A DNA stretch of 64,000 bases, from assembly GCA_038501195.1 (NCBI GenBank), contig JBBPUQ010000003.1, positions 1,256,501 through 1,320,500 on the forward strand, written 5' to 3'. The DNA comes from Nemania diffusa (lineage: Eukaryota; Ascomycota; Sordariomycetes; Xylariales; Xylariaceae). The position numbers and the translations under genes are program-made. The notes beneath the pieces are model-generated. The model did no database searches. It worked only from the letters and a program-made list of their open reading frames with translations, and was not told the origin of the DNA. Below are positions 1 through 64,000 of this stretch, piece by piece. The first letter of the stretch is position 1. Each line of letters begins with the position of its first letter.

Positions 1-946
1 TGTATCAAGACTAATTTCAAGTCTGGATAGGAGAAGCGGTTTTCCCGTGCGCCGGTCTATAGGGCTTAGTGAATGTTTCGATCTCTAATGCGGGGGCTTC
101 GTACAGATGAAGGCACTAGCGAGGGCACTGATGAGAGTGCTAGCGAGACAACTAAGGGTCTTTGCGACGAGAAAGTGCTACAGAGTAGACTTCAGGGGAA
201 ATATAGGTGCTTAGACTGTTTTAATAAAACTCTAGGTGTTCGTATCGGCCGCAGACGAAAACTGAACTAGCTACTGCATTTACTAGAAAGCCGTGCTAGT
301 AGCGAGTATTAATTTTTACGCAACAGCATTCGACACAATTCTGAAGCGCTGCCATCAGTTTGATAGCAAACTTATCATCGTTTGCGTAGCAGTTCCTATA
401 TCAACTTTTCATGTGCAGTGTACTGGTCAAATTAGATGGGTTTCCGAGACTGTGGTAACCTAACGCTAGTGTTACCAACCTAGGCTTAGCTCCCTCGTCG
501 TATGCCGGGTGATAAATTTAGTTTGACGGGATCAGCTTTTCAGCTGAACATACATCTGTCGCCTGCATCCCTTGTATCTCTATTGCACCGCACGTATCAT
601 AACTTCATGGCCAATTCATCGTTGCCGCTTAACATAGTCGACATGCACCTCCAGAAACAATTACTCGGTATTGACATAGCCCGTCGTGGAGAGCTGGAAT
701 ATCTTCCTAAGGAGGTAGAGGCCATCGTATCATGTCTCGGCCGTGGACACTAGAGAAAGTCGTCAGTTACTAGTAATATTAAGACTTAGGAATTAAGTCT
801 TACGCCTCGGAGGTGCCGAAGATCAGTACCACCGTGCCTTGCGACCCGAGCAAGATCCTTTGAAGATACGTTTTCTAGTATCATGGACTTCGTAGTCGGT
901 TAAGTACTGTATCGCCGGTCGAGTTCTCAAAGGGCGCGAGGCGTAA
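1..946. other. No firm gene; short open frames only
   Basis: I see no gene that I can support here. A short frame at 502-753 starts with ATG and encodes 83 residues of ordinary composition, but it has no domain I recognise and no visible partner exons. It may be a remnant belonging with the decayed gene immediately downstream. There are no telomeric repeats, so the left window edge is not a chromosome end. Confidence 0.4.
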
Positions 947-2453
947 GCCGAACTCTCGATAAGTGATCCCAGAACTCTAGTGAGAAATTCGAATAGCGAT
1001 GACTCCTCGAACGGTTCTTCTTGCTTGGCTGTTCATCTTCTTGCCACAGCCCATCGTCGTCTGTGTGCTGTCTCTTTCGGATCGTTGAGCTCTAGCAGAA
1101 ATACACTGAGCACCGGCACCACGAGTGTTTTCTCGCATGTCAAGAAGTCTTCTGCATCCTCTTGTAGCCCCGAATTCGAACAGCATCTACGGGATCATGG
1201 CATATACTTGTCGGGATACGAAGATTCAAGCAACGGTATAGTTCCAACGCCCAGCAACTTGGGCGAAATCGAGGACGCTCTATCAATTTCCCGAGCTTCT
1301 CTATCACGATTACTTAGGTAGTCCTATTTCGACATTCAAGGATTTCCGGTCAAAGAACAGAGAGGCCGCTTTAGAAGATGAGGTACTGACTGAGATTGTG
1401 CTGTTACTGTGCGGTAATGCTACTATCCCGTCTAAGAACTACCTTTTTACCGAGCTTAAACCTATTTCAAATGAACTTGTAACTAGGCCCCAGCCTGATT
1501 TATTTTATGGCTCTCACTTACAGGATATCGACAAGGCAGTTCGGAATAACGAGCATTTTTATTCTATGATTGTCCCAACAAAACACCCAACTATTCCAAT
1601 TGCGCCTAACATGTTCCTCGAAGTAAAGCGCGCTGGGGGAAATTAGCTGTTATGGAACGCCAAGCTTGTTACGACGGTGCGTATGGCGCTCGTGCTATGC
1701 ACAGCCTCCAGAACTTCGGCAAAGAAGAACTGGTCTATGACAACAACGCCTACTCATTCAGTGCGGCGTACCTAGTAGGGCGAGGCATGGCATACTTCTG
1801 TTGTACACTCACCATCTCGAAGCTCCGATAAACCCAGGCGAACGGCCGGCGTATTATATGATTGAACTTAACACATTTAATATGACTGGGAAATACTAGC
1901 CTTATATCAAGGGCCTTACTGCATTCAGAAATATGAGGGACTTGGCAAAGCGGCATCGGAAAAGCTTTTTAAAGCCGTCAACAGTCAAGCGAGACAAGGC
2001 GATGTAACAGCTTGTCAGAACGATGTTCTCGATACGACTGAGATGCCACATAACAGTGGCTCAAGCCCTAGCTCAGTCGTAGACGGTCCGAGACACGTTC
2101 CCCAAACTGCTCATGATCAGCCCCAGCAGGATACTTTAGATGAAAGTATCAACGGAGCATCCTCTCCTGAGTATCTCTCAGCGGACGAGGATTCGCACGA
2201 TCAAGGTCGAGCATCCGCGGTACTAGACCCTAGCATTTCGCCGATAAGACCCACGTCCCGCCCGAACAGTCCGCCATCTATTGCTATGGGGAGTCGCTTA
2301 GCTAAGAGTCGAACACGTCGTAGCTCAGGCAGCCGGGCTGCGAATCGCTCTGTTTTCCCCGGAGAAGTCGGCCGCACCTACGTCTCATTGGGTGGAACCA
2401 TACCGACGAGATGGGAAGATTTGTTTCGAGCATGTGGCCAACCAAACAATTGA
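947..2453 (+). pseudogene. Decayed DUF7924-family fungal gene
   Basis: Fragments in different frames line up, in order, with a large fungal family of unknown function (DUF7924 as I remember it). The fragments are: FEQHLRDHGIYLSGYED (about 1183-1233); FKDFRSKN (about 1336-1360); QPDLFYGSHL...IVPTKH...IPIAPNMFLEVK (about 1490-1630); ERQACYDGAYGARAMHSLQ (about 1654-1710), then NNAYSFSA; GERPAYYMIELNTFNMTG (about 1835-1890); FRNMRDLAKRHRK; and a Ser/Pro-rich tail ending at 2453. The reading frame changes near 1310-1325, 1630-1650, 1790-1800 and 1955-1965. There are stops at about 1318, 1644 and 1896. The breaks are small indels as well as stops, so point mutation by RIP alone does not explain them. 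Sequencing error could explain one break but not all. Intact relatives carry a PNFFLE(V/A)K...RQA..DGALGARGMH core in one frame. I infer a dead accessory gene copy. Confidence 0.75.
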
Positions 2454-3359
2454 AACCAGAGCAGCAGACTAGGAGGAGCATACACTCCCTGGTGTTGCTC
2501 TGTTTTTTCGTTGGGAAAGCCCTAAGTTAGGTTTGGTGTTCTTGGTAACTGAGTTGGCATAGAGATTAAACCATATTTTTTGGGCAGTATTCTTATTTAA
2601 ATATAAATGCTCCATTACCTAACTTATTAATTTATGAGACTCAAATGATCGAAACTACACTCGATGACGGTTGAGATAGTGGCTCAAGTTCGCTTGTAAT
2701 GATTACACAGCTTGATAATTGTTGCAAAGGGGGACTTGACCCGCTAGGCAAATAATAGGGGGTGTATTTTTCTTAGTGCTGCCACAACAACTCCTAGCGC
2801 ACTACCGGGTATTTTATGAGATATTTGACTTATGCGCTCAATCAAATATCATTCAATGTACGTAGTTCGTGATACAAGAAATAGTGTAAGATGGATTATT
2901 AACAGGAGAGCCCTAAAAGAGTTGATCAGGAGTGGGAACCAAAGTAATATGTACTAGTTAGTTGCTACAGCTGTATCTCAAACATAGTCACTATCATTGC
3001 CCTTTACAGGGTATTCTCGTGTAGGGACGTGCAAGGTGCTTAATGTCACTTAGACATCACTGACTGATTTTTACATCACCTAGGTATTCTTGGTATTTAT
3101 GAACGGAGCATGTAGAGGGCAGAGGGTGTTGAATAATGAGTACGCGCGGTCTTCATATAGGTTCACTCACTCCTTACGTGCTGTTAATACATCAAGAGGA
3201 CATCCATGTGAGACAGACACCCCAGATACCCGAGTCCACCAAAAGCAACCTTCGCTCCAATATTACATGTTGAAAATGATAAAAACAGGTCCCTGACCAA
3301 GTGACCATACGCTCCTCTATTGCCGTTGCGGAGCGGTCCATCTACTCACTCACTCACCT
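2454..3359. other. Intergenic, nothing recognised
   Basis: This AT-leaning stretch lies between the decayed gene and the 3' end of the Rab5 gene. I found no coding exon, tRNA or repeat that I can support. Confidence 0.5.
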
Positions 3360-4199
3360 CTAGCAGGCACATCCCTCTTTGGCGGCCTCCCTGGGGCCGT
3401 TGAGGTTTACCCTCTGTTCCTCTCCGGCCCGGCCGACGACATTTGACACCCCAGGACCCCTTGTGCTTTTTAACGATGTTTCTGGGATGGCGTTGGCAAT
3501 AGCTGTGAATACGTCGGCAACGTTATAGCCAGTCTTGGCGCTAGTCTCGAAGAACAGAAGGCTTTCTTCCTCGGCATATGACTTGGCCTCTTCAGTTGAC
3601 ACTTTTCGGGCATCCCCTGAGTCTTGGCCCTCTGCACCCTCGCCCTCACCGCCGGCCTGTCCCGATTCGCTGTCGTTTGTAAGATCGAGTTTGTTTCCCA
3701 CAAGAGCAATAACGATGCCTGGCGATGCCTGTCTCTGTAGCTCGGCTACCCAGTGCTTAGCCTTGACAAGAGACGTAGGCTTGGTGAGATCGTAGACGAC
3801 GAGGGCAGCTTGGGCGTTTCTGTAGTACATAGGGGCGAGCGAGGCAAATCGTTCTTGTCCGGCGGTATCCCAAATTTCAAACTTGATCGTCCGTGAAGGG
3901 AGGTTGCACTTTTGAGTTAGAAAGGCGGCTAGAAGGAATTATCATGTCAGCGCAACTGGCTTGATGCAAGGGGTTGACCGCGAGGTTGACGACATACCAC
4001 CAATTGTCGGCTCCTTGTTCTCTTGGAAATCATTATTGACGAAGCGCAGGACCAGTGAGGACTAGATAAACAGTGCCATGTCAGTGTATATGCATCGAGT
4101 GAGCTGCAACTGGGGCGCTAATACCTTTCCGACAGCTGCTTCACCAAGCAGTACCAGCTTTACGCTGCTGCTTGGCTTAGGAGCATTCGAATCGGACAT
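3360..4199 (-). CDS. vps21: Rab5-type small GTPase (Vps21/Ypt51)
   Basis: This is a Rab GTPase of the early endosome, which recruits tethering and fusion factors when GTP-bound. There are three exons, 4199-4125, 4061-3998 and 3928-3360, giving 235 residues; both introns (63 and 69 nt) are GT...AG. The P-loop GEAAVGKS is at residues 19-26. The effector-region sequence PTIGAAFLTQ (about 43-52) is the Rab5 signature, followed by WDTAGQE (66-72), GNKLDL and ETSAKTG. The C-terminus is CAC, a double-Cys geranylgeranylation site. Between NKLDL and the next conserved strand is a Gly/Glu-rich insert of about 20 residues, which as I recall is common in filamentous-fungal Rab5 proteins. The start is the first ATG and gives a normal Rab N-terminus. 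It diverges from kri1. The family assignment is firm. Which Rab5 paralogue it is cannot be decided from one gene. Confidence 0.93.
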
Positions 4200-4849
4200 G
4201 TCGTCAATGCAATAATAGTAAGAGGGTCGCCAGCGAGGAGATTATTAAATGGCAGTGGAAATGGACTGTTGTGTTGAATGGAATCGCGTGAGTCTCTGAT
4301 GTAGGACGTTAGGCGACGAGGTTGCTGTAGCTGAAGTATCCACAGGAAGGTTGGGATCAGGCAGGCAGCTGATAAAAGTACTGTAAGTACAAGCAGATCG
4401 AAGAGGTCTATCTTGTCAGATGTCGAATGACGACGCTTGGGCTTGATTTGGAGGAGTCGGTACCTATCTAGGTAGGTAGGTGGTGTCGGGGGTGCTATCT
4501 AGGGGCTTGAAGGTAACAACTGGGGACGCTAGAGCGTAAATAGGCTAGTGCGGGCAGCGTCGGAACATCAGCGGACCGACACCGCCCAAGCAAGCGTGGC
4601 TTGGCAGATGTTAAAGTCGAAAGTCCCCGCCAACGAAACGGCAGAAAAAAAAAAGTTCAGAGAGCTTCACGTACCCGATTCTACTCTCACCCGTCGAAAG
4701 GAACTGTGTATGCCCAGGCCATACGCCATTTTGAACCCCTCACTCTATTGCAATCCCATGCAATAGTTCTAATAAACGAAGCCGAGTCTACTGAGTAATA
4801 CGATTCTACAACAAGAAATAAGATTTACGCCGACCACTCTGCTATCACT
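4200..4849. promoter_or_regulatory. Shared divergent promoter, Rab5 / kri1
   Basis: This 650-bp region separates the two start codons and must hold both promoters. It contains a TAGG-rich tract at about 4461-4482 (a palindromic CCTA...TAGG arrangement with three tandem TAGG units). The same motif recurs in other intergenic regions of the window. I see no convincing TATA box. Confidence 0.5.
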
Positions 4850-6846
4850 ATGGCGTCTGCCGGAGCCCGGAAGAAGGTTTTATTGGATGATAGTGACGAC
4901 GAGTCCGATGGTGGAGTAGACCTTAAGGTTAATGATGAATACGCGAAACGTTTCGAGCATAACAAGAAGCGCGAGGAGCTTCACAGACGTCAGTCCAATT
5001 GTTACCGGTTTGCTCTGTCATCTAAAGCTAATCAATCCCAGTGGAGGAAAAACACAAGTCAAAGCAAACTAGCGGTAGCAACTCGAGAGGCAGAGATGAC
5101 GATGATGAAGACGAGTCCTCTTCAGACGAGACGGAGGATGACGATGGATTTCTAGCTACCGAAGAGCTCGACGCCCAAATATCTGCTACCCTCCAAGCCA
5201 TCAAATCCAAAGATCCCATGTTATACGACGGGAAGTCGACGTTCTACACCCCCATAGACGACGATGCCTCTGCTCAATCCACTATTCCGAAACTAAAGAA
5301 AGAAAAACCCATGTTCCTCCAAGATTACCACCGAGAAAGACTTATGCGTGGTGATACGGGGGCAGACGACCAGTCCGAGGAAGCTCCGCCGCAAACCTAC
5401 GCAGAGGAACAAGATAATCTAAAAAGGTCACTTCAGAATGAGATCCAAGCGCAACTTACAGCTGTCGGCGACGACGAAGAAAGCGATGAGGATGAAGGTT
5501 TTCTGAAGGCCAAAAAGGGAACCAAAGTCGCCCTTACAAATACCGGCAGCGTCCACCCGTCTCGAGCTGCGAAGGTCAGGGTTCCGGTGCCCGACGTTAA
5601 AGAGGCTGATAAAGACCCAGAACTCTTCCTCTCCAACTTCTTAGCTTCCCGTGCTTGGGCTCAAGGGGAAGGCAATGGATGGCAACCTTTTGAATCCGAC
5701 GATGAGGAAGATGAGAAGGCCGACGAATGGGAAGCAGCCTACAATATGCGCTTTGAGGACCCTAGCAAGAGTAATGAGGTTTTAAGGACGTATGCTCGTG
5801 ATGTTACTGCTTCTATTTCCGTCAGGAGAGAAGAAAAGACAGGACGAAAGCGTCAACGAGAACTCGAAAATGAAAAGAAAGCGGCTGAAAAGGTTCGCAG
5901 AAAAGAAGAGCGCGCTCGCTTGCGACGGCTTAAGTTGGAAGAGGCTGAAAGCAAGCTAGAAAGGATTAAAAAGGCTGCCGGTCTCAGGGGCAAAGTGCTA
6001 AAGGACGAAGAATGGCAAAAAGTGCTTGAGAGCGCCTGGGAAAATGATGAGTGGGAGGCGGAGATGAACAAATTGTTTAATGATGAATACTATGCCGAAG
6101 GTGACGACCTTTTTGGTGCCGAGATATCTGATGACGAGGATGCCGTCAAGGAATCAAAGAGGAAGGTGAAGAAACCGAAGTGGGATGACGACATCGACAT
6201 CAAAGACCTAGTTCCCGACTTTGACGATGAGGGCGAGACTAAGTCTACCCTTGAGGATGATGAGGCAGCTAAGGAGCAACTAGAAGAGGAGGACGATGAC
6301 ACTCCAGCGGCTAAACGACAAAAGACTACTAAGGAACGGAAGAAGGAGCGACTTGCAAGCCAAAAAGAAGCGCGCAAAGAACGTGCGAAGCTAGAGGCCC
6401 TCGTCGATGCACATTTGAGCCTAGAAAACCCGGAGATACTAAACGGCGCTTCGTCCTCGAAGAATACAGGTCAAGCTAGCTTCGGGTATATTGAGACAAG
6501 ACCCGAATCATTCGGTCTCACGACGCGCGACATACTCATGGCATCAGATGCGGACCTAAACAATTTCGTCGGCCTCAAGAAGCTTGCGCCCTGGCGCGAC
6601 CAAGAAAAGCAATCGAAAGATCGCAAGAGGCTCGGCAAGAAAGCCCGGCTACGGCAGTGGCGCAAGGAGACCTTCGGTCCCGAGTTCGAGCGGGAACCAC
6701 CGGCACTCAATTTCGGCAGGCTTGAAAAGGAGCAGACTACTATCGATGACGAGGACGGGGGTAATATCGTCGAAGGCTCGAAGAAGAAGCGCAAGCGTTC
6801 GCGACCAAAGAAAGAGGGCAAAGGGAAGGAGATTGCTACTGCTTAA
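4850..6846 (+). CDS. kri1: Kri1-like nucleolar ribosome-biogenesis factor
   Basis: Kri1 is a nucleolar protein needed for 40S subunit assembly; in yeast it works with Krr1 and snR30. There are two exons, 4850-4988 and 5042-6846, with a 53-nt intron whose removal gives the reading EELHRLEEKHKSK; 647 residues in total. The protein is highly charged, with acidic Asp/Glu/Ser runs at the N-terminus and in the middle and a long Lys/Arg/Glu helix around residues 310-370 (RKRQRELENEKKAAEKVRRK). The conserved C-terminal Kri1 domain is at about 526-590 and includes RPESFGLTTRDILMASD and KKLAPWRDQEK...RLRQWRKETFG. It ends in a Lys/Arg-rich nuclear-localisation-like tail. The length and the two-domain layout fit the family. 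The ATG follows a short leader shared with the divergent Rab5 gene. Confidence 0.95.
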
Positions 6847-8137
6847 TTCATTCACAACAAAATCTGTATACCAGCTTTTACAGGCAAGGTAGCTAGCTAG
6901 CTAGATGTATTGATATGCCGTATACATAGTATATACCTAACAGGAGCATAAAATGACAAGAAATTACGCATCAATCACTTACAGCTCGCTCGAGATTTCT
7001 GGTCACGTAACCACCCAGAATTTGTGAAAGTCAAACACCCAAAAAAACTCCGCCATCCGCCGAAAGGACTATAGCCAGGTTCATAACCACCGAAACCCAC
7101 CGAATCATTCCGCCGTGAACCAGGGGGCAAGACGCGGAAGACAGATCATCGTGATCAAAGATGCCACTTTAGAAACACTCGAAGAAGCCGATGCCGTCTG
7201 CCGAGGGCGAGAAACCTCATGGCCTCATCATCGTACCATTGTCAGCACAGGCCCACCGCGCTTCCGCCTCTGGGCATCTTAGCATTACCGCTAACGGGGG
7301 AGAAAAAGAGAGAACTTATGAGTACGTCTCATAGCTACGTCGTCCGATCGAACAATTTCCAAGAATTCTTTTCATAAAGGCAAGAAAACGAAATATCGGG
7401 CCGTCGTGGAGGCACTCGCGGATCAATAATTGGCCAAACACGCGAGGATAATGCACCGGCCGGCGCCGGTGCTGCGCTTCTTACATCTTTTCGATTGGGA
7501 TAAAAAATGGGTTGGTTCATTTTTTTCCTCTTTCTTACTTCTGCAGTTGCTATATAAAATGACATAAGGGAGGGCGGACGGGCTTCAAGAGGAGCAAGAT
7601 CCGGTTTCCTGCTTCTTTCCTCCTTTTCCCCTCCCCATGAGCCATGACAGCTGCAACAGAAGCTTTCTTCCTCCCCCTAGCCATGGCCATTCATTGGCCG
7701 AGCCTATTTGTTCCTGGTTTGCCTTTATATATACATTCCATCCTTACATCTATTTCGTACGAAATCTCAGCCTAATTCAACAGCAAATCCGTTTCAAAAA
7801 TTCTTTCTCCCATGGTTCCATTCATTCGCGCATCCCCTTCGTACCATGACTTCGTACTCCCGCTATCCCATCTGGAATGGATAGGCAAGTAGGCCAAATA
7901 ACGTATGAATCGCTCATTTCGTATCAGATACGATTTCCGCCTGCAACACCGTAATGCGGAATACAATAACTCGGCACCGGTCTAAATGCGACATGCCTGG
8001 TAGTACAGAAAAGACGAAAGTTTGGCGTATAACAAGAGAGGGTATAATATGCGCTACTTAAGACAGTGCAGGAGAACGGAAAGAGTAACGAGAAATTCAA
8101 GCGCCAAAATCATTGTCAAAGGTCCCGAGCAAAACTG
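6847..8137. other. Intergenic between two convergent genes
   Basis: This holds the 3' ends of kri1 and the Zn2Cys6 factor. A short GCTA tandem lies at about 6889-6904. No gene is supported. Open frames here are short, start at non-ATG codons and resemble nothing I know. Confidence 0.5.
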
Positions 8138-11100
8138 CTAACGGCCACCTCGTCGCAACCCCAGTGAGCCACCCGGACTAAACATAGCAAATGTATCAAC
8201 CATTCCATTTCCTAGGTCTTGGCCCAGTTCGGGTGGTTCCATGTTAAATGGCATGAACCACGCCGAACTAGGCTCGGGGACGAAGTTAGCGGGTAGGTTG
8301 TCGTGTCCACCCCCCTCGTCACGAGAAGCACTCGCGCCATGTGTGCCACTACCGCCTCCGTTGGTAGCGTGCCCCGCTAACGCATCCCAATCCATCAGCG
8401 CCTCCGGACCACTGATGGTGGTGGGGTCTAATCCACCATACGCATTGAATACTAACTGCCGGTCTAGCTGTGGTAATAGGCCAGCTTGATTTGCGAGCGA
8501 CAAGGAGAAGAGGTCCTGGTTATAGAGCGCCGTATGGTAATGGTGACCACGGCCGTGGAGTCCATGCGGAAACCCGCCGACGACAGGTGAGATGGGGGAC
8601 ATCGCATGATAATTAGCGGAAGCAGAATGTGACCGTGCCCGCGCATTCGATAGATGGTGAAAAGAGGCTGGCCCATTGGCCTGGGCGCCTAAGCGAAAGT
8701 TGCGGTGGGCTTGTTGCTGCTGGGCTTGCTGAATGCGTTGCTGAATTTGTTCAGGAAGACTGGCGCTATTTAGGTCGGTGAGGAGAGGCTCTAGTTGCTG
8801 TTGCTGGTCGTTTCGCGCGTTGCTTCCCTTTCTAGCTAGAGACTTTCGCTTCGCAAGAGGTGGCCGACTAGGTCCAGAAGTCTCTCGTCCCTCAGTTGTG
8901 CTAGGTGGTGGTGAGAGCTGTGTGAAGAACTCTTCAACAGTGTGCAACTCAGCCTTCTGCTCTAGGACTGCGTCGTCGCCCGTTTCCTTTTTCTTGCCCG
9001 AAGCGGGTTCTACATACTCAGCCTGAGAGACGCCGTGCGGGTACCGATCAAACCAATCGCCGTACTGGAAGATAGGCGAAGATGTAGAGTTGTCGTTTGC
9101 TGGTGTCCCTTGCCTCGCCGCATCTGCACAAGTCTTGTACTGTTCGCGAAGGTTCTCTGCCATGAAGTGAAACATGCCCCAATAACGCTTCATTTTGGAG
9201 AGAAACTTGACATTTGTGGCAAGATTCCTCTTGGCTGCCGTTTCAACAGCAGCATTCCCCGAAAAAATACCGAAGATGTGAACAGTACTTGACAAGAATG
9301 CGCAGTAGCCTACAAAAGGGGCTGCTATCATGTATGGTTCGGCGTCCTTTAGTAACTCAGATATCTTATTTGCTGCAGCGAAAGCTCTCGAACCTGCTTG
9401 TGTCACAAATGTTTGCGGTACATCAGTCTGGGAATTGCCGCTTGGAGAGGACACGGCGAAGCGGTTCATAAACAAAATATTTTGTTGAACTGAAATGTGT
9501 AAGAAAAGGAACTGGTTGGCCATCCCTTCAGTCTTGTGCAAATGAAGATTTTCGGCATTATACTTGAGCCCGTCCGGGAGGTTGTCTGGAAAGTCTTCAG
9601 CCTGTTTGAGGAGACTGGCATACTCAGAGTCAGTATCCCACATCGAATGCTCATCGATCTCCTTCCCGCCTTGGTTCAAAAAATTGATGATCCTCCCCCA
9701 CAAAGCAATGGCGCGTATCATATAGGCTGCTACGCCCATGTTGTCTTTGGCGACAGATAGTTGGCCTTCATTGGTGGGTACTGGATGGGGGACTCGACCT
9801 TGTAGATCTTCTGTTGGTCCTGGCATATCGAGCTGGAATAGCTTTTCTTTGATAGGCAACTGTATCCTAATAGTTTCTTCCTTGACAAACATCGGTCGAT
9901 CCGTGCCCGAGGAGTTGAAACGGTCCATTAAAAAACATGCCCACATTGTCCTCCGTCTTATCTCTCTATCTATAAAGCTGAGCTGGGTAGATGGGTTGGG
10001 TCGCATGGGGTCATACTCCAAGTCTTTATGTAGCTGCAGTGCATAGGCCATTCGAGTGGCCTGCCCACCTAGTGACCAACTTCTTCCACCATGGCATGTT
10101 CCAAACTCGTGTAGGCCAAGGAGGAGTAGACATGTCAGGATGGTTATGTTGGGCCATTCATACCTCCGGACCACGATGTCTCGGGCTGGTGCGGCCCATT
10201 CTTCTCCGCGAAGGAAGTTGGTCGTCATGGCAAATTTTGGATGGGTAGAAAATCTCGCGGACACGGCGCACACGGAAAGTACTAGGACTGGTGGCAAGGT
10301 TCCCGCTCTATTGAGTGAGTTAGTAAAATGACCACCAAGTTCTCAAAGGGTTACGCATACTTCAGCTTTCTAATATAGCTCGGCTTATGGAGCAAATGAT
10401 ATGCCTGCCCATAGATGTTGTCGAAGAAGACTTCGGCGAGGTGTTCTTGGAGATCCTTGGAGGGCAGTGATTCTGCGCCCTCGAAAAGTAGTTTACTTTC
10501 CTCCGCTTCCTGCACCTGTAGCGATGTAGGCTTACCTGAGCTGTCCACCTTCGGCCTCGCTGAACCACGAGCCCAATGCTCTAGTTCAGCCCCGAAGGCC
10601 TCATCTGCCACGCGTTTTTTGTTTGCCTGTTTATTCTGAGAGAGGGTTCCTGGCAGCACTGGTTTAACCACGCCCCGGACAACGTTGCCAATCGATGCAT
10701 CTTGCTCACACTTCGGCACGATCTTGATGATTCGATCTTCCATCCTCTTTAGTCGTTTGTCTAACATGGCCATGTAGTCAGTCCTCGGAGCTGCCTTTCG
10801 AGTTGTGACCTTGTATACACAGGGAATTCGTGAGCGGAGGCAATGCTTGCAAGCCGGCTTCTCTCCAGAACAGCGGATCTTCTTCCTCCGACAAGCTATG
10901 CATGCTAGAGGTAGCCGCTTTCTCTCCTTGCCTGCCTTGGTTTTCAATTCGCTCCAGGCAGGCGTGGGATCAGCCTTATTCTCCTTTAACTTGCCCCCCA
11001 ACTCGGTGCCATCGCCAGGTGCGGCTGCGGAAAGGCCAAAATCATCCGACATGTTATCCTCGAGCGAATTGTGGCCATCAGCAGGGCTATCCTGGCTGCC

Positions 11101-11544
11101 ATCTTCTGAATCGTCAATACTCCGAGGCCTCTTCATCGAGATCTGATTCCTGGTGACTGGAGTGTCATGGCGACCGGCTGCCGTCGAATCATTTCTATCC
11201 CCAACGGAAGGATTTGAGCTAGGGTCAGGGGTAGCAAATAGATCCGTTGCATGATCATCGAGAGACATCATCTGGCCCTCCTCAGTGAGGTCCTGAAAGG
11301 GAAACGCGAAGTCGGGGAATTGTGAAGCCTCGAGCAACCCCCGGGTGGTGACATCGCCATTTAGATCATCGTGCCCGCTGTGCAGCGAGAAACCATTCAA
11401 ATCGGTAGCATTAATCTGGTCTGGTTGAGGCTCGGGCTTAGGGGCAGTCTGCGCAGCGTCTACGCCTCCCGGGAACGATGAGGTTTTGCGGCATGACTGA
11501 TCCGATGACATCGCTACATAGATAGTTCCACCCTCTTCGGTCAT
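8138..11544 (-). CDS. Zn2Cys6 transcription factor with fungal middle-homology domain
   Basis: A nuclear DNA-binding regulator of 1117 residues. Exons are 11544-10361 and 10307-8138; the 53-nt intron (GTATGC...TACTAAC...ATAG) joins KLK to AGTLPPVL. The zinc cluster has Cys at residues 215, 218, 225, 232, 235 and 242 (spacing C-2-C-6-C-6-C-2-C-6-C). A basic linker and a short helical segment (DYMAMLDKRLKRMEDRI) likely to dimerise follow. The Fungal_trans (middle homology) domain starts at about 375-400 and includes SVCAVSARFSTHP, LLLLGLHEFGTCHGGRSW and RRRTMWACFLMDRFNSS. The N-terminal 200 residues are acidic and disordered. The C-terminal third is rich in Gln, His, Gly and Ser, typical of activation regions. 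I know close relatives across Pezizomycotina by pattern but cannot name a regulon, so I give no symbol. It faces the gene-poor 6.6-kb region, which probably contains its promoter and leader. Confidence 0.92.
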
Positions 11545-14500
11545 CTGGACGGGGACTTAATATTTTAAAATGTGAGCGCGTTCCTACACTACAGCGGGTT
11601 GTTGCACGCGCCGTCTTTGGAGTCTATTCTCTAGACGTAGGCCCTGTAGAGAGGGTGCAGATCACCATTGAACAGGCCCAATGCGATTCGGTATTCAACC
11701 TTTGCCCTCTCGATCATCCAGGCGTAAGAAACCAGGGGCCGTAGGTTGATGGACAAGAGTGTCATGACAGTTGATGAGCCTTATTACTGAGACAGCATAC
11801 TCACTCCCGGGGTGTGGGCGAGACGAGTAACAAGAGGGTTAGGGAAGTAGGGCGCTTTCGCGGGTTCGGGGAAGATAAAAAAAGGTGGCGGTGGTACATA
11901 CAGCCAGGTAGGTATAATAACTGCGGCCGGAGCAAAGGTGCTGGCTGGCTTTCGTGCAGCGGCTGGGCGACAGCAAGCGTTTCTTTAAGAGAAAAACTTA
12001 TGCAGGATGCAGCCTCTTGCGGAGGTTGCGTGGTCGGGGGAGCAGCGAGTAGCTTGTGGGGTAAAGAGAAGGCTTACACTAAACTGACTACTGTACCTAA
12101 GTGAGACTTAGGTAGGTAGATGGCATGGAGAGCGTTACCTAACAAACAGGTAAGGGACAGCACTGCACAAGTCGCCGACCACACTACCTAAGATAGGTGT
12201 AGTCCCGACTAGGTAATAAACTACTAATGATTGGAGTGACTGCAGAGACGAGAAAAAACAGCTAGGTAGGTACAGAGGTAGGTGCATGCCTAGCCTAGAG
12301 GCCCCGTGTTATTACCACACTAACCTCGGTACGCCCGGTTGAGATAGGTATAAAATGTATGTAAGTAGCTTAGGTATCTTATGTACATAAGTAAGTATAT
12401 ACTCTAGACTACCTATTGTATGTAGCCAGATGTGAGTACTGAAAGAAGGTGGTGTATGTATTACCGTCTTATACGTCTGTGTCTCCCTCGTTGATCGGTT
12501 GCTGACAAACTTTTTCCTCTTTCTTTTTCATTTCTCTTCCCTGCGGTGTTGATCTTCTGGTAGTAGCAAACATGTTTGATGAAAAATATGCCTCTTTGTA
12601 CTCTCATCGACTACCCAATCTAGGTAGTAGTCGAGCAACAGGAGGAGGGATGGATGGGGTATGAGTGAGTGCGCAAGTGCGTGAGTAACTAATTAAGTGA
12701 GTGAGTTGGAGAAAAGATGGGGACCATCAATCTCACCCACCAACGGGGAACAGGAAAGCAGAAGAGCTAACGTGTGAAGAGTCACGGGTTGACGGGCTCA
12801 ATTGGACCAACATGTAAATACATACTGCGTATGTATGTATGTAAGTACGGTCCTGCATGTAGGTAGGCATGTAGCTATGTCAAAGTAAATAATAAGCGCT
12901 TATAATGCCTATCTCTACCTTGTATGACCAGGTGTGGCACGCTTCCAGTTGTGTTAATGGGGATATTGACAAGGGGCGGCATGTCATCAATGCTATTACT
13001 CCAACCTATCTACTACCTACAGCGCTTGGCCTACATAATTGTAGGTACGTAATAAATTCATAACATCTCCTCAGTGTTAGGTATCCAGTGCCTCCGCTCT
13101 TTCGCCTTTGACAATATTAAGTGTAGGCAGCATACACCGGATGTAAGAGGTAAATGTAGTATATATATATTTCGTAGCTACTATGTAGTTTTTCTCTGTG
13201 TACTATCTAAGTCTATATCTCGGGGGAGGTTTATGTCTAGGTAACTTCAAGGTTTTGAGTAACGGTCTTACCGTAGCGTAGTGGAGAAGCCTGTCTCCGA
13301 GAATTCTCCTTTCCTTTCAATTGAACTAATTGAACTAGTTCAACTGACAAGTGGCCAATTAGATGGGCGAGAATTGGAAAGCTCTCCTGACAGTGCATGC
13401 AGCAGTTTATTCACAGTAACTAGTGTACCTACTCTGCAGTAGCTCGGTCGGCGGTTGAACGTGGGTGGGGCTGGAGCAGAGACACTCTACCCGCCAGCTA
13501 AGGGACCAACTTATAAAAAAGGGTACCTACTATTTACGATACTGATCAGTGGCCTCTTCCGTGTTTATCATTGCTATTATCTACTGTATATCTGTAAACC
13601 CACAAAGTGTTACTGAACGACCAGGCTTTTACTTGTTTTATGCACAACGCTACGATGTTGTGGCAGAACTCTATCTAGACCCTCAAACGTTTAAATCTTG
13701 TCCACTCAGCTGTAGTCTCTCATCGCTAATAACCTAGGATTAGATGCAGGCATGATTAGTTAGCTGGTTGCTTTTCGACTTTACTGCAACACCACCCCAC
13801 CAGCTTCCTCGTATCTTGCCACTTAATAAGCATATATTTCCCTCAGGTATCTATCTACCTACTGCGTATACTGCTAGGCCTGGCAATACACCAAAAAGTA
13901 TGCCAATCGGATATTATACATGTATGGAGGTAGTTAATAGGTCGGCGGACCTTGGCCTATTCTATAAATCATAGCAATCAGTATAAAGCTACATAGTAGC
14001 ACCAGTATATTATAGCAATGTTACCTAATATTATTTTATGTCAGCATTGCAGCTAGCCAGCTACCTCTGGTCCTTTTATCTCATCTTCACTACATATATA
14101 TCATAGTCCTCGACTAGGCAGGTTGTAGAGTAATGATAAATCGCGAGGAATCAAGAAATAATACTCTACTGACATTGTCGATCTAGAAGATAGAGTACAG
14201 AGCACATATGATAGGTATCTACCTACAATGCTCCGGTCTATATAAACGGAATGGGGATGCCGTACAGAGTTTGCTGGTGTTGGTATAAGATAGCGTTAGA
14301 TACGTATTTGGATGTTTAACAATATCTTTGCTTCCTCTGTCAGTTGCCATACTAGCACGAAAATGATTGGTAATGGAGACGTGCTGGATGGGTTGACCCT
14401 ATTTTGACCCTATAGGTATTGATTGTTCTTGTCATATTTCGAGGTTTCGGTTATTATCCACTACCAACACTGAGTTTGCTAAGTTTCGAGAGTGACGGTT

Positions 14501-17500
14501 CAATTGTACGCTGTAGGTACCATATGTGAGACAACTAGCCTAATTAGGTGTTAGTCATATTATCCCGAACCCATAAAAGGAGTGTCTGCAGGGACCTTAT
14601 TGGCTCGGCGCTTTTAAAGAAGCCGCCCTGCAACCCAGATTGGTACCCCCTCCTATGGGATCTCCTCCCTATGGGCAGCATTTAGACTACAGGCCATCAC
14701 AACTCATGGCCATGCTTTCTAACCATGCATTAATTGGCCTACTTGTTTATGTTATCAGACCAGGGCTGCGGACTACATGCCGCTCCTATCATCACGACGC
14801 GTGCTGCGTGCTGCGTGCTTGCGTGCTGGGCACTTGCCACTCGATGCTCTATTCCCCTCAGCTTTGGCGGTTTGTCCAATTAATTTGTTCACTTCTAGAC
14901 GATGGCCCAGTCCGCATCTTGCCCGGCCGTGCTCCTATGTCGCCATTGGACGGGTCGCTTGCGAATGCGAATGCAGAGACGGTACAGAGTGTGTATGATC
15001 GTTACAGAGTAGATGGATCGTTTCCCTACAGTAGCTCATCAGTGTTACCGCCGCCCTCTCTCATGCACGCTTGCGACGTGACGTGACGTGACCTCGCGTG
15101 ACGTAACCTGGCGAGCTGTAAGTACGCATAGGGATACTTCGACATCCATCTCGACCGCTCCCACGCCAAGATACACTAGATACACACTAAGTACACTGGT
15201 CCATAGATTGCAGTATGGCACCCTCATGACACCGCCAGCCTGATGATTCAGCCATCGCGAAATGTCATGGCAGCGTGGTGCGGACTATTATTACCCCTCA
15301 GGGGCGGCTTGTTCCGAGAACGTGTTTCTCTCGTTCATCTAGAATAATTTCCGGGCTAATTCTTCCTAGGGTAGATCATAAGTGGGAATCTGGGGTAGGG
15401 GCAAGCGGCCGCCATCTTCCAAGCAGAGCATAAAACACACACCAAGAAATCTCCTTCCGTTACATCCGTCAGCGCGAGCCCAGAACGTGAGCTGGAGGGG
15501 ATCTAACCGACCATCCAGGCCCTTATGCGTCCTTCCTAAACACCTAGTCTAAGTGGCTAGTGCTAGCCCAAGATGATATCTGTTGGCGACCCCTTCATCC
15601 CGCTTGGCCATGGCCATTTACCTTCCGGGACCCATCGATGCGGAGAGTACCACGAGCGTACAGCTTGCACCCTTGGACTATCTTCGTCCTGGGTTCTTCT
15701 ACCACCCGCCCCGCAACCATATAAAAGGAGGGCACGCTGGTGCGGACGGTCACCGCATGGTTACCGCACGCTGCCCGGCACGAGAGCCTACCCCTAATTT
15801 AACGCCTAGCGAGTAGTCAGCAACAGTTTGATGATTGTATCTAGAACGCCAGCATGAGGGCCGGTACCCTAGCGCAACAGGCCCAATACGGTCTACCATC
15901 ATATAGCCATGCAGTCGAAGACACACTGACTCAGGCACCACGCCATGCAAGGCGACAGTGTGACATCGTCATAAGTCTACAGCACTATTAAAGCTTTTCT
16001 CTGGATAGGTTGTTGTTACTACCCATTTGGCCGTGATTGCCCTTTCGCTCTGGCGATACACGCTACAAGCTGCGCAAGTTTATTCGAGTGGTGCATTAAG
16101 AAATGCCCCATGACACGCTTTGCGCCAGGACGACGTAAGGGGCAATATTCAGTTCAACTACCACAAACCGCATCGCTATGTCCTATCAACAAACGGATTA
16201 GATTTTACAGCGTAGCTTCACTGTATAACCTTTCTAGCAGGCAGCCAAGACATGTAGCCCATGAGAGCGACTAAGTGTTCTAGTTTGACTGTAAAGCAAT
16301 CCTACAAAAACAGGCATTGGAGACATCATACTACCTAAAACTTCGGCCCGTTAGGGTAGCGGCTCTGGCGAGAAACCCCAGGTTGGTTTAACAACTTCCC
16401 GAAATGGCGGAGGGGAGTAAGCTCTTCCGTTTAATGTGTGAGTCTATTTTGCCGCTTTTTCCTACTTGCTTCCACGCAAAACAGAACCACTGAAATTCTT
16501 GGAAGCGTTGACTGAACATATTGTGAATGACGTGCAAATAGGAAACCATGTGTTGCGCGAAACCGATTTTCCATGGTCTCGCGCCAAGACAAGATTGGGA
16601 AGCGTGTGATTCGCTACATGCCTTCTTGCGGCACAAACCGTTACTCAGGTGATATACGGCGTTTACATAGTGGTTAAAGTATTGTTGCGCGGCATCCTTT
16701 TTGAGGCGAAAGGCAAATTAAGAGCGAAAACCTCTACGTCGTGGAAGAGCGGAGTCGTCCGCAGAAGAGGTGACGGATACTAGTCACCACTAGTGATACC
16801 AGGCGCAACAATTTTCGACTACAACGACTCCTTTTACGACTAGACTGTCCTCGGTGACTCCCTTACTACGTGGCAGTTTCGATCTACGCGAATCCGACTG
16901 GACCTAAATTCAACATCCGTCGTGCCGCTTATAGCCACTCATCTCCAAGCACGAGTTCTGAGAAACAGCCTACTCTATTCTAGAGGCTTGTGAATAGGCC
17001 CCCGTGCTGCCAAAGCTGTCTTGTGATGCCTGTTAGGCAACGTTTGCGTGAGACACCCGCTCTTCGGCCGCAAAGATTCACATGTGATGGTGATTCTCAG
17101 TGCATCCGCTCACAGGACTGAGCATTCACTTTGTTGGTGTACATGGCCACCTCTGCCATACCTTAGTCATCTCACGGAGACAAATATATCGCATGTGATT
17201 AACTACATATCCCTTCTAGGTAACTTGAGTATCACGGTTAAGGCCCGGAGTCTATTGTCTACTACGACTATATAAGAGCGCAAGCTAGAGTTTTAGGTTG
17301 GCGTATGCCCTAGCTAGATTACGCTCTGTCTGTGAGGATACACGTACGTTGCGCTAGGCGTCGCGTAGGCTACACAATATGTATTCTACAAGTTTGCCAT
17401 CTTACAAGCTTGCTCTCTCGCTACGTAGCTACTCCTGTATACTACTTACTGGCCTATACAATGCTACTATCAAAGTAAAACGGATACATGGGTATTGTAA

Positions 17501-18151
17501 CGAGACAATTGTGGCCTCACAATAACAAGCAAGGTGAACAACCTAGTCCAGGGGAGGGAAAGGAGTAACCCCTTCCCCCCTCCCCCCTCATCCCAAGATA
17601 AACCCATTCACCTAGCTAAGAGAAAATTCAAATCTTCAGAAATCAGCCAATGTTAAACAAGTAGTGAAGTAAGTTGCAGTGGGTGTAACAAAGCAAACAC
17701 ATCGGAAGCCGAACCGAGGTTTAACAGACACAATACCGTCCTGTAAGACGTGCCACAATACCAAAAGAAAGACGACTTCACTCGCCAAAGCACAGACTAC
17801 AAGGGATAGAGTAGACATCATCACAAGCCACGCATGAGAATTCTGTACATTACATACGTCAACATGTGTATTCAACAGTCCGCTCCCGACTGCATTAAAC
17901 CTGAAAAATCAAACATTCAGTGAGAAGGTACATGCTATCTAGCCGGGTATACTCGTACAGTCTCGACTCTAGGCATACCCCTTTCCATCCCCTTGCCTCG
18001 TTTCCATCACACATGTCTAAATCTAGGAGGCGTGAGGGGGAAAAGGGTACAAAGAACTCCTTCGCAATGCAAAAATCACCCGCTGGTAAACTGCCCAAAG
18101 GAGAAATGCCCAAGTTACGCCTCGCTACATGGATACAGATAGGGAACCCCT
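11545..18151. other. 6.6-kb gene-poor region
   Basis: No gene with recognisable protein similarity is present. The sequence is AT-leaning and has many short TAGGTAGGT/ACCTACCT tracts (for example near 12105-12120 and 12262-12285). It also has a GACGT tandem at 15075-15089, and an imperfect inverted repeat of G-rich and C-rich arms at about 17551-17587. Open frames such as 14640-15086 start at non-ATG codons and have low-complexity composition. A frame at 16388-16636 (minus; 82 residues rich in Trp, Phe and Cys) could be a fragment of an old mobile or accessory gene, but I cannot identify it. Confidence 0.45.
15075..15104. repeat. GACGT tandem, CRE-like
   Basis: Three exact head-to-tail GACGT units lie at 15075-15089, with another GACGT at 15100-15104 after a diverged spacer. 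Each junction makes a TGACGT half-site of the kind bound by bZIP (CREB/ATF) factors. There is no gene within 3 kb downstream, so a regulatory role is only a possibility. Confidence 0.5.
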
Positions 18152-21100
18152 TCACTTGCTGATGTAGACGGGGATGCCGTACACGCACACGGCCGCGGCG
18201 GTGAGGTACTTGAACCGGCAGGCCGTCGTCCTCGCCTTCGCAACCGCCTCCACAAGACTAGCCTGTCTCCACTCAGCGTCCCCAGCAACAGCGGCCTTCC
18301 TCCTCTGCGCAGCAGTAGCAGGCGCCTTCCCTTTCCCCTTGGAAGCCTTCTCAGCGAAGGTGCCGCGGGGAAAGAGCCCCCAGTCCTCGAACACGGCGCC
18401 GGCGAAGCGGTCGATGTCGCGGTCGGTGACGTCCCAGAGGGTGCCGACGACGGCGGGCGAGCCGGCGAGCATGTAGTCGCGGATGGGGCCGTAGGGCTCG
18501 AACTGGCCGACGTGCGTCAGCGACGCCGAGCTGCAGCCCATGAGCAGCGCCACGGCGCGGCACTTGTCGAGCTGCCGCACGGCGCGGCTGCGGATGTACT
18601 GCGCGCCCGAGCCGTGCCCGAAGTACAGCACCACGTCCTTGTCCGTGAGCGCCGCCTGGAACTCGGCCTCGCTCGGCTTGCGCGCCTCGATGCTGCCCCA
18701 CGACGCCGGGAGGGTGGAGAGCGCGCGGCCGAAGGTCGCCTGCGTGTTCACGAGGTCGCCGCTGGGGTTGAGGATGTAGGTCCCCGAGTTGATGGAGACG
18801 TGGTGGCCTGTGTGGGATGCGGAGGCGGCGGTGGAGGAGCTGCTGGACTCGTCTGGGTCTGAGTCAGTGGCGTCTTGCTGGGAAGGTGAAGCTTTTGCTT
18901 CCAGGATCGCGCGTCGGAGGTAGTCTAGGGAGGGAACGCGCGAGACGGCGACGCCCTGTAGACAAGGGAGGGATTCCCAGGGGAAGACATGGAGGGATTT
19001 GTCAAGGATTAAAATTGTATGAGTCCCCTTTTGATCCTTGGAACCCTCCTTCGCGGCACAATAATATGCGTGTAATGCACTTGAGGTCTCGACAACCATG
19101 GAATCGAAGTCGATCTCGTCGTAGGCGTTGACCTCGCCGTGGAATTGTAGAACGTCCACAACAAAATATAATAAATCCATTAATGCGTCATCCAAATCAC
19201 TCTCAGGGGCCATGGCGTCCCCTAGGCCGATGAATAATTCCAAGATTCTAGGGTCTAGGTTCACCTTTGTAGTAGGTTTCTTGGTCTTCCTACCCCTGAC
19301 TTGGCGCCTAGATGGAAGGTGGTTCTCAAGGATAACGTGGAAAGTCTTTTGGAATCTCGCTAAAAGATTAGAACGTTTTTGATGTTGGGAGAAAATTCCT
19401 TTGAACCCGCCTAGCCACGTCAACTCGATAGTTTCAAGAAGCTGTTTTATACGTTCATCAAGCTCTTCACGTTCAGCCCACCACTCTGAAGTAGCCCCCT
19501 TTTGGCTCATGTCCCGAGCGTCGTGACTGGTGCGGTTGGCCGATTGTATAAGCTCGAGAAGTTCAGACCGCCCCTGTTGGAAATCAAATACTTCATTATC
19601 GGCATCCCTTGAACAAGCTCGGTCGAGAGGTAGGCGTAATGCGAAAGGATTGGATCCTGCCCTGAGCTTGGTAATGCATAGATCATTCTCCGTCTCGTTC
19701 AGAGATAGGGATATGACGTTCCAATTCTTGGGAATTATATCAACATAGTCTTTCTGAAATCGATTCATATCAATACAGAATCCCAAACTGGTACGCCTAG
19801 AGTTAGGGCTATCGATGACCATTGGCCAGGCTGCTTTGTTATCCTTTACTGTATCGCAGCGGTTTGCTTTCCGCTCACGACGCCATGTCAAGTTCCGCGC
19901 TAGTTCAATAGAGCAAGTAGCGTATGCGGCATGGCTTGCACGGACGCCGGGAGAGCTGGTTGTTGAAAGTAGGACTACCACATTTTGTAAGGCTGCTGCG
20001 ATCCGGTGAACCAAGAAGCCGTTACCGTTACGTGTTGCTATCGCGTGAGCTTTTAATAGATGCTCTTGGGCATCATGCAAGGTTTCTACGAAATCTTGCG
20101 TGTTCTGCGGGGCTGAACGAGGCTTGCGCGCTGGTGACACTTGTTTCGTAAGCAAGTGTTCATGAGGGATTTGATCCCCGGAAGCAATGGCTATTGATGG
20201 AAAGGATAATGTCGAATCCTGTATCAAGGAGAAGACTGAGTCACTCCCCATCTGCGTTAAACTTTGACCCATGAGACTAATCCCTAGTAAGAAGTGCTCC
20301 TGGGAGAGGTCTGAAGATAAACTAGACAGTTGAGCCGCGCTTCGAAGTGCTGTGATAGCTGCGACCCAGTCTTGATTTCGGATTAATGATAGAGATCGTG
20401 AGAGGAGGACCGATGCTCTCAACGATTTGAGTTGGGTATCTTCTTCTCTAGTTTGTGTTGCTACTTTCACTATTACCTCCGTTTTCTTGGCTGGAGTCTT
20501 CTTGGTTACCGCTTTCCTAGATGCTGGTACTGGCTTTGCAGTTCCTAATCGCCGCACTCTGGATTTCGGCGGTATCTTCTCCTCGGCAAGAATTTGTGTT
20601 GCCTCAGCTTTTGAGTCATCTCGAACCATATCTTCTCCTAAGGCGTGCCTTCTCTGCAAATCCTGAAGCATCGATTCCGCGCTCATTAGGAGTTGCGCCT
20701 CATTGTCCGCTTCTCCAGCTTGCTGGTACACAGAAGCAGCTTTGCATAGGGCAGTAACTGCTTGGAAAGCTGGCTCTGCAGAAATGAGTCCCCGTTTACT
20801 CTCGGTTACCAGCTCTAATGACTTGGCTATATTGCCAGCCATTAACGACACCGATGCCATGTATGTGGTAGCTTGAGCAAGATAGCCTGATGAGCCCATG
20901 CTTTGGGCAATCTTTTGCGCTTTTTCGGCGTAGCAAAGCGTCTCCTGGTACATGCCAAGATGCTCATAAGTTAAGGAGAGCTGACGAGTTGAACGATATA
21001 ATGGATAGACCAAAGCCCAGAAGGTAGGTCCAGTATGAGCCCGTGCAATGTCAAAATCGGATATTCGAGAGCTATCGAGACTAGAGTCTTCCTCAGATGA

Positions 21101-24100
21101 GTCGGTTTGTGACACATCCCCCATAGCAACGCTCATTGAAGACTCCCTATATTGTTCGAGTTGTGACCAGTCGTAGAACAGGATCTTAACAGCTGTCTTG
21201 GCGAGTCTTAGCGCGCGGTGATTCTCGCCTCGCTCTAAATAAAGGCTCGATGTCAGGTACGATGCGTGTGCCATGGAAATTTTGCGGTTGAGTTGGGTAT
21301 TCCTTCTCCGGCCTTGATTCGTAGAAACGACCGCTGCCTTGCGAGCCTCTTCCAAATGTCTCTCGGCCTCATCAAACCTTCCAACGGCAAGATAGTATTC
21401 TGCAGTGGAAAGATGGAAATTAGAGGCGGTATCACTAGATATCTGTGGTAGAGTAATTCTACTAGTTTCTACAATGGCCTGTAATATCTTCTCAGCTCTA
21501 GCAGATTGGCCAATAGTAAGGTAATGCAGACATAGACTAGCGCTCTGTGCTATGTGTGATTCGAGATCGCTGTCGATGGATAATTGAGAAACCATGGTGG
21601 AGAGCTCAACGATTTCTGTCAACAGACCCTGCTGATCTTTCATCCTCGCAAGATCTGCTAGAGACTGTAGAATCTGGAGAAACCGTTGCGGGTCGTCAAC
21701 GTGTTCAGTTAACTGGTCAACTGATTTACAGCCGGTTGTCATCGATTTCCATGCAGTTACAGCTTTATGAATTTCGGAGGATTTGAATTCGCCACAAGCC
21801 ATTCCAAAGAGGCACACTGTATATTGGCACAGGTATGGAGCATAGCGCGCGAGACCGGAATCGTTCCCGAAGCACTCATCTTGAACCTTTTTCAAGGCTA
21901 TCTCAGTCTCCGTTCGTAGCTTTTCCACATGATCTCGCGACTCTATACTAGCCGTGAGTATGAGTAGCAAGCACCGGAGCCGTCTAATGGGGTACTGTTC
22001 GGTAGGGTAAAGCTGCAAGAGATTGACGATGATCGGATCTGCCATGTCGAGCTTATTCTGATTTCCATTGTCGTTCGTAAGAATAAAATTTAGATCGTGC
22101 TCTAAAGCGGTCGCTTTGTCTTTTCCTGTGAGCAACCAGCTCCAATCATTCGACTTCCTCTCGAGTTTTGCCAAGTTGCAAACTGTCCGGGAGAGCAACT
22201 CTGCCTCAGCACTGATTCTCCACGAATGCCTGACTGACTGAGTTCCTGAGCTGACGGTGATGGCTTCGACGGTCTCGCAACGAACCAAGTGATCTCTCAT
22301 TGAGCGGAGTGCATCGATAGCATCGTCCCTTCGATTAGAAGCCTTGCATAACTCGGCAAATGCTTCCCATTTCTTGAACAGCAGAGCACGGGCTTGGTCA
22401 GACGCAGGCTGTTGTTTTACACTGTCAATAGATCTTTTGAGAGCACGAAGTGAGGTAGCCTCAGCGTCCTTCGCCGTCGACTTGCGAAGTGCTAAGTGTT
22501 GTTGATAATAAACATGGGAGATCTTGACATGATACGAAGCGGCTGAGTTACTCCTTGATTGTCCAAGATCCCCCATAGACTCCAACAAAATTAAACTGTC
22601 TTGGAGCATGGGGTCCATAGCTTCCCATGAGGACCTGTCTTCGTCTAATTGGGTTTTGGTGAGCAATAAAGCCGACTCAAGGATTTGGTGCAAGTATTTC
22701 GATAGATGCTGTCGTCGCTGCTCGAATCGAAGGAGATCTTTGGTCGTACTGTTCGAAGCTGGCGACTTGCCTAGCCATCTCAGAGCCAAGCGTGGCAGTT
22801 GAGTAATGAACTTCTCCAGTAGGTCTCGACATTTTTGTGATCCTTGCTCCGTAGTGCGAGTAGGCTCCTTAACGACAATCTTGAAGACAGCCTTTCGGAG
22901 AAAGCACAGACTAACGAGAAAGTCATCCAACTCCACAACGCTACCGCTTAGAGACCCTTGCATCCCATCTAATACCTGCACTAGTAGACTCTCATCTACC
23001 TCAGACGAATCGTATAGAGATAAAGCAAGCAGCTGAGCAGTGACTGCACAACATTTAACTGCAGATTCCTCATCGGATTTTGTTAGGCCCATCCATTTAG
23101 ACGTCCACTTCTTGGCTTCCTTGAAATTTTCGGCCTCCAGGAAACTCTTGGCCAGTAGTTGAAATATTGTACCTAGAGGGCTTTTTGATGATTGTTCAAC
23201 GTGTAACTCTAGTGTTCGTATCTTTTCCCAGACCTGCCTAAAAGCGCCGATAAGCTTTGAGCTATGTTCAGGTGAAGTTCTCCTTGAGAATGCTGCTAAA
23301 CACGTAGAGAGCGGTAGTAATATCTCCTTGTCGGTATTACCCTTGTGGCCAGAGACACCCCATGACTCCAATCGGGCAATCAGCCCTAGTGTCTGTACTT
23401 CTAAGGATGTTTCAGGAGAGGGGCTGAGCCGCGGTTCAAGGGCGATATTGTCGTCCTTTGCAGCTAAGCTTGGAGCTAAAAGTAGCAAACTGTGGGATAA
23501 ACTTTCCAGTTGTTTTGCTACCTTCACACATTCAGACTTCTTCCCCTGCACGCAAGATAGTAGTAGATTCAGGGTGGATGCTGGATTGGTTGACCGTAGG
23601 AAGGGTAATGCCGCCGCAAGATGTGTTGTTTTGTTCAGGTCGTAGATAATTCGAAGGGTTTGAAGCTGAGTGGTGATAATAAGACCAAGAACAGGTCCAG
23701 GATACTGACCAGCAGGATAGTCCAAGAGATCGGATAGCGTCTTAGGTGTTGTGGTTTTGGTTGGTGCGCTGGTCTTTGTGATTCCGTCTCCTGTAGCCAT
23801 ATACTCCAATCGTCTCTTTAATATCCGCAGCTCCTGAACGGCGTGATCGAACAATTTCAGTGCAATGAGCTTGTTGATAAAAGATGACTGTCCAGATTCG
23901 AGCTGGAGTTCTGGGAGAGTGATCGCACTTGAAGCCTGCAGACTCCGGAGTGTTGTAAAAGCTACTCGAGCGCATTCCACGAGGGCGAGACAGCCAGTCG
24001 ACGCAGTTGTTGGCAGCGACAAGCTTGCTTTTGTTGTAACAGGAGTTGTCTCGACTCTGTTGAGAGATCGGGGTTGTAAAGGAGTCATCGGCACGGACGC

Positions 24101-24511
24101 TGATCTCCGAAGGCACGTTCGAGCCGCAGGTTTGGCAGCATCTTTCTTTGCTGGTGATCGTACTCGGTTTAAAACGGGCGGTGTCTTTGTCGCATCTCCA
24201 AGAGCCTTTAGTGTAGCATTAATGACCTGCGTAGCAAGAACCCCTTTCTCTTTTAGACTTATATCACTAGGGCTATGGCACACATCTCCTGCACTCTTAG
24301 TGGGTTTCCTTGTTGTTGTCGTCGAAGGTTTCGTCTTCGTGGAGGCTTGGGTGGGTTTTCGCGATTTGAGAGAGGGTTTCAAGGACTCGTTGTTATCGTC
24401 CTGTCTGCCCTGGAGCAGGTCTTTCAACAATGCAGAGATGGCTGGAGTGCATGTTGATGCAGACGTAATGGCAGACCGAATCGTATCGGCCTGAGTAGTG
24501 AAGGAAGCCAT
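18152..24511 (-). CDS. esp1: Separase (Esp1/BimB), anaphase cysteine protease
   Basis: Separase cuts the kleisin subunit of cohesin at the onset of anaphase and is held inactive by securin until then. This is a single uninterrupted frame of 2119 residues. The catalytic dyad is visible in the C-terminal caspase-like domain: His1966 in [10 protein letters not shown] and Cys1993 in LMGCSSASL, 27 residues apart, as expected for clan CD separases. After it come [21 protein letters not shown] and the conserved C-terminus. The N-terminal 1500 residues are helical, TPR-like repeats with a basic, low-complexity start (about 40-140). Length is in the usual fungal range (about 1900-2200). The protease-domain portion (about 18200-18880) is much more GC-rich than the rest of the gene. 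The start is the ATG at 24511. It diverges from the gene at 25059. Confidence 0.96.
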   Translation of the reverse strand: [2119 protein letters not shown]

Positions 24512-25058
24512 ATGTATGTGTATAGGTAGGTGTCGGGTATCGTGAATGTAGGCTTTTTAATCATGTCGTCGTTGTGAAGAAAATACTGCAGATATAGACC
24601 TTAAAACGCCATGGCAACGAATGCAAATTATTGAAAAGAGCAAAGCATAACAAAAAAGCGTTGCAAGCGACTACTGACGCAGTGGTCTATCTACTACGTA
24701 GCTTGGATGTGTATTCACGGTTGCAATATTGAATAGGAAAACAGTCTAGCTGCATCTATTGGGTAGTGTGGACAGGGAGTTTTGTGTACTTAGCCCAGAT
24801 AGGATAGCTCCTGTTGACATGGCAACCATTCACACCCCACTCCGCCCCCGGAACTTACAGTACGTACCTACTTATGAGAAAGGTCTGTGCTCCTATCTAA
24901 CCTACCTAGGTAGGATATGTCTTTACCAAAATCTATTCCGAATCACCCAAACTATCTAATTGATTCAAGTCTTTCCCCTCAACTTGTAGGTTCAAGTATT
25001 CTCTTTCTTGTCTCTCTCGACAATTTACCTCCTCAAATCGACATCTCGAAAAACCCTA
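24512..25058. promoter_or_regulatory. Shared divergent promoter, separase / membrane protein
   Basis: This is 547 bp between two opposed start codons. It contains a near-perfect palindrome of CCTACCTAGGTAGG type at about 24901-24915, the same TAGGTAGG motif seen in other intergenic regions. No TATA box is convincing. Confidence 0.45.
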
Positions 25059-25694
25059 ATGGAAGGATCCTTACAACGTGGAGCTCTCAGGGCTTATGCG
25101 ACCACTCGGCTACCCAGAGTACCGCGATCCATCGCATTTCTAAACCAACATCACGTCCGCTACCAAAGCTCGACACCTAGTGTTATCCAGTCATCCTTTT
25201 GGAGATCTCTAATACCAAAACCCCTTCGGCCCCGCCCTAAATCCAACATCAACTGGGGTACTCCAGAGACAAAGATAAAGAACTTGAAGTCGAAGTCGAA
25301 AGAATGGAACCCGGCAACTTTCTTCATATTCATGTTTCTCTTCATTGGCTCCATGTCAATCCAAATGATAGCACTTAAGAGAGACTTTGCGACGTTCATG
25401 CGACGAGCCGAAGTCCGCATTGGAGTACTCCGCGAAGTCGTCGAAAAACTACAGAGAGGCGAAAAGGTGGATGTCGAGAAGGCTCTGGGCACTGGTGACG
25501 CCGCAAAAGAAGTGGAATGGGAGGAAGTTTTAAGAGAAATTGAACGAGACGATATTGCCAAAAATACAAAGAAAACCGTTAAGGCTAAGACCCCTTCCCC
25601 GGCTCCGACAACGGCAGAATCGAGTCCCGAGTCCACACCAACACAAAGCTCTAAGCCAGCGAAACCGAAGGCAGGCTATTCAGATTTCTTCTAG
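25059..25694 (+). CDS. Fungal mitochondrial-type single-pass membrane protein (DUF5321-like)
   Basis: 211 residues in a single exon; function unknown. The first ATG in frame is at 25059; the frame is open upstream but has no earlier ATG. The N-terminus is Arg/Ala/Ser-rich and poor in acidic residues (RGALRAYATTRLPRVPRS), followed by RYQSS, a typical mitochondrial presequence and cleavage region. One strong transmembrane segment lies at 88-106 (FFIFMFLFIGSMSIQMIAL). A charged helix follows (about 107-165, VRIGVLREVVEKLQRGEKVDVEKAL), then a Lys/Pro/Thr/Ser-rich tail ending in SDFF. I recall this layout from a Pezizomycotina-only family (DUF5321), and I infer an inner-membrane protein. The stop is only 78 bp from that of the convergent sirtuin. 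Confidence 0.8.
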   Translation: MEGSLQRGALRAYATTRLPRVPRSIAFLNQHHVRYQSSTPSVIQSSFWRSLIPKPLRPRPKSNINWGTPETKIKNLKSKSKEWNPATFFIFMFLFIGSMSIQMIALKRDFATFMRRAEVRIGVLREVVEKLQRGEKVDVEKALGTGDAAKEVEWEEVLREIERDDIAKNTKKTVKAKTPSPAPTTAESSPESTPTQSSKPAKPKAGYSDFF

Positions 25695-25772
25695 ATTATG
25701 AGGTCACGAATTACTGTGACTGCTATATACATATATATATACGTAAATAGTTGGGGGTGTCATAAAGCCCCG

Positions 25773-26990
25773 CTAAGATAACAGATCTTTGAAGACAGAA
25801 GCCCCATGTGCCGCTGAGGTGCAATCACGGGCCTCGTGAGCAGTCGAAGCCGGGGAAGATTGTCGGAGCCTCTCTACCAAAGTAGGCAGTAACTCGTCAG
25901 TCGACATTTCTACTCTTGCGCCCTGGCTACCTGGTTGATTTGGATCAAGATCAACAAAAAAAGCATCCTCGCCCCTCACACCGCCAATATTCACGATCGC
26001 GATAGGCTTTTTTTGATCCTTAGCTTGCTTGGCGAGTCTCCACGCCGAGTACGTAGCCAGGGATGTGCCTAAAACAAGCAGTCTATCGGCATCATCGATC
26101 ATCTTCTCAGCAGCAGCTTTGACAGCCTGAGGTATGCTCTCTCCGAACATGACAACTGCAGGCTTTAAAATCCCTGCCGTGCTCGTGGGGGCCCAGGCGC
26201 CGTCCGCGTCGACCTCAACAATTGTACGGGTCCCGTCTCCCGTAGACGGAGGATTTGTGAGGCATCTTGGGCACGCAGGATAACGGAAAGTTGTATAAGG
26301 AGCACCCGGAAGATCAACATCACCATCAGGGTTTGTCTTCATACCTTTGGCACGCCGTTCGTCCGGATTTTCTGTATCCAGGGCGCCAGATACTAGGATT
26401 TGCTGGAGGAACGCGTCCCAGGCGGGATTGAGCCTCGCCAACTCATTCTGGAAGTCATCTCGAGGAATCTCTTCATGGCACGAGATGCATACACACGACC
26501 TTAGATAGCCATGTAGCTCAACAGTTGGAAGGCCAGGGTGTGCCTGAGAATGAAAAGAATCAACGTTCTGTGTAATGACACTCCGTACAAGACCTAAGTT
26601 GCTCAAATTCTTTATAGCAAAGTGGCTCGCGTTAGGCTTGGCCTTGTGTAATGTGTTCCAGCCCAGAAAACTCCTTGCCCAATAACGCTTCCTCGCCTCA
26701 TGGTTGTTTAAAAACTCATGGTAATAGATGGGGCGGTACGTCTTGTTGACGCGATAAGTACCCTTGGTACCTCGATAGTCCGCAAGGCCGCTAGCAACAG
26801 AAATGCCGGCTCCTGTCAGGACGGCCGTGGAGGGACGTGGTCCCGACAGTGACGATGACGACGACGACGGGGCGGTGAAAAATTCCTGCAGGGCTGCAAG
26901 AGCCCCAGACAGAGCTGCGGCGCTGCTTGGGATGATCGTGGGGGCCGCTAACACGTCTGTGTAGGGAATACGCATGTAAGGCTTGCGCAT
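25773..26990 (-). CDS. SIRT4-like (class II) sirtuin, NAD-dependent deacylase
   Basis: Sir2-family enzyme of 405 residues in a single exon. The NAD-binding GAGIS is at 60-64, followed by SGLADYRG (the DYR of class II). QNVD is at 141-144 and the catalytic His160 is in VELHGYL. Zinc ligands are Cys168/Cys171 and Cys240/Cys243. The second cysteine pair is separated from the first by a long insert (about 172-238), as is common in fungal SIRT4-like proteins. LVLGTSLATYSAWRLA and PIAIVNIGGVRG complete the Rossmann fold. Human SIRT4 is mitochondrial; the N-terminus here is weakly basic, so a mitochondrial site is plausible but not shown. It converges on the membrane-protein gene at 25059-25694, so their 3' UTRs must overlap. 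The ATG at 26990 is followed by a second in-frame ATG five codons later. Confidence 0.92.
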   Translation of the reverse strand: MRKPYMRIPYTDVLAAPTIIPSSAAALSGALAALQEFFTAPSSSSSSLSGPRPSTAVLTGAGISVASGLADYRGTKGTYRVNKTYRPIYYHEFLNNHEARKRYWARSFLGWNTLHKAKPNASHFAIKNLSNLGLVRSVITQNVDSFHSQAHPGLPTVELHGYLRSCVCISCHEEIPRDDFQNELARLNPAWDAFLQQILVSGALDTENPDERRAKGMKTNPDGDVDLPGAPYTTFRYPACPRCLTNPPSTGDGTRTIVEVDADGAWAPTSTAGILKPAVVMFGESIPQAVKAAAEKMIDDADRLLVLGTSLATYSAWRLAKQAKDQKKPIAIVNIGGVRGEDAFFVDLDPNQPGSQGARVEMSTDELLPTLVERLRQSSPASTAHEARDCTSAAHGASVFKDLLS

Positions 26991-28626
26991 CTCAGATACT
27001 TTAATTATATGTGTTCCCGGGATGGGTACAATAGCTTCCCCTGGTTGCTAAACAACAAATGCTACCCTATTCTCTGTAGGTATGTATGTATCAATCTACC
27101 TAATATGTGTAAGTAGCATAGGTAGAAGCAGGTAGCAGTAGAGGTGGAATATAGCTAACTGATGATAATTCCTAATGATGTTAATGATGTCAGCCTCACT
27201 ATTTGATCCCGAGACCTTTACTTATGTACATATGTAGACAAGCATGTACATGTAGATACCTAGATAGGTCAAGCTTGGATAGGCAGTGCACAGACTACAG
27301 ATTCTGTACCTATTTCCTTGCCAAGTTCTACAACAACAACAACCCATGTCTGTGTGCAGATAGATGTCTGGTAACCAAGGATATCCCTAGAGAATACTAT
27401 CTTGTGCCTTACTATAAACATAACATGACCCCTTCCATGCTGTCTATTTCAATGCCTCAAATCAGAATCACCGTATCTGGTAGGCTCTAGCAATCAATGA
27501 TGAATTTTATAGGTAACCTAGATGCAGTTTTTAGTAAAGAAAAGCCAGCCTTTTAATATAAATAACCTATACTACTACCTATTGTATTTAAACACTTATG
27601 AGCACTGCTAGTGCTATTTATCCCCGTTTCAAGCCAATTTCCCTCTACACACTACCTACATAGGTAGGTAATAAATGTTCTTCAGTTACTTAACCGTGCT
27701 GGGCTAAATACGTTGTGTGCTATTCGAGGTACTTATGAGGCTATGTGCCTAAGACCGGGCGTTATATCGATCGATAATACTGTCACAGCGGTGAGCTTGG
27801 CGGCGCCTTAGCGTACAGAATACCTACCTACCTACCTTTCAAGTACCTGCATACCTGGCAGTTGGCATATTCTCTATGCCTGCTAGGTACCTACCTCCCG
27901 CTATTTCCGATAACGCTCGTCCCATGACGATACCTACGCTACATTACCTACTTCTCTAGCAAGTCTTATGCGCGTCGAATATTTCGTCTCAATGAAACCC
28001 TCCCACATTCCAGGAACAATCCCCGTGCTCGTCCCGGACGCCCACTTCACTTCCGTTCTTTTTCTTCTGCTGTAGCGATCTGTCCTCGGCAAGCGTGCGT
28101 AAGGCACGCGTAAGGCGTAAGGAACAAGGGGAGCCGTGCCTACTTACAGTACATACAATCAATCTAGTACCCGGATAGTGCCCCTCCTTGAAGCGGGAAA
28201 CTTTCCAGTGTGTCTCGTCCCTCCCTAGGTACCTACACAGGTATGTTGGCACAATGTAGGCCGAGCTTGGGCCGCCTACACCTACACCACTGTTTCGCGG
28301 CTGCCCCAGGGCACTCCCGTTGGTCGAGGTCCACGGCACGCGATACCACAGCCAATACCACTGCAGCCATTACGACAGCCGCCGCTACTGCTGCAACCTG
28401 TGCTACCCAGTCCTACCACAACCATCAGGGTTACCGAGTTCACCAGGGTTCTCGCTCGAGGACACATCGTCTGCATCTGCCAGTCCAGTTTCGTCGCATC
28501 CTACAAACAGCCTGCGCCCGAACGCCTGCAGCAGCTTCGTCGGCCTCGACGCCCTCGTTGTCTTCAGTCCCTTCCTTTGCCTGCCACATTCATCCACGCT
28601 CCCTACTTCATTATTTACCCGCCACC
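26991..28626. other. Intergenic with ACCT/TAGG tracts
   Basis: This is 1.6 kb between the sirtuin start and the CDF transporter. It contains dense (ACCT)n and TAGGTAGG tracts, for example at about 27652-27672 and 27823-27838. The last 385 bp stay open in frame with the transporter from an ATG at 28242; see that entry. No other gene is supported. Confidence 0.5.
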
Positions 28627-29873
28627 ATGTCCTCCATTACCCAAACAAGGACACATAGCGGCCATAACCACGGTCATAGCAGCCATCACCATCATCACCA
28701 CGACAATGTCTACCTGACGTCACAAAACAAAAACGATGCAGGCGTGCGCATCACCAGAATTGGCCTATACTCCAATCTGGGCATGGCAGTAGCTAAGGGA
28801 GTTGGTGGTTATGCCTTCAATTCGCAGGCAATGATTGCAGATGCTATCCACAGTGTTACCGACCTTGCCTCGGACATCCTTACGCTTGCTACCATATCCT
28901 GGAGTCTAAAGCCACCGACCGACAAATTTCCCACCGGCTTCGGCAAGATCGAGAGCTTAGGATCCCTGGGTGTCTCTAGCATGCTCCTGTTTGGCGGTAT
29001 CTGGATGGGATACGGTAGCCTCTTGACACTATATGGACACTTCTTCCTAGATCCAGCGGCCGCTGTCGACCTAGCTTCACACGCGCATGGGCATAGCCAC
29101 GATCATGGAAGTACACTACCGAGTCTTCATGCTGCATGGCTTGCAGCGGGCACTGTGGCCGTTAAAGAATGGCTTTACCGTGCAAGTAAGTTTTTCCATA
29201 AGTTCAATTACTTACAATTCTTGAGCATCATCACTGACGGCGTTGTTGTGTTTCAGCTATGAAAGTAGCTCGCGAACGGAAATCGTCCGTCCTTGCCTCC
29301 AATGCTATCCACCACCGAATTGACAGTCTTACGGGTATTGTCACATTAGCGGTCATCCTCGGCGCCAATTTCTTCCAACACGCAGCCTGGCTCGACCCTG
29401 TTGGTGGACTTCTCATCTCACTCATGGTAGTGAAGGCCGGTGCTGAAAACACTCTGGACGCCTTGTTCGAACTTGCCGATCGGGGCATTGATGACGAAGT
29501 CAAATCCTCGATACGAAAACAGGTACAGAAAGCCACTGTCGGCATCAGTGAGGGACATGATATCGAACTACGCGATATTTCTGGTATCAAATCTGGTCAG
29601 AACTATCTCGTAGACCTAGAGGTTGCCGTTCCAGGTACCTGGACGGTCGAGGACGTAAGAGAGGTTGAGGACACCATCAGAACCACGGTTGGTAGCAAAG
29701 TGCGAGGTGTGCGTAAAATACGTGTTCGCTTTCTGTCCAAGGAGGGGTCAAACGCGCCTAAATTTGACGAGTTTATCGCCGGAGACGTCAGTCCCAGGTC
29801 GAGCCCCGAGCCCGAGGCAGAGGATGAAGGCCACCACCACAATGGCGATGGAGCTGGTCGTAAGTCCAAATAG
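28627..29873 (+). CDS. Cation diffusion facilitator, mitochondrial MMT-type metal transporter
   Basis: Cation-diffusion-facilitator protein most like the yeast Mmt1/Mmt2 mitochondrial iron exporters. Exons are 28627-29185 and 29257-29873 (71-nt intron; splice gives WLYRATMKVARERKSS); 391 residues. It begins with a His-rich metal-binding stretch (HNHGHSSHHHHHHD), and a second His-rich loop, HAHGHSHDHG, precedes TM4-5. The transport-site motifs are visible: DAIHSVTD in TM2 and HHRIDS in TM5. YGKIESLG-like sequence (FGKIESLGSLGVS) follows TM2. The C-terminus is a charged cytosolic or matrix domain. The ATG at 28627 sits in an ideal context (GCCACCATG). However, the frame is open upstream from ATG 28242 and would add about 128 Arg/Ser/Ala-rich residues with only one acidic residue, which looks like a mitochondrial presequence. 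Either or both starts may be used. Confidence 0.9.
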
Positions 29874-30669
29874 ACACACGCATCACAATTAATGGAGTGG
29901 GCGGCGTTGGGGCGTTGGTCAGGTTTTATATACAGTGGCGGTCTTAGAGCCGCCAAACGATACCAATTCGCGTATTTTGAAAGTGGACAATTGAGCCGTC
30001 TGAACGAAGGTTGGATGTACCATACTCAAAAAGATACACTAGATGGCGTTTCGTCGTTGCAGCCGTCGCAGATTCCCTCAGTATTAAAACTGGAAGGATG
30101 CTCGTGGCATTTTGTTAGATTACTAGTCTAGAGGATCTCTTGACAGCATTGCCTTGCGTGTTTGTTCCACTTGGTTATGTGCACGATATTTCTCTGACAA
30201 GGTAGGTGACAGCCGTCAGCCGTCAACCGCGGTCCCCTGGAAAGCAAACAAGGGTGTTAAAGGCTTAGAATGGAATTGATTGGCGCGGATGACGTTTAGG
30301 CTAAATTGCCACGCAAACAGCTATCGGGCGAATTTCCCCGCGGGCCTGGGTCGAGCTTCTCTTCTAGGATCGTGGGGTCACTGGCATCAAGCTGCGAGCT
30401 CTCCATCAGACCTCTGTAGGTATCGTGAAAACTAGGTATCTAGTCAATGCTTCTGTGTTGGCAATTTTTCCCTCTTTTCTTTGTAATCACATGATGCTAA
30501 ATTCCCCCTCTCATCGGCTTCTATTTCAGGTAACACCTTCTGATGGGGTTCCTTAAGATTCAGACCCTGTCCAATTTTTAATTCCTTGCTCTTTTGCGTC
30601 ATACGTCATACACATATACATAGATTGGTTAGAAGCAGAGGCAAGTAAACAAGAGGCCAAAAACTAAAG
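29874..30669. other. Intergenic, upstream region of xylulokinase
   Basis: The 796 bp here hold the transporter 3' end and the promoter of the xylulokinase gene. A CCCCGC element at 30336-30341 fits the CreA carbon-repressor consensus but is too short to be meaningful alone. Nothing else is recognised. Confidence 0.4.
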
Positions 30670-32673
30670 ATGAGCTCCGGACCCCTTTATCTAGGGTTTG
30701 ATCTCTCGACCCAGCAGCTTAAAGGTAAGTTACAGAGAAAGAATACTAGTATCTCCTCGTACATATATCCTATCGTGGATATGATTCTTTCAAAAGAAGA
30801 GCGAAAATAACCCCGCCTACCCCCTGCTGAACTCCAACAACGTCAGGGATACAAGGGAACTAGAAGCTAACACGCGCGCACAACCGAACAGCCATCGTCA
30901 TCTCCTCGGACCTGACCGTCATCTCGGAAGCCAAGGTCGACTTCGACGCGGACCTGGGCGCGAAGCATGGCGTGAGGAAGGGCGTGCGCACCGACGAGGC
31001 CGAGGGCGAGGTCTTCCAGCCCGTCGCGATGTGGGTCGAGGCCGTCGACCTCGTGCTCGCGCGCCTGCGGGCGAAGGGCTGTCCCATGGGCCGCATCGAG
31101 GGCATCAGCGGCTCGGGCCAGCAGCACTCGAGCGTGTACTGGGGCGCCGGGGCGGAGCGCGCGCTGGGGTCGCTGGACCCGGGGCGCGCGCTGGCGGAGC
31201 AGCTCGATGAGCGCGTGTTCGCGTTCGAGTTCGCGCCGAATTGGCAGGATCATAGCACGCAGAGGGAGTGCGATGACTTCGATGCTCATCTGGGCGGGCC
31301 GCAGAAGCTTGCGGATGTTTCGGGGAGCTCGGCACATCATGTGAGTCTGGTTTCAGGATGGAACTCTCACTAGCAGGTAGTCTAACGGTTTTGTTTTTTT
31401 GCGACAGCGATTCACGGGGACTCAGATCCTGCGGATGCGCCGCCGCCGCCCGCAAGTCTACGAGGCGACGGCGCGCATCTCGCTCTGCTCCTCGTTCCTC
31501 GCGTCCGTCTTCCTCGGCCGCATCGCGCCCTTCGACATCAGCGACGTGACGGGGATGAACCTCTGGGACATCGGCGCCGAGACCTGGAACCCGGAACTCC
31601 TATCGCTCACCGCCGGCGGCGCGGACGGCGTCGCGGCGCTGCGCGCGAAGCTCGGCGAGGTGCCGACGGACGGGGGCGCGATATTGGGCACGGTGTCGCC
31701 GTACTTCGTAGCGCGCTTCGGCTTCGCCCCGGCGTGCCGCGTCACGGCGTTCACGGGCGACAACCCGGCGACGATCCTCTCGCTGCCGCTGCGGCCGCTC
31801 GACGCCATCGTCTCGCTGGGCACGTCCAGCACGTTCCTCATGAACACGCCCAACTACAAGCCGCACCCCTCGTACCACTTCATGAACCACCCGACCACCA
31901 AGGGCCACTACATGTTCATGCTGTGCTACAAGAACGGCGGGCTCGCGCGCGAGAAGGTCCGCGACGCCCTGCCCAAGCCCGCTGCCGCCTCCTCCTCCTC
32001 TGAGAATGCAGACCCCTGGGCCGCCTTCAACGCCGCCGTGCTGGAGACGCCCCCCCTCGGCGTGCGCGGCGCCGAGGACAAGGCGAAGATAGGGCTCTAC
32101 TTCCCGCTGCCGGAGATCGTGCCGAACGTGCAGGCGGGCACGTGGCGGTACACCTGCGCCGCGCGCGACGGGTCCGCCCTCGCCGAACACCCTCAGCCAC
32201 CCTCCTCCTCCTGGACGGCGACGGACGACGCTCGCGCCATCGTCGAGTCGCAGGCCCTCTCGATGCGCCTGCGCTCGCGCGGCCTCGTGGGCGCCATACC
32301 CGGACATCCCGACCTCCCGCACCAGCCGCGGCGCATCTACCTCGTGGGCGGCGGCTCGCTGAACCCGGCCATCGCGCGCGCGCTGGGCGACGTGCTCGGC
32401 GGCGCCGAGGGCGTGTACCGGCTCGACGTCGGCGGGAACGCGTGCGCGCTCGGGGGCGCGTATAAGGCGCTCTGGGCTTGCGAGCGTGGCGGGGAGAGGG
32501 GAGAGGGGGAGATGAAGAGCTTTGATGAGCTGATTGGGGAGCGCTGGAAGGAGGAGGGGAATGTGCAGAGGGTTGATGATGGGTTTCGCGAGAGGGAGTA
32601 CGGGTTGTATGGGGGTGTGTTGGGCGCGTTTGAGGAGATGGAGAATAGGGTTTTGAGCGTCGCGAGGAATTGA
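30670..32673 (+). CDS. xks1: D-xylulokinase (FGGY carbohydrate kinase)
   Basis: Phosphorylates D-xylulose to xylulose 5-phosphate, the last step that brings xylose and arabinose into the pentose phosphate pathway. Three exons, 30670-30724, 30892-31340 and 31408-32673, give 589 residues. The first intron is long for this window (167 nt) and the second is 67 nt. The start MSSGPLYLGFDLSTQQLK carries the first ATPase/phosphate motif. GISGSGQQHSSVYW is the sugar-binding region and catalytic-domain entry. SLGTSSTFLM and YLVGGGSLNPAIARALGDVLGG form the second nucleotide-binding lobe. The length is typical of fungal enzymes (about 570-600). Exons 2 and 3 are extremely GC-rich with strong C/G third positions, unlike the neighbouring genes. 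The final 200 bp return to average composition. I am confident of the function. Confidence 0.95.
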
Positions 32674-34452
32674 GTTGTATAGATTGCACGTGTGATGGTA
32701 GCGAAACACCTCGACTTGTCTGCTGCGTTGTATCCCTTTTTATATCGCGATGCTAGAGCTATTATATAGATAATGCTGCCCGGGCACGATGTCATATTGC
32801 TATACTCGCAAAACCTACTACAGTACCTAAACCAGCAGTTCCCTCTTTCAAGAACTGCTACGCTCATTGGCTCTTCTATTTCATAACAAGCTCTTAGAGT
32901 CCCTGGCTTCCTCGCCAGGGACTATGCCAAAGGCAGCAAGGCGAGGTCGAGGCCACAGAAAATAACTGCCACCGACGCTCTCATTACTTCTTTCTTATCC
33001 CCATCTAACCTTCAGTTTGAAAAGAACTCACTATGCGCGCATAGTGGGATGATATGACAGGAATCGAGGCATTCGTGCCTCTCAATCTGAGGCTGCTAAA
33101 GTAACACGCACGCCTTACACTGTTAACTCACTTGACCAATCCTCGGCAGCCGTAGCTGCAGCCTTATTTCTAGCCTTAGTAAGATCGGCCAATTGTAGAA
33201 CCTTACCTGCCGTAATTAATGCAATGATTCTGCCGTTGCGATTTAGATCTCCGGGCACCGTAATGTTACCCTCCCTCGGTGCTGGTATAGATATACGTAG
33301 TAGTATGGCTGATAATGGGCTAGCTGACCTCGCTGAGGGAAGTACAGTAGCTGGGAGTAACCCCAGGCTTTTTAGTAGATATTTCAGCTGTTATTCAAGT
33401 AGTTAGGTATATATATTACTTTAAGATCTCCGCAATCGCTCCCCTTCTAGGAATCATCCCTTTACACCAGCCTTATCTGGATCTTCACTATTGCCCCTGA
33501 TTCTCACACGAGGCCATTGTGGCTAAAGTTGGGGCGGGATGTCTTAGCACTTTATTGTCCAGCTTATTTGAGCTAGATGTATGAACAATCCTAAAACAAT
33601 TACTGTGTTATACACTTCATATCCGTTCGATGATGAAGTCGCTCTCTAGACGGCTTATTGACTTTTGGGCGACGATATGACCACAGCTTGTCACTCTAAT
33701 TTTCTTTGCCGGTATTATGCTCTAGAATCAACGGTTTTCGTTTGATTTAAAGGGTGAGAACATGTAAGTTTGTACTTTATTTCCACCTTACGTTCTAGTA
33801 TTGCCTATTTTACTATTTATAGGCAGCGATGTGCATAATGAATGTACATTTACCAACAATTTACTGCTGCGTAATAGCAGCACATTGTGGTGAAGGTTAT
33901 AGTGTGTTATGCAATTCGGTAGCTTATTGCGCTAATTTTGAACGGCTTCCACATATACATACTCAAGAGATGTGATATGTACTCGTAGGGGGTGAGATTT
34001 TTTTGTCGACAAAACCCCCGCATCTTTCTTCCGAAGCTATGTGTATACAGTAAACTAGTTTCATTTTTAGATGAAGCCCTCGCGGGGTTTAACAATGTGA
34101 ATAACGAAGGCTGGCTTGGGAGGTTTGGTTACAGATACGGCAAGCCCTCTTATCAGTGATTGGTCGATCTAACATCGGCTACAACGGCACCAGCCGGATC
34201 AGGCACCTACGTCTCGGCGTATCAGCAAAGTTAAATCTTCGACGTCACCAACCAGCACTTAACTTTCAAGCCCGGTGGCTGGCTAAATGTACCTTACTGC
34301 GTACATCTTTGTGTTCCTGCGTTACTCAGTAATCCCTGTATACATCGCGGTCGTCCGTGGCCTAGATTTCAATCCTCAATATTGGACTCTATATCGAGAG
34401 ATAGATACACGGAGATGATTAGGGAACATATGACCATTGCACCACTACAAGC
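32674..34452. other. Intergenic, nothing recognised
   Basis: About 1.8 kb, AT-rich in its second half. Short frames at 33224-33406 and 33907-34095 have no recognisable content. It ends in the promoter of the alpha/beta hydrolase. No RNA gene or transposon ends were seen. Confidence 0.45.
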
Positions 34453-35832
34453 ATGATTTTGAACCCCATCTCCTACCTAGACAGTATTGTCTTTTGCATC
34501 TTTTTAGCACCGCAACTTCTCATACACGTCGGTATTTTCGAGACAATATCGGTCGTGCTGCAATGTCTCCCCTTTTTGTGTAAGTGACGCAGCAAGAGGC
34601 CTGGTCACGCTTAAGTATTAGAATATCTGGTGTTGACTACCAGCAGTGCTTGACCTTCCATATAGTTTCATTCGCGAGCGTTATCTCACCAAACACGAGA
34701 TCCAATCTCCCTTTGTGCAACAGGCATCGCCATTTGAGGATGTCGTCATCCGGTGTGTCCGTTATGCCTTTGCCAATATTTCTCCGAACGTGGGGAGAGT
34801 CTTCTTCTCCAAGCCAGTCGCTCTGCCTTTCCTTAGATTTAGGATGCTACGCCACGGTTACATCAGGTTTCCGGTGCATTGGCATGAGTACCAAGACGTA
34901 GGTTAGTGTGACCTTGAAGGCTACATACTGCACTTACATAAGTCACTTGTAGAAAAGATTCCGAGGCATTTGGATTATTCATAGCCCAATGAAAAGGCCA
35001 GACTTATGCGTGTACTATGCTCATGGTAAGAAAAAAACCCAGCCTTCTGAAATCTCGCGTTACATAGAGCGACGCTGACCTGAGTCAAGGTGGAGGGTTT
35101 GGCATGGGTTCATCGCACTTCTATCTAGAATTCCTGTTTTCTTGGTTGGATCTTTTGAAGAAAGCTGGGTATGAGAACCCCTCAATATTCACGTTAGAAT
35201 ATACTCTCGTTCCCGATGGCAGTTTTCCTACACAATTAGAAGAAGCCGTTGCTGGATATGAACACGTCTTGTCCATGGTGGGCGATCCGGGAAGAGTCTG
35301 TGTCAGTGGTGATTCTGCAGGGGCAACAATCGTTCTCAGCTTGCTTCTGCACCTGGGAAATAAGGACCGTCATGTAAACATGATGGAAGGGATCAAGAAC
35401 AGGCGCCTAGGGAAGCCCGCCTTGGCCGTCCTAATATCTCCCTGGGTGACCCTGGTGTCAGATAAGCATCATAACACAAAGAGTGATTATCTCGACACAA
35501 CACGCCTACACACATACGCTGAACAGTATGCTGGACATACTATCTCGTCAAATGATTATATACTTTCACCAGGCTTGTGTAAGGACATTTCGTGGTGGCA
35601 CCGAGCTTGTCCACTTCGTGGGTTATGCGTGGCGTATGGGAGTGAAGAGGTTTTTGCGCCCGAAATCGGGGAGCTTGTACAATTTTGGAAGAGAGGTGGC
35701 ATCGAAGTCACTAGTCGTAAGGAGGTTGGCGGTATCCATGCTTGGCCGGTTGCATCACTTTTTCTTAGCGAGTCAAGCAAACGGCTCAAGGGCTTGAAAG
35801 CATTAGTGCAAGAGGTTAGGGATAATATATAA
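34453..35832 (+). CDS. Alpha/beta hydrolase (HSL-type esterase), membrane-anchored
   Basis: Serine hydrolase of the hormone-sensitive-lipase type. There are four exons, 34453-34579, 34647-34897, 34953-35025 and 35090-35832, giving 397 residues. The oxyanion-hole motif HGGGFGMG starts at His150 and is split by the third intron. The nucleophile elbow GDSAG is at 224-228 (Ser226), and the catalytic His is probably His367 in GGIHAWPV. The acid residue is likely in YGSEEVFAPE. The first exon encodes a hydrophobic N-terminus (YLDSIVFCIFLAPQLLIHV), so the enzyme is probably anchored in a membrane, as is common in this fungal family. The first acceptor is a tandem CAGCAG: the second AG gives ...LPFLLLDLPYSFIRERY, which matches relatives best, and the first would add one residue. 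The substrate is unknown; small acyl or acetyl esters are the class expectation. Confidence 0.85.
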
Positions 35833-38121
35833 GGAAATGAATTATTGTTGCCTATTCATAGACTAGGACAAGAGTTGTGTCATGTCAGATTAGATCAAGT
35901 AACAACATCATCAACCAGGCAGTAAAGAAGGAACCTTGATGGCTAGGCATCCGGCTTCTAAGTTACTGACGTTTGCGGTCTCCGAAAAGCTCTTTATCAT
36001 AATTGTCATCATCCAGGACTTGAGAGAGTCACTTCGTCTTTTATCGCTTGATAATGCTAATAAGGAAAGGAGTTGGATATTGGTACCAGACCGTAGGTGT
36101 TGATCATGAACCTTCACCGCGGCTATGTGTAGATGGCCATAATGAATAAGCCGCCAGCGCTGCCATTGAGGAAGACAAATAATCACAGAATACCGGGAGA
36201 GCCGTTACGCTGCGACTAGGCATATGATCTGAATTCCGAAACCCTGGTCAGAAGTCGTGATGCCGAAAGCGAGATTCCTTGAGTCCGTTGTTTGTCTTGT
36301 TCAGTCTGCCGTTTACTAGGTATCTGTTGCAGCCTGGGAATCTGCATGAGCTGCCTAAGAGGTATGATATTTTGGGAGATTGCAGAGAGTTAGGATGCGC
36401 ATGTCGGCAGAAGCTGCAGGCAAGCCGTCGGGTGACACTTCGATTGCATTGTGGCTTCGGCGTGTGCATGCAGTCAGCGAATAATGTAACCAAGATGCTT
36501 TGACAGAGAGGGTGCAGAGTACAGAGTACAGAGCAGTCTGACTGTGGAAATCCGATTCCACCTTAGGGCGACGTTGTACCCATTTGCTGAGGTTGTGTAG
36601 TCACTGGTAAGGTAATGACTAATGACAAGTGGAGATGAGTAGAAGTACAGAAGAGGGAAAAAAATGCAATGCGCGCTCATGCGGGTGGAGAACATGAGAA
36701 AGAAGACAGAATGTGACATGGGTATGGGTGGTTTATTGCGTCTGAAATGGACTGTATACTTACCTATAACTGGGTTCTGGTTGGGTGTTTTTGCCCGATT
36801 TAGGTAGGCTGGCTTGGCGAGTACCTTAGTATTGTCACTGTAGGTACCTGCTGCACTTTCACCATTAATAGGTACCTAAGGCAGGATTACCTAGCAGCCG
36901 ACGATTGGGGCTGTCGCGACTGATGGAGTCCCCTCCCCCTGTTCGTTTCGGTGTCATGCTGAGAAGTACCTACAGTGCCTACGGATCTACCTAGGGAGGT
37001 AGGTACCTAGTGGGATATAAAATAGTGGGCACTCGCCGCCGCGTATCCAGCAGCGAACCTTTCAAAAGGGGAGGCACACCCGTGCCCTTGGTTCAAAAAT
37101 TAGCATAAAAGCGCACGTCACCACAGACCAGCTTACGCCACATTATCTCACCTCGAGCGAGGACCCGGACCTATCCTCAGTACCTACCTATCTTATCATA
37201 TCACCCCACTTTCACCGCCTGGCAATTGAAGATTCACCTCGACACCTCAGCATTTCGGCCCTTCAGCAACACCTCATGCACATCAAGCTTGTTTCCCCAA
37301 CTCTCTCGTCAGCCATTATTCGTTGCCTCGAGAGAACCTGTATGCAATAAAGACCCGTTTATCTGCATGCACCGAATCCGTAAACTGCTTCCTCTGGGCA
37401 GCCTCAAACAACCAAACCAATAGAAGTTCAATTCAGAATTTCCTTGCTCTTGACTCTCAGAGGTCGGGACATCTGTCGTCCTGACCCCACTGCGTCTAAG
37501 AAGGCTGTGTTCCTGCCTGCACCTAAGCCCTCCGTTGTGCATGTGTATAGGGATTGGACACATAGGTCCTCCATCCCATCCAGCCAGCCGGCCAGCCCAG
37601 GTGTATAAGGACCTCAAGTTGTGGTCGAAGTCGTATTGACATTGAGCTCCCACTTCTCTGTCCGCTGCAGGAGCAACGACGCCAGCGTCGCAACCACCAA
37701 TCCCCGGTGTATGGGTTGCGCTACTGCATTTCACATACTCGTATAACTGTAGCAAGTGTGTGCTTTCTCCCCGTCATCCAATCTTCGCTGGTTAGCTACC
37801 GTGAAGGCAGGCGTTCGTCTTCTCCATCTGCGTGTTGATTTAAGCCAACTACTCAAAAAGAAAGGGAGAAGTAGGTGCACTAAAATTTGCTTTTCCGACA
37901 TACAATACAGATACATCATCTGTAGTACTGTACCGTGGAAGCAAAGAAGAACAACAAAAAGGAAAAAGGTTGGTCAAACCAGGACCCGGACTGGAGAAAA
38001 GCTTCAAGGCCACCGCTTCCCCACAATTCCTAGAACGGTCGTTTGCTTGTCTCTTTGTCCCAGGTCTTTCTTATTTCCGATTCTTTTTTTTTCCTCAGAT
38101 AGATTAGAGACGCGGTGGATC
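35833..38121. other. Intergenic, promoter and leader of bur6
   Basis: 2.3 kb with no supported gene. TAGGTAGGTACC-type tracts occur at about 36980-37010. The last 360 bp are in frame with the NC2-alpha gene but have no ATG, and probably form its long 5' leader (pyrimidine-rich at about 38040-38100). A minus-strand frame at 37309-37755 has no recognisable features. Confidence 0.45.
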
Positions 38122-39276
38122 ATGCCTGCGACCGGAGACAGCACTTATACGCCCAAGTCGCCCGACTTGTCCTCGTTCTATTCCGGCCCAGAAGCCCACT
38201 CCCGGCTCAACCGCTACGTTTTCCCAGCCTCCAGTACCTATACATCTGCAGGCGCCTATCCCTTACAGCCTCCAGCGCAAATACAGGTACAAACACAAGT
38301 ACAACAGCCACCACTCGAGACAGGGTCGCACAATTTCAACCAACCACAGCCCCACTACCAGTACCAGAGTCACCACTATAATAATAATAATAATCGCACT
38401 AGTAGAGGTTCAGCTGCTACTACGACCATCACCAACCACAACGCCTATCACTTACCTCCGCAGGAACACCCGCAGTTTGCTGCATACAACAATAATAACC
38501 CACAACACCCACGATCCTCATACCCCCACCAGCCTGGTGCGCAATACTATCATAATCTTACCTCCCCGATTCCTGCTCAACAACAGCAGCAACAACAGCA
38601 ACCACAATATTCGCCGCCACATCCACCAGCTTTTTATTCACAAGCAACATCTTCCTACTACTCGTCCTACGCCGATTCGCCTGACTCGACAAACTACCAG
38701 CCTACGAGCCAAACCCTTCCACAGCAGCAGCACCACCCGCAGAAGCATCAACAGCACCAGCCACCACCACCACCATCACAACAACAACAACCACCTCTTG
38801 TTTTCAACCCACCGACCACGCCTACTACCCATAACGCCATGCCACGCGGCAAGGCTGCTGCCCAAGTGGCGAAGGAGCCCGAGATCATGGAGTCACCTGT
38901 CCGAACGAAATTCCCCACCGCGCGCATCAAGCGTATTATGCAGGCTGACGAAGAGGTCGGCAAGGTTGCGCAACAAACTCCAATTGCGGTCGGGAAAGCA
39001 CTAGAACTGTTTATGGTACAGCTGGTACACAAGAGCGCGGAGGTAGCCAAAGACAAAAACTCAAAACGCATCACGGCACCAATGTTGAAACAGGCTATTG
39101 ATTCCACTAATGAATGGGATTTCCTAAGAGACATTGTCGCTAAGGTAGGCGAGGAGAAAGAAGGCGGCAGAGGGAGTGGTCGGGCTAAGGCAGAGAGCGA
39201 GAGTGACGACGACGCCGATGCAGGTGAAGTCAAGAAGAAGGGAAGGGGTGGTCGCAAGAAAAAAGCGGCGGCTTGA
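38122..39276 (+). CDS. bur6: NC2-alpha / Bur6 (DRAP1) histone-fold transcription regulator
   Basis: The alpha subunit of Negative Cofactor 2. With NC2-beta (Dr1/Ncb2) it binds TBP on promoters and blocks TFIIA/TFIIB entry. The protein has 384 residues in a single exon. The H2A-like histone fold is at about 264-335, starting [20 protein letters not shown] and continuing through [24 protein letters not shown] and WDFLRDIV. The motif FPxARIKxIMQxDEExGKVA separates NC2-alpha from Hap5 and Dpb3-type folds. Unusually, about 230 residues in front are rich in Gln, Asn, Pro, Tyr and His, with poly-Gln and poly-Asn runs. A second candidate start, [14 protein letters not shown] at about residue 239, would give a compact protein of normal size. 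The C-terminus is acidic, then Lys/Gly-rich ([14 protein letters not shown]). Confidence 0.9.
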
Positions 39277-40566
39277 TGATCCACCACCTGGGGGTCACTT
39301 CTATTTTCTACCAAAGATCACGGGCATTATCGCGGCTGGTTTTATGTTTCGGCGTTCAGAAGTACTGAGCGAAAGTGTGAGCAGCATGGTCACGGCGTTG
39401 GTGGTTTGGCGCCTCCCTATAACTTCGGAGGCGGGTTTGATGAGGCTCTAGGTATGGCATCATTACAGGACAGACTAGTGGCTCAAGGGTCTCGGCGTTC
39501 TCAATACGTATAGTACGTATATTCGACTATGGGAAGAGGCTCTGGTTTGCCCTTCTTACGATCGCAACTCTTCCATTTGATGCATTTGTGGACCAGGCAA
39601 ACCTAGTCGGTGAACACACGGGCTCCGGGAAGACTCTTTTTTAAACAGTGGAGCAAAACCTTAGCTACATTGCATTCATTTTCTGTAAATAGACAACGTC
39701 GACTTTTGAGTGCATGCTAGCTACCTACTTAAGGCACAGGGATCCTTGTATATAATATATGACACTCCGTTTTTAAAAGCACAGTGATATTGAATCTTGA
39801 TCACGTAAGTACTCCTTAACACAAGGTATACGTATAGGTCGGCTGAGGGACGACTGGCGATGATGGAATGCTCTGTGCATACAGAATGCCGTGCATCCTG
39901 AAAACTATAATGAACTGTCCAGGTGTACAGAGTAAGTCTAGCCGATTTTGGTAGGTAGTATCTAGACTAGGTACGGAATGGACGGCGGACGGCGGGTTCA
40001 CGACATCAAATTCAACCAATTGTGTCTGACTTAGCTACCCACAGCACTCTCAATACGGAGGGAGAGCTGAGGGTAACTCGGCAAGACCCTTACCTAATCA
40101 TTATAGACTAACCCAGCCGGGTAGCCAGACATACTACTCTGTAGGTAAGGTAGGACCGTAGGTAGACTGGCAGCACGCGTTCCTCGGAACGGTACTTCCC
40201 ATCTTGACACTTGCTCGAAATAGGTCAATTCCAATTCCACCTGTCATCCTGTGACATCCTCGTCGCTCGCGCTTTTGTCTTTCCGTCGTCGTCTGAGAGA
40301 GCCTGCGATGCGCACACCGTCGACAGGTCCACTCGTGCCGTGCTGAGCTTGTCGACAACCGCAGCCATGGTAGAAGCCCTTCGTATGTGCCCCTTCCAAG
40401 CCCAAATAAGGTGACATGGTACTTGTACTTGTCCCGTCCGCCGCCGCCGCCGTAAGAGCAAGAGCAAGAGAAAGAGAAAGAGAGCAGCAGCAGAAGCAGC
40501 AGAAGCAGCAGAAAAGGAAGAAGAAGAAGCGATAGCCAGGTCCGCTAGCTAGCCACGAAGGTCGCT
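39277..40566. other. Intergenic with purine-rich leader of pik1
   Basis: 1.3 kb. From about 40452 to 40532 the plus strand is almost pure purine (AGAGCAAGAG, GCAGCAGAA and GAAGAAGAA repeats) and probably lies in the pik1 5' leader. No gene is supported in the rest. Confidence 0.45.
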
Positions 40567-43500
40567 ATGTCGTGGGATCTGCTCCAGCGATTTATCGAGA
40601 GTGATGTCTTCAACCAGAACCCTTTCCTCTCCGTTTCATACCTATCGTGAGTCAATGCTCAATAGCGCCTCGCAATTCCTCGGCAACGAGCTCTAACTCG
40701 GCTGAATCTGCAGCCGATATGCAGATCATGTCGGCATCCACTACGTGCTGTGCTCCAAGCTCCGCCAGTTCCCGTACGAGGATATCGAGTTCTTCCTGCC
40801 CCAGCTATGCCACCTTATAATCAGCGTCGACAACGAGTCGATGGCGCTGGAGGAGTTCTTGCTGGACTTGTGTGAAGAATCCGTCAGTGCGGCTCTTCTG
40901 GTTCGTTGTCGCCACCCGCTCAGTTGCGGTCCGCCCGTCGTCAATTGCTAAGCAAAACTCTCAGACATTCTGGCTCTTCCAGACGTACCTGCGCGACCTC
41001 GCCTCGACACCTCAAGTGCAAGCCTTCAAGACCTGTCGGAGAGTTTACAACAAGGTACAGCACATTGTGTTCGGGCTTCCCGACACTGTGAGACACGAGA
41101 AGATAAAAGAAAATGCTCTTCCCGTTACTGTTCTAGCAAGCTTCGTGTTAGCCAGCATCGGACTCCCTCGACTCTCACAATGGGCTGGTCCGCTTGCCGT
41201 CGCACAGGCACGGAAATCCCAGCCGACCATCGACACCATCTCCGACACGAGCCAGACGCAATTCAAGGTAGCGAGGAGTCAGACCGTAAATGCCTCCACG
41301 ACGAGGTCACGGCGCCAACGGGATGGGATTAGGGCAGGGGGTCTTCCGGATGCGAAAGTTGTCGCACCTGAAAATCCACCACGCACCGTCATTACTTCAC
41401 CAAGAACAGTGTCAGCAGCCGAAGTCGCTCCTATGACTCCAGCAATCATAAAACCCGAGTTTACCGAGTCAAAGATGCTGGACGCGCGTTTAAGTTCTTC
41501 TTCCCTTCCACTACCCGAGATACGATCGCCAAGAATAGTCACCCGCCCTACGACACCGCTCTCTGCCCGGCTGCCACGCCCAACGGAAGCTATATCCCGT
41601 AGGCACTCTCATCATGTAAAGCCTGTTCTCAGTGTCGCCGAGATGAGTGCAGATCAAAAAAGCAGCCTTCTTCGACAGAACTATTTCCGGACGCAGACCA
41701 TGTTTTTGTCAGCACTGGACAATATCTCGAATAGGCTTGTATTAGTACCTAAGCCAGCTCGTCTTAGTGCTCTGCGGGCTGAGCTTGCACTCATCGGCAG
41801 AGACTTGCCTGCAGAACTAGACATACCGGTTCTCTGTCCCCCGACACTCGTTGGTGGCTCCCCGGCAAAAAGTCGGCATCATCGCATAGTGAGGGTGAAT
41901 CCCGCTGAAGCCACCGTGCTCAACAGCGCGGAAAAGGTTCCGTTTCTACTCATGATTGAAATTCTCCGGGATGACTTTACCTTTGACCCCAATTCTGTAG
42001 ACAATCAACGTTTACTGAGCACCCTGCTCTCAGAAGAGAACAATCGCAAGCGATTATTTGATCTATCCGATGCTCACCGAACACCCGCCACTGGACGGCC
42101 AACCTCACTAGAAAACGATAAGGTTGATAGTGTATTCGAGCCAACCTCTGGCGATCTAGGACGCTCACCTATGCTCAAAGCTTTTGACGAAGAATCTCTT
42201 GACAAGAAACCCGGAAAATTGGTGGGTCGCAAGTCTATGCCGAACGGTCTCACAAATATAACATCAGATTCTCCGCCGCGTGACTCTGTTACATCTGCGT
42301 CTAGATCCAGCAGCCCTGGATCCTCGCAACAAATGGGATTCCCGGGGCAGCGTAATACACATGAGCAACCAGATTTTTCAGCCTTAGCAACTCACATGCG
42401 CACGGCTTCGCAAATGCTAGCGCAGTTAGATGCTACCAGCGGGAAGCGACCCAAGCAAGAAGTAGCTGCTATTCGATCAAAGATCATTGCTAGCATGCAG
42501 AGTCTCGAGGAACAGAGTTTCGACCTAGATGACGGCCAGGGGCCTACTTTTGACATGATCATCGCCAAAGCAAGCGCAACCTCATCAGTTTCTGAGGCCG
42601 ATCTCGAGGATGAATTTTCGGCTGGTAACAATCCAACGGCAGGGGCCGCCAGGATGGAAAATGATGCTATGACTGGAGGTGTTCAAAAAAAGGGTGACCG
42701 TGATGATCCAAGCGCTGCTGTGTTTGGTGAGGCGTGGCACGTCAAGAAAGAGCGTATCCGCAAGAGTTCGCCATATGGTTGGATGAAAAACTGGGACCTC
42801 GTCAGTGTTATTGTGAAGACGGGGTCTGACCTTAGACAAGAAGCATTCGCATGCCAGCTGATCCAAGTGTGTCACAAGATTTGGGTAGACGCGGATGTGC
42901 CTGTCTGGGTCAAACTGATGCAAATCCTAGTCACCGGCGAGTCCTCTGGGCTTATCGAGACAATTACTAATGGTGTCTCGTTACACTCCCTGAACCGCAG
43001 CCTGACCTTGTCGTCCATTGACTCCGGTGCGCACCCTCGCAGGCGCTTTGCGACTCTCAAAGACCATTGGGTGAAGACATTTGGGAAACCCGACAGCGAC
43101 CCATATAAGAGCGCCGTAGATGCATTCAAACGGTCGCTTGCCGCATACAGTATGATACAGTATATTCTTCAGTTGAAGGACCGTCACAACGGGAACGTGC
43201 TCATTGATAACGAAGGGCATATCATTCACATCGATTTTGGATTTATGCTCTCAAACTCACCTGGATCAGTTGGCTTCGAAGCTGCGCCTTTCAAACTCAC
43301 TCAAGAGTACGTCGATGTGCTAGGCGGGGTGGGTTCTTCAGATTTTGAGGATTACAAAACATTATGCAAACAAGCATTCCAAGGTGAGTCCTACCAAATA
43401 GCTCCAACAGTGAAGGTTGCGCTAATCCAAACAAGCGCTTCGGCGGTCCGCGGACAATATAATCGATCTCGTTAGCATGATGGGCAGGGACTCGAAAATG

Positions 43501-43731
43501 CCATGTTATTCGGCGGGTATCCTGCAGACGACGGCGGCTTTAAGGCAGCGCTTTCAACTACACCTGAGCGCCGATGAAGCCGAAAGCTTCGTTGAGACGG
43601 ACCTAATCGGTAAATCGCTTGGTAGTTACTATACACGACTGTGAGGTGCCTCGTCCTCCCCATCAGTCTAATGAGCTAACATTTTCCCCAGTTATGACAC
43701 CTTCCAATATCGCACCCAGGGTATATACTAA
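40567..43731 (+). CDS. pik1: Phosphatidylinositol 4-kinase Pik1
   Basis: Makes PI4P at the Golgi and in the nucleus; essential for secretion in yeast. There are five exons, 40567-40646, 40714-40900, 40965-43383, 43436-43640 and 43692-43731, giving 976 residues. Introns are 67, 64, 52 and 51 nt. The second has a weak donor (GTTCGT), but the splice ALL-TFWLFQTYL is required by homology. The N-terminal lipid-kinase-unique helical region (LLQRFIESDVFNQNPFLSVSYLS) is followed by a long Ser/Pro-rich middle. The kinase domain has KKERIRKSSPYGWMKNWDL, KTGSDLRQEAFACQL, LKDRHNGNVLID (about 828) and IHIDFGFML (about 845). The last intron splits Leu in YYTRL-YDTFQYRTQGIY, restoring the typical C-terminus. 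Without that exon the protein would end at YYTRL. Confidence 0.96.
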
Positions 43732-45379
43732 GTTATCAACAGTATGACGTGTAGGTCATGAGGGGGAGGTGTGACAATATTGCAGCATTTGGGCGGCGTT
43801 GCAGGCGATAGAGCTGACGATTAGGATAATCTCACCTAGGACAAATGATTTATCGGATCATAGTGAAATAGCACTGCCAGCATAGAATCGTGAGAAGCTA
43901 ACTTCTCTATGAATACACAATCTACATGACATGACACAATGGCAAAGTCAGTCGTGCCACCAAGTGTTGTTTGGCTTGTCATGTAAATAACACCTCTCCA
44001 ACATAAAAATACATTAGTCCACAAACATGCCCGTCGTCTTTCCCATAAGTATCACCACTACCGCAGGATATGCACCAATGCTGCTCCCGAGTTAACAGGG
44101 CAGTAACAGACTGGGTGCGTAGAAATAGCTGGTGTTGTAATTCACCCATCTTGATCATAGGTACGTACCCTCGAGTAAGAAATCTAGAAGGACGACACTT
44201 ATAAATCAAGTACCTATCGTAAGGGTATTAGACACCATTGTCGTCTTAGCTCGTCATCCTGCTCAACCTACAACTATTAACCCAGTCCTCACCCACATCG
44301 CCTTATGTACAGGCCCAAATAGTTGCCAGTGACAGGGCCAATGAGGTCATCGTGGTATTCTAGCTCCTTGCCTAAGCGCAATGTATATATCACACGTTTA
44401 TAGGATTTTTCTTTGCCATGCTTGTACTTGATAGGAACCGAAGCGCCGAGGTCAACCTATTGTCCAACGTTGACCAGGCATGGTTAGATGAGCGAGTGTA
44501 AACAACTGAGCCGGATCTTCAAATTGCTAGTTACTCGAAACTTAGATACATTGCCAATGTGTACACCATGATCTCTGCAATTGATTATGGTAGTTATAGT
44601 TGCTTATTCGCTACCTCTCTATCTCTGTCTCTTATTTCTCCTTCCTTCCCTTTCCCACTTCCTCCTCCTTATCCTCTCTCCCTCGTCCTCTCCAAGTCTC
44701 TCTTCTTCTTACGACACATACTCATATGCTAACACACACCTACGAGACTGCAACCTAATTCTCTTCTACACACTTTACTTCAACTCCCTACTTTTGTTCA
44801 ATTTCCACAGAGGAAACAATCCAAACTTTGAACTGTATTGCACTTCACTCATTCACATCCACCAGAAACTACCTCCCATCTTCCAACCTCTCTCAAGTTT
44901 CATACACTCCTCTTTTTCTACTACTTGCCTTCGCAGCAACTGAAAATTCCTCGTGCCGCTTACCTGCCATTCATCCTCATACAACACCTCGAGCCTCTCT
45001 CTAGTCCTTTACAGCTACTGGCATTTTCTTGTTACGACAACAGTGAAGCTGTACCTGCCCTCTACCTGCACCTTCGCCTCATAACCATACTACACAATTA
45101 TTGTTGCATCAACTAAGAAGGTAAGTTACCAAAAGAAGCACATCCCATTGCTTTTACCCTCAGACGACTAGTGCACCGCCGAATCCTTCATTTACCTACA
45201 TATTTCGAGACCTGCCCGTTCTTTCTACTCTTCCTCCTTCGCAGGCCCTAGAGGCAGACTGACAAGTATCACCAAGGTACCACTGGTCCGAAAAGACATC
45301 TAACTTTTCCGACCGCCCCTGACTACCTATTCATACGCACTCTATCCTACAGCAGTCCTTAGTAGCACCAGTTTACACC
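43732..45379. other. Intergenic with polypyrimidine leader and likely 5'-UTR intron
   Basis: 1.6 kb upstream of the gene at 45380. From about 44616 to 44720 the plus strand is a long C/T tract. A perfect donor (AAG/GTAAGT, intron from 45121) and a CTTCGCAG acceptor ending at 45244 bracket 124 nt with a pyrimidine-rich 3' end. This is a plausible intron in the 5' UTR, and there is no open frame joined to the CDS across it. The rest shows nothing. Confidence 0.45.
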
Positions 45380-46824
45380 ATGGCAAGTTCCTCAGAGACC
45401 ATGGGATCATCTCCGTCCTGGGAAGACAGCCCTCCATCATCGGTCGATTCCAAGCAAAGGGGTAAAGTCAGAGACTGGACTCAGTTCGAATTAGCCACAG
45501 TTTGCGCCCTCATATGCCAACACGAGCACCGCGTGCCTCACAAAGACAGGCTTAAGACGCGCTTTCGTCGCAGGCGCACGGGTGGCAACGGCACGGACTA
45601 TGCTAGAGACTGGGTACTCCGGTTCGCCACGATGCTGAATGAGGCCGTTCACGGTGTGCACGGATACAAGAATAACATTCCAGTTGATGATGTACGTGAG
45701 CTCATGGACTTCATTGAGACCAAGAACAAGGCTGTTGTGGCGTATATCGAGAGACAGTCGGCTCCGTTCCGAGTTACACGCTCGAAGAAGTACGCGTTCC
45801 AGCGTCTGTGCAACAACTTCAATGATGCCTTCTACAAGTGGACCATCACCCGCCGAAAGAGACTTCGGGATCCAAATAGGAGGTCCGACGGGGTTAACCA
45901 TGACCTTCCAGGCGAGACTAATTGTAAGTTTATACATCCACTTTTCATATATTTACTAATTACACTCCACAACGACCCCTATTCTGATATTTGACACTGA
46001 GTTACGATACTAATTCTTGCTGTTCATCAGACAATAATCTTTCAGCCGCTTCTCGCGCCCAGGTCAACGCAGAATCTTTTTCAAACGCTGAGAGAGGATA
46101 TATTACGGACTCTGTATACGCTCAACGAAGCGGCGAGGCAGTGAACACCACTACCTCAGCCCCGGAGGCCCGTTCGTCTCGATATCCCGTCGTTCCAGTT
46201 AAACAGTTTGTTCCCCCTCATCGTCAGAATTACTACAGATCTACTACTCTCCCTCCTCCCCCTCCACCTCCCCCTACTACCCATTACGAACAGATGATCC
46301 ATCAGCCATACACCTCATATGGTATGGAGAGACACGAGATGACAGAAACTCAGCGTGTTTACCACGGCCGCCCTGATTCGACACCTTCATCTACATGGTA
46401 TCAACCCCCGGCATCTCCAGCTTTCTTCGGCCATGATAACCTACGACAAAGCATTCATCCAATGGGTCCCACACCTAATACACCCATGGCTACGGCTTCA
46501 CCGGCATACCAGTACAATTCTGAGCTCTACCAAAGCGGCCAACAACCTGTCACTCCAGGATCTCTTGCGCCGCCGATGAATAACGACCCATACACGCCGT
46601 TCTATGAGCATTATAACTATCCTGAGCCACCACAGAATGGTAGCAAATACAGCTACAATGGTGTCACCGAGACGCCCATTTCACCCAGCTCCCCAACTCA
46701 TATGTCTAGCATAGCATCTACTGGGATGATGGGAGCGCAGGCGGGAGCACCAGAGCCCGTTGAAGATGAGTATGAAACTCACTACACTAATAGTGACTTC
46801 TATCCACAGGTCCAGTACTACTAG
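45380..46824 (+). CDS. Unrecognised fungal protein, basic N-terminal domain and Tyr/Pro-rich tail
   Basis: I do not recognise this family. Exons are 45380-45923 and 46031-46824 (107-nt intron; the splice gives GETNYNNLSAA); 445 residues. After a Ser-rich start, residues about 28-175 look like one folded, Arg/Lys-rich helical domain (WTQFELATVCALICQHE, RFRRRRTGG, LRFATMLNEAVHGVHGY, YAFQRLCNNFNDAFYKW). The remaining 260 residues are disordered, with PPPPPPPP near 275, many Tyr/Pro/Ser and a Tyr-rich end (DFYPQVQYY). A basic helical domain plus a low-complexity activation-like tail, a polypyrimidine leader and a likely 5'-UTR intron are common in fungal developmental regulators. That is only an inference from layout, and DNA binding is not shown. 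Confidence 0.8.
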
Positions 46825-47047
46825 GATCGAAGAGCTCGCCTAGCCTTTTCATACTTGCAATATCTTTTGCAGTTGTGCATGCGAATTTCATCGGGGTTGC
46901 TGTTTACTTCTGTAGCCCATGGCCGATGAAGCCTATGAGGAAGACAACGAGACGAAGCAGCCAACCGGCTAAAAAGGATGGGTAGAACTAACGAGATGGA
47001 TAATTGCTACTATCAGACCTCTACCTGTCTCATCCGATGCCTAGAAG

Positions 47048-47081
<34 letters not shown>

Positions 47082-49766
47082 AGAGAAAAAAAAGCCTAAT
47101 ACTAACAGTATAGTTGCAGCTCACGACGCAGCTCTCTACTATACTGACGTTGCCCTTCCATAGAAAGATGAGCAAAGGGGTTTTCACCACGCCTTATCCT
47201 TCTTTCACCTCATTTCTCTTGCCTCCCATCCCTAGCCGCATCGCATAGAAGAACAACTTCAAGTCGTAACACGCGATACACGATGACGAGGTATGCAGCC
47301 TCCTCAAAGCAAGCAATACATTTTAGCTAACAGTTCTTCAGGTATAAATGATCTCATATATAGAGCTATATCGATAGCTCTTAGGATTTTGAACGACCAA
47401 AATTTCTTTCCAAATTGCTCGCCAGATATTTGATGTGGACTCGCGCTGAATAGATTCTCCGAAAACTGCCTTTTTAAACGATGTCGCGTTCTACAGAGAA
47501 AAGAAAGAGTTTCGCATAACACCATGTTGTCCCACGATAAATATACTGGCCAAAGAGGTACTTTTGAACCAAAGGGTTTTCAACAATAGATTTGAGGGGA
47601 GCATGGAATGAGACATGGAAACGATGGCAAGCATCCATGATCACAGTTGCAGCGGCAATAAAAAGGAGACGATTGCAAGGGAGAAATGAAGAAGAACACG
47701 CGATGCGTTCCTGTAGATTGATAGGACATATTTCCACAGCGCCTTGCCTTACTTAGCTAGAAACAAAGTTATGCTTTACTTCTCACATCCATGGTATTTC
47801 TCAAATTTACTCTAGACTGTGACGTGAGATACGCGAGACTGGTCATAGTGTATTTCCAAGGAATTTTATCCAACCATTTTCCTCGAGGCGAAGGTGCGGC
47901 TCGGCCCTTGATAAATATTATCGCGTAACTAAACCCGGGAAAGGTTTCGGGCCGCACTACACCGGTCCCGGCCCGGTCTAAATGAGTTGGCAGAGCAAAA
48001 TCTGCTGGTAGCTCCTTATGCAGTAATTACCAATAGCTATTCGAGGCATCACTAGAGCTAGAACTGTGACAGCCTTTCATGAACCAATTTTTTGATGCTA
48101 GCTACTCATATCTTTACGCTGCTTGAGGCGCGCCCCGTATTATTCTTATTATCGGATGAACATGTCAGATGTATAGCCTTGTATCCTACCTAGTGTATCA
48201 TATCTAGTGACTATATCATATGCCTTAATTGCCTTATAAGGTAGGTGTAAATAGCTAGAGGGCGAGGGTGTCGCCGTATCCGTATGATCTAGGATCTAGA
48301 CAGGGAATCAAGGGCGACAGCCTCATATATCGACTCCAACTCCAAATGTCTCCTGAAGAAATAACAGACAGATAGAGTGAGGCCTCAGAGGAAGCATGCC
48401 CCAGAAACGTGGGGAAGCGGGTTACAGCAAGCTTGCATATATCTGATATGACACATCAAATTGACTCCTAGGATGTGACACCAGGCCGAATTGTTTGCGG
48501 CCTCGCATGTAATGAACCACCACTAAGAGCAAGCCAAGTTCTTTTTTGGTATCTTTTTCTTTCGCCCTATCATATGACAGTACGTACTACGCCTCATACA
48601 TTACTACATTAGGCAGTGCCATGCCTACGAGACACGCGCGCCGTCACGCCCCAGATAGTGCCCAGGGCTAGACCCCCCATGCGCTGTGAGATCCTCGGTA
48701 ATGTAATCCGCATTGCCTCGCGCCGTTCTCGAACGCGCCGCCGATGCAGTGTCGTGCGGGAGGGAGCGCGAAGTGGGAAACACATGTGTCCCATGCAGGA
48801 GTCCGGGAGCGTTGTCCCGTGAGGAAGGAAAAAAAAACAAGGCCACGCGCCGACATCCAATCTCCCTCTCCCCATCCCCCCCCCCTTTCCTTCCTCCCCC
48901 TTCGCCTGAGCATATATGATGAAGCGTTCATGTGAGTCATTGTGCCTTGCGATCCCTCGCACTGCGCCTACGCCTCGAGGATATCACGGCGCTGGTAGTG
49001 CAGTGCGTAGACACGACTGGTTGTCCTCGGTTGTGCGTGCTAGAGATGTTTCACTAGCCAGAGGGTAAAACGACTCACCCCTCGGTCCCCTCTCATTGGT
49101 ACTACGGTATAATTGAGCAGTCTCTCGTACAGTTATTGTGTCCAGTCGTAGGGAGAGCACCACCTACCTTAGCCTATCAGGACTGTTGTGAAACCGGACG
49201 ACGTGGCCAGAGCATGAATCCAAGGCTTAGACAGGAATACTACGGCCGCATACGACGTTCTTTATTGGAACCGCTTGTTGGAGATGAATGGATTGGAGGG
49301 TCTCCTAATACTCAGACCCTTCATGATCTCTGTCTGGCATGTACGTAATAGTGTCTCTGGTGTACTTCCTCTATTCACTCGTGCCATGTTTGTAAGTGCA
49401 CCGGTACGTAGTGCATAGGCACACATACATATAGATATAGAACATGGGTATTCCCAGCCTATCTCATGAGCACTGTTGTATCCCAGTCCATCCACCCTCT
49501 ATACCTACCTATATACCTACCAATGTATAGAGATAGTAGGGCTGCATAAGTAGAGATCCATGAGACCTACATAGAGTGGTCTTAGATTGGTCTTAGATTG
49601 GTCACATCGTGGGCCTCAGTAAGTTCTAGATCCTGTGATGGGATCATGATCACAGATGCCGTTACATTTCCGCTTATTTTCTTCTGCCTTTTTCTTTTCT
49701 TCCCAGTACAGAAGATGGAGAGTAAGTAGAAAAAATATATCAAAATTAAAATAACATAAAGAAGGG
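46825..49766. other. Intergenic, nothing recognised apart from a poly-A run
   Basis: 2.9 kb. It contains an A33 homopolymer (47048-47080) and a GC-rich patch at about 48600-48780, where several frames are open by composition only. I see no conserved protein, tRNA or transposon ends. Confidence 0.45.
47048..47080. repeat. A33 homopolymer
   Basis: Thirty-three uninterrupted A on the plus strand, 220 bp after the stop of the gene at 45380-46824, with a shorter A-run just after. It may be a slippage tract or a retroposed poly-A tail, but no matching retroelement body or target duplication is visible. The length may be unreliable in assembly. Confidence 0.85.
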
Positions 49767-49772
49767 AAAAAA
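49767..49772 (-). terminator. Candidate RNA polymerase III terminator (T6)
   Basis: On the minus strand six T follow the tRNA-Lys 3' end by 42 nt. No run of four T occurs on that strand within the tRNA gene or its insert, so Pol III could read the whole gene before stopping here. Confidence 0.6.
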
Positions 49773-49814
49773 TTTGGTTGCTACTCCTAGTATTCTAAGA
49801 GGCATCAGGAATTG

Positions 49815-49944
49815 AGCCCAATGCGGGGGTCGAACCTATTATTTAGCATTAGTATTTTGTAACCATGGATGATTTTTTATCTCGTCACTCACCCGCAACC
49901 TTGAGATTAAGAGTCTCACGCTCTACCGATTGAGCTAACCGGGC
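49815..49944 (-). tRNA. tRNA-Lys(CUU): tRNA-Lys(CUU) interrupted in the T-stem by an intron-like insert
   Basis: The two pieces are 49944-49893 (52 nt) and 49835-49815 (21 nt), separated by 57 nt. Joined, they make a perfect 73-nt tRNA. The 7-bp acceptor stem (GCCCGGT with ATTGGGC; two G-T pairs), the D-stem GCTC/GAGC, the anticodon stem TGAGA/TCTCA and the T-stem GCGGG/CCCGC are all fully paired, with T as discriminator. The anticodon loop CTCTTAA gives anticodon CUU (lysine). There is no intron at the usual 37/38 position. The A box (TAGCTCAATCGG) is intact. The B box (GGTTCGACC) stays intact because the last base of the insert supplies its first G. So the gene can still be read by Pol III, but the transcript cannot fold as a tRNA unless the insert is removed. 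It is either a very young pseudogene or a gene with unorthodox maturation. Confidence 0.9.
49836..49892 (-). other. 57-nt spliceosomal-type intron inside the tRNA gene
   Basis: Read on the minus strand, the insert starts GTGAGT and ends ATAATAG. It has TACTAAT with its branch-type A 13 nt before the end. It is 57 nt long and about 30% GC, against about 60% for the tRNA. These are the donor, branch, acceptor, length and composition of the protein-gene introns in this same window (for example those of pik1, 51-67 nt). It lies after tRNA nucleotide 52, inside the T-stem. I see no duplicated target site beyond the shared G at the junctions and no bulge-helix-bulge shape by eye. Confidence 0.8.
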
Positions 49945-51019
49945 ACTTAGAGGTAGTTGAGGTTCCCGATAAACAATCGTGCGCCTTATGGGACCCGTAA
50001 GTAGGCGAGGCCACGAATTGTGTTGTCCTTTTTTTTTTTTTTTTTTCTCAACCCCCCACTGCACCCCCCTCCAATCATCCACATGCCAAAAAGCTAAAAC
50101 AAAAAAATTACCTGGTGATTTATTGGTGGATTGGCGGACTAGAGAATGCAACTAAGAACCAACCCAAGATTCTATCTGCCGAGGAACCTTTCGAAGACCC
50201 CTGATCCTGACTAGCTCGAGGGTTGGCACGTAAAACTTGAATCACCTGCTGTCGATCATTAACTTGTATGTCAACAGGGCGAACGGCTGGATCAACATTA
50301 AACAAACTACGCAAGCAGATATAGGTTGGTAGTAGAATTCGTATTACATCGACTAAGCCGCATACCAGGGAGGGCTGTGATTTGAATTCCGAGAAACAAG
50401 GCTTTTGCGTAGTAATGCATATGTGCATCTGAGACAGTCAGATTTCCCCACGCCAGTTAGAGATACTCATCACAGCCCGAATTACACTTGTGCAAATTTA
50501 TTGTATATCGAGATAGGAAGCAATTTTTGTTTATTGTAAAATAATAGAGAGGTAGCTAGATAGATAACAGTCTAAAGTGCCGTGAAGGGTAGCTAATTGA
50601 CATTATTGCGCTCGCTAGAACACCTTTGTTTTACCGTCTACATAACTATCTGACCGTGTGAAGAAAACTGCAACAAATTTTGATGACATCACTTTGTGTT
50701 ACGGAAATAGTGCAAGAAATGCTGCTGTATCAGGGGGGAAACTCACCCCCTTCTCGGTTTCCCGAATACGTGCCCTCTGCAGGGAAAAGCGAATGGAAGA
50801 AAAGGAGGTAGAACGAGAGTCATGTTGAAATGGGCCCGTAGACGGTCTGTACAATCACTCAGCGGTAGGAGTTGGTAGGGCTGCATGATTAGGTAACTGA
50901 GTGTTGCACCGTCGTTCTAAGAAAAGGCATTATCCCGGTCTCGTAGTTGTGGCAATACGCACCACGCCTGTCCAAACGCCCTGCTTGGTAGTAGTTACGC
51001 GGTGATAATCAAAGCACAG
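49945..51019. other. Intergenic, 5' flank of tRNA-Lys; T18 run
   Basis: 1.1 kb between the tRNA and the 3' end of the gene at 51020. A T18 homopolymer lies at 50029-50046. No other gene is supported. Confidence 0.5.
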
Positions 51020-52567
51020 TTAATCCCATCGTTCGATCTTCGGGGGGCTCGAGCGTTCCCCGACGCTCGCATCATCATCGTCTTCGTCATACTCGTCGTC
51101 ATCGTCCTTATCACGAGGGACCTCCTCAACGACGACTTCGAAGGACGGCATGTTGCCATCCGCGGCCATGACGTGGAAAAGGCGCGTCAGGTCCTGACCG
51201 TAGAATGTCCGTAAGTCGTACGGTTCGCCAGCGAGTATGGCCTGGCGCACTTGGGCCCGCAGGTTGGGCCGTCCGCCGGCCCTGGTGTTGCTACTGTTGG
51301 GGCTGGCGGCTCTCTTGATATCGCTTGTGAAGGCGTCCGGGTTCATGCGTACGTCAATGACGGCCGCGCTCTGGAGCGATTCACGAGTAGGCAGGCACTG
51401 AGCTATGATGCGATGCTGGCCGTGGCGTAACCAATGCACTGTGAGACGAACGGGCTGCGTAGGCATGGAAGGGTGGAAGACGGAAAAGGGCCGAGGTAGG
51501 TTGCTTCCAGGGCCATTGCTGTTTCTGTTGCCACTGTTGCCGTCGTTGGCCTTGGGGCCAGGCGGCTTAAGAGGCCGGTTGCCTCCTGGGCCTATCGGGA
51601 GGGTTTGGCCTTCCATGGGGTGTCCAGGGACACGGAAACAGGTCTTCATGAAGGGTGCCGGTGGGGGCATCACTGGGTTCATGGCATTCTGCGGACGGGG
51701 CGGTGGTGGACCGCCTGCCCTGCCCGATAAATAGGGGGGCGGAACTGGGGAAATGCCCATACCTCGAATTGCAGGCGGCGGAGCGGGAGGCCCATCCGGG
51801 CTAGGCTGTCCAGGATGTCCAGGATGTCCAGGGGGTGGAAGAAGTGGCGCTTGTCTGAGCGCGAAGGAGGGCGAGGGGGAGCGCGTAGAGCGGGAGGCCC
51901 TGGCACGTGGGGCTGAAGAGTTTGCGTGGTCGGAGAACTCCCGCACCGTTGGCCTTGAACGGGAACCCCCCACGGGCTCGTGAGCGCTAGAAGCTGGCAT
52001 GGCACGACTGCTGTGGCGGCCAGGGACATATTGTCTCTCTTTGGGCGCACCCATGGCATCCGGCGCATGCTTGAGCATCGTGGCCTCATCACCGGAACTT
52101 CCCCATTCGGAAAAGGCAGCAGTTGAGGACTCGGAGTGACCGGAGATAATGGAGGCGGCATCATCGTCATCCAAGATAGGCTCTAGCAGATCTGACTTGG
52201 GATCACGAGGGCCCGAGAAACCATACATATTGATGTATTGGTTGATCGCCTCACATGATCTTGTGTGCAGAGACTCAACGGCCTTCTGGGCGTCGTCACA
52301 AGGTGTCGACGACAGAAAGAGCTTACGGCCACCTTCGTTGCATCGAACTGCGTAGGCTTTGAAGAGGTTGGTGGTCGCGTCTTTACAGGTGATGACTTGA
52401 ACTATGTCATCTTTGCTTATGAGGAACTCGCAATTATCTAGAATTGCCCAATTAGAACAGCGAATTTCCCTCATGTAAGATGGAGAGAGGTAGTCTGACT
52501 GACCTATGATTTGTGTCCGACTGTCGAAGACTAGAGGCGACAACGGAGTTGGCATTTGGGGGGCCAT
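51020..52567 (-). CDS. Unrecognised fungal protein with Pro/Gly-rich linker
   Basis: I do not recognise the family. From the ATG at 52567 (MAPQMPTPLSP) it is 515 residues in one exon; an earlier in-frame ATG at 52642 would add 25. Two conserved-looking globular parts flank a disordered middle. The N-terminal part is at about residues 20-130 (YLSPSYMREIRCSNWAILDN, FLISKDDIVQVITCKD, AYAVRCNEGGRKLFLSS, CEAINQYINMYGFSGP). The C-terminal part is at about 370-490 (VRLTVHWLRHGQHRIIAQCL, LRAQVRQAILAGEPYDLRTFYGQDLTRLFHVM, FEVVVEEVP). The linker is rich in Pro, Gly and Ser and includes a 9-bp DNA repeat (51807-51833) encoding PGH units. The C-terminus is very acidic (Asp/Glu runs). No catalytic motif or membrane segment is visible. 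Confidence 0.8.
   Translation of the reverse strand: MAPQMPTPLSPLVFDSRTQIIGQSDYLSPSYMREIRCSNWAILDNCEFLISKDDIVQVITCKDATTNLFKAYAVRCNEGGRKLFLSSTPCDDAQKAVESLHTRSCEAINQYINMYGFSGPRDPKSDLLEPILDDDDAASIISGHSESSTAAFSEWGSSGDEATMLKHAPDAMGAPKERQYVPGRHSSRAMPASSAHEPVGGSRSRPTVREFSDHANSSAPRARASRSTRSPSPSFALRQAPLLPPPGHPGHPGQPSPDGPPAPPPAIRGMGISPVPPPYLSGRAGGPPPPRPQNAMNPVMPPPAPFMKTCFRVPGHPMEGQTLPIGPGGNRPLKPPGPKANDGNSGNRNSNGPGSNLPRPFSVFHPSMPTQPVRLTVHWLRHGQHRIIAQCLPTRESLQSAAVIDVRMNPDAFTSDIKRAASPNSSNTRAGGRPNLRAQVRQAILAGEPYDLRTFYGQDLTRLFHVMAADGNMPSFEVVVEEVPRDKDDDDEYDEDDDDASVGERSSPPKIERWD
51807..51833. repeat. 9-bp tandem repeat, three copies
   Basis: Three exact copies of TGTCCAGGA on the plus strand (the last one base off at its end), inside the coding sequence at 51020-52567, where they encode Pro-Gly-His units. 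Copy number could vary between strains. Confidence 0.8.
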
Positions 52568-54017
52568 GATGGTATGCGATACTGATAGGTATCGACGACG
52601 AGAGTAAGCCGGATTGGGGGGTTCTTGGAGGTATACTAGCATCGAGGAGAAAAGTTGGAACGGATACTATCAATTCTCATGGCCGGAGCCACCGGAGGCC
52701 AATCTTTCTTATATATTTGTATCGGGTGCACCTCGCAATAGGCTCCCTGCAGCCACGCTCCTTTGTGCGCCATACCCAATGGCAATCATTGGTTCAGCAA
52801 GGCTTGCCTGCATCTTACAAGACGCTGGCGAGGAGAGCGAGGAGCCGTGGTGCACTGCTGTGACACGCGCAAGACAGTTTCAACATGCCCAGCTCGTTGG
52901 TCCATCAGTCAAACCCGAGAACGTACTTGTAGTAAGAAAACCATGGGTCAGAGGACTACGCGGTACGGTACACGGGCTTCGCCCAGATCCTGGCAGCGTC
53001 AGACAGAGCGCTCCCTTGAGTGAGACCTGGGAGCATAGAGTGGTAATCAGACCCTCCACAAAAATAGAATGCTACTACTGTAGATAGTCACACAGCCGGC
53101 ATACTTGGAAGTGACATCGGATACCTGCCGCTTGCCCGTTGCAAGTCGGCAGCCAGCTATGTCTCGCTGCAAATGCCTATCTCCAAAGCGCCTCATAGTC
53201 CCTTACCGTATAGTTCCTGTAAGGCCGGATTTGAGGCAGGCAAAAGAAAATAACTTTCATATCTAACCCTATAGAATTCGACCGAGAGGAAGCTGAGAGG
53301 TGTAAACAAGACTTTGGCGTAGCCTACCTCAAAAGGGAATGACGTCGGAACACTTTAGAAAAAGTGAGGCGAACACATTGGCATTGGGGTCGGGTGTTTG
53401 TTTAATACGACACCCCTGAGGTCCCTTACAGTCTCTCTCCACACCGCCGCAAGAATCGCCTCAGTAAGAAGAGAAGGGGTGACATATTTATACTTGTGCA
53501 CTACTGCGTAGGTAACTGTATGACTGGTACCATAGGAGCGGATCTGACTTGTTGCATTTATTTTACGCCGCAATGCACATCGTGTAGAGCATGATGTGTT
53601 GCATGTGGACTTGAACAAAAGCCACGGGAAAAGGCGGGTTTTTGGATACCACTAGGAAGCCAATGGTACAGTAGAGTGAGGCCGCTAGATAGCTAGCACT
53701 ATCGGCCGGACTACCTGCGGCATAACGCCACAGTATCGGCTTTGATTGAAAAAGGGCGTCCTACCGGGGTCATATTTTATATAGCCGACCTGACGATGGC
53801 GTACACTGAGCTACCATGCAGTCGAGGTATTCGATATGGGTGCACCCGATATAATTACGCATGCTGACCACCTTTTGGGGGCGATTGTTGAGCACTACAC
53901 TAGATTGATGGCCAATCATCCTACACTTGTGTGCTGACACGAACCGATTATTATTTTACGATTATATGGTCTTTGATAAGGGTAGACAAAACCAACCTTC
54001 CGGTTTTCTGGTGCCTT
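52568..54017. other. Intergenic, nothing recognised
   Basis: About 1.4 kb holding the promoter of the 51020-52567 gene and the 3' end of nup82. A plus-strand frame at 52614-53087 (157 codons) has no recognisable content and overlaps the promoter. Confidence 0.45.
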
Positions 54018-56751
54018 CTACCCAACTACAGTTAAGCGTTCCAGTCTTGACTTGACCGCCTGAAATAACGCCGTTTCTCGCTCTAGAAGACTCTTGACTT
54101 GGCCGACCTTTGCGCGTCTGAGGTCTGATGGAATGCGTAGATCATCTCTCAAGGGACTTGACCGGTCCTCCTCTTCGCTACCCGGTACGTCAAGTGTTTT
54201 GGCCTGTTCTGCAAGTTCGTCTTTCAGCTCCGCAATCTTCCGGTACCTGTCCATGAATTGCTTGGCGAGATTTGGCCCATCTGTAGTGTGCCCTGATCCA
54301 TGGAGACCAGAATCTAGAGACTTGACCTCGTTGACCCAGTCCTGCTCTTTCTGGCTAAGCTCTCGATTCATAGCCTTATTGATCGTCTTTCTCATTTTCT
54401 CCAAACGTAGGCCCAAAGCTTCGCCTTTCTCTTTAGCGTTTTGCAGCCTCCTTTCAACAGCAGCATTACTTGATTCTGGTTCTTCGCCATCTTCAACTTG
54501 ATCTTCATTGGTGATGGCCTCGACTCTTGCCTTAACTTCATTTGCCTTTGCGATTTGCTGCCTCAATTCGTCTTGTAACTTCACGCAACGCAAGAATACC
54601 TCTGAGGCGGCAACGCCGAGCCTGTGTGTCTCGTCGCTAAGAACCTGGTGGACCTCAGTTAATATCTGTAAAGTAAGTGGTGACAGTCGGATTTCTTGGT
54701 TCATAATTGTCTTGTGTCGACTGGTGCGGAGCCGGTCGATGAGCTCGGGGAGTGCTGAAATTTCATCGAATGCATGAGAAGGCTGATATACAGGGCGAGG
54801 CTCAAAAAATTCCAAGGGTCGGACTTCGGCATTCTGATTGAAGGACGGGGATATAGACCGAATAGGCACAAAATCGTCCTCGGGAGTCTCAAAAATTAAA
54901 GTAATCGGCTCGAATGAGGTGGCAGATAGCAGAAAATAACCAAGGTCTGGGTCTCGGGTTGCGACTGCTGCACTCAAGCGTGATTGCGTATCACCCTGGA
55001 TTGGAGTGTTGTATAGTCGCTCTCGCGTAGAAACCTGACCATTGACGAGTAGATTAATCCTGAAATCGGAACCTGCCTCCGAATCGCCCTGAAGTTCGCT
55101 CTCAAGGCGGAAAACCCAGGGTGCCAGAGAAATATACGTTATGCTAGAAGAATGAGTGATGTATAATGAATACCGAGACGTAACATCAGGGCTGAAAACC
55201 GGCCACGCATCTTCCGTCATCTCCAAGGCATTTAGCGTGTCGAGGGTCGAGAACGTCAATAAGCTTGGTGAACCAACCAAGTGTCCCATTGCCTTTAATC
55301 TGTTTCGAGGGGGCAGCCACTGGGCTTGTGTACCATCTACATCTAAGCAGATCTGGACTCGGCCATTGGACGAAAGCAGGCAGATGACTGATAGCGACAA
55401 GCCTTCTCCTTCAGTATCCTCCATCTCTAATTCCTCGTCTTCGAACAACATGAGTTCATCAGTATTGAGTTTCTCACCAATGACATATATATCCGTCATG
55501 TGAACGTCTAACTCGTCCTCGCTCTTCGGGCCTAAATCTAGAATGATGGGTCCTTGAAGGCGCGGCACTATACCGGGTCGCAAAGGTCTCGTATATACCT
55601 CAGTAGGTGGTTCCCCTGGTGGGCCTTCAATGACCCGAGGTTCTTGATTGTCAAGATCAGACATCCAATCTAGCTGTTGCTGTGCCAACAACTTCGCTTG
55701 CTCAGATACGTTTGGATCGTCCTCAATTGCGGCGAGATTACCGACAATGGATATTGAGAGCGACGGAATCAGGGTTGGAGGAGGAGCCCATTGACTTGGT
55801 AATAAAGGACATAGGGAATATACATCCCCTTCCTTCATGGTGACCCATAGAGTCATAGAAGACCAGCCTCCAGATCCCCTTGCCGCGAAGGCTGCTGCCG
55901 CCACGTCCATCTCGAAGACATCTGGAGAAAAGCCTTTGAATCCAACATCACTAGCAGAGAAATTTTGATCCAGCGATGTGCCATCGGCAAGCTTCTTAAG
56001 ATCTATCGTTAGAGTAGATGAATCGAACGACTGCCGATCCTTCTGAGACAATTCCCACACTCTCACCACGGCATCTCTTGTGACAGTTACCAATGCGGAG
56101 CCGTTTACCCCGAGGGGATGCCACAGGCAAGAGGCGATAGGCGAGCGGTCGTTCGCATGAGTAGTAGGGCCAAGGGACCATGACTTTGGTTTGATCGTAT
56201 CGAGGCTTGGGGCGGTAAGGTGAGATGGATCGGGCAGGAGAATGATGCGGACGGTGTGAGTAGTTAGAATCGCCATGAAATTTGCATGGGGGGAAATGAT
56301 GAGCTGTTGGATATCACTCCCGATCGCAGGAGGCTTGATTGTCTGTGAGGGATAGGGTTAGCTTAGACCAACAACACGTTGACGATGACTTGTGTGAAGA
56401 GACGCTGACCCGAAAGCCTTCCGCGCAACCATTTTCAATCGACTCCCTGATTATATCACCGTCATTTAGCTCGTCTGAGTCCTCGCGCTTTATGTGAACA
56501 CTTTTCCGGCCCTGGGCTGCTTTCTCTTGCCATCTCTCTTTGAGGTAGACTAGGTCGGCCCATCGGATCTCCCTCCCTACGGCGACGAATACCTCGGTCC
56601 CTCTTATTGCGATAGTTCGGCGAGGGCCAATAGTGGATGCGGAGGCATATGAAGGTATACTCTGGGTGTCATTAGGATTGGGCGCGAAAAGCTGATGACC
56701 AGGCGAAGGGCTAGAAAGCCATGCGGGGGTATAGGCTTTTATCTTTGGCAT
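54018..56751 (-). CDS. nup82: Nucleoporin Nup82
   Basis: Cytoplasmic-face nucleoporin. With Nup159 and Nsp1 it forms the mRNA-export platform of the pore. Exons are 56751-56410 and 56342-54018 (67-nt intron; splice EGFR-TIKPPAIGSDIQQLIISPHANF); 888 residues. The N-terminal two thirds fit a beta-propeller: RTIAIRGTEVFVAVGREIRWADL, SCLWHPLGVNGSALVTVTRDAVVRVWEL, WSSMTLWVTMKEGDVYSLCPLLPSQW. The C-terminal 250 residues (from about 630) are strongly helical and charged coiled coil (RCVKLQDELRQQIAKANEVKARVEAI, NAKEKGEALGLRLEKMRKTI, KVGQVKSLLERETALFQAV), the part that binds Nup159/Nsp1. The start MPKIKAYTPAWLSSPSPGHQ is preferred over a longer in-frame ATG at 56898, whose extra 49 residues look like untranslated leader. 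Confidence 0.9.
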
Positions 56752-57268
56752 TTCGAATAAATGAGGCGGACTAGTGGTGTTGGTTTGTTGGTTTAGACGG
56801 AGTGCATGTCTGGTTGGCTGTGGTGGTTTGTGGGAATTCTTAAAGTGCAAAAGGTTCAGACTGACTTGCAGGTGTAAATGAAAAGGTTCAAGATGCAAGA
56901 TTGTTATTTCTCCGGGGTGTTTTGCAGAAGCTCCCCAGCTTCACTACCTAGGTAGGTACAGGTTAGCTCGCCCTTGCTCTATTTAGAATTCTGGTGGAAT
57001 AAAAAGCGGGTACCGGGCTAACACCTGCGCTAGCGCTGCCAGTACGAACGCGTCCTAACGCGATACCGATACAACTGGCTTTGGGATTTCGCAATGTACA
57101 TACAAATAAAAGTGGACCCGGTTTCTATCAACTCCAGCGTTCTTGTCGTCATCTGCAGCACCTTTTTCGTTATTCACATCGGTATTTCGGGTTACGCACG
57201 AGTATTTCCGCAGGACAATAGTCGAAGGCAGGGTTTTAATCGCTGGCGAGAAGGGCTTTTTATTCAAT
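56752..57268. promoter_or_regulatory. Shared divergent promoter, nup82 / cbc2
   Basis: 517 bp between opposed ATGs of two genes acting in mRNA export. A CCTAGGTAGGTAC tract lies at about 56948-56960. No TATA box is convincing. Confidence 0.5.
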
Positions 57269-58090
57269 ATGCGTACCGGCATTCGATCTACCGTCGACCG
57301 GTTGGATGCACCTAGTGCCTACTACCACAGTCGAGTAAGTGACCTCTCATCTCACTCATCTTATGCATATACCAGCTCATACCAAGATTTGGATTTGGCT
57401 GACCTGAAGACGTAGAACAACAAGAGGCGGCGTAATGACCATGGGCGTGATGGCAAAGATGGTAGAGACGGCGACACAGAAATGGCTGACGCCAAACCAG
57501 AGGAGCCACCGGAGGATCCTCTAAAAAACGCTACTACACTCTACGTTGGTAACTTGTCAGTATATTCTCTATCTTCAGTGAGCCAGGTTATCTCGCGGGA
57601 TTCAATATTTGAACACCAATCATATCGTTGACGGAGAGAGTGGTAGCGTACCAACTCAATGCCATTCAGTGCTAACCAAGCTACGTACAGATCATTTTAC
57701 ACAACAGAAGAGCAGGTGTATGAGCTTTTCTCAAAATGTGGTGAGATCAAGCGTCTGGTAATGGGACTCGATAGATTCCAGAAGACACCGTGCGGTTTCT
57801 GCTTCGTAGAGTACTACACGCACCAAGACGCCCTCGATTGCATGAAGTACATTGGCGGCACGAAGCTGGACGAGCGAGTTATACGTACCGACTTGGACCC
57901 GGGATTTGAAGAGGGCCGACAGTACGGTCGCGGAAAGTCTGGTGGTCAAGTGCGTGACGAGTATCGCGATGACTTTGACGAGGGTAGGGGCGGTCTAGGC
58001 AGGGCTATCCAGTCAGAGAGGATGCGTGATTCCGAGAGAAACCGCGAGAAAGATGCCCATAACGAAGAGGATTACGGGCGACTTCGATAG
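57269..58090 (+). CDS. cbc2: Nuclear cap-binding complex small subunit (Cbc2/NCBP2/CBP20)
   Basis: Binds the m7G cap of new Pol II transcripts together with CBP80 and links it to splicing and export. Three exons, 57269-57334, 57416-57555 and 57691-58090, give 201 residues; introns are 81 and 135 nt. The N-terminal exon carries [16 protein letters not shown], the start of the cap-stacking tyrosine region, followed by a Lys/Arg/Asp-rich insert. The RRM begins [18 protein letters not shown] (RNP2, LYVGNL), contains [18 protein letters not shown] (RNP1, CGFCFVEY) and ends in [33 protein letters not shown], the highly conserved CBP20 tail. The last 50 residues are Arg/Asp/Glu-rich. All splice sites are GT...AG and each joint is fixed by homology. 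It converges on the mL60 gene. Confidence 0.95.
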
Positions 58091-58474
58091 GAAGCGAAGC
58101 GCGTGGCTAGAAGGGGCAATCACAGCTCTAGTTACCAGTAACACCTACACATGTACACTACGCACGCAAATGTCTCTCATGAGAGAGGCTGTGGCTATCG
58201 TTCACGGCACTTTAACATACGCTTGGGAGTCATTTTTATCAATACAGCCGGTCGTTTCTATCGTGTGACATTTTAGCTCTGTAGCTCGTGTCATGACTGA
58301 AGACCTTTTCCGCTAAATTTGTACAGTATTGTATACATAATCGACTTTGTTCAAACAGGCTGGCTATATCTTCCCCTAGACCTGTTGTTGTAGTCATCCA
58401 TGATGTATCCCGGTCTGGCTTCTTCGTAGGAACTAATTCATTTCGTAGTCCTAGTCTAATGTAATATAGTCGCC
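58091..58474. other. Convergent intergenic space, cbc2 / mL60
   Basis: 384 bp between two stop codons. It holds both 3' UTRs, and nothing else was seen. Confidence 0.6.
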
Positions 58475-59020
58475 TTAATAACCCGGCGGGTTTAATCGTT
58501 GCGACACTCTTGTCCATTTCGGCAGCTCTGCAAAAAGGGAAACCCCCTAGATCAGCATCATCTCCATCCACGGCGTAGCCATATCTCCAAAACCTACTGT
58601 GTATGCCCTTCCTATATCTCTTCTCTTTCCGGTCGAACATGGTGTATTTGTCCTTGGGCAGCATCTCAGCCTCGGTAGGCATCGTCTCCTTCCACACGTC
58701 GAGGGCTTTTAGTGTTTCACCCTTTTTCGCCAGCGCCTGGTCAATCGTCGCTACCACCGCATCGACAGCCCGCAGACGCTGTCGTTGCCGTGACTTTTGG
58801 AATCGTGAAAGTCGCCAGGGGATCTTCCTACAAACATCGAAGCCCTAAGTTAGCAAAATAATAGAGCATCACAGATTGTGGTCTGGTCCGGTCTGCCTAT
58901 AGCTCCAGCTCCTAGAGTCCGGTTTCCGTGCTTCTGCTAGTGCTAGCAGGCGAGAGTGGTCTTTACGCACCATAGAAGACCGCCCGATAAGGCGTTCGTT
59001 GGTCTAAAGGCGCCAAACAT
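58475..59020 (-). CDS. mrpl31: Mitochondrial large-subunit ribosomal protein mL60 (Mrpl31)
   Basis: Fungal mitoribosome large-subunit protein. Three exons, 59020-58971, 58827-58598 and 58527-58475, give 110 residues. Introns are 143 and 70 nt, all GT...AG. The sequence runs MFGAFRPTNALSGGLLWKIP, then WRLSRFQKSRQRQRLRAVD, VVATIDQALAKKG, LPKDKYTMFDRKEKRYRKGIH and ends KWTRVSQRLNPPGY, all hallmarks of the family. The size agrees with other fungal mL60 proteins (about 105-130). It diverges from trs20. Confidence 0.94.
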
Positions 59021-59444
59021 TGGGATGTGAGGGTGTTGCCGGCGTTTGGGAGTAATGTGTAGTTCGTTCAATTGCATATAATTACCCACCTTGGGAAAAG
59101 TTTCGGGGCAAAAGCTGGGGCACCGCCGCCGGGCTGGCCCCACCTGCATTGAGCTCTGGATACCACTGTAGATAGGTACCTGCGCGGAGTGGTTAGTGGT
59201 CCGCTGTAAATTTAGCTTAGCTGGATACTTACTAAGCTATCTTAGCCTTAGGATTTGTCGCAACACTCGAACGAACCCGAATACCTCTATTTTCCTCTGC
59301 GGAGCGCGATCTCTGTCGCTAGTAGCTGAATCGGAGGAATAACTTTCACAAATGATCGACAAGTAGAGCAGAGCATATCAAAACGTCGGATTGAAGCGAG
59401 ACCCAACACCTTACTAGCCAAAGATCCCGGGATCGCGAACCAAC
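59021..59444. promoter_or_regulatory. Shared divergent promoter, mL60 / trs20
   Basis: 424 bp between opposed ATGs, the shortest divergent spacer in the window. No obvious TATA box. It probably serves both housekeeping genes. Confidence 0.5.
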
Positions 59445-60010
59445 ATGTCCTACTACTTCGTCATAGTCGGGACGCAGGACAACCCGCTCTTCGAATACGA
59501 GTTCGGGACGTCAAAGGCAGGCGGCGACGGCCAGGCACGGTTCCCCGAGCAGGCCCAGCACATGAACCAATTCATCGTACACAGCAGTCTGGACATCGTA
59601 GAGGAGGTTCAGTGGGGGACCGGCCAGATGTGTGTACAGACTTACACTCTCACTTCCTTTGCACCTGAGGCTAACCTCCCACGTTTACCCGTAGGTATCT
59701 CAAGTGCATCGACCGTTTCTTCAACAACTACGTATCCTGTTTCCTGACGGGCGGGAACGTGAAATTCATGCTCCTACATCAGCCGCCCTCCTCCGCTATA
59801 TCCTCTACCGCCAACCCTCGGTCTTCAACTTCTACTATTGCCACGAACCCGACGAGCCCACAGACTGAAGAGGCTGTGCGTGCCTTCATGCTTGAAGTGT
59901 ATGAGTCTTGGGTCAAAGCTATTATGAGCCCTTTCTATCACGTCAACATGGAAGTTCGTAGCCCCGTCTTCCGTCAGCGTGTCGCCGCTGCAGGCCGCAA
60001 GTACTTATGA
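59445..60010 (+). CDS. trs20: TRAPP subunit Trs20 / TRAPPC2 (sedlin)
   Basis: Small core subunit of the TRAPP complexes that tether vesicles and activate Ypt1/Rab1. Exons are 59445-59629 and 59695-60010; the 65-nt intron splits Met in GQMYLKCIDRF; 166 residues. The start MSYYFVIVGTQDNPLFEYEF is the diagnostic longin-like beta strand of sedlin, followed by NQFIVHSSLDIVEEVQW, FFNNYVSCFLTGGNVKFMLLH and SPFYHVNMEVRSPVFRQRV. The family is usually about 140-165 residues. The extra length here is a Ser/Thr/Pro loop (about 99-123), common in filamentous fungi. Confidence 0.95.
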
Positions 60011-60592
60011 TGTTTGCCGTCTCTCCATCCGATCGACCTGTATTGAGTAATGTGGTTGTGTTTATCAACAAACCAAGTGGGTTGTCTTCGGGGCCTTTAC
60101 TGCCATCCATTGTTTCGCAATACGATCCAAGCGGCATAACATGTCAATTTCTATGCGTAGTTAGATAGGAGTTCGGAGTTGGCAAGACGTACTACATTTT
60201 CAAGATACTAAGACAAAAGCATAACATAACTATGGAGTCTCATGTCATATCACAAATAATTAATCGGGGAGTAGACTTGTGTTGTGTTCATTATCGCGAC
60301 GCTCAAGGCATGCGTAAATCAATTCATGTGTACTTCAGGCTATCTTCTTCCAGATGCCGTCATTCATGGGCAATCAATTCATCTCGAAGACCAGAGCAAA
60401 CCCCATAACCACTAACGCCTGTAACCACAAATGTTGTGTATCATGCAGAACAGCAAAACCAATAAGCCCCACCGTCTAGGGACACACCTTACGCCTCTTC
60501 CAAGCAATCCACCTGGGTCTCGTTGTGTAGATGGGTTCAGGCGAGAAAGGTGACAAGTTGTCGATGGAGGCTGGATAAACCAGTTAGACAAC
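60011..60592. other. Convergent intergenic space, trs20 / H4
   Basis: 582 bp between two stops, containing the 3' ends of trs20 and the histone gene. Fungal replication-dependent histone mRNAs are usually polyadenylated, and I see no animal-type histone stem-loop. Confidence 0.5.
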
Positions 60593-61197
<605 letters not shown>

Positions 61198-61445
61198 TTT
61201 GAATGATGTTGATGTGGGGTATGTTTATTATTGATGGAAATGGATGCTGTTGATGATCAAAGTTGATGTGTATTGTTGATGATTTATGTGCTGCACGGTT
61301 TTGGGGAGGAAATGGAAGACGGAAAGATGAGAAAGAGAGGAAACAGGAGAGGTGGGGGAGGCAGATTTAAAGGGCTGTTGTAGGGGGTAGTTGCTGATTG
61401 TATTTAGGTTGGCAGTTGCCTCAGAAAATAGTATAGCCTTTTGAG

Positions 61446-61461
61446 CCAATCAGAAAATTGG
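61446..61461. promoter_or_regulatory. Inverted CCAAT pair upstream of H4
   Basis: CCAAT at 61446-61450 and its reverse ATTGG at 61457-61461 face each other about 250 bp upstream of the H4 ATG. CCAAT-type elements are common in fungal promoters bound by the Hap complex. The role here is inferred from position. Confidence 0.4.
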
Positions 61462-62317
61462 GATCAATTCCCGATTCTTGAATTCAAAAGAGGGCCTGAT
61501 TGCGCTTAGGAACGCGCGCTGTTTCCCTCTTGTTTTGGCTGTGTTTTTGGGACTGATTCATTATCTAAGCCACAACCCCTGCTAGTCACTGTGGATCTTG
61601 CCGGCAAGAACTTGGTCTGTGCATTTGGCAAGGACAGTCCAATCAAATGGTAGCATTCAAACTCTAAATAAAGTAGTACCTGTCAATCAACTAACTTGGG
61701 TCATGAATATCAATGTCCAACTGAGAGACAGTGAACAACTGGTATTTATAATCCCTACTGTTGCCGCGCAGTATTAGCTCAATGGCGAGCCTTACGCCGG
61801 AGTCACATGTTAGGTACCTAATGTAGTTAATGCAGGTAGATATATGGAAACTACGCAGTAATGTGTCCAGAAACGATAGGCATATTAGAATCAGCACCAA
61901 TATGCCTATCTATGCAACACAAAGAGTTTCGCCCACAGCTTTTGGCATGTATAATGTCCCCGTTAGATGACCATGAAGAGGCTACCTGTACCGTACACTT
62001 TTCCGTAATGCATACCCTGGTTGTATCACAGAAACGCCCATCGCCAGATGGCCGACACCCTTCCATGAATGACTTATGATGCCCTTAACGCCCATCCCAA
62101 TGCAAAGATTCACTGAACTATGCCAGATACCCGCCTAGACTCCTAACGCTAGTGCCTCAGCCTTTCCCCAGTAGTTCCACCCCAAATATTATGCCATCCA
62201 TTCCCTGAACCAACACTAGAACAGACCAGCTCATGTACCCAGCTCATGTACCCGTAGAATCATAATGTCGTGTTTCACGCATTTCGATAAATGCATGGCT
62301 GACCATCATGACCTACG
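61462..62317. other. Intergenic, H4 upstream / cdc27 3' flank
   Basis: No gene is supported. A tRNA-like D-arm at about 61772-61792 has no anticodon or T-arm and is not a tRNA. Confidence 0.5.
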
Positions 62318-64000
62318 TCATGTCATTATAGAATCGTCGAAGCTATCGTCGTCCTCAAGGCTTTCAATGGCCTCTTTGATCTGCTGACTTGCCTAATTCC
62401 TAAAGTTAGTATAAAAGGAGGAGAGGGAAAAGTTTATGGCTAACCTTTGGGTCCAGATTTAAGGCAATCGTAAAGTGCCTGACAGCAGAACCTTTGTCAT
62501 TCAAGGCTTTATATAGCTTCCCGAGTAAGAAGTGAACAGTAGCTTCGTCTGGTGCTAGAGTCTTGAGAATCTCGAGCTCCTTTTTGGCCGCGTCAAGCTG
62601 GTTCAACGCAAGCAGTGTTCTTGCCTTCTTGTATCTAGTTTGAGCAGCCGTGGGTGCGAGCTCTGTGGCCTTGCTGAAATACTGCAATGCCTGAACAATC
62701 TGTCGTTGTTTTTCTAGGACATTTCCGATACAACAGATCAAGACAGCGTTAGTAGGGTTGATGATGGAAGCAGAGTGAAAGTGTGTGTAGGCCTTGTCGT
62801 AGTTGCCAAGCTTTTCATAAACACGTCCGATGCCATAGTAAGCGTTATAATGACGACGATCTGCTGATATCGCCAATCGATACGCCGTGAGAGCTTTCTC
62901 GTATTCTTCATTGGAGACATGTTCGTGGCCCTGTAAAGTGAATGCATAAGCAAATTTGGGGTTGAGTTGGGTAGCTCGTTTGAAGCACCTCAAGGCCTGT
63001 TCATGATCCCCAGCAAGTGACCATGCATTGCCTAGAGAGCACCATGCTTGTGGGGAGTGCCAAGATGAATCTACTAGCTCGTGGGCAAGAAAGGATAATT
63101 CCGTTTCTTTCTTGAGGAACCAGAGGATCGTAGAGTAGACTTCCATATCTTCAAGGCGTGTAGGTGCAAGTGACCGCAAATTCCTATAATATTTCTCTGC
63201 CTCAGCATATAATGCCTGCTCGTAATATGCTCGGCCAACTTGAGACAGCACCCAAGGGGTATTTTGATGTGCACGCGGGAGCGACGCGTAGGCAGCCAAA
63301 GCATCCGTGGATCTATACTGGGAAAGCGCCAAGTACCCAGAGCCAAACTTCTTCAGCAACTCGACCAAGCCCTTCAATGCCTCTTCAATCTTAACCACGT
63401 CGGGGTCCACGGATTTAATTACCGGGGGTTGGGGCGGCATTTCCTTGATCCTGGACATCTCGGCTTGATCTATATCCATGCCATTTTCTTCTAGAGGTTT
63501 CCTGTTAGCGCTGAAAGCCCTGCTAACTCCCGCGCCGCTAGAATTCGGCCGCATAAACCGAGAGATCTGGGGCCTAGCCTTTTTCAACTCTCTGGTCGGT
63601 ACAGCACCCACAGTGGTAGCCACAGAGGTCGCCTTCGCCTTCGCAGCTCTGCCCTTGTTTATCCTATCACTTCTCCGTTGCGGCGCGCCAGGCTCCTCAG
63701 ATGGCTGTCTAGGCTGTACAGGGTGGCCGGAGACTGTTCTTTTGCGTTCAATGCCCGATGGGACAGCAGCAGAAGCTTTAAGAAGTGGTTGGTTCGATTC
63801 TAAAGGATGTTCATCTTGCCCTTTCTGGCTTCTTTTCCCAGTTAACCGGTATCCCGCTTTAGGGGCCGGATCTATCAACCCGAGATCTGGAAGCTGTGTA
63901 TTCCTCGTTCTTCTAGTAGGAGCCTGAGGTGGCTCAACGGCCAAGCCTACTCTTGGGAAGGGTACATCAATATTTGCCATTGATGGTGATTCCGCCGGGT
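62318..64000 (-). CDS. cdc27: APC/C subunit Cdc27 (APC3/BimA), 5' end outside the window
   Basis: TPR scaffold of the anaphase-promoting complex, which binds the Cdc20/Cdh1 coactivators through their IR tails. The visible part is a long exon 64000-62445, a 52-nt intron (62444-62393, branch TACTAAC) and a last exon 62392-62318 encoding ASQQIKEAIESLEDDDSF and four more residues before the stop. The frame is open to the window edge without a stop upstream of the ATG at 63980, so that ATG is probably internal and the N-terminal TPR block lies outside. Visible are a disordered Lys/Arg/Pro region followed by about nine TPRs, including GSGYLALSQYRSTDALAAY, WCSLGNAWSLAGDHEQALRC, YAFTLQGHEHVSNEEYEKAL, AYYGIGRVYEKLGNYDKAY and LIC-CIGNVLEKQRQIVQAL. 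The C-terminus matches fungal Cdc27. It shares a pathway with separase, which is activated after the APC/C destroys securin. Confidence 0.94.

What the first reader, a model, noticed from the sequence alone, without database searches (positions are those of the whole stretch)
49815..49944. A spliceosomal-looking intron sits inside the T-stem of a tRNA-Lys(CUU) gene
Seen: deleting 49836-49892 on the minus strand restores a flawless 73-nt tRNA, and the deleted 57 nt has the GTGAGT donor, TACTAAT branch site and TAG acceptor of an ordinary fungal mRNA intron. Known: nuclear tRNA introns lie between 37 and 38 and are cut by the SEN endonuclease, which measures from the mature tRNA body. Ectopic T-arm introns are known in archaea and in red algae with relaxed bulge-helix-bulge cleavage. 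Spliceosomal introns are known in ascomycete rRNA genes. I know of none in a nuclear tRNA. Inference: the intron arrived by reverse splicing or as an introner-like element. Either the gene is newly dead, or Pol III or Pol II transcripts of it are spliced by the spliceosome.
Basis: partly seen in the sequence, partly recalled or inferred. Interest (0 to 1): 0.93.

Follow-up and report, generated by a model that had tools for sequence, protein, structure and literature searches.

The report
Spliceosome-type introns inside fungal tRNA genes
In this fungus, related to wood-inhabiting Hypoxylon and Xylaria, most genes found for its main lysine tRNA, and a few for isoleucine and phenylalanine tRNAs, are interrupted by short introns of the messenger-RNA kind, so that making these tRNAs would seem to need the spliceosome.

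Summary
The window gene (minus strand, 49815-49944) is a tRNA-Lys(CUU) with a 57-nt GTGAGT...TACTAAT...TAG insert between positions 52 and 53. It is not a lone, newly dead copy: of 11 tRNA-Lys(CUU) loci found in this Xylariaceae genome, 9 carry an insert at exactly that site. The nine tRNA bodies are identical over 73 positions, while the inserts (54-64 nt) have diverged almost to noise except for GTRAGY, CTAAY 9-13 nt from the end, and AG. Two tRNA-Ile(AAU) and two tRNA-Phe(GAA) genes carry such an intron in the anticodon stem besides their ordinary intron; removing it from one Ile gene gives exactly an uninterrupted paralogue. Two U6 genes also have a 53-nt intron of this type, so the genome probably already splices Pol III transcripts with the spliceosome. 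A trailer with a covarying hairpin follows the Lys genes. Most likely these are working tRNA genes spliced by the spliceosome. There were no RNA data, no relatives to search, and ten answered literature searches showed no precedent for tRNA.

The parts
49893..49944 (-). exon 1 of tRNA-Lys(CUU), tRNA positions 1-52
   Evidence: sequence; identical in all 11 Lys(CUU) loci found
49836..49892 (-). 57-nt spliceosomal-type intron between positions 52 and 53
   Evidence: inserts at the same site in 9 of 11 loci
49887..49892 (-). 5' splice site GTGAGT
   Evidence: GTRAGT in 8 and GTAAGC in 1 of 9 Lys introns
49848..49854 (-). branch site TACTAAT, 13 nt between branch A and the intron end
   Evidence: CTAAC in 8 and CTAAT in 1 of 9; distance 13 in 7, 12 in 1, 9 in 1
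49836..49838 (-). 3' splice site TAG
   Evidence: AG in 9 of 9
49815..49835 (-). exon 2 of tRNA-Lys(CUU), positions 53-73
   Evidence: identical in the 9 intron-bearing loci, C for U at position 68 in the 2 intronless ones
49826..49836 (-). B box GGTTCGACCCC, re-formed across the 3' splice site because the intron ends in G
   Evidence: that it is a working promoter is inference
49773..49814 (-). 42-nt conserved trailer
   Evidence: its first element is exact at 10 and one mismatch off at 1 of the 11 Lys(CUU) loci
49802..49824 (-). trailer hairpin 1: tRNA positions 64-71 (GCATTGGG) with CCTGATGC, loop CTCAATT, T-arm-like
   Evidence: 88 of 88 cells pair, but 6 of 8 pairs never vary and 189 of 500 shuffles match the covariation score
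49784..49801 (-). trailer hairpin 2
   Evidence: 62 of 63 cells pair in 9 sequences, 4 of 7 pairs with changes on both sides, 0 of 500 shuffles as high on that measure
49776..49781 (-). GCAACC, complementary to exon-1 positions 45-50
   Evidence: GCAACC in 6, GTAACC in 2, CCAACC in 1 of 9 intron-bearing copies, absent in 2 of 2 intronless; pairs with exon 1 in the lowest-energy fold of 9 of 9 spliced and 6 of 9 unspliced RNAs
49767..49772 (-). run of six T, probable Pol III terminator
   Evidence: first T5 run 38-46 nt after the tRNA in 11 of 11 loci

Best explanation
These are working Pol III tRNA genes that contain true spliceosomal (U2-type) introns. The pre-tRNA-Lys is transcribed from internal A and B boxes through a structured trailer to a T-run; the spliceosome removes the 54-64 nt intron from the T-stem, and only then can the normal T-arm form. 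The nine copies descend from an old insertion in one ancestral gene that later multiplied; the two intronless copies form a separate subfamily. Other insertions hit the anticodon stem of tRNA-Ile(AAU) and tRNA-Phe(GAA) genes, whose transcripts would need both the spliceosome and the SEN endonuclease. Shown from sequence: anatomy, shared site, conserved signals, exon identity, covarying trailer hairpin. Inferred: Pol III transcription, splicing, single origin of the Lys introns, use of the product in translation.
For: 9 of 11 Lys(CUU) loci with an insert at the same base and GTRAGY, CTAAY 9-13 nt from the end, AG; 73 of 73 body positions identical in the nine while intron cores are 58.0% identical on average against 54.7% (sd 0.9) shuffled; two Ile and two Phe genes with introns of the same make at other sites, and L083 spliced equal to L084 over 94 of 94 bases; two U6 genes with a 53-nt intron of this type holding a B-box-like sequence, as in fission yeast U6, whose mRNA-type intron is spliced (PMC10484740, passages); an mRNA intron in the neighbouring Nup82 gene with CTAAC and CAG at its end (read from the sequence printed); structured trailer and T-run at the same distance in 11 of 11; no bulge-helix-bulge.
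Against: No RNA data of any kind. The two intronless copies could supply tRNA-Lys(CUU). No relative could be searched. The predicted chance that all six bases of the 5' splice site are open is at most 0.005 in the nine precursors. L113 (Phe) has a T-stem change to a G-U pair and may be decaying. GTRAGY and CTAAY could persist partly by descent, though the rest of the intron does not.
Confidence: 0.83

Rival explanations
1. The interrupted genes are inert pseudogenes or a dispersed tRNA-derived repeat; the two intronless copies make all tRNA-Lys(CUU).
For: Two intronless copies exist, with a lowest-energy fold that is the cloverleaf. A review says that short insertions in D or T arms of eukaryotic tRNA genes are supposed to mark pseudogenes (PMC4090602, passages).
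Against: 73 of 73 positions identical in nine copies whose introns have diverged almost to noise; splice signals kept in 9 of 9; compensatory changes in trailer hairpin 2; T-run kept in 11 of 11.
Confidence: 0.07
2. The inserts are removed by the tRNA splicing endonuclease through a relaxed bulge-helix-bulge, as in archaea and red algae; the likeness to a spliceosomal intron is accidental.
For: Ectopic introns cut by SEN-type enzymes are known in Cyanidioschyzon merolae and archaea (PMC4090602, passages). The central 4-bp helix can form, wobbles allowed, in 3 of 9 loci.
Against: 5-7 of 10 possible pairs in the nine loci, random mean 5.0, outer helix 1 of 3 in 9 of 9. SEN gives no reason for GTRAGY, CTAAY and AG to be kept.
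Confidence: 0.03
3. The intron-bearing loci make a noncoding RNA with a tRNA-like part and a structured 3' domain; splicing by the spliceosome occurs, but the product is not used mainly in translation.
For: The trailer is conserved, with covarying hairpin 2 and a stretch complementary to exon 1 in nine copies.
Against: All 73 positions are kept, anticodon included. A search with up to 3 mismatches in a 30-nt stretch found no other Lys(CUU) gene, and the two intronless copies have a trailer too. tRNA-Ala(AGC) genes have a comparable element behind them.
Confidence: 0.05

Closest known systems
mRNA-type introns of U6 snRNA genes (Schizosaccharomyces pombe)
   Same: Spliceosomal intron in a Pol III gene; here two U6 genes of the same genome have one, with a B-box-like sequence inside (PMC10484740 passages and reference titles).
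   Different: The host is a tRNA; the intron lies next to the B box instead of holding it; several sites and isotypes are hit.
canonical nuclear tRNA introns (SEN endonuclease, position 37/38)
   Same: Intron in a nuclear tRNA gene; the Ile and Phe genes here have one as well.
   Different: Sites 52/53, 28/29 and 30/31; GT-AG ends and branch site; no bulge-helix-bulge in the nine Lys copies.
ectopic BHB introns of archaea, Cyanidioschyzon and nucleomorphs
   Same: Introns in T-arm or anticodon stem of tRNA genes (PMC4090602, passages).
   Different: Those follow a bulge-helix-bulge where the mechanism is known; here the spliceosomal signals are kept instead.
spliceosomal introns in ascomycete nuclear rRNA genes
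   Same: Spliceosomal introns in a structural RNA of translation in ascomycetes.
   Different: rRNA is made by Pol I; tRNA by Pol III with its promoter inside the gene.

Membership tests
U2-type spliceosomal intron | GT...AG ends with an extended 5' splice site | tested here: met
   13 of 13 tRNA inserts start GT and end AG; GTRAGY in 9 of 9 Lys, GTATGT in 2 of 2 Ile, GTAAAT in 2 of 2 Phe
U2-type spliceosomal intron | branch site near the 3' end | tested here: met
   CTAAC or CTAAT in 13 of 13, with 9-13 nt after the branch A
U2-type spliceosomal intron | removed by the spliceosome through a lariat | not testable with these tools
   no RNA data
canonical or BHB tRNA intron (SEN) | position 37/38 or a bulge-helix-bulge | tested here: not met
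   site 52/53 in 9 of 9 Lys; 5-7 of 10 pairs, random mean 5.0; the Ile and Phe inserts were not put through the BHB test
functional Pol III tRNA gene | intact cloverleaf after removal of the intron | tested here: met
   the 9 joined Lys bodies are one sequence whose lowest-energy fold is the cloverleaf
functional Pol III tRNA gene | internal A and B boxes and a T-run | tested here: met
   GGTTCGACCCC across the 3' splice site and T6 in the window gene; T5 run 38-46 nt after the tRNA in 11 of 11; the A box was read by eye from the D-arm; binding not tested
functional Pol III tRNA gene | transcribed and charged | not testable with these tools
   no RNA data
self-splicing group I or II intron | conserved catalytic fold | tested here: not met
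   the only Rfam match of the window at gathering scores is tRNA; 54-64 nt
introner-like element | many near-identical intron copies across unrelated genes | not tested
   no genome search for sister copies of an intron was run; the nine Lys cores are only about 58% alike, and the two Ile introns, in paralogues, agree at 51 of 56

The most novel reading that the evidence does not exclude
This fungus makes most of its principal lysine tRNA through the spliceosome, so translation depends directly on splicing capacity. Some Ile and Phe pre-tRNAs must pass both the spliceosome and SEN. The Lys trailer, which can pair with tRNA positions 45-50 and 64-71, keeps the precursor out of the cloverleaf until splicing is done, setting the order: splice first, then fold and process.
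Probability: 0.3. Interest if true: 0.95.

Novelty: new variant of a known kind. Interest (0 to 1): 0.9.

Why it matters
In textbooks eukaryotic tRNA splicing is SEN endonuclease plus ligase. A tRNA family that needs the spliceosome would join two separate RNA-processing systems, tie translation to splicing, and show that the spliceosome can act on strongly folding Pol III precursors. It also points to a blind spot: tRNAscan-SE 2.0 describes its screen for non-canonical introns for candidates of the archaeal search (PMC8450103, passages), and here the two Ile and two Phe genes gave no Rfam match at the gathering score. Such genes could be counted as missing or as pseudogenes in other fungi. 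Nine paralogous introns at one fixed site, with two intronless sisters, make the question directly testable.

Tried and rejected
Trailer as a lock, by energy: in the spliced RNA with trailer the lowest-energy fold is not the cloverleaf in 9 of 9 intron-bearing copies and is the cloverleaf in 2 of 2 intronless copies. But shuffled trailers disfavour the cloverleaf at least as much in 3 to 67 of 200 shuffles per locus (3 only in L042), so energy alone is weak evidence. Removing the GCAACC end took the gap to 0 in 8 of 9. In the unspliced RNA the pairing with exon 1 is in the lowest-energy fold of only 6 of 9.

Trailer exposes the 5' splice site: not supported. The chance that all six bases are open was higher with the trailer than without in 7 of 9 loci, but shuffled trailers reached the same value in 0 to 81 of 100 (below 10 only in L047 and L048), and it stays at or below 0.005.

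Hairpin 1: 88 of 88 cells pair against 37.5-50.0% when slid, but 6 of 8 pairs never vary and 189 of 500 shuffles match the covariation score; it rests on conservation. Hairpin 2: the number of further pair types was not above shuffles (497 of 500 as high), the other four measures were (0 of 500).

T-stem introns in other isotypes: 8 Lys loci and 2 loci without a tRNA match. The pattern demands GTRAGT, CTAAY and GTTCGA, so variants would be missed, as L043 was. SRP RNA: one continuous 278-nt match, no intron. Relatives: pattern scans of viral contigs and prokaryote genome contigs gave 0 hits; no eukaryote collection was open to search.

Full report
What is there. On the minus strand of the window, 49944-49815 is a tRNA-Lys(CUU) gene split by a 57-nt insert between positions 52 and 53, one pair away from the T-loop. 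Rfam's tRNA model covers it with 50.1 bits; ARAGORN misses it. The insert starts GTGAGT, has TACTAAT with 13 nt after the branch A, and ends TAG. Because the insert ends in G, the unspliced gene still reads GGTTCGACCCC, so a B box survives. The genome (G000, 55.6 Mb, 16 contigs) belongs to the Xylariaceae: the neighbouring Nup82 protein is 98.2-99.6% identical to one named Hypoxylon argillaceum.

A gene family. A 30-nt pattern with up to 3 mismatches found 11 Lys(CUU) loci, all with 0 mismatches. Nine have an insert at exactly the same base: lengths 54-64 nt; GTRAGT in 8 and GTAAGC in 1; CTAAC in 8 and CTAAT in 1; 13 nt after the branch A in 7, 12 in 1, 9 in 1; AG in 9. The nine bodies are identical over 73 positions; the two intronless copies differ only by C68 for U68. 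Intron cores between the signals are 58.0% identical on average against 54.7% (sd 0.9) shuffled: nearly saturated, with a small excess that fits common descent. Upstream flanks of the nine show no clear alignment, while those of the two intronless copies resemble each other. I read this as old introns with selection on the splice signals and on the joined product.

Other tRNA genes. I compiled 137 nuclear tRNA loci: 49 from the Rfam search (56 matches, from which I dropped 7 on contigs C12 and C13 as probably mitochondrial; the search scored only 63 of 1964 candidates), the 11 Lys loci (4 of them among the 49), and 88 of the 102 loci fetched at D-arm pattern hits or Rfam places (87 called by ARAGORN plus L113, read by eye; 7 overlap the others). 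This is not every tRNA gene of the genome, and some ARAGORN calls may be wrong. Thirteen carry a spliceosomal-type intron: 9 Lys(CUU), 2 Ile(AAU), 2 Phe(GAA). The Ile introns (L082, L083; 56 nt, GTATGT...TACTAAT...CAG) lie between positions 28 and 29, in 2 of 5 loci of that Ile type. The Phe introns (L111, L113; 55 and 57 nt, GTAAAT...CTAAY...AAG) lie between 30 and 31, in 2 of 8 loci. All four also keep an ordinary intron after the anticodon, by my reading. L083 with the intron removed equals L084 over 94 of 94 bases compared. A mechanical scan of the 88 fetched genes with a loose form of the signature hit these four and, twice, the Leu-type gene L133, where the match runs over D-arm and canonical intron; the background was 4 hits in 29,430 nt. 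The isotype names Ile and Phe are my reading of the spliced sequence; ARAGORN gives varied names to these genes, before and after splicing.

Pol III and spliceosome in one genome. Two of three U6 matches (L070, L071) have a 53-nt intron, GTAAG...CTAAC...AG, with a B-box-like AGTTCGARTYC inside; the third (L072) covers only the later part and has no intron. Fission yeast U6 has an mRNA-type intron that is spliced (PMC10484740, passages), and a title in its reference list says that Schizosaccharomyces U6 introns hold a B-box match. So the combination that the tRNA reading needs has a precedent, very likely in this genome too. SRP RNA has no intron.

The trailer. All 11 Lys(CUU) genes continue with CTCAATTCCYRATGC (10 exact, 1 with one mismatch; eight further one-mismatch matches lie elsewhere), then a second hairpin. 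The first run of five or more T comes 38-46 nt after the tRNA in 11 of 11; of 21 other nuclear tRNA loci, 15 have a T4 run within 13 nt, 5 later, and 1 none within 80. In the nine intron-bearing copies hairpin 2 has 62 of 63 cells paired and 4 of 7 pairs with changes on both sides, 0 of 500 shuffles as high, which argues that RNA is made through it. CCYRATGC can pair with tRNA positions 64-71, and GCAACC (6 loci), GTAACC (2) or CCAACC (1) with exon 1 around positions 45-50; the two intronless copies lack the latter element. In the lowest-energy folds the first pairing is there in 9 of 9 spliced and 9 of 9 unspliced RNAs, the second in 9 of 9 and 6 of 9, and neither in the 2 intronless copies. 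This suggests a device that keeps the precursor out of the cloverleaf before splicing. Two tests give it little support: shuffled trailers often disfavour the cloverleaf as much, and they open the 5' splice site as well as the real trailer in most loci. No such trailer stands behind the Ile and Phe genes with introns. Hairpin 1 also resembles a T-arm (loop CTCAATT), and six tRNA-Ala(AGC) loci show a similar element behind the gene, five found by pattern and one by eye, so a second B box or a processing signal is a fair alternative.

Alternatives. Pseudogenes are hard to square with identical bodies and diverged introns. Removal by SEN through a bulge-helix-bulge is not supported: 5-7 of 10 pairs, random mean 5.0, outer helix 1 of 3 in 9 of 9, although the central helix can form with wobbles in 3 of 9. 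A noncoding RNA with a tRNA-like part cannot be excluded, but anticodon and all else are kept, and these 11 are the only Lys(CUU) genes that the search found. Three nuclear Lys(UUU) genes with canonical introns were seen, and AAG is commoner than AAA (239 to 153) in 9 of the 13 window ORFs listed.

Novelty. PMC4090602 (passages) does not contain 'spliceosom' and treats ectopic introns in eukaryotes as rare and, where understood, BHB-like; PMC8450103 (passages) describes the non-canonical intron screen for the archaeal search. Most subscription papers and preprints were not covered. I file it as a new variant of a known kind: spliceosomal introns in Pol III genes are known from U6, but the tRNA host, the three sites and the genes with two kinds of intron seem new.

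What is shown and what is not. Shown: sequences, their distribution in this genome as far as searched, conserved signals, a covarying hairpin. Inferred: Pol III transcription, splicing, use in translation, single origin. Not tested: conservation in relatives, origin by reverse splicing or as introners.

Noticed in passing
L070 and L071 (G000:C4:4312655-4312807 and C3:5853313-5853465): U6 snRNA genes with a 53-nt spliceosomal-type intron that holds a B-box-like sequence, as in fission yeast; L072 is a partial U6 copy without the intron.
   Followed up: yes
L149, L151, L152, L155, L156, L157: tRNA-Ala(AGC) genes are followed by a T-arm-like hairpin with a second B-box-like GGTTCAATTCC or close, about 30 nt after their own B box.
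   Followed up: partly
L070 and L071 3' ends; window 49776-49781: U6 ends GCAACCA or GCAAACCA before its T-run, much like the Lys(CUU) trailers; may be chance.
   Followed up: no
G000 contigs C12 (220,760 bases) and C13 (207,234 bases): Both hold the same set of AT-rich tRNAs in opposite orientation: perhaps one mitochondrial genome assembled twice.
   Followed up: no
L176 (C6:3862780-3863060) and L177 (C10:1136100-1136400): Two copies of a repeat with a T-arm-like part upstream of a D-arm-like part, in the wrong order for a tRNA; no Rfam match at the gathering score.
   Followed up: partly
G000:C5:1535276-1574905: Four tRNA-Ile loci (L083, L099, L088, L084) within 40 kb; one has the spliceosomal-type intron and, once spliced, equals L084.
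   Followed up: partly
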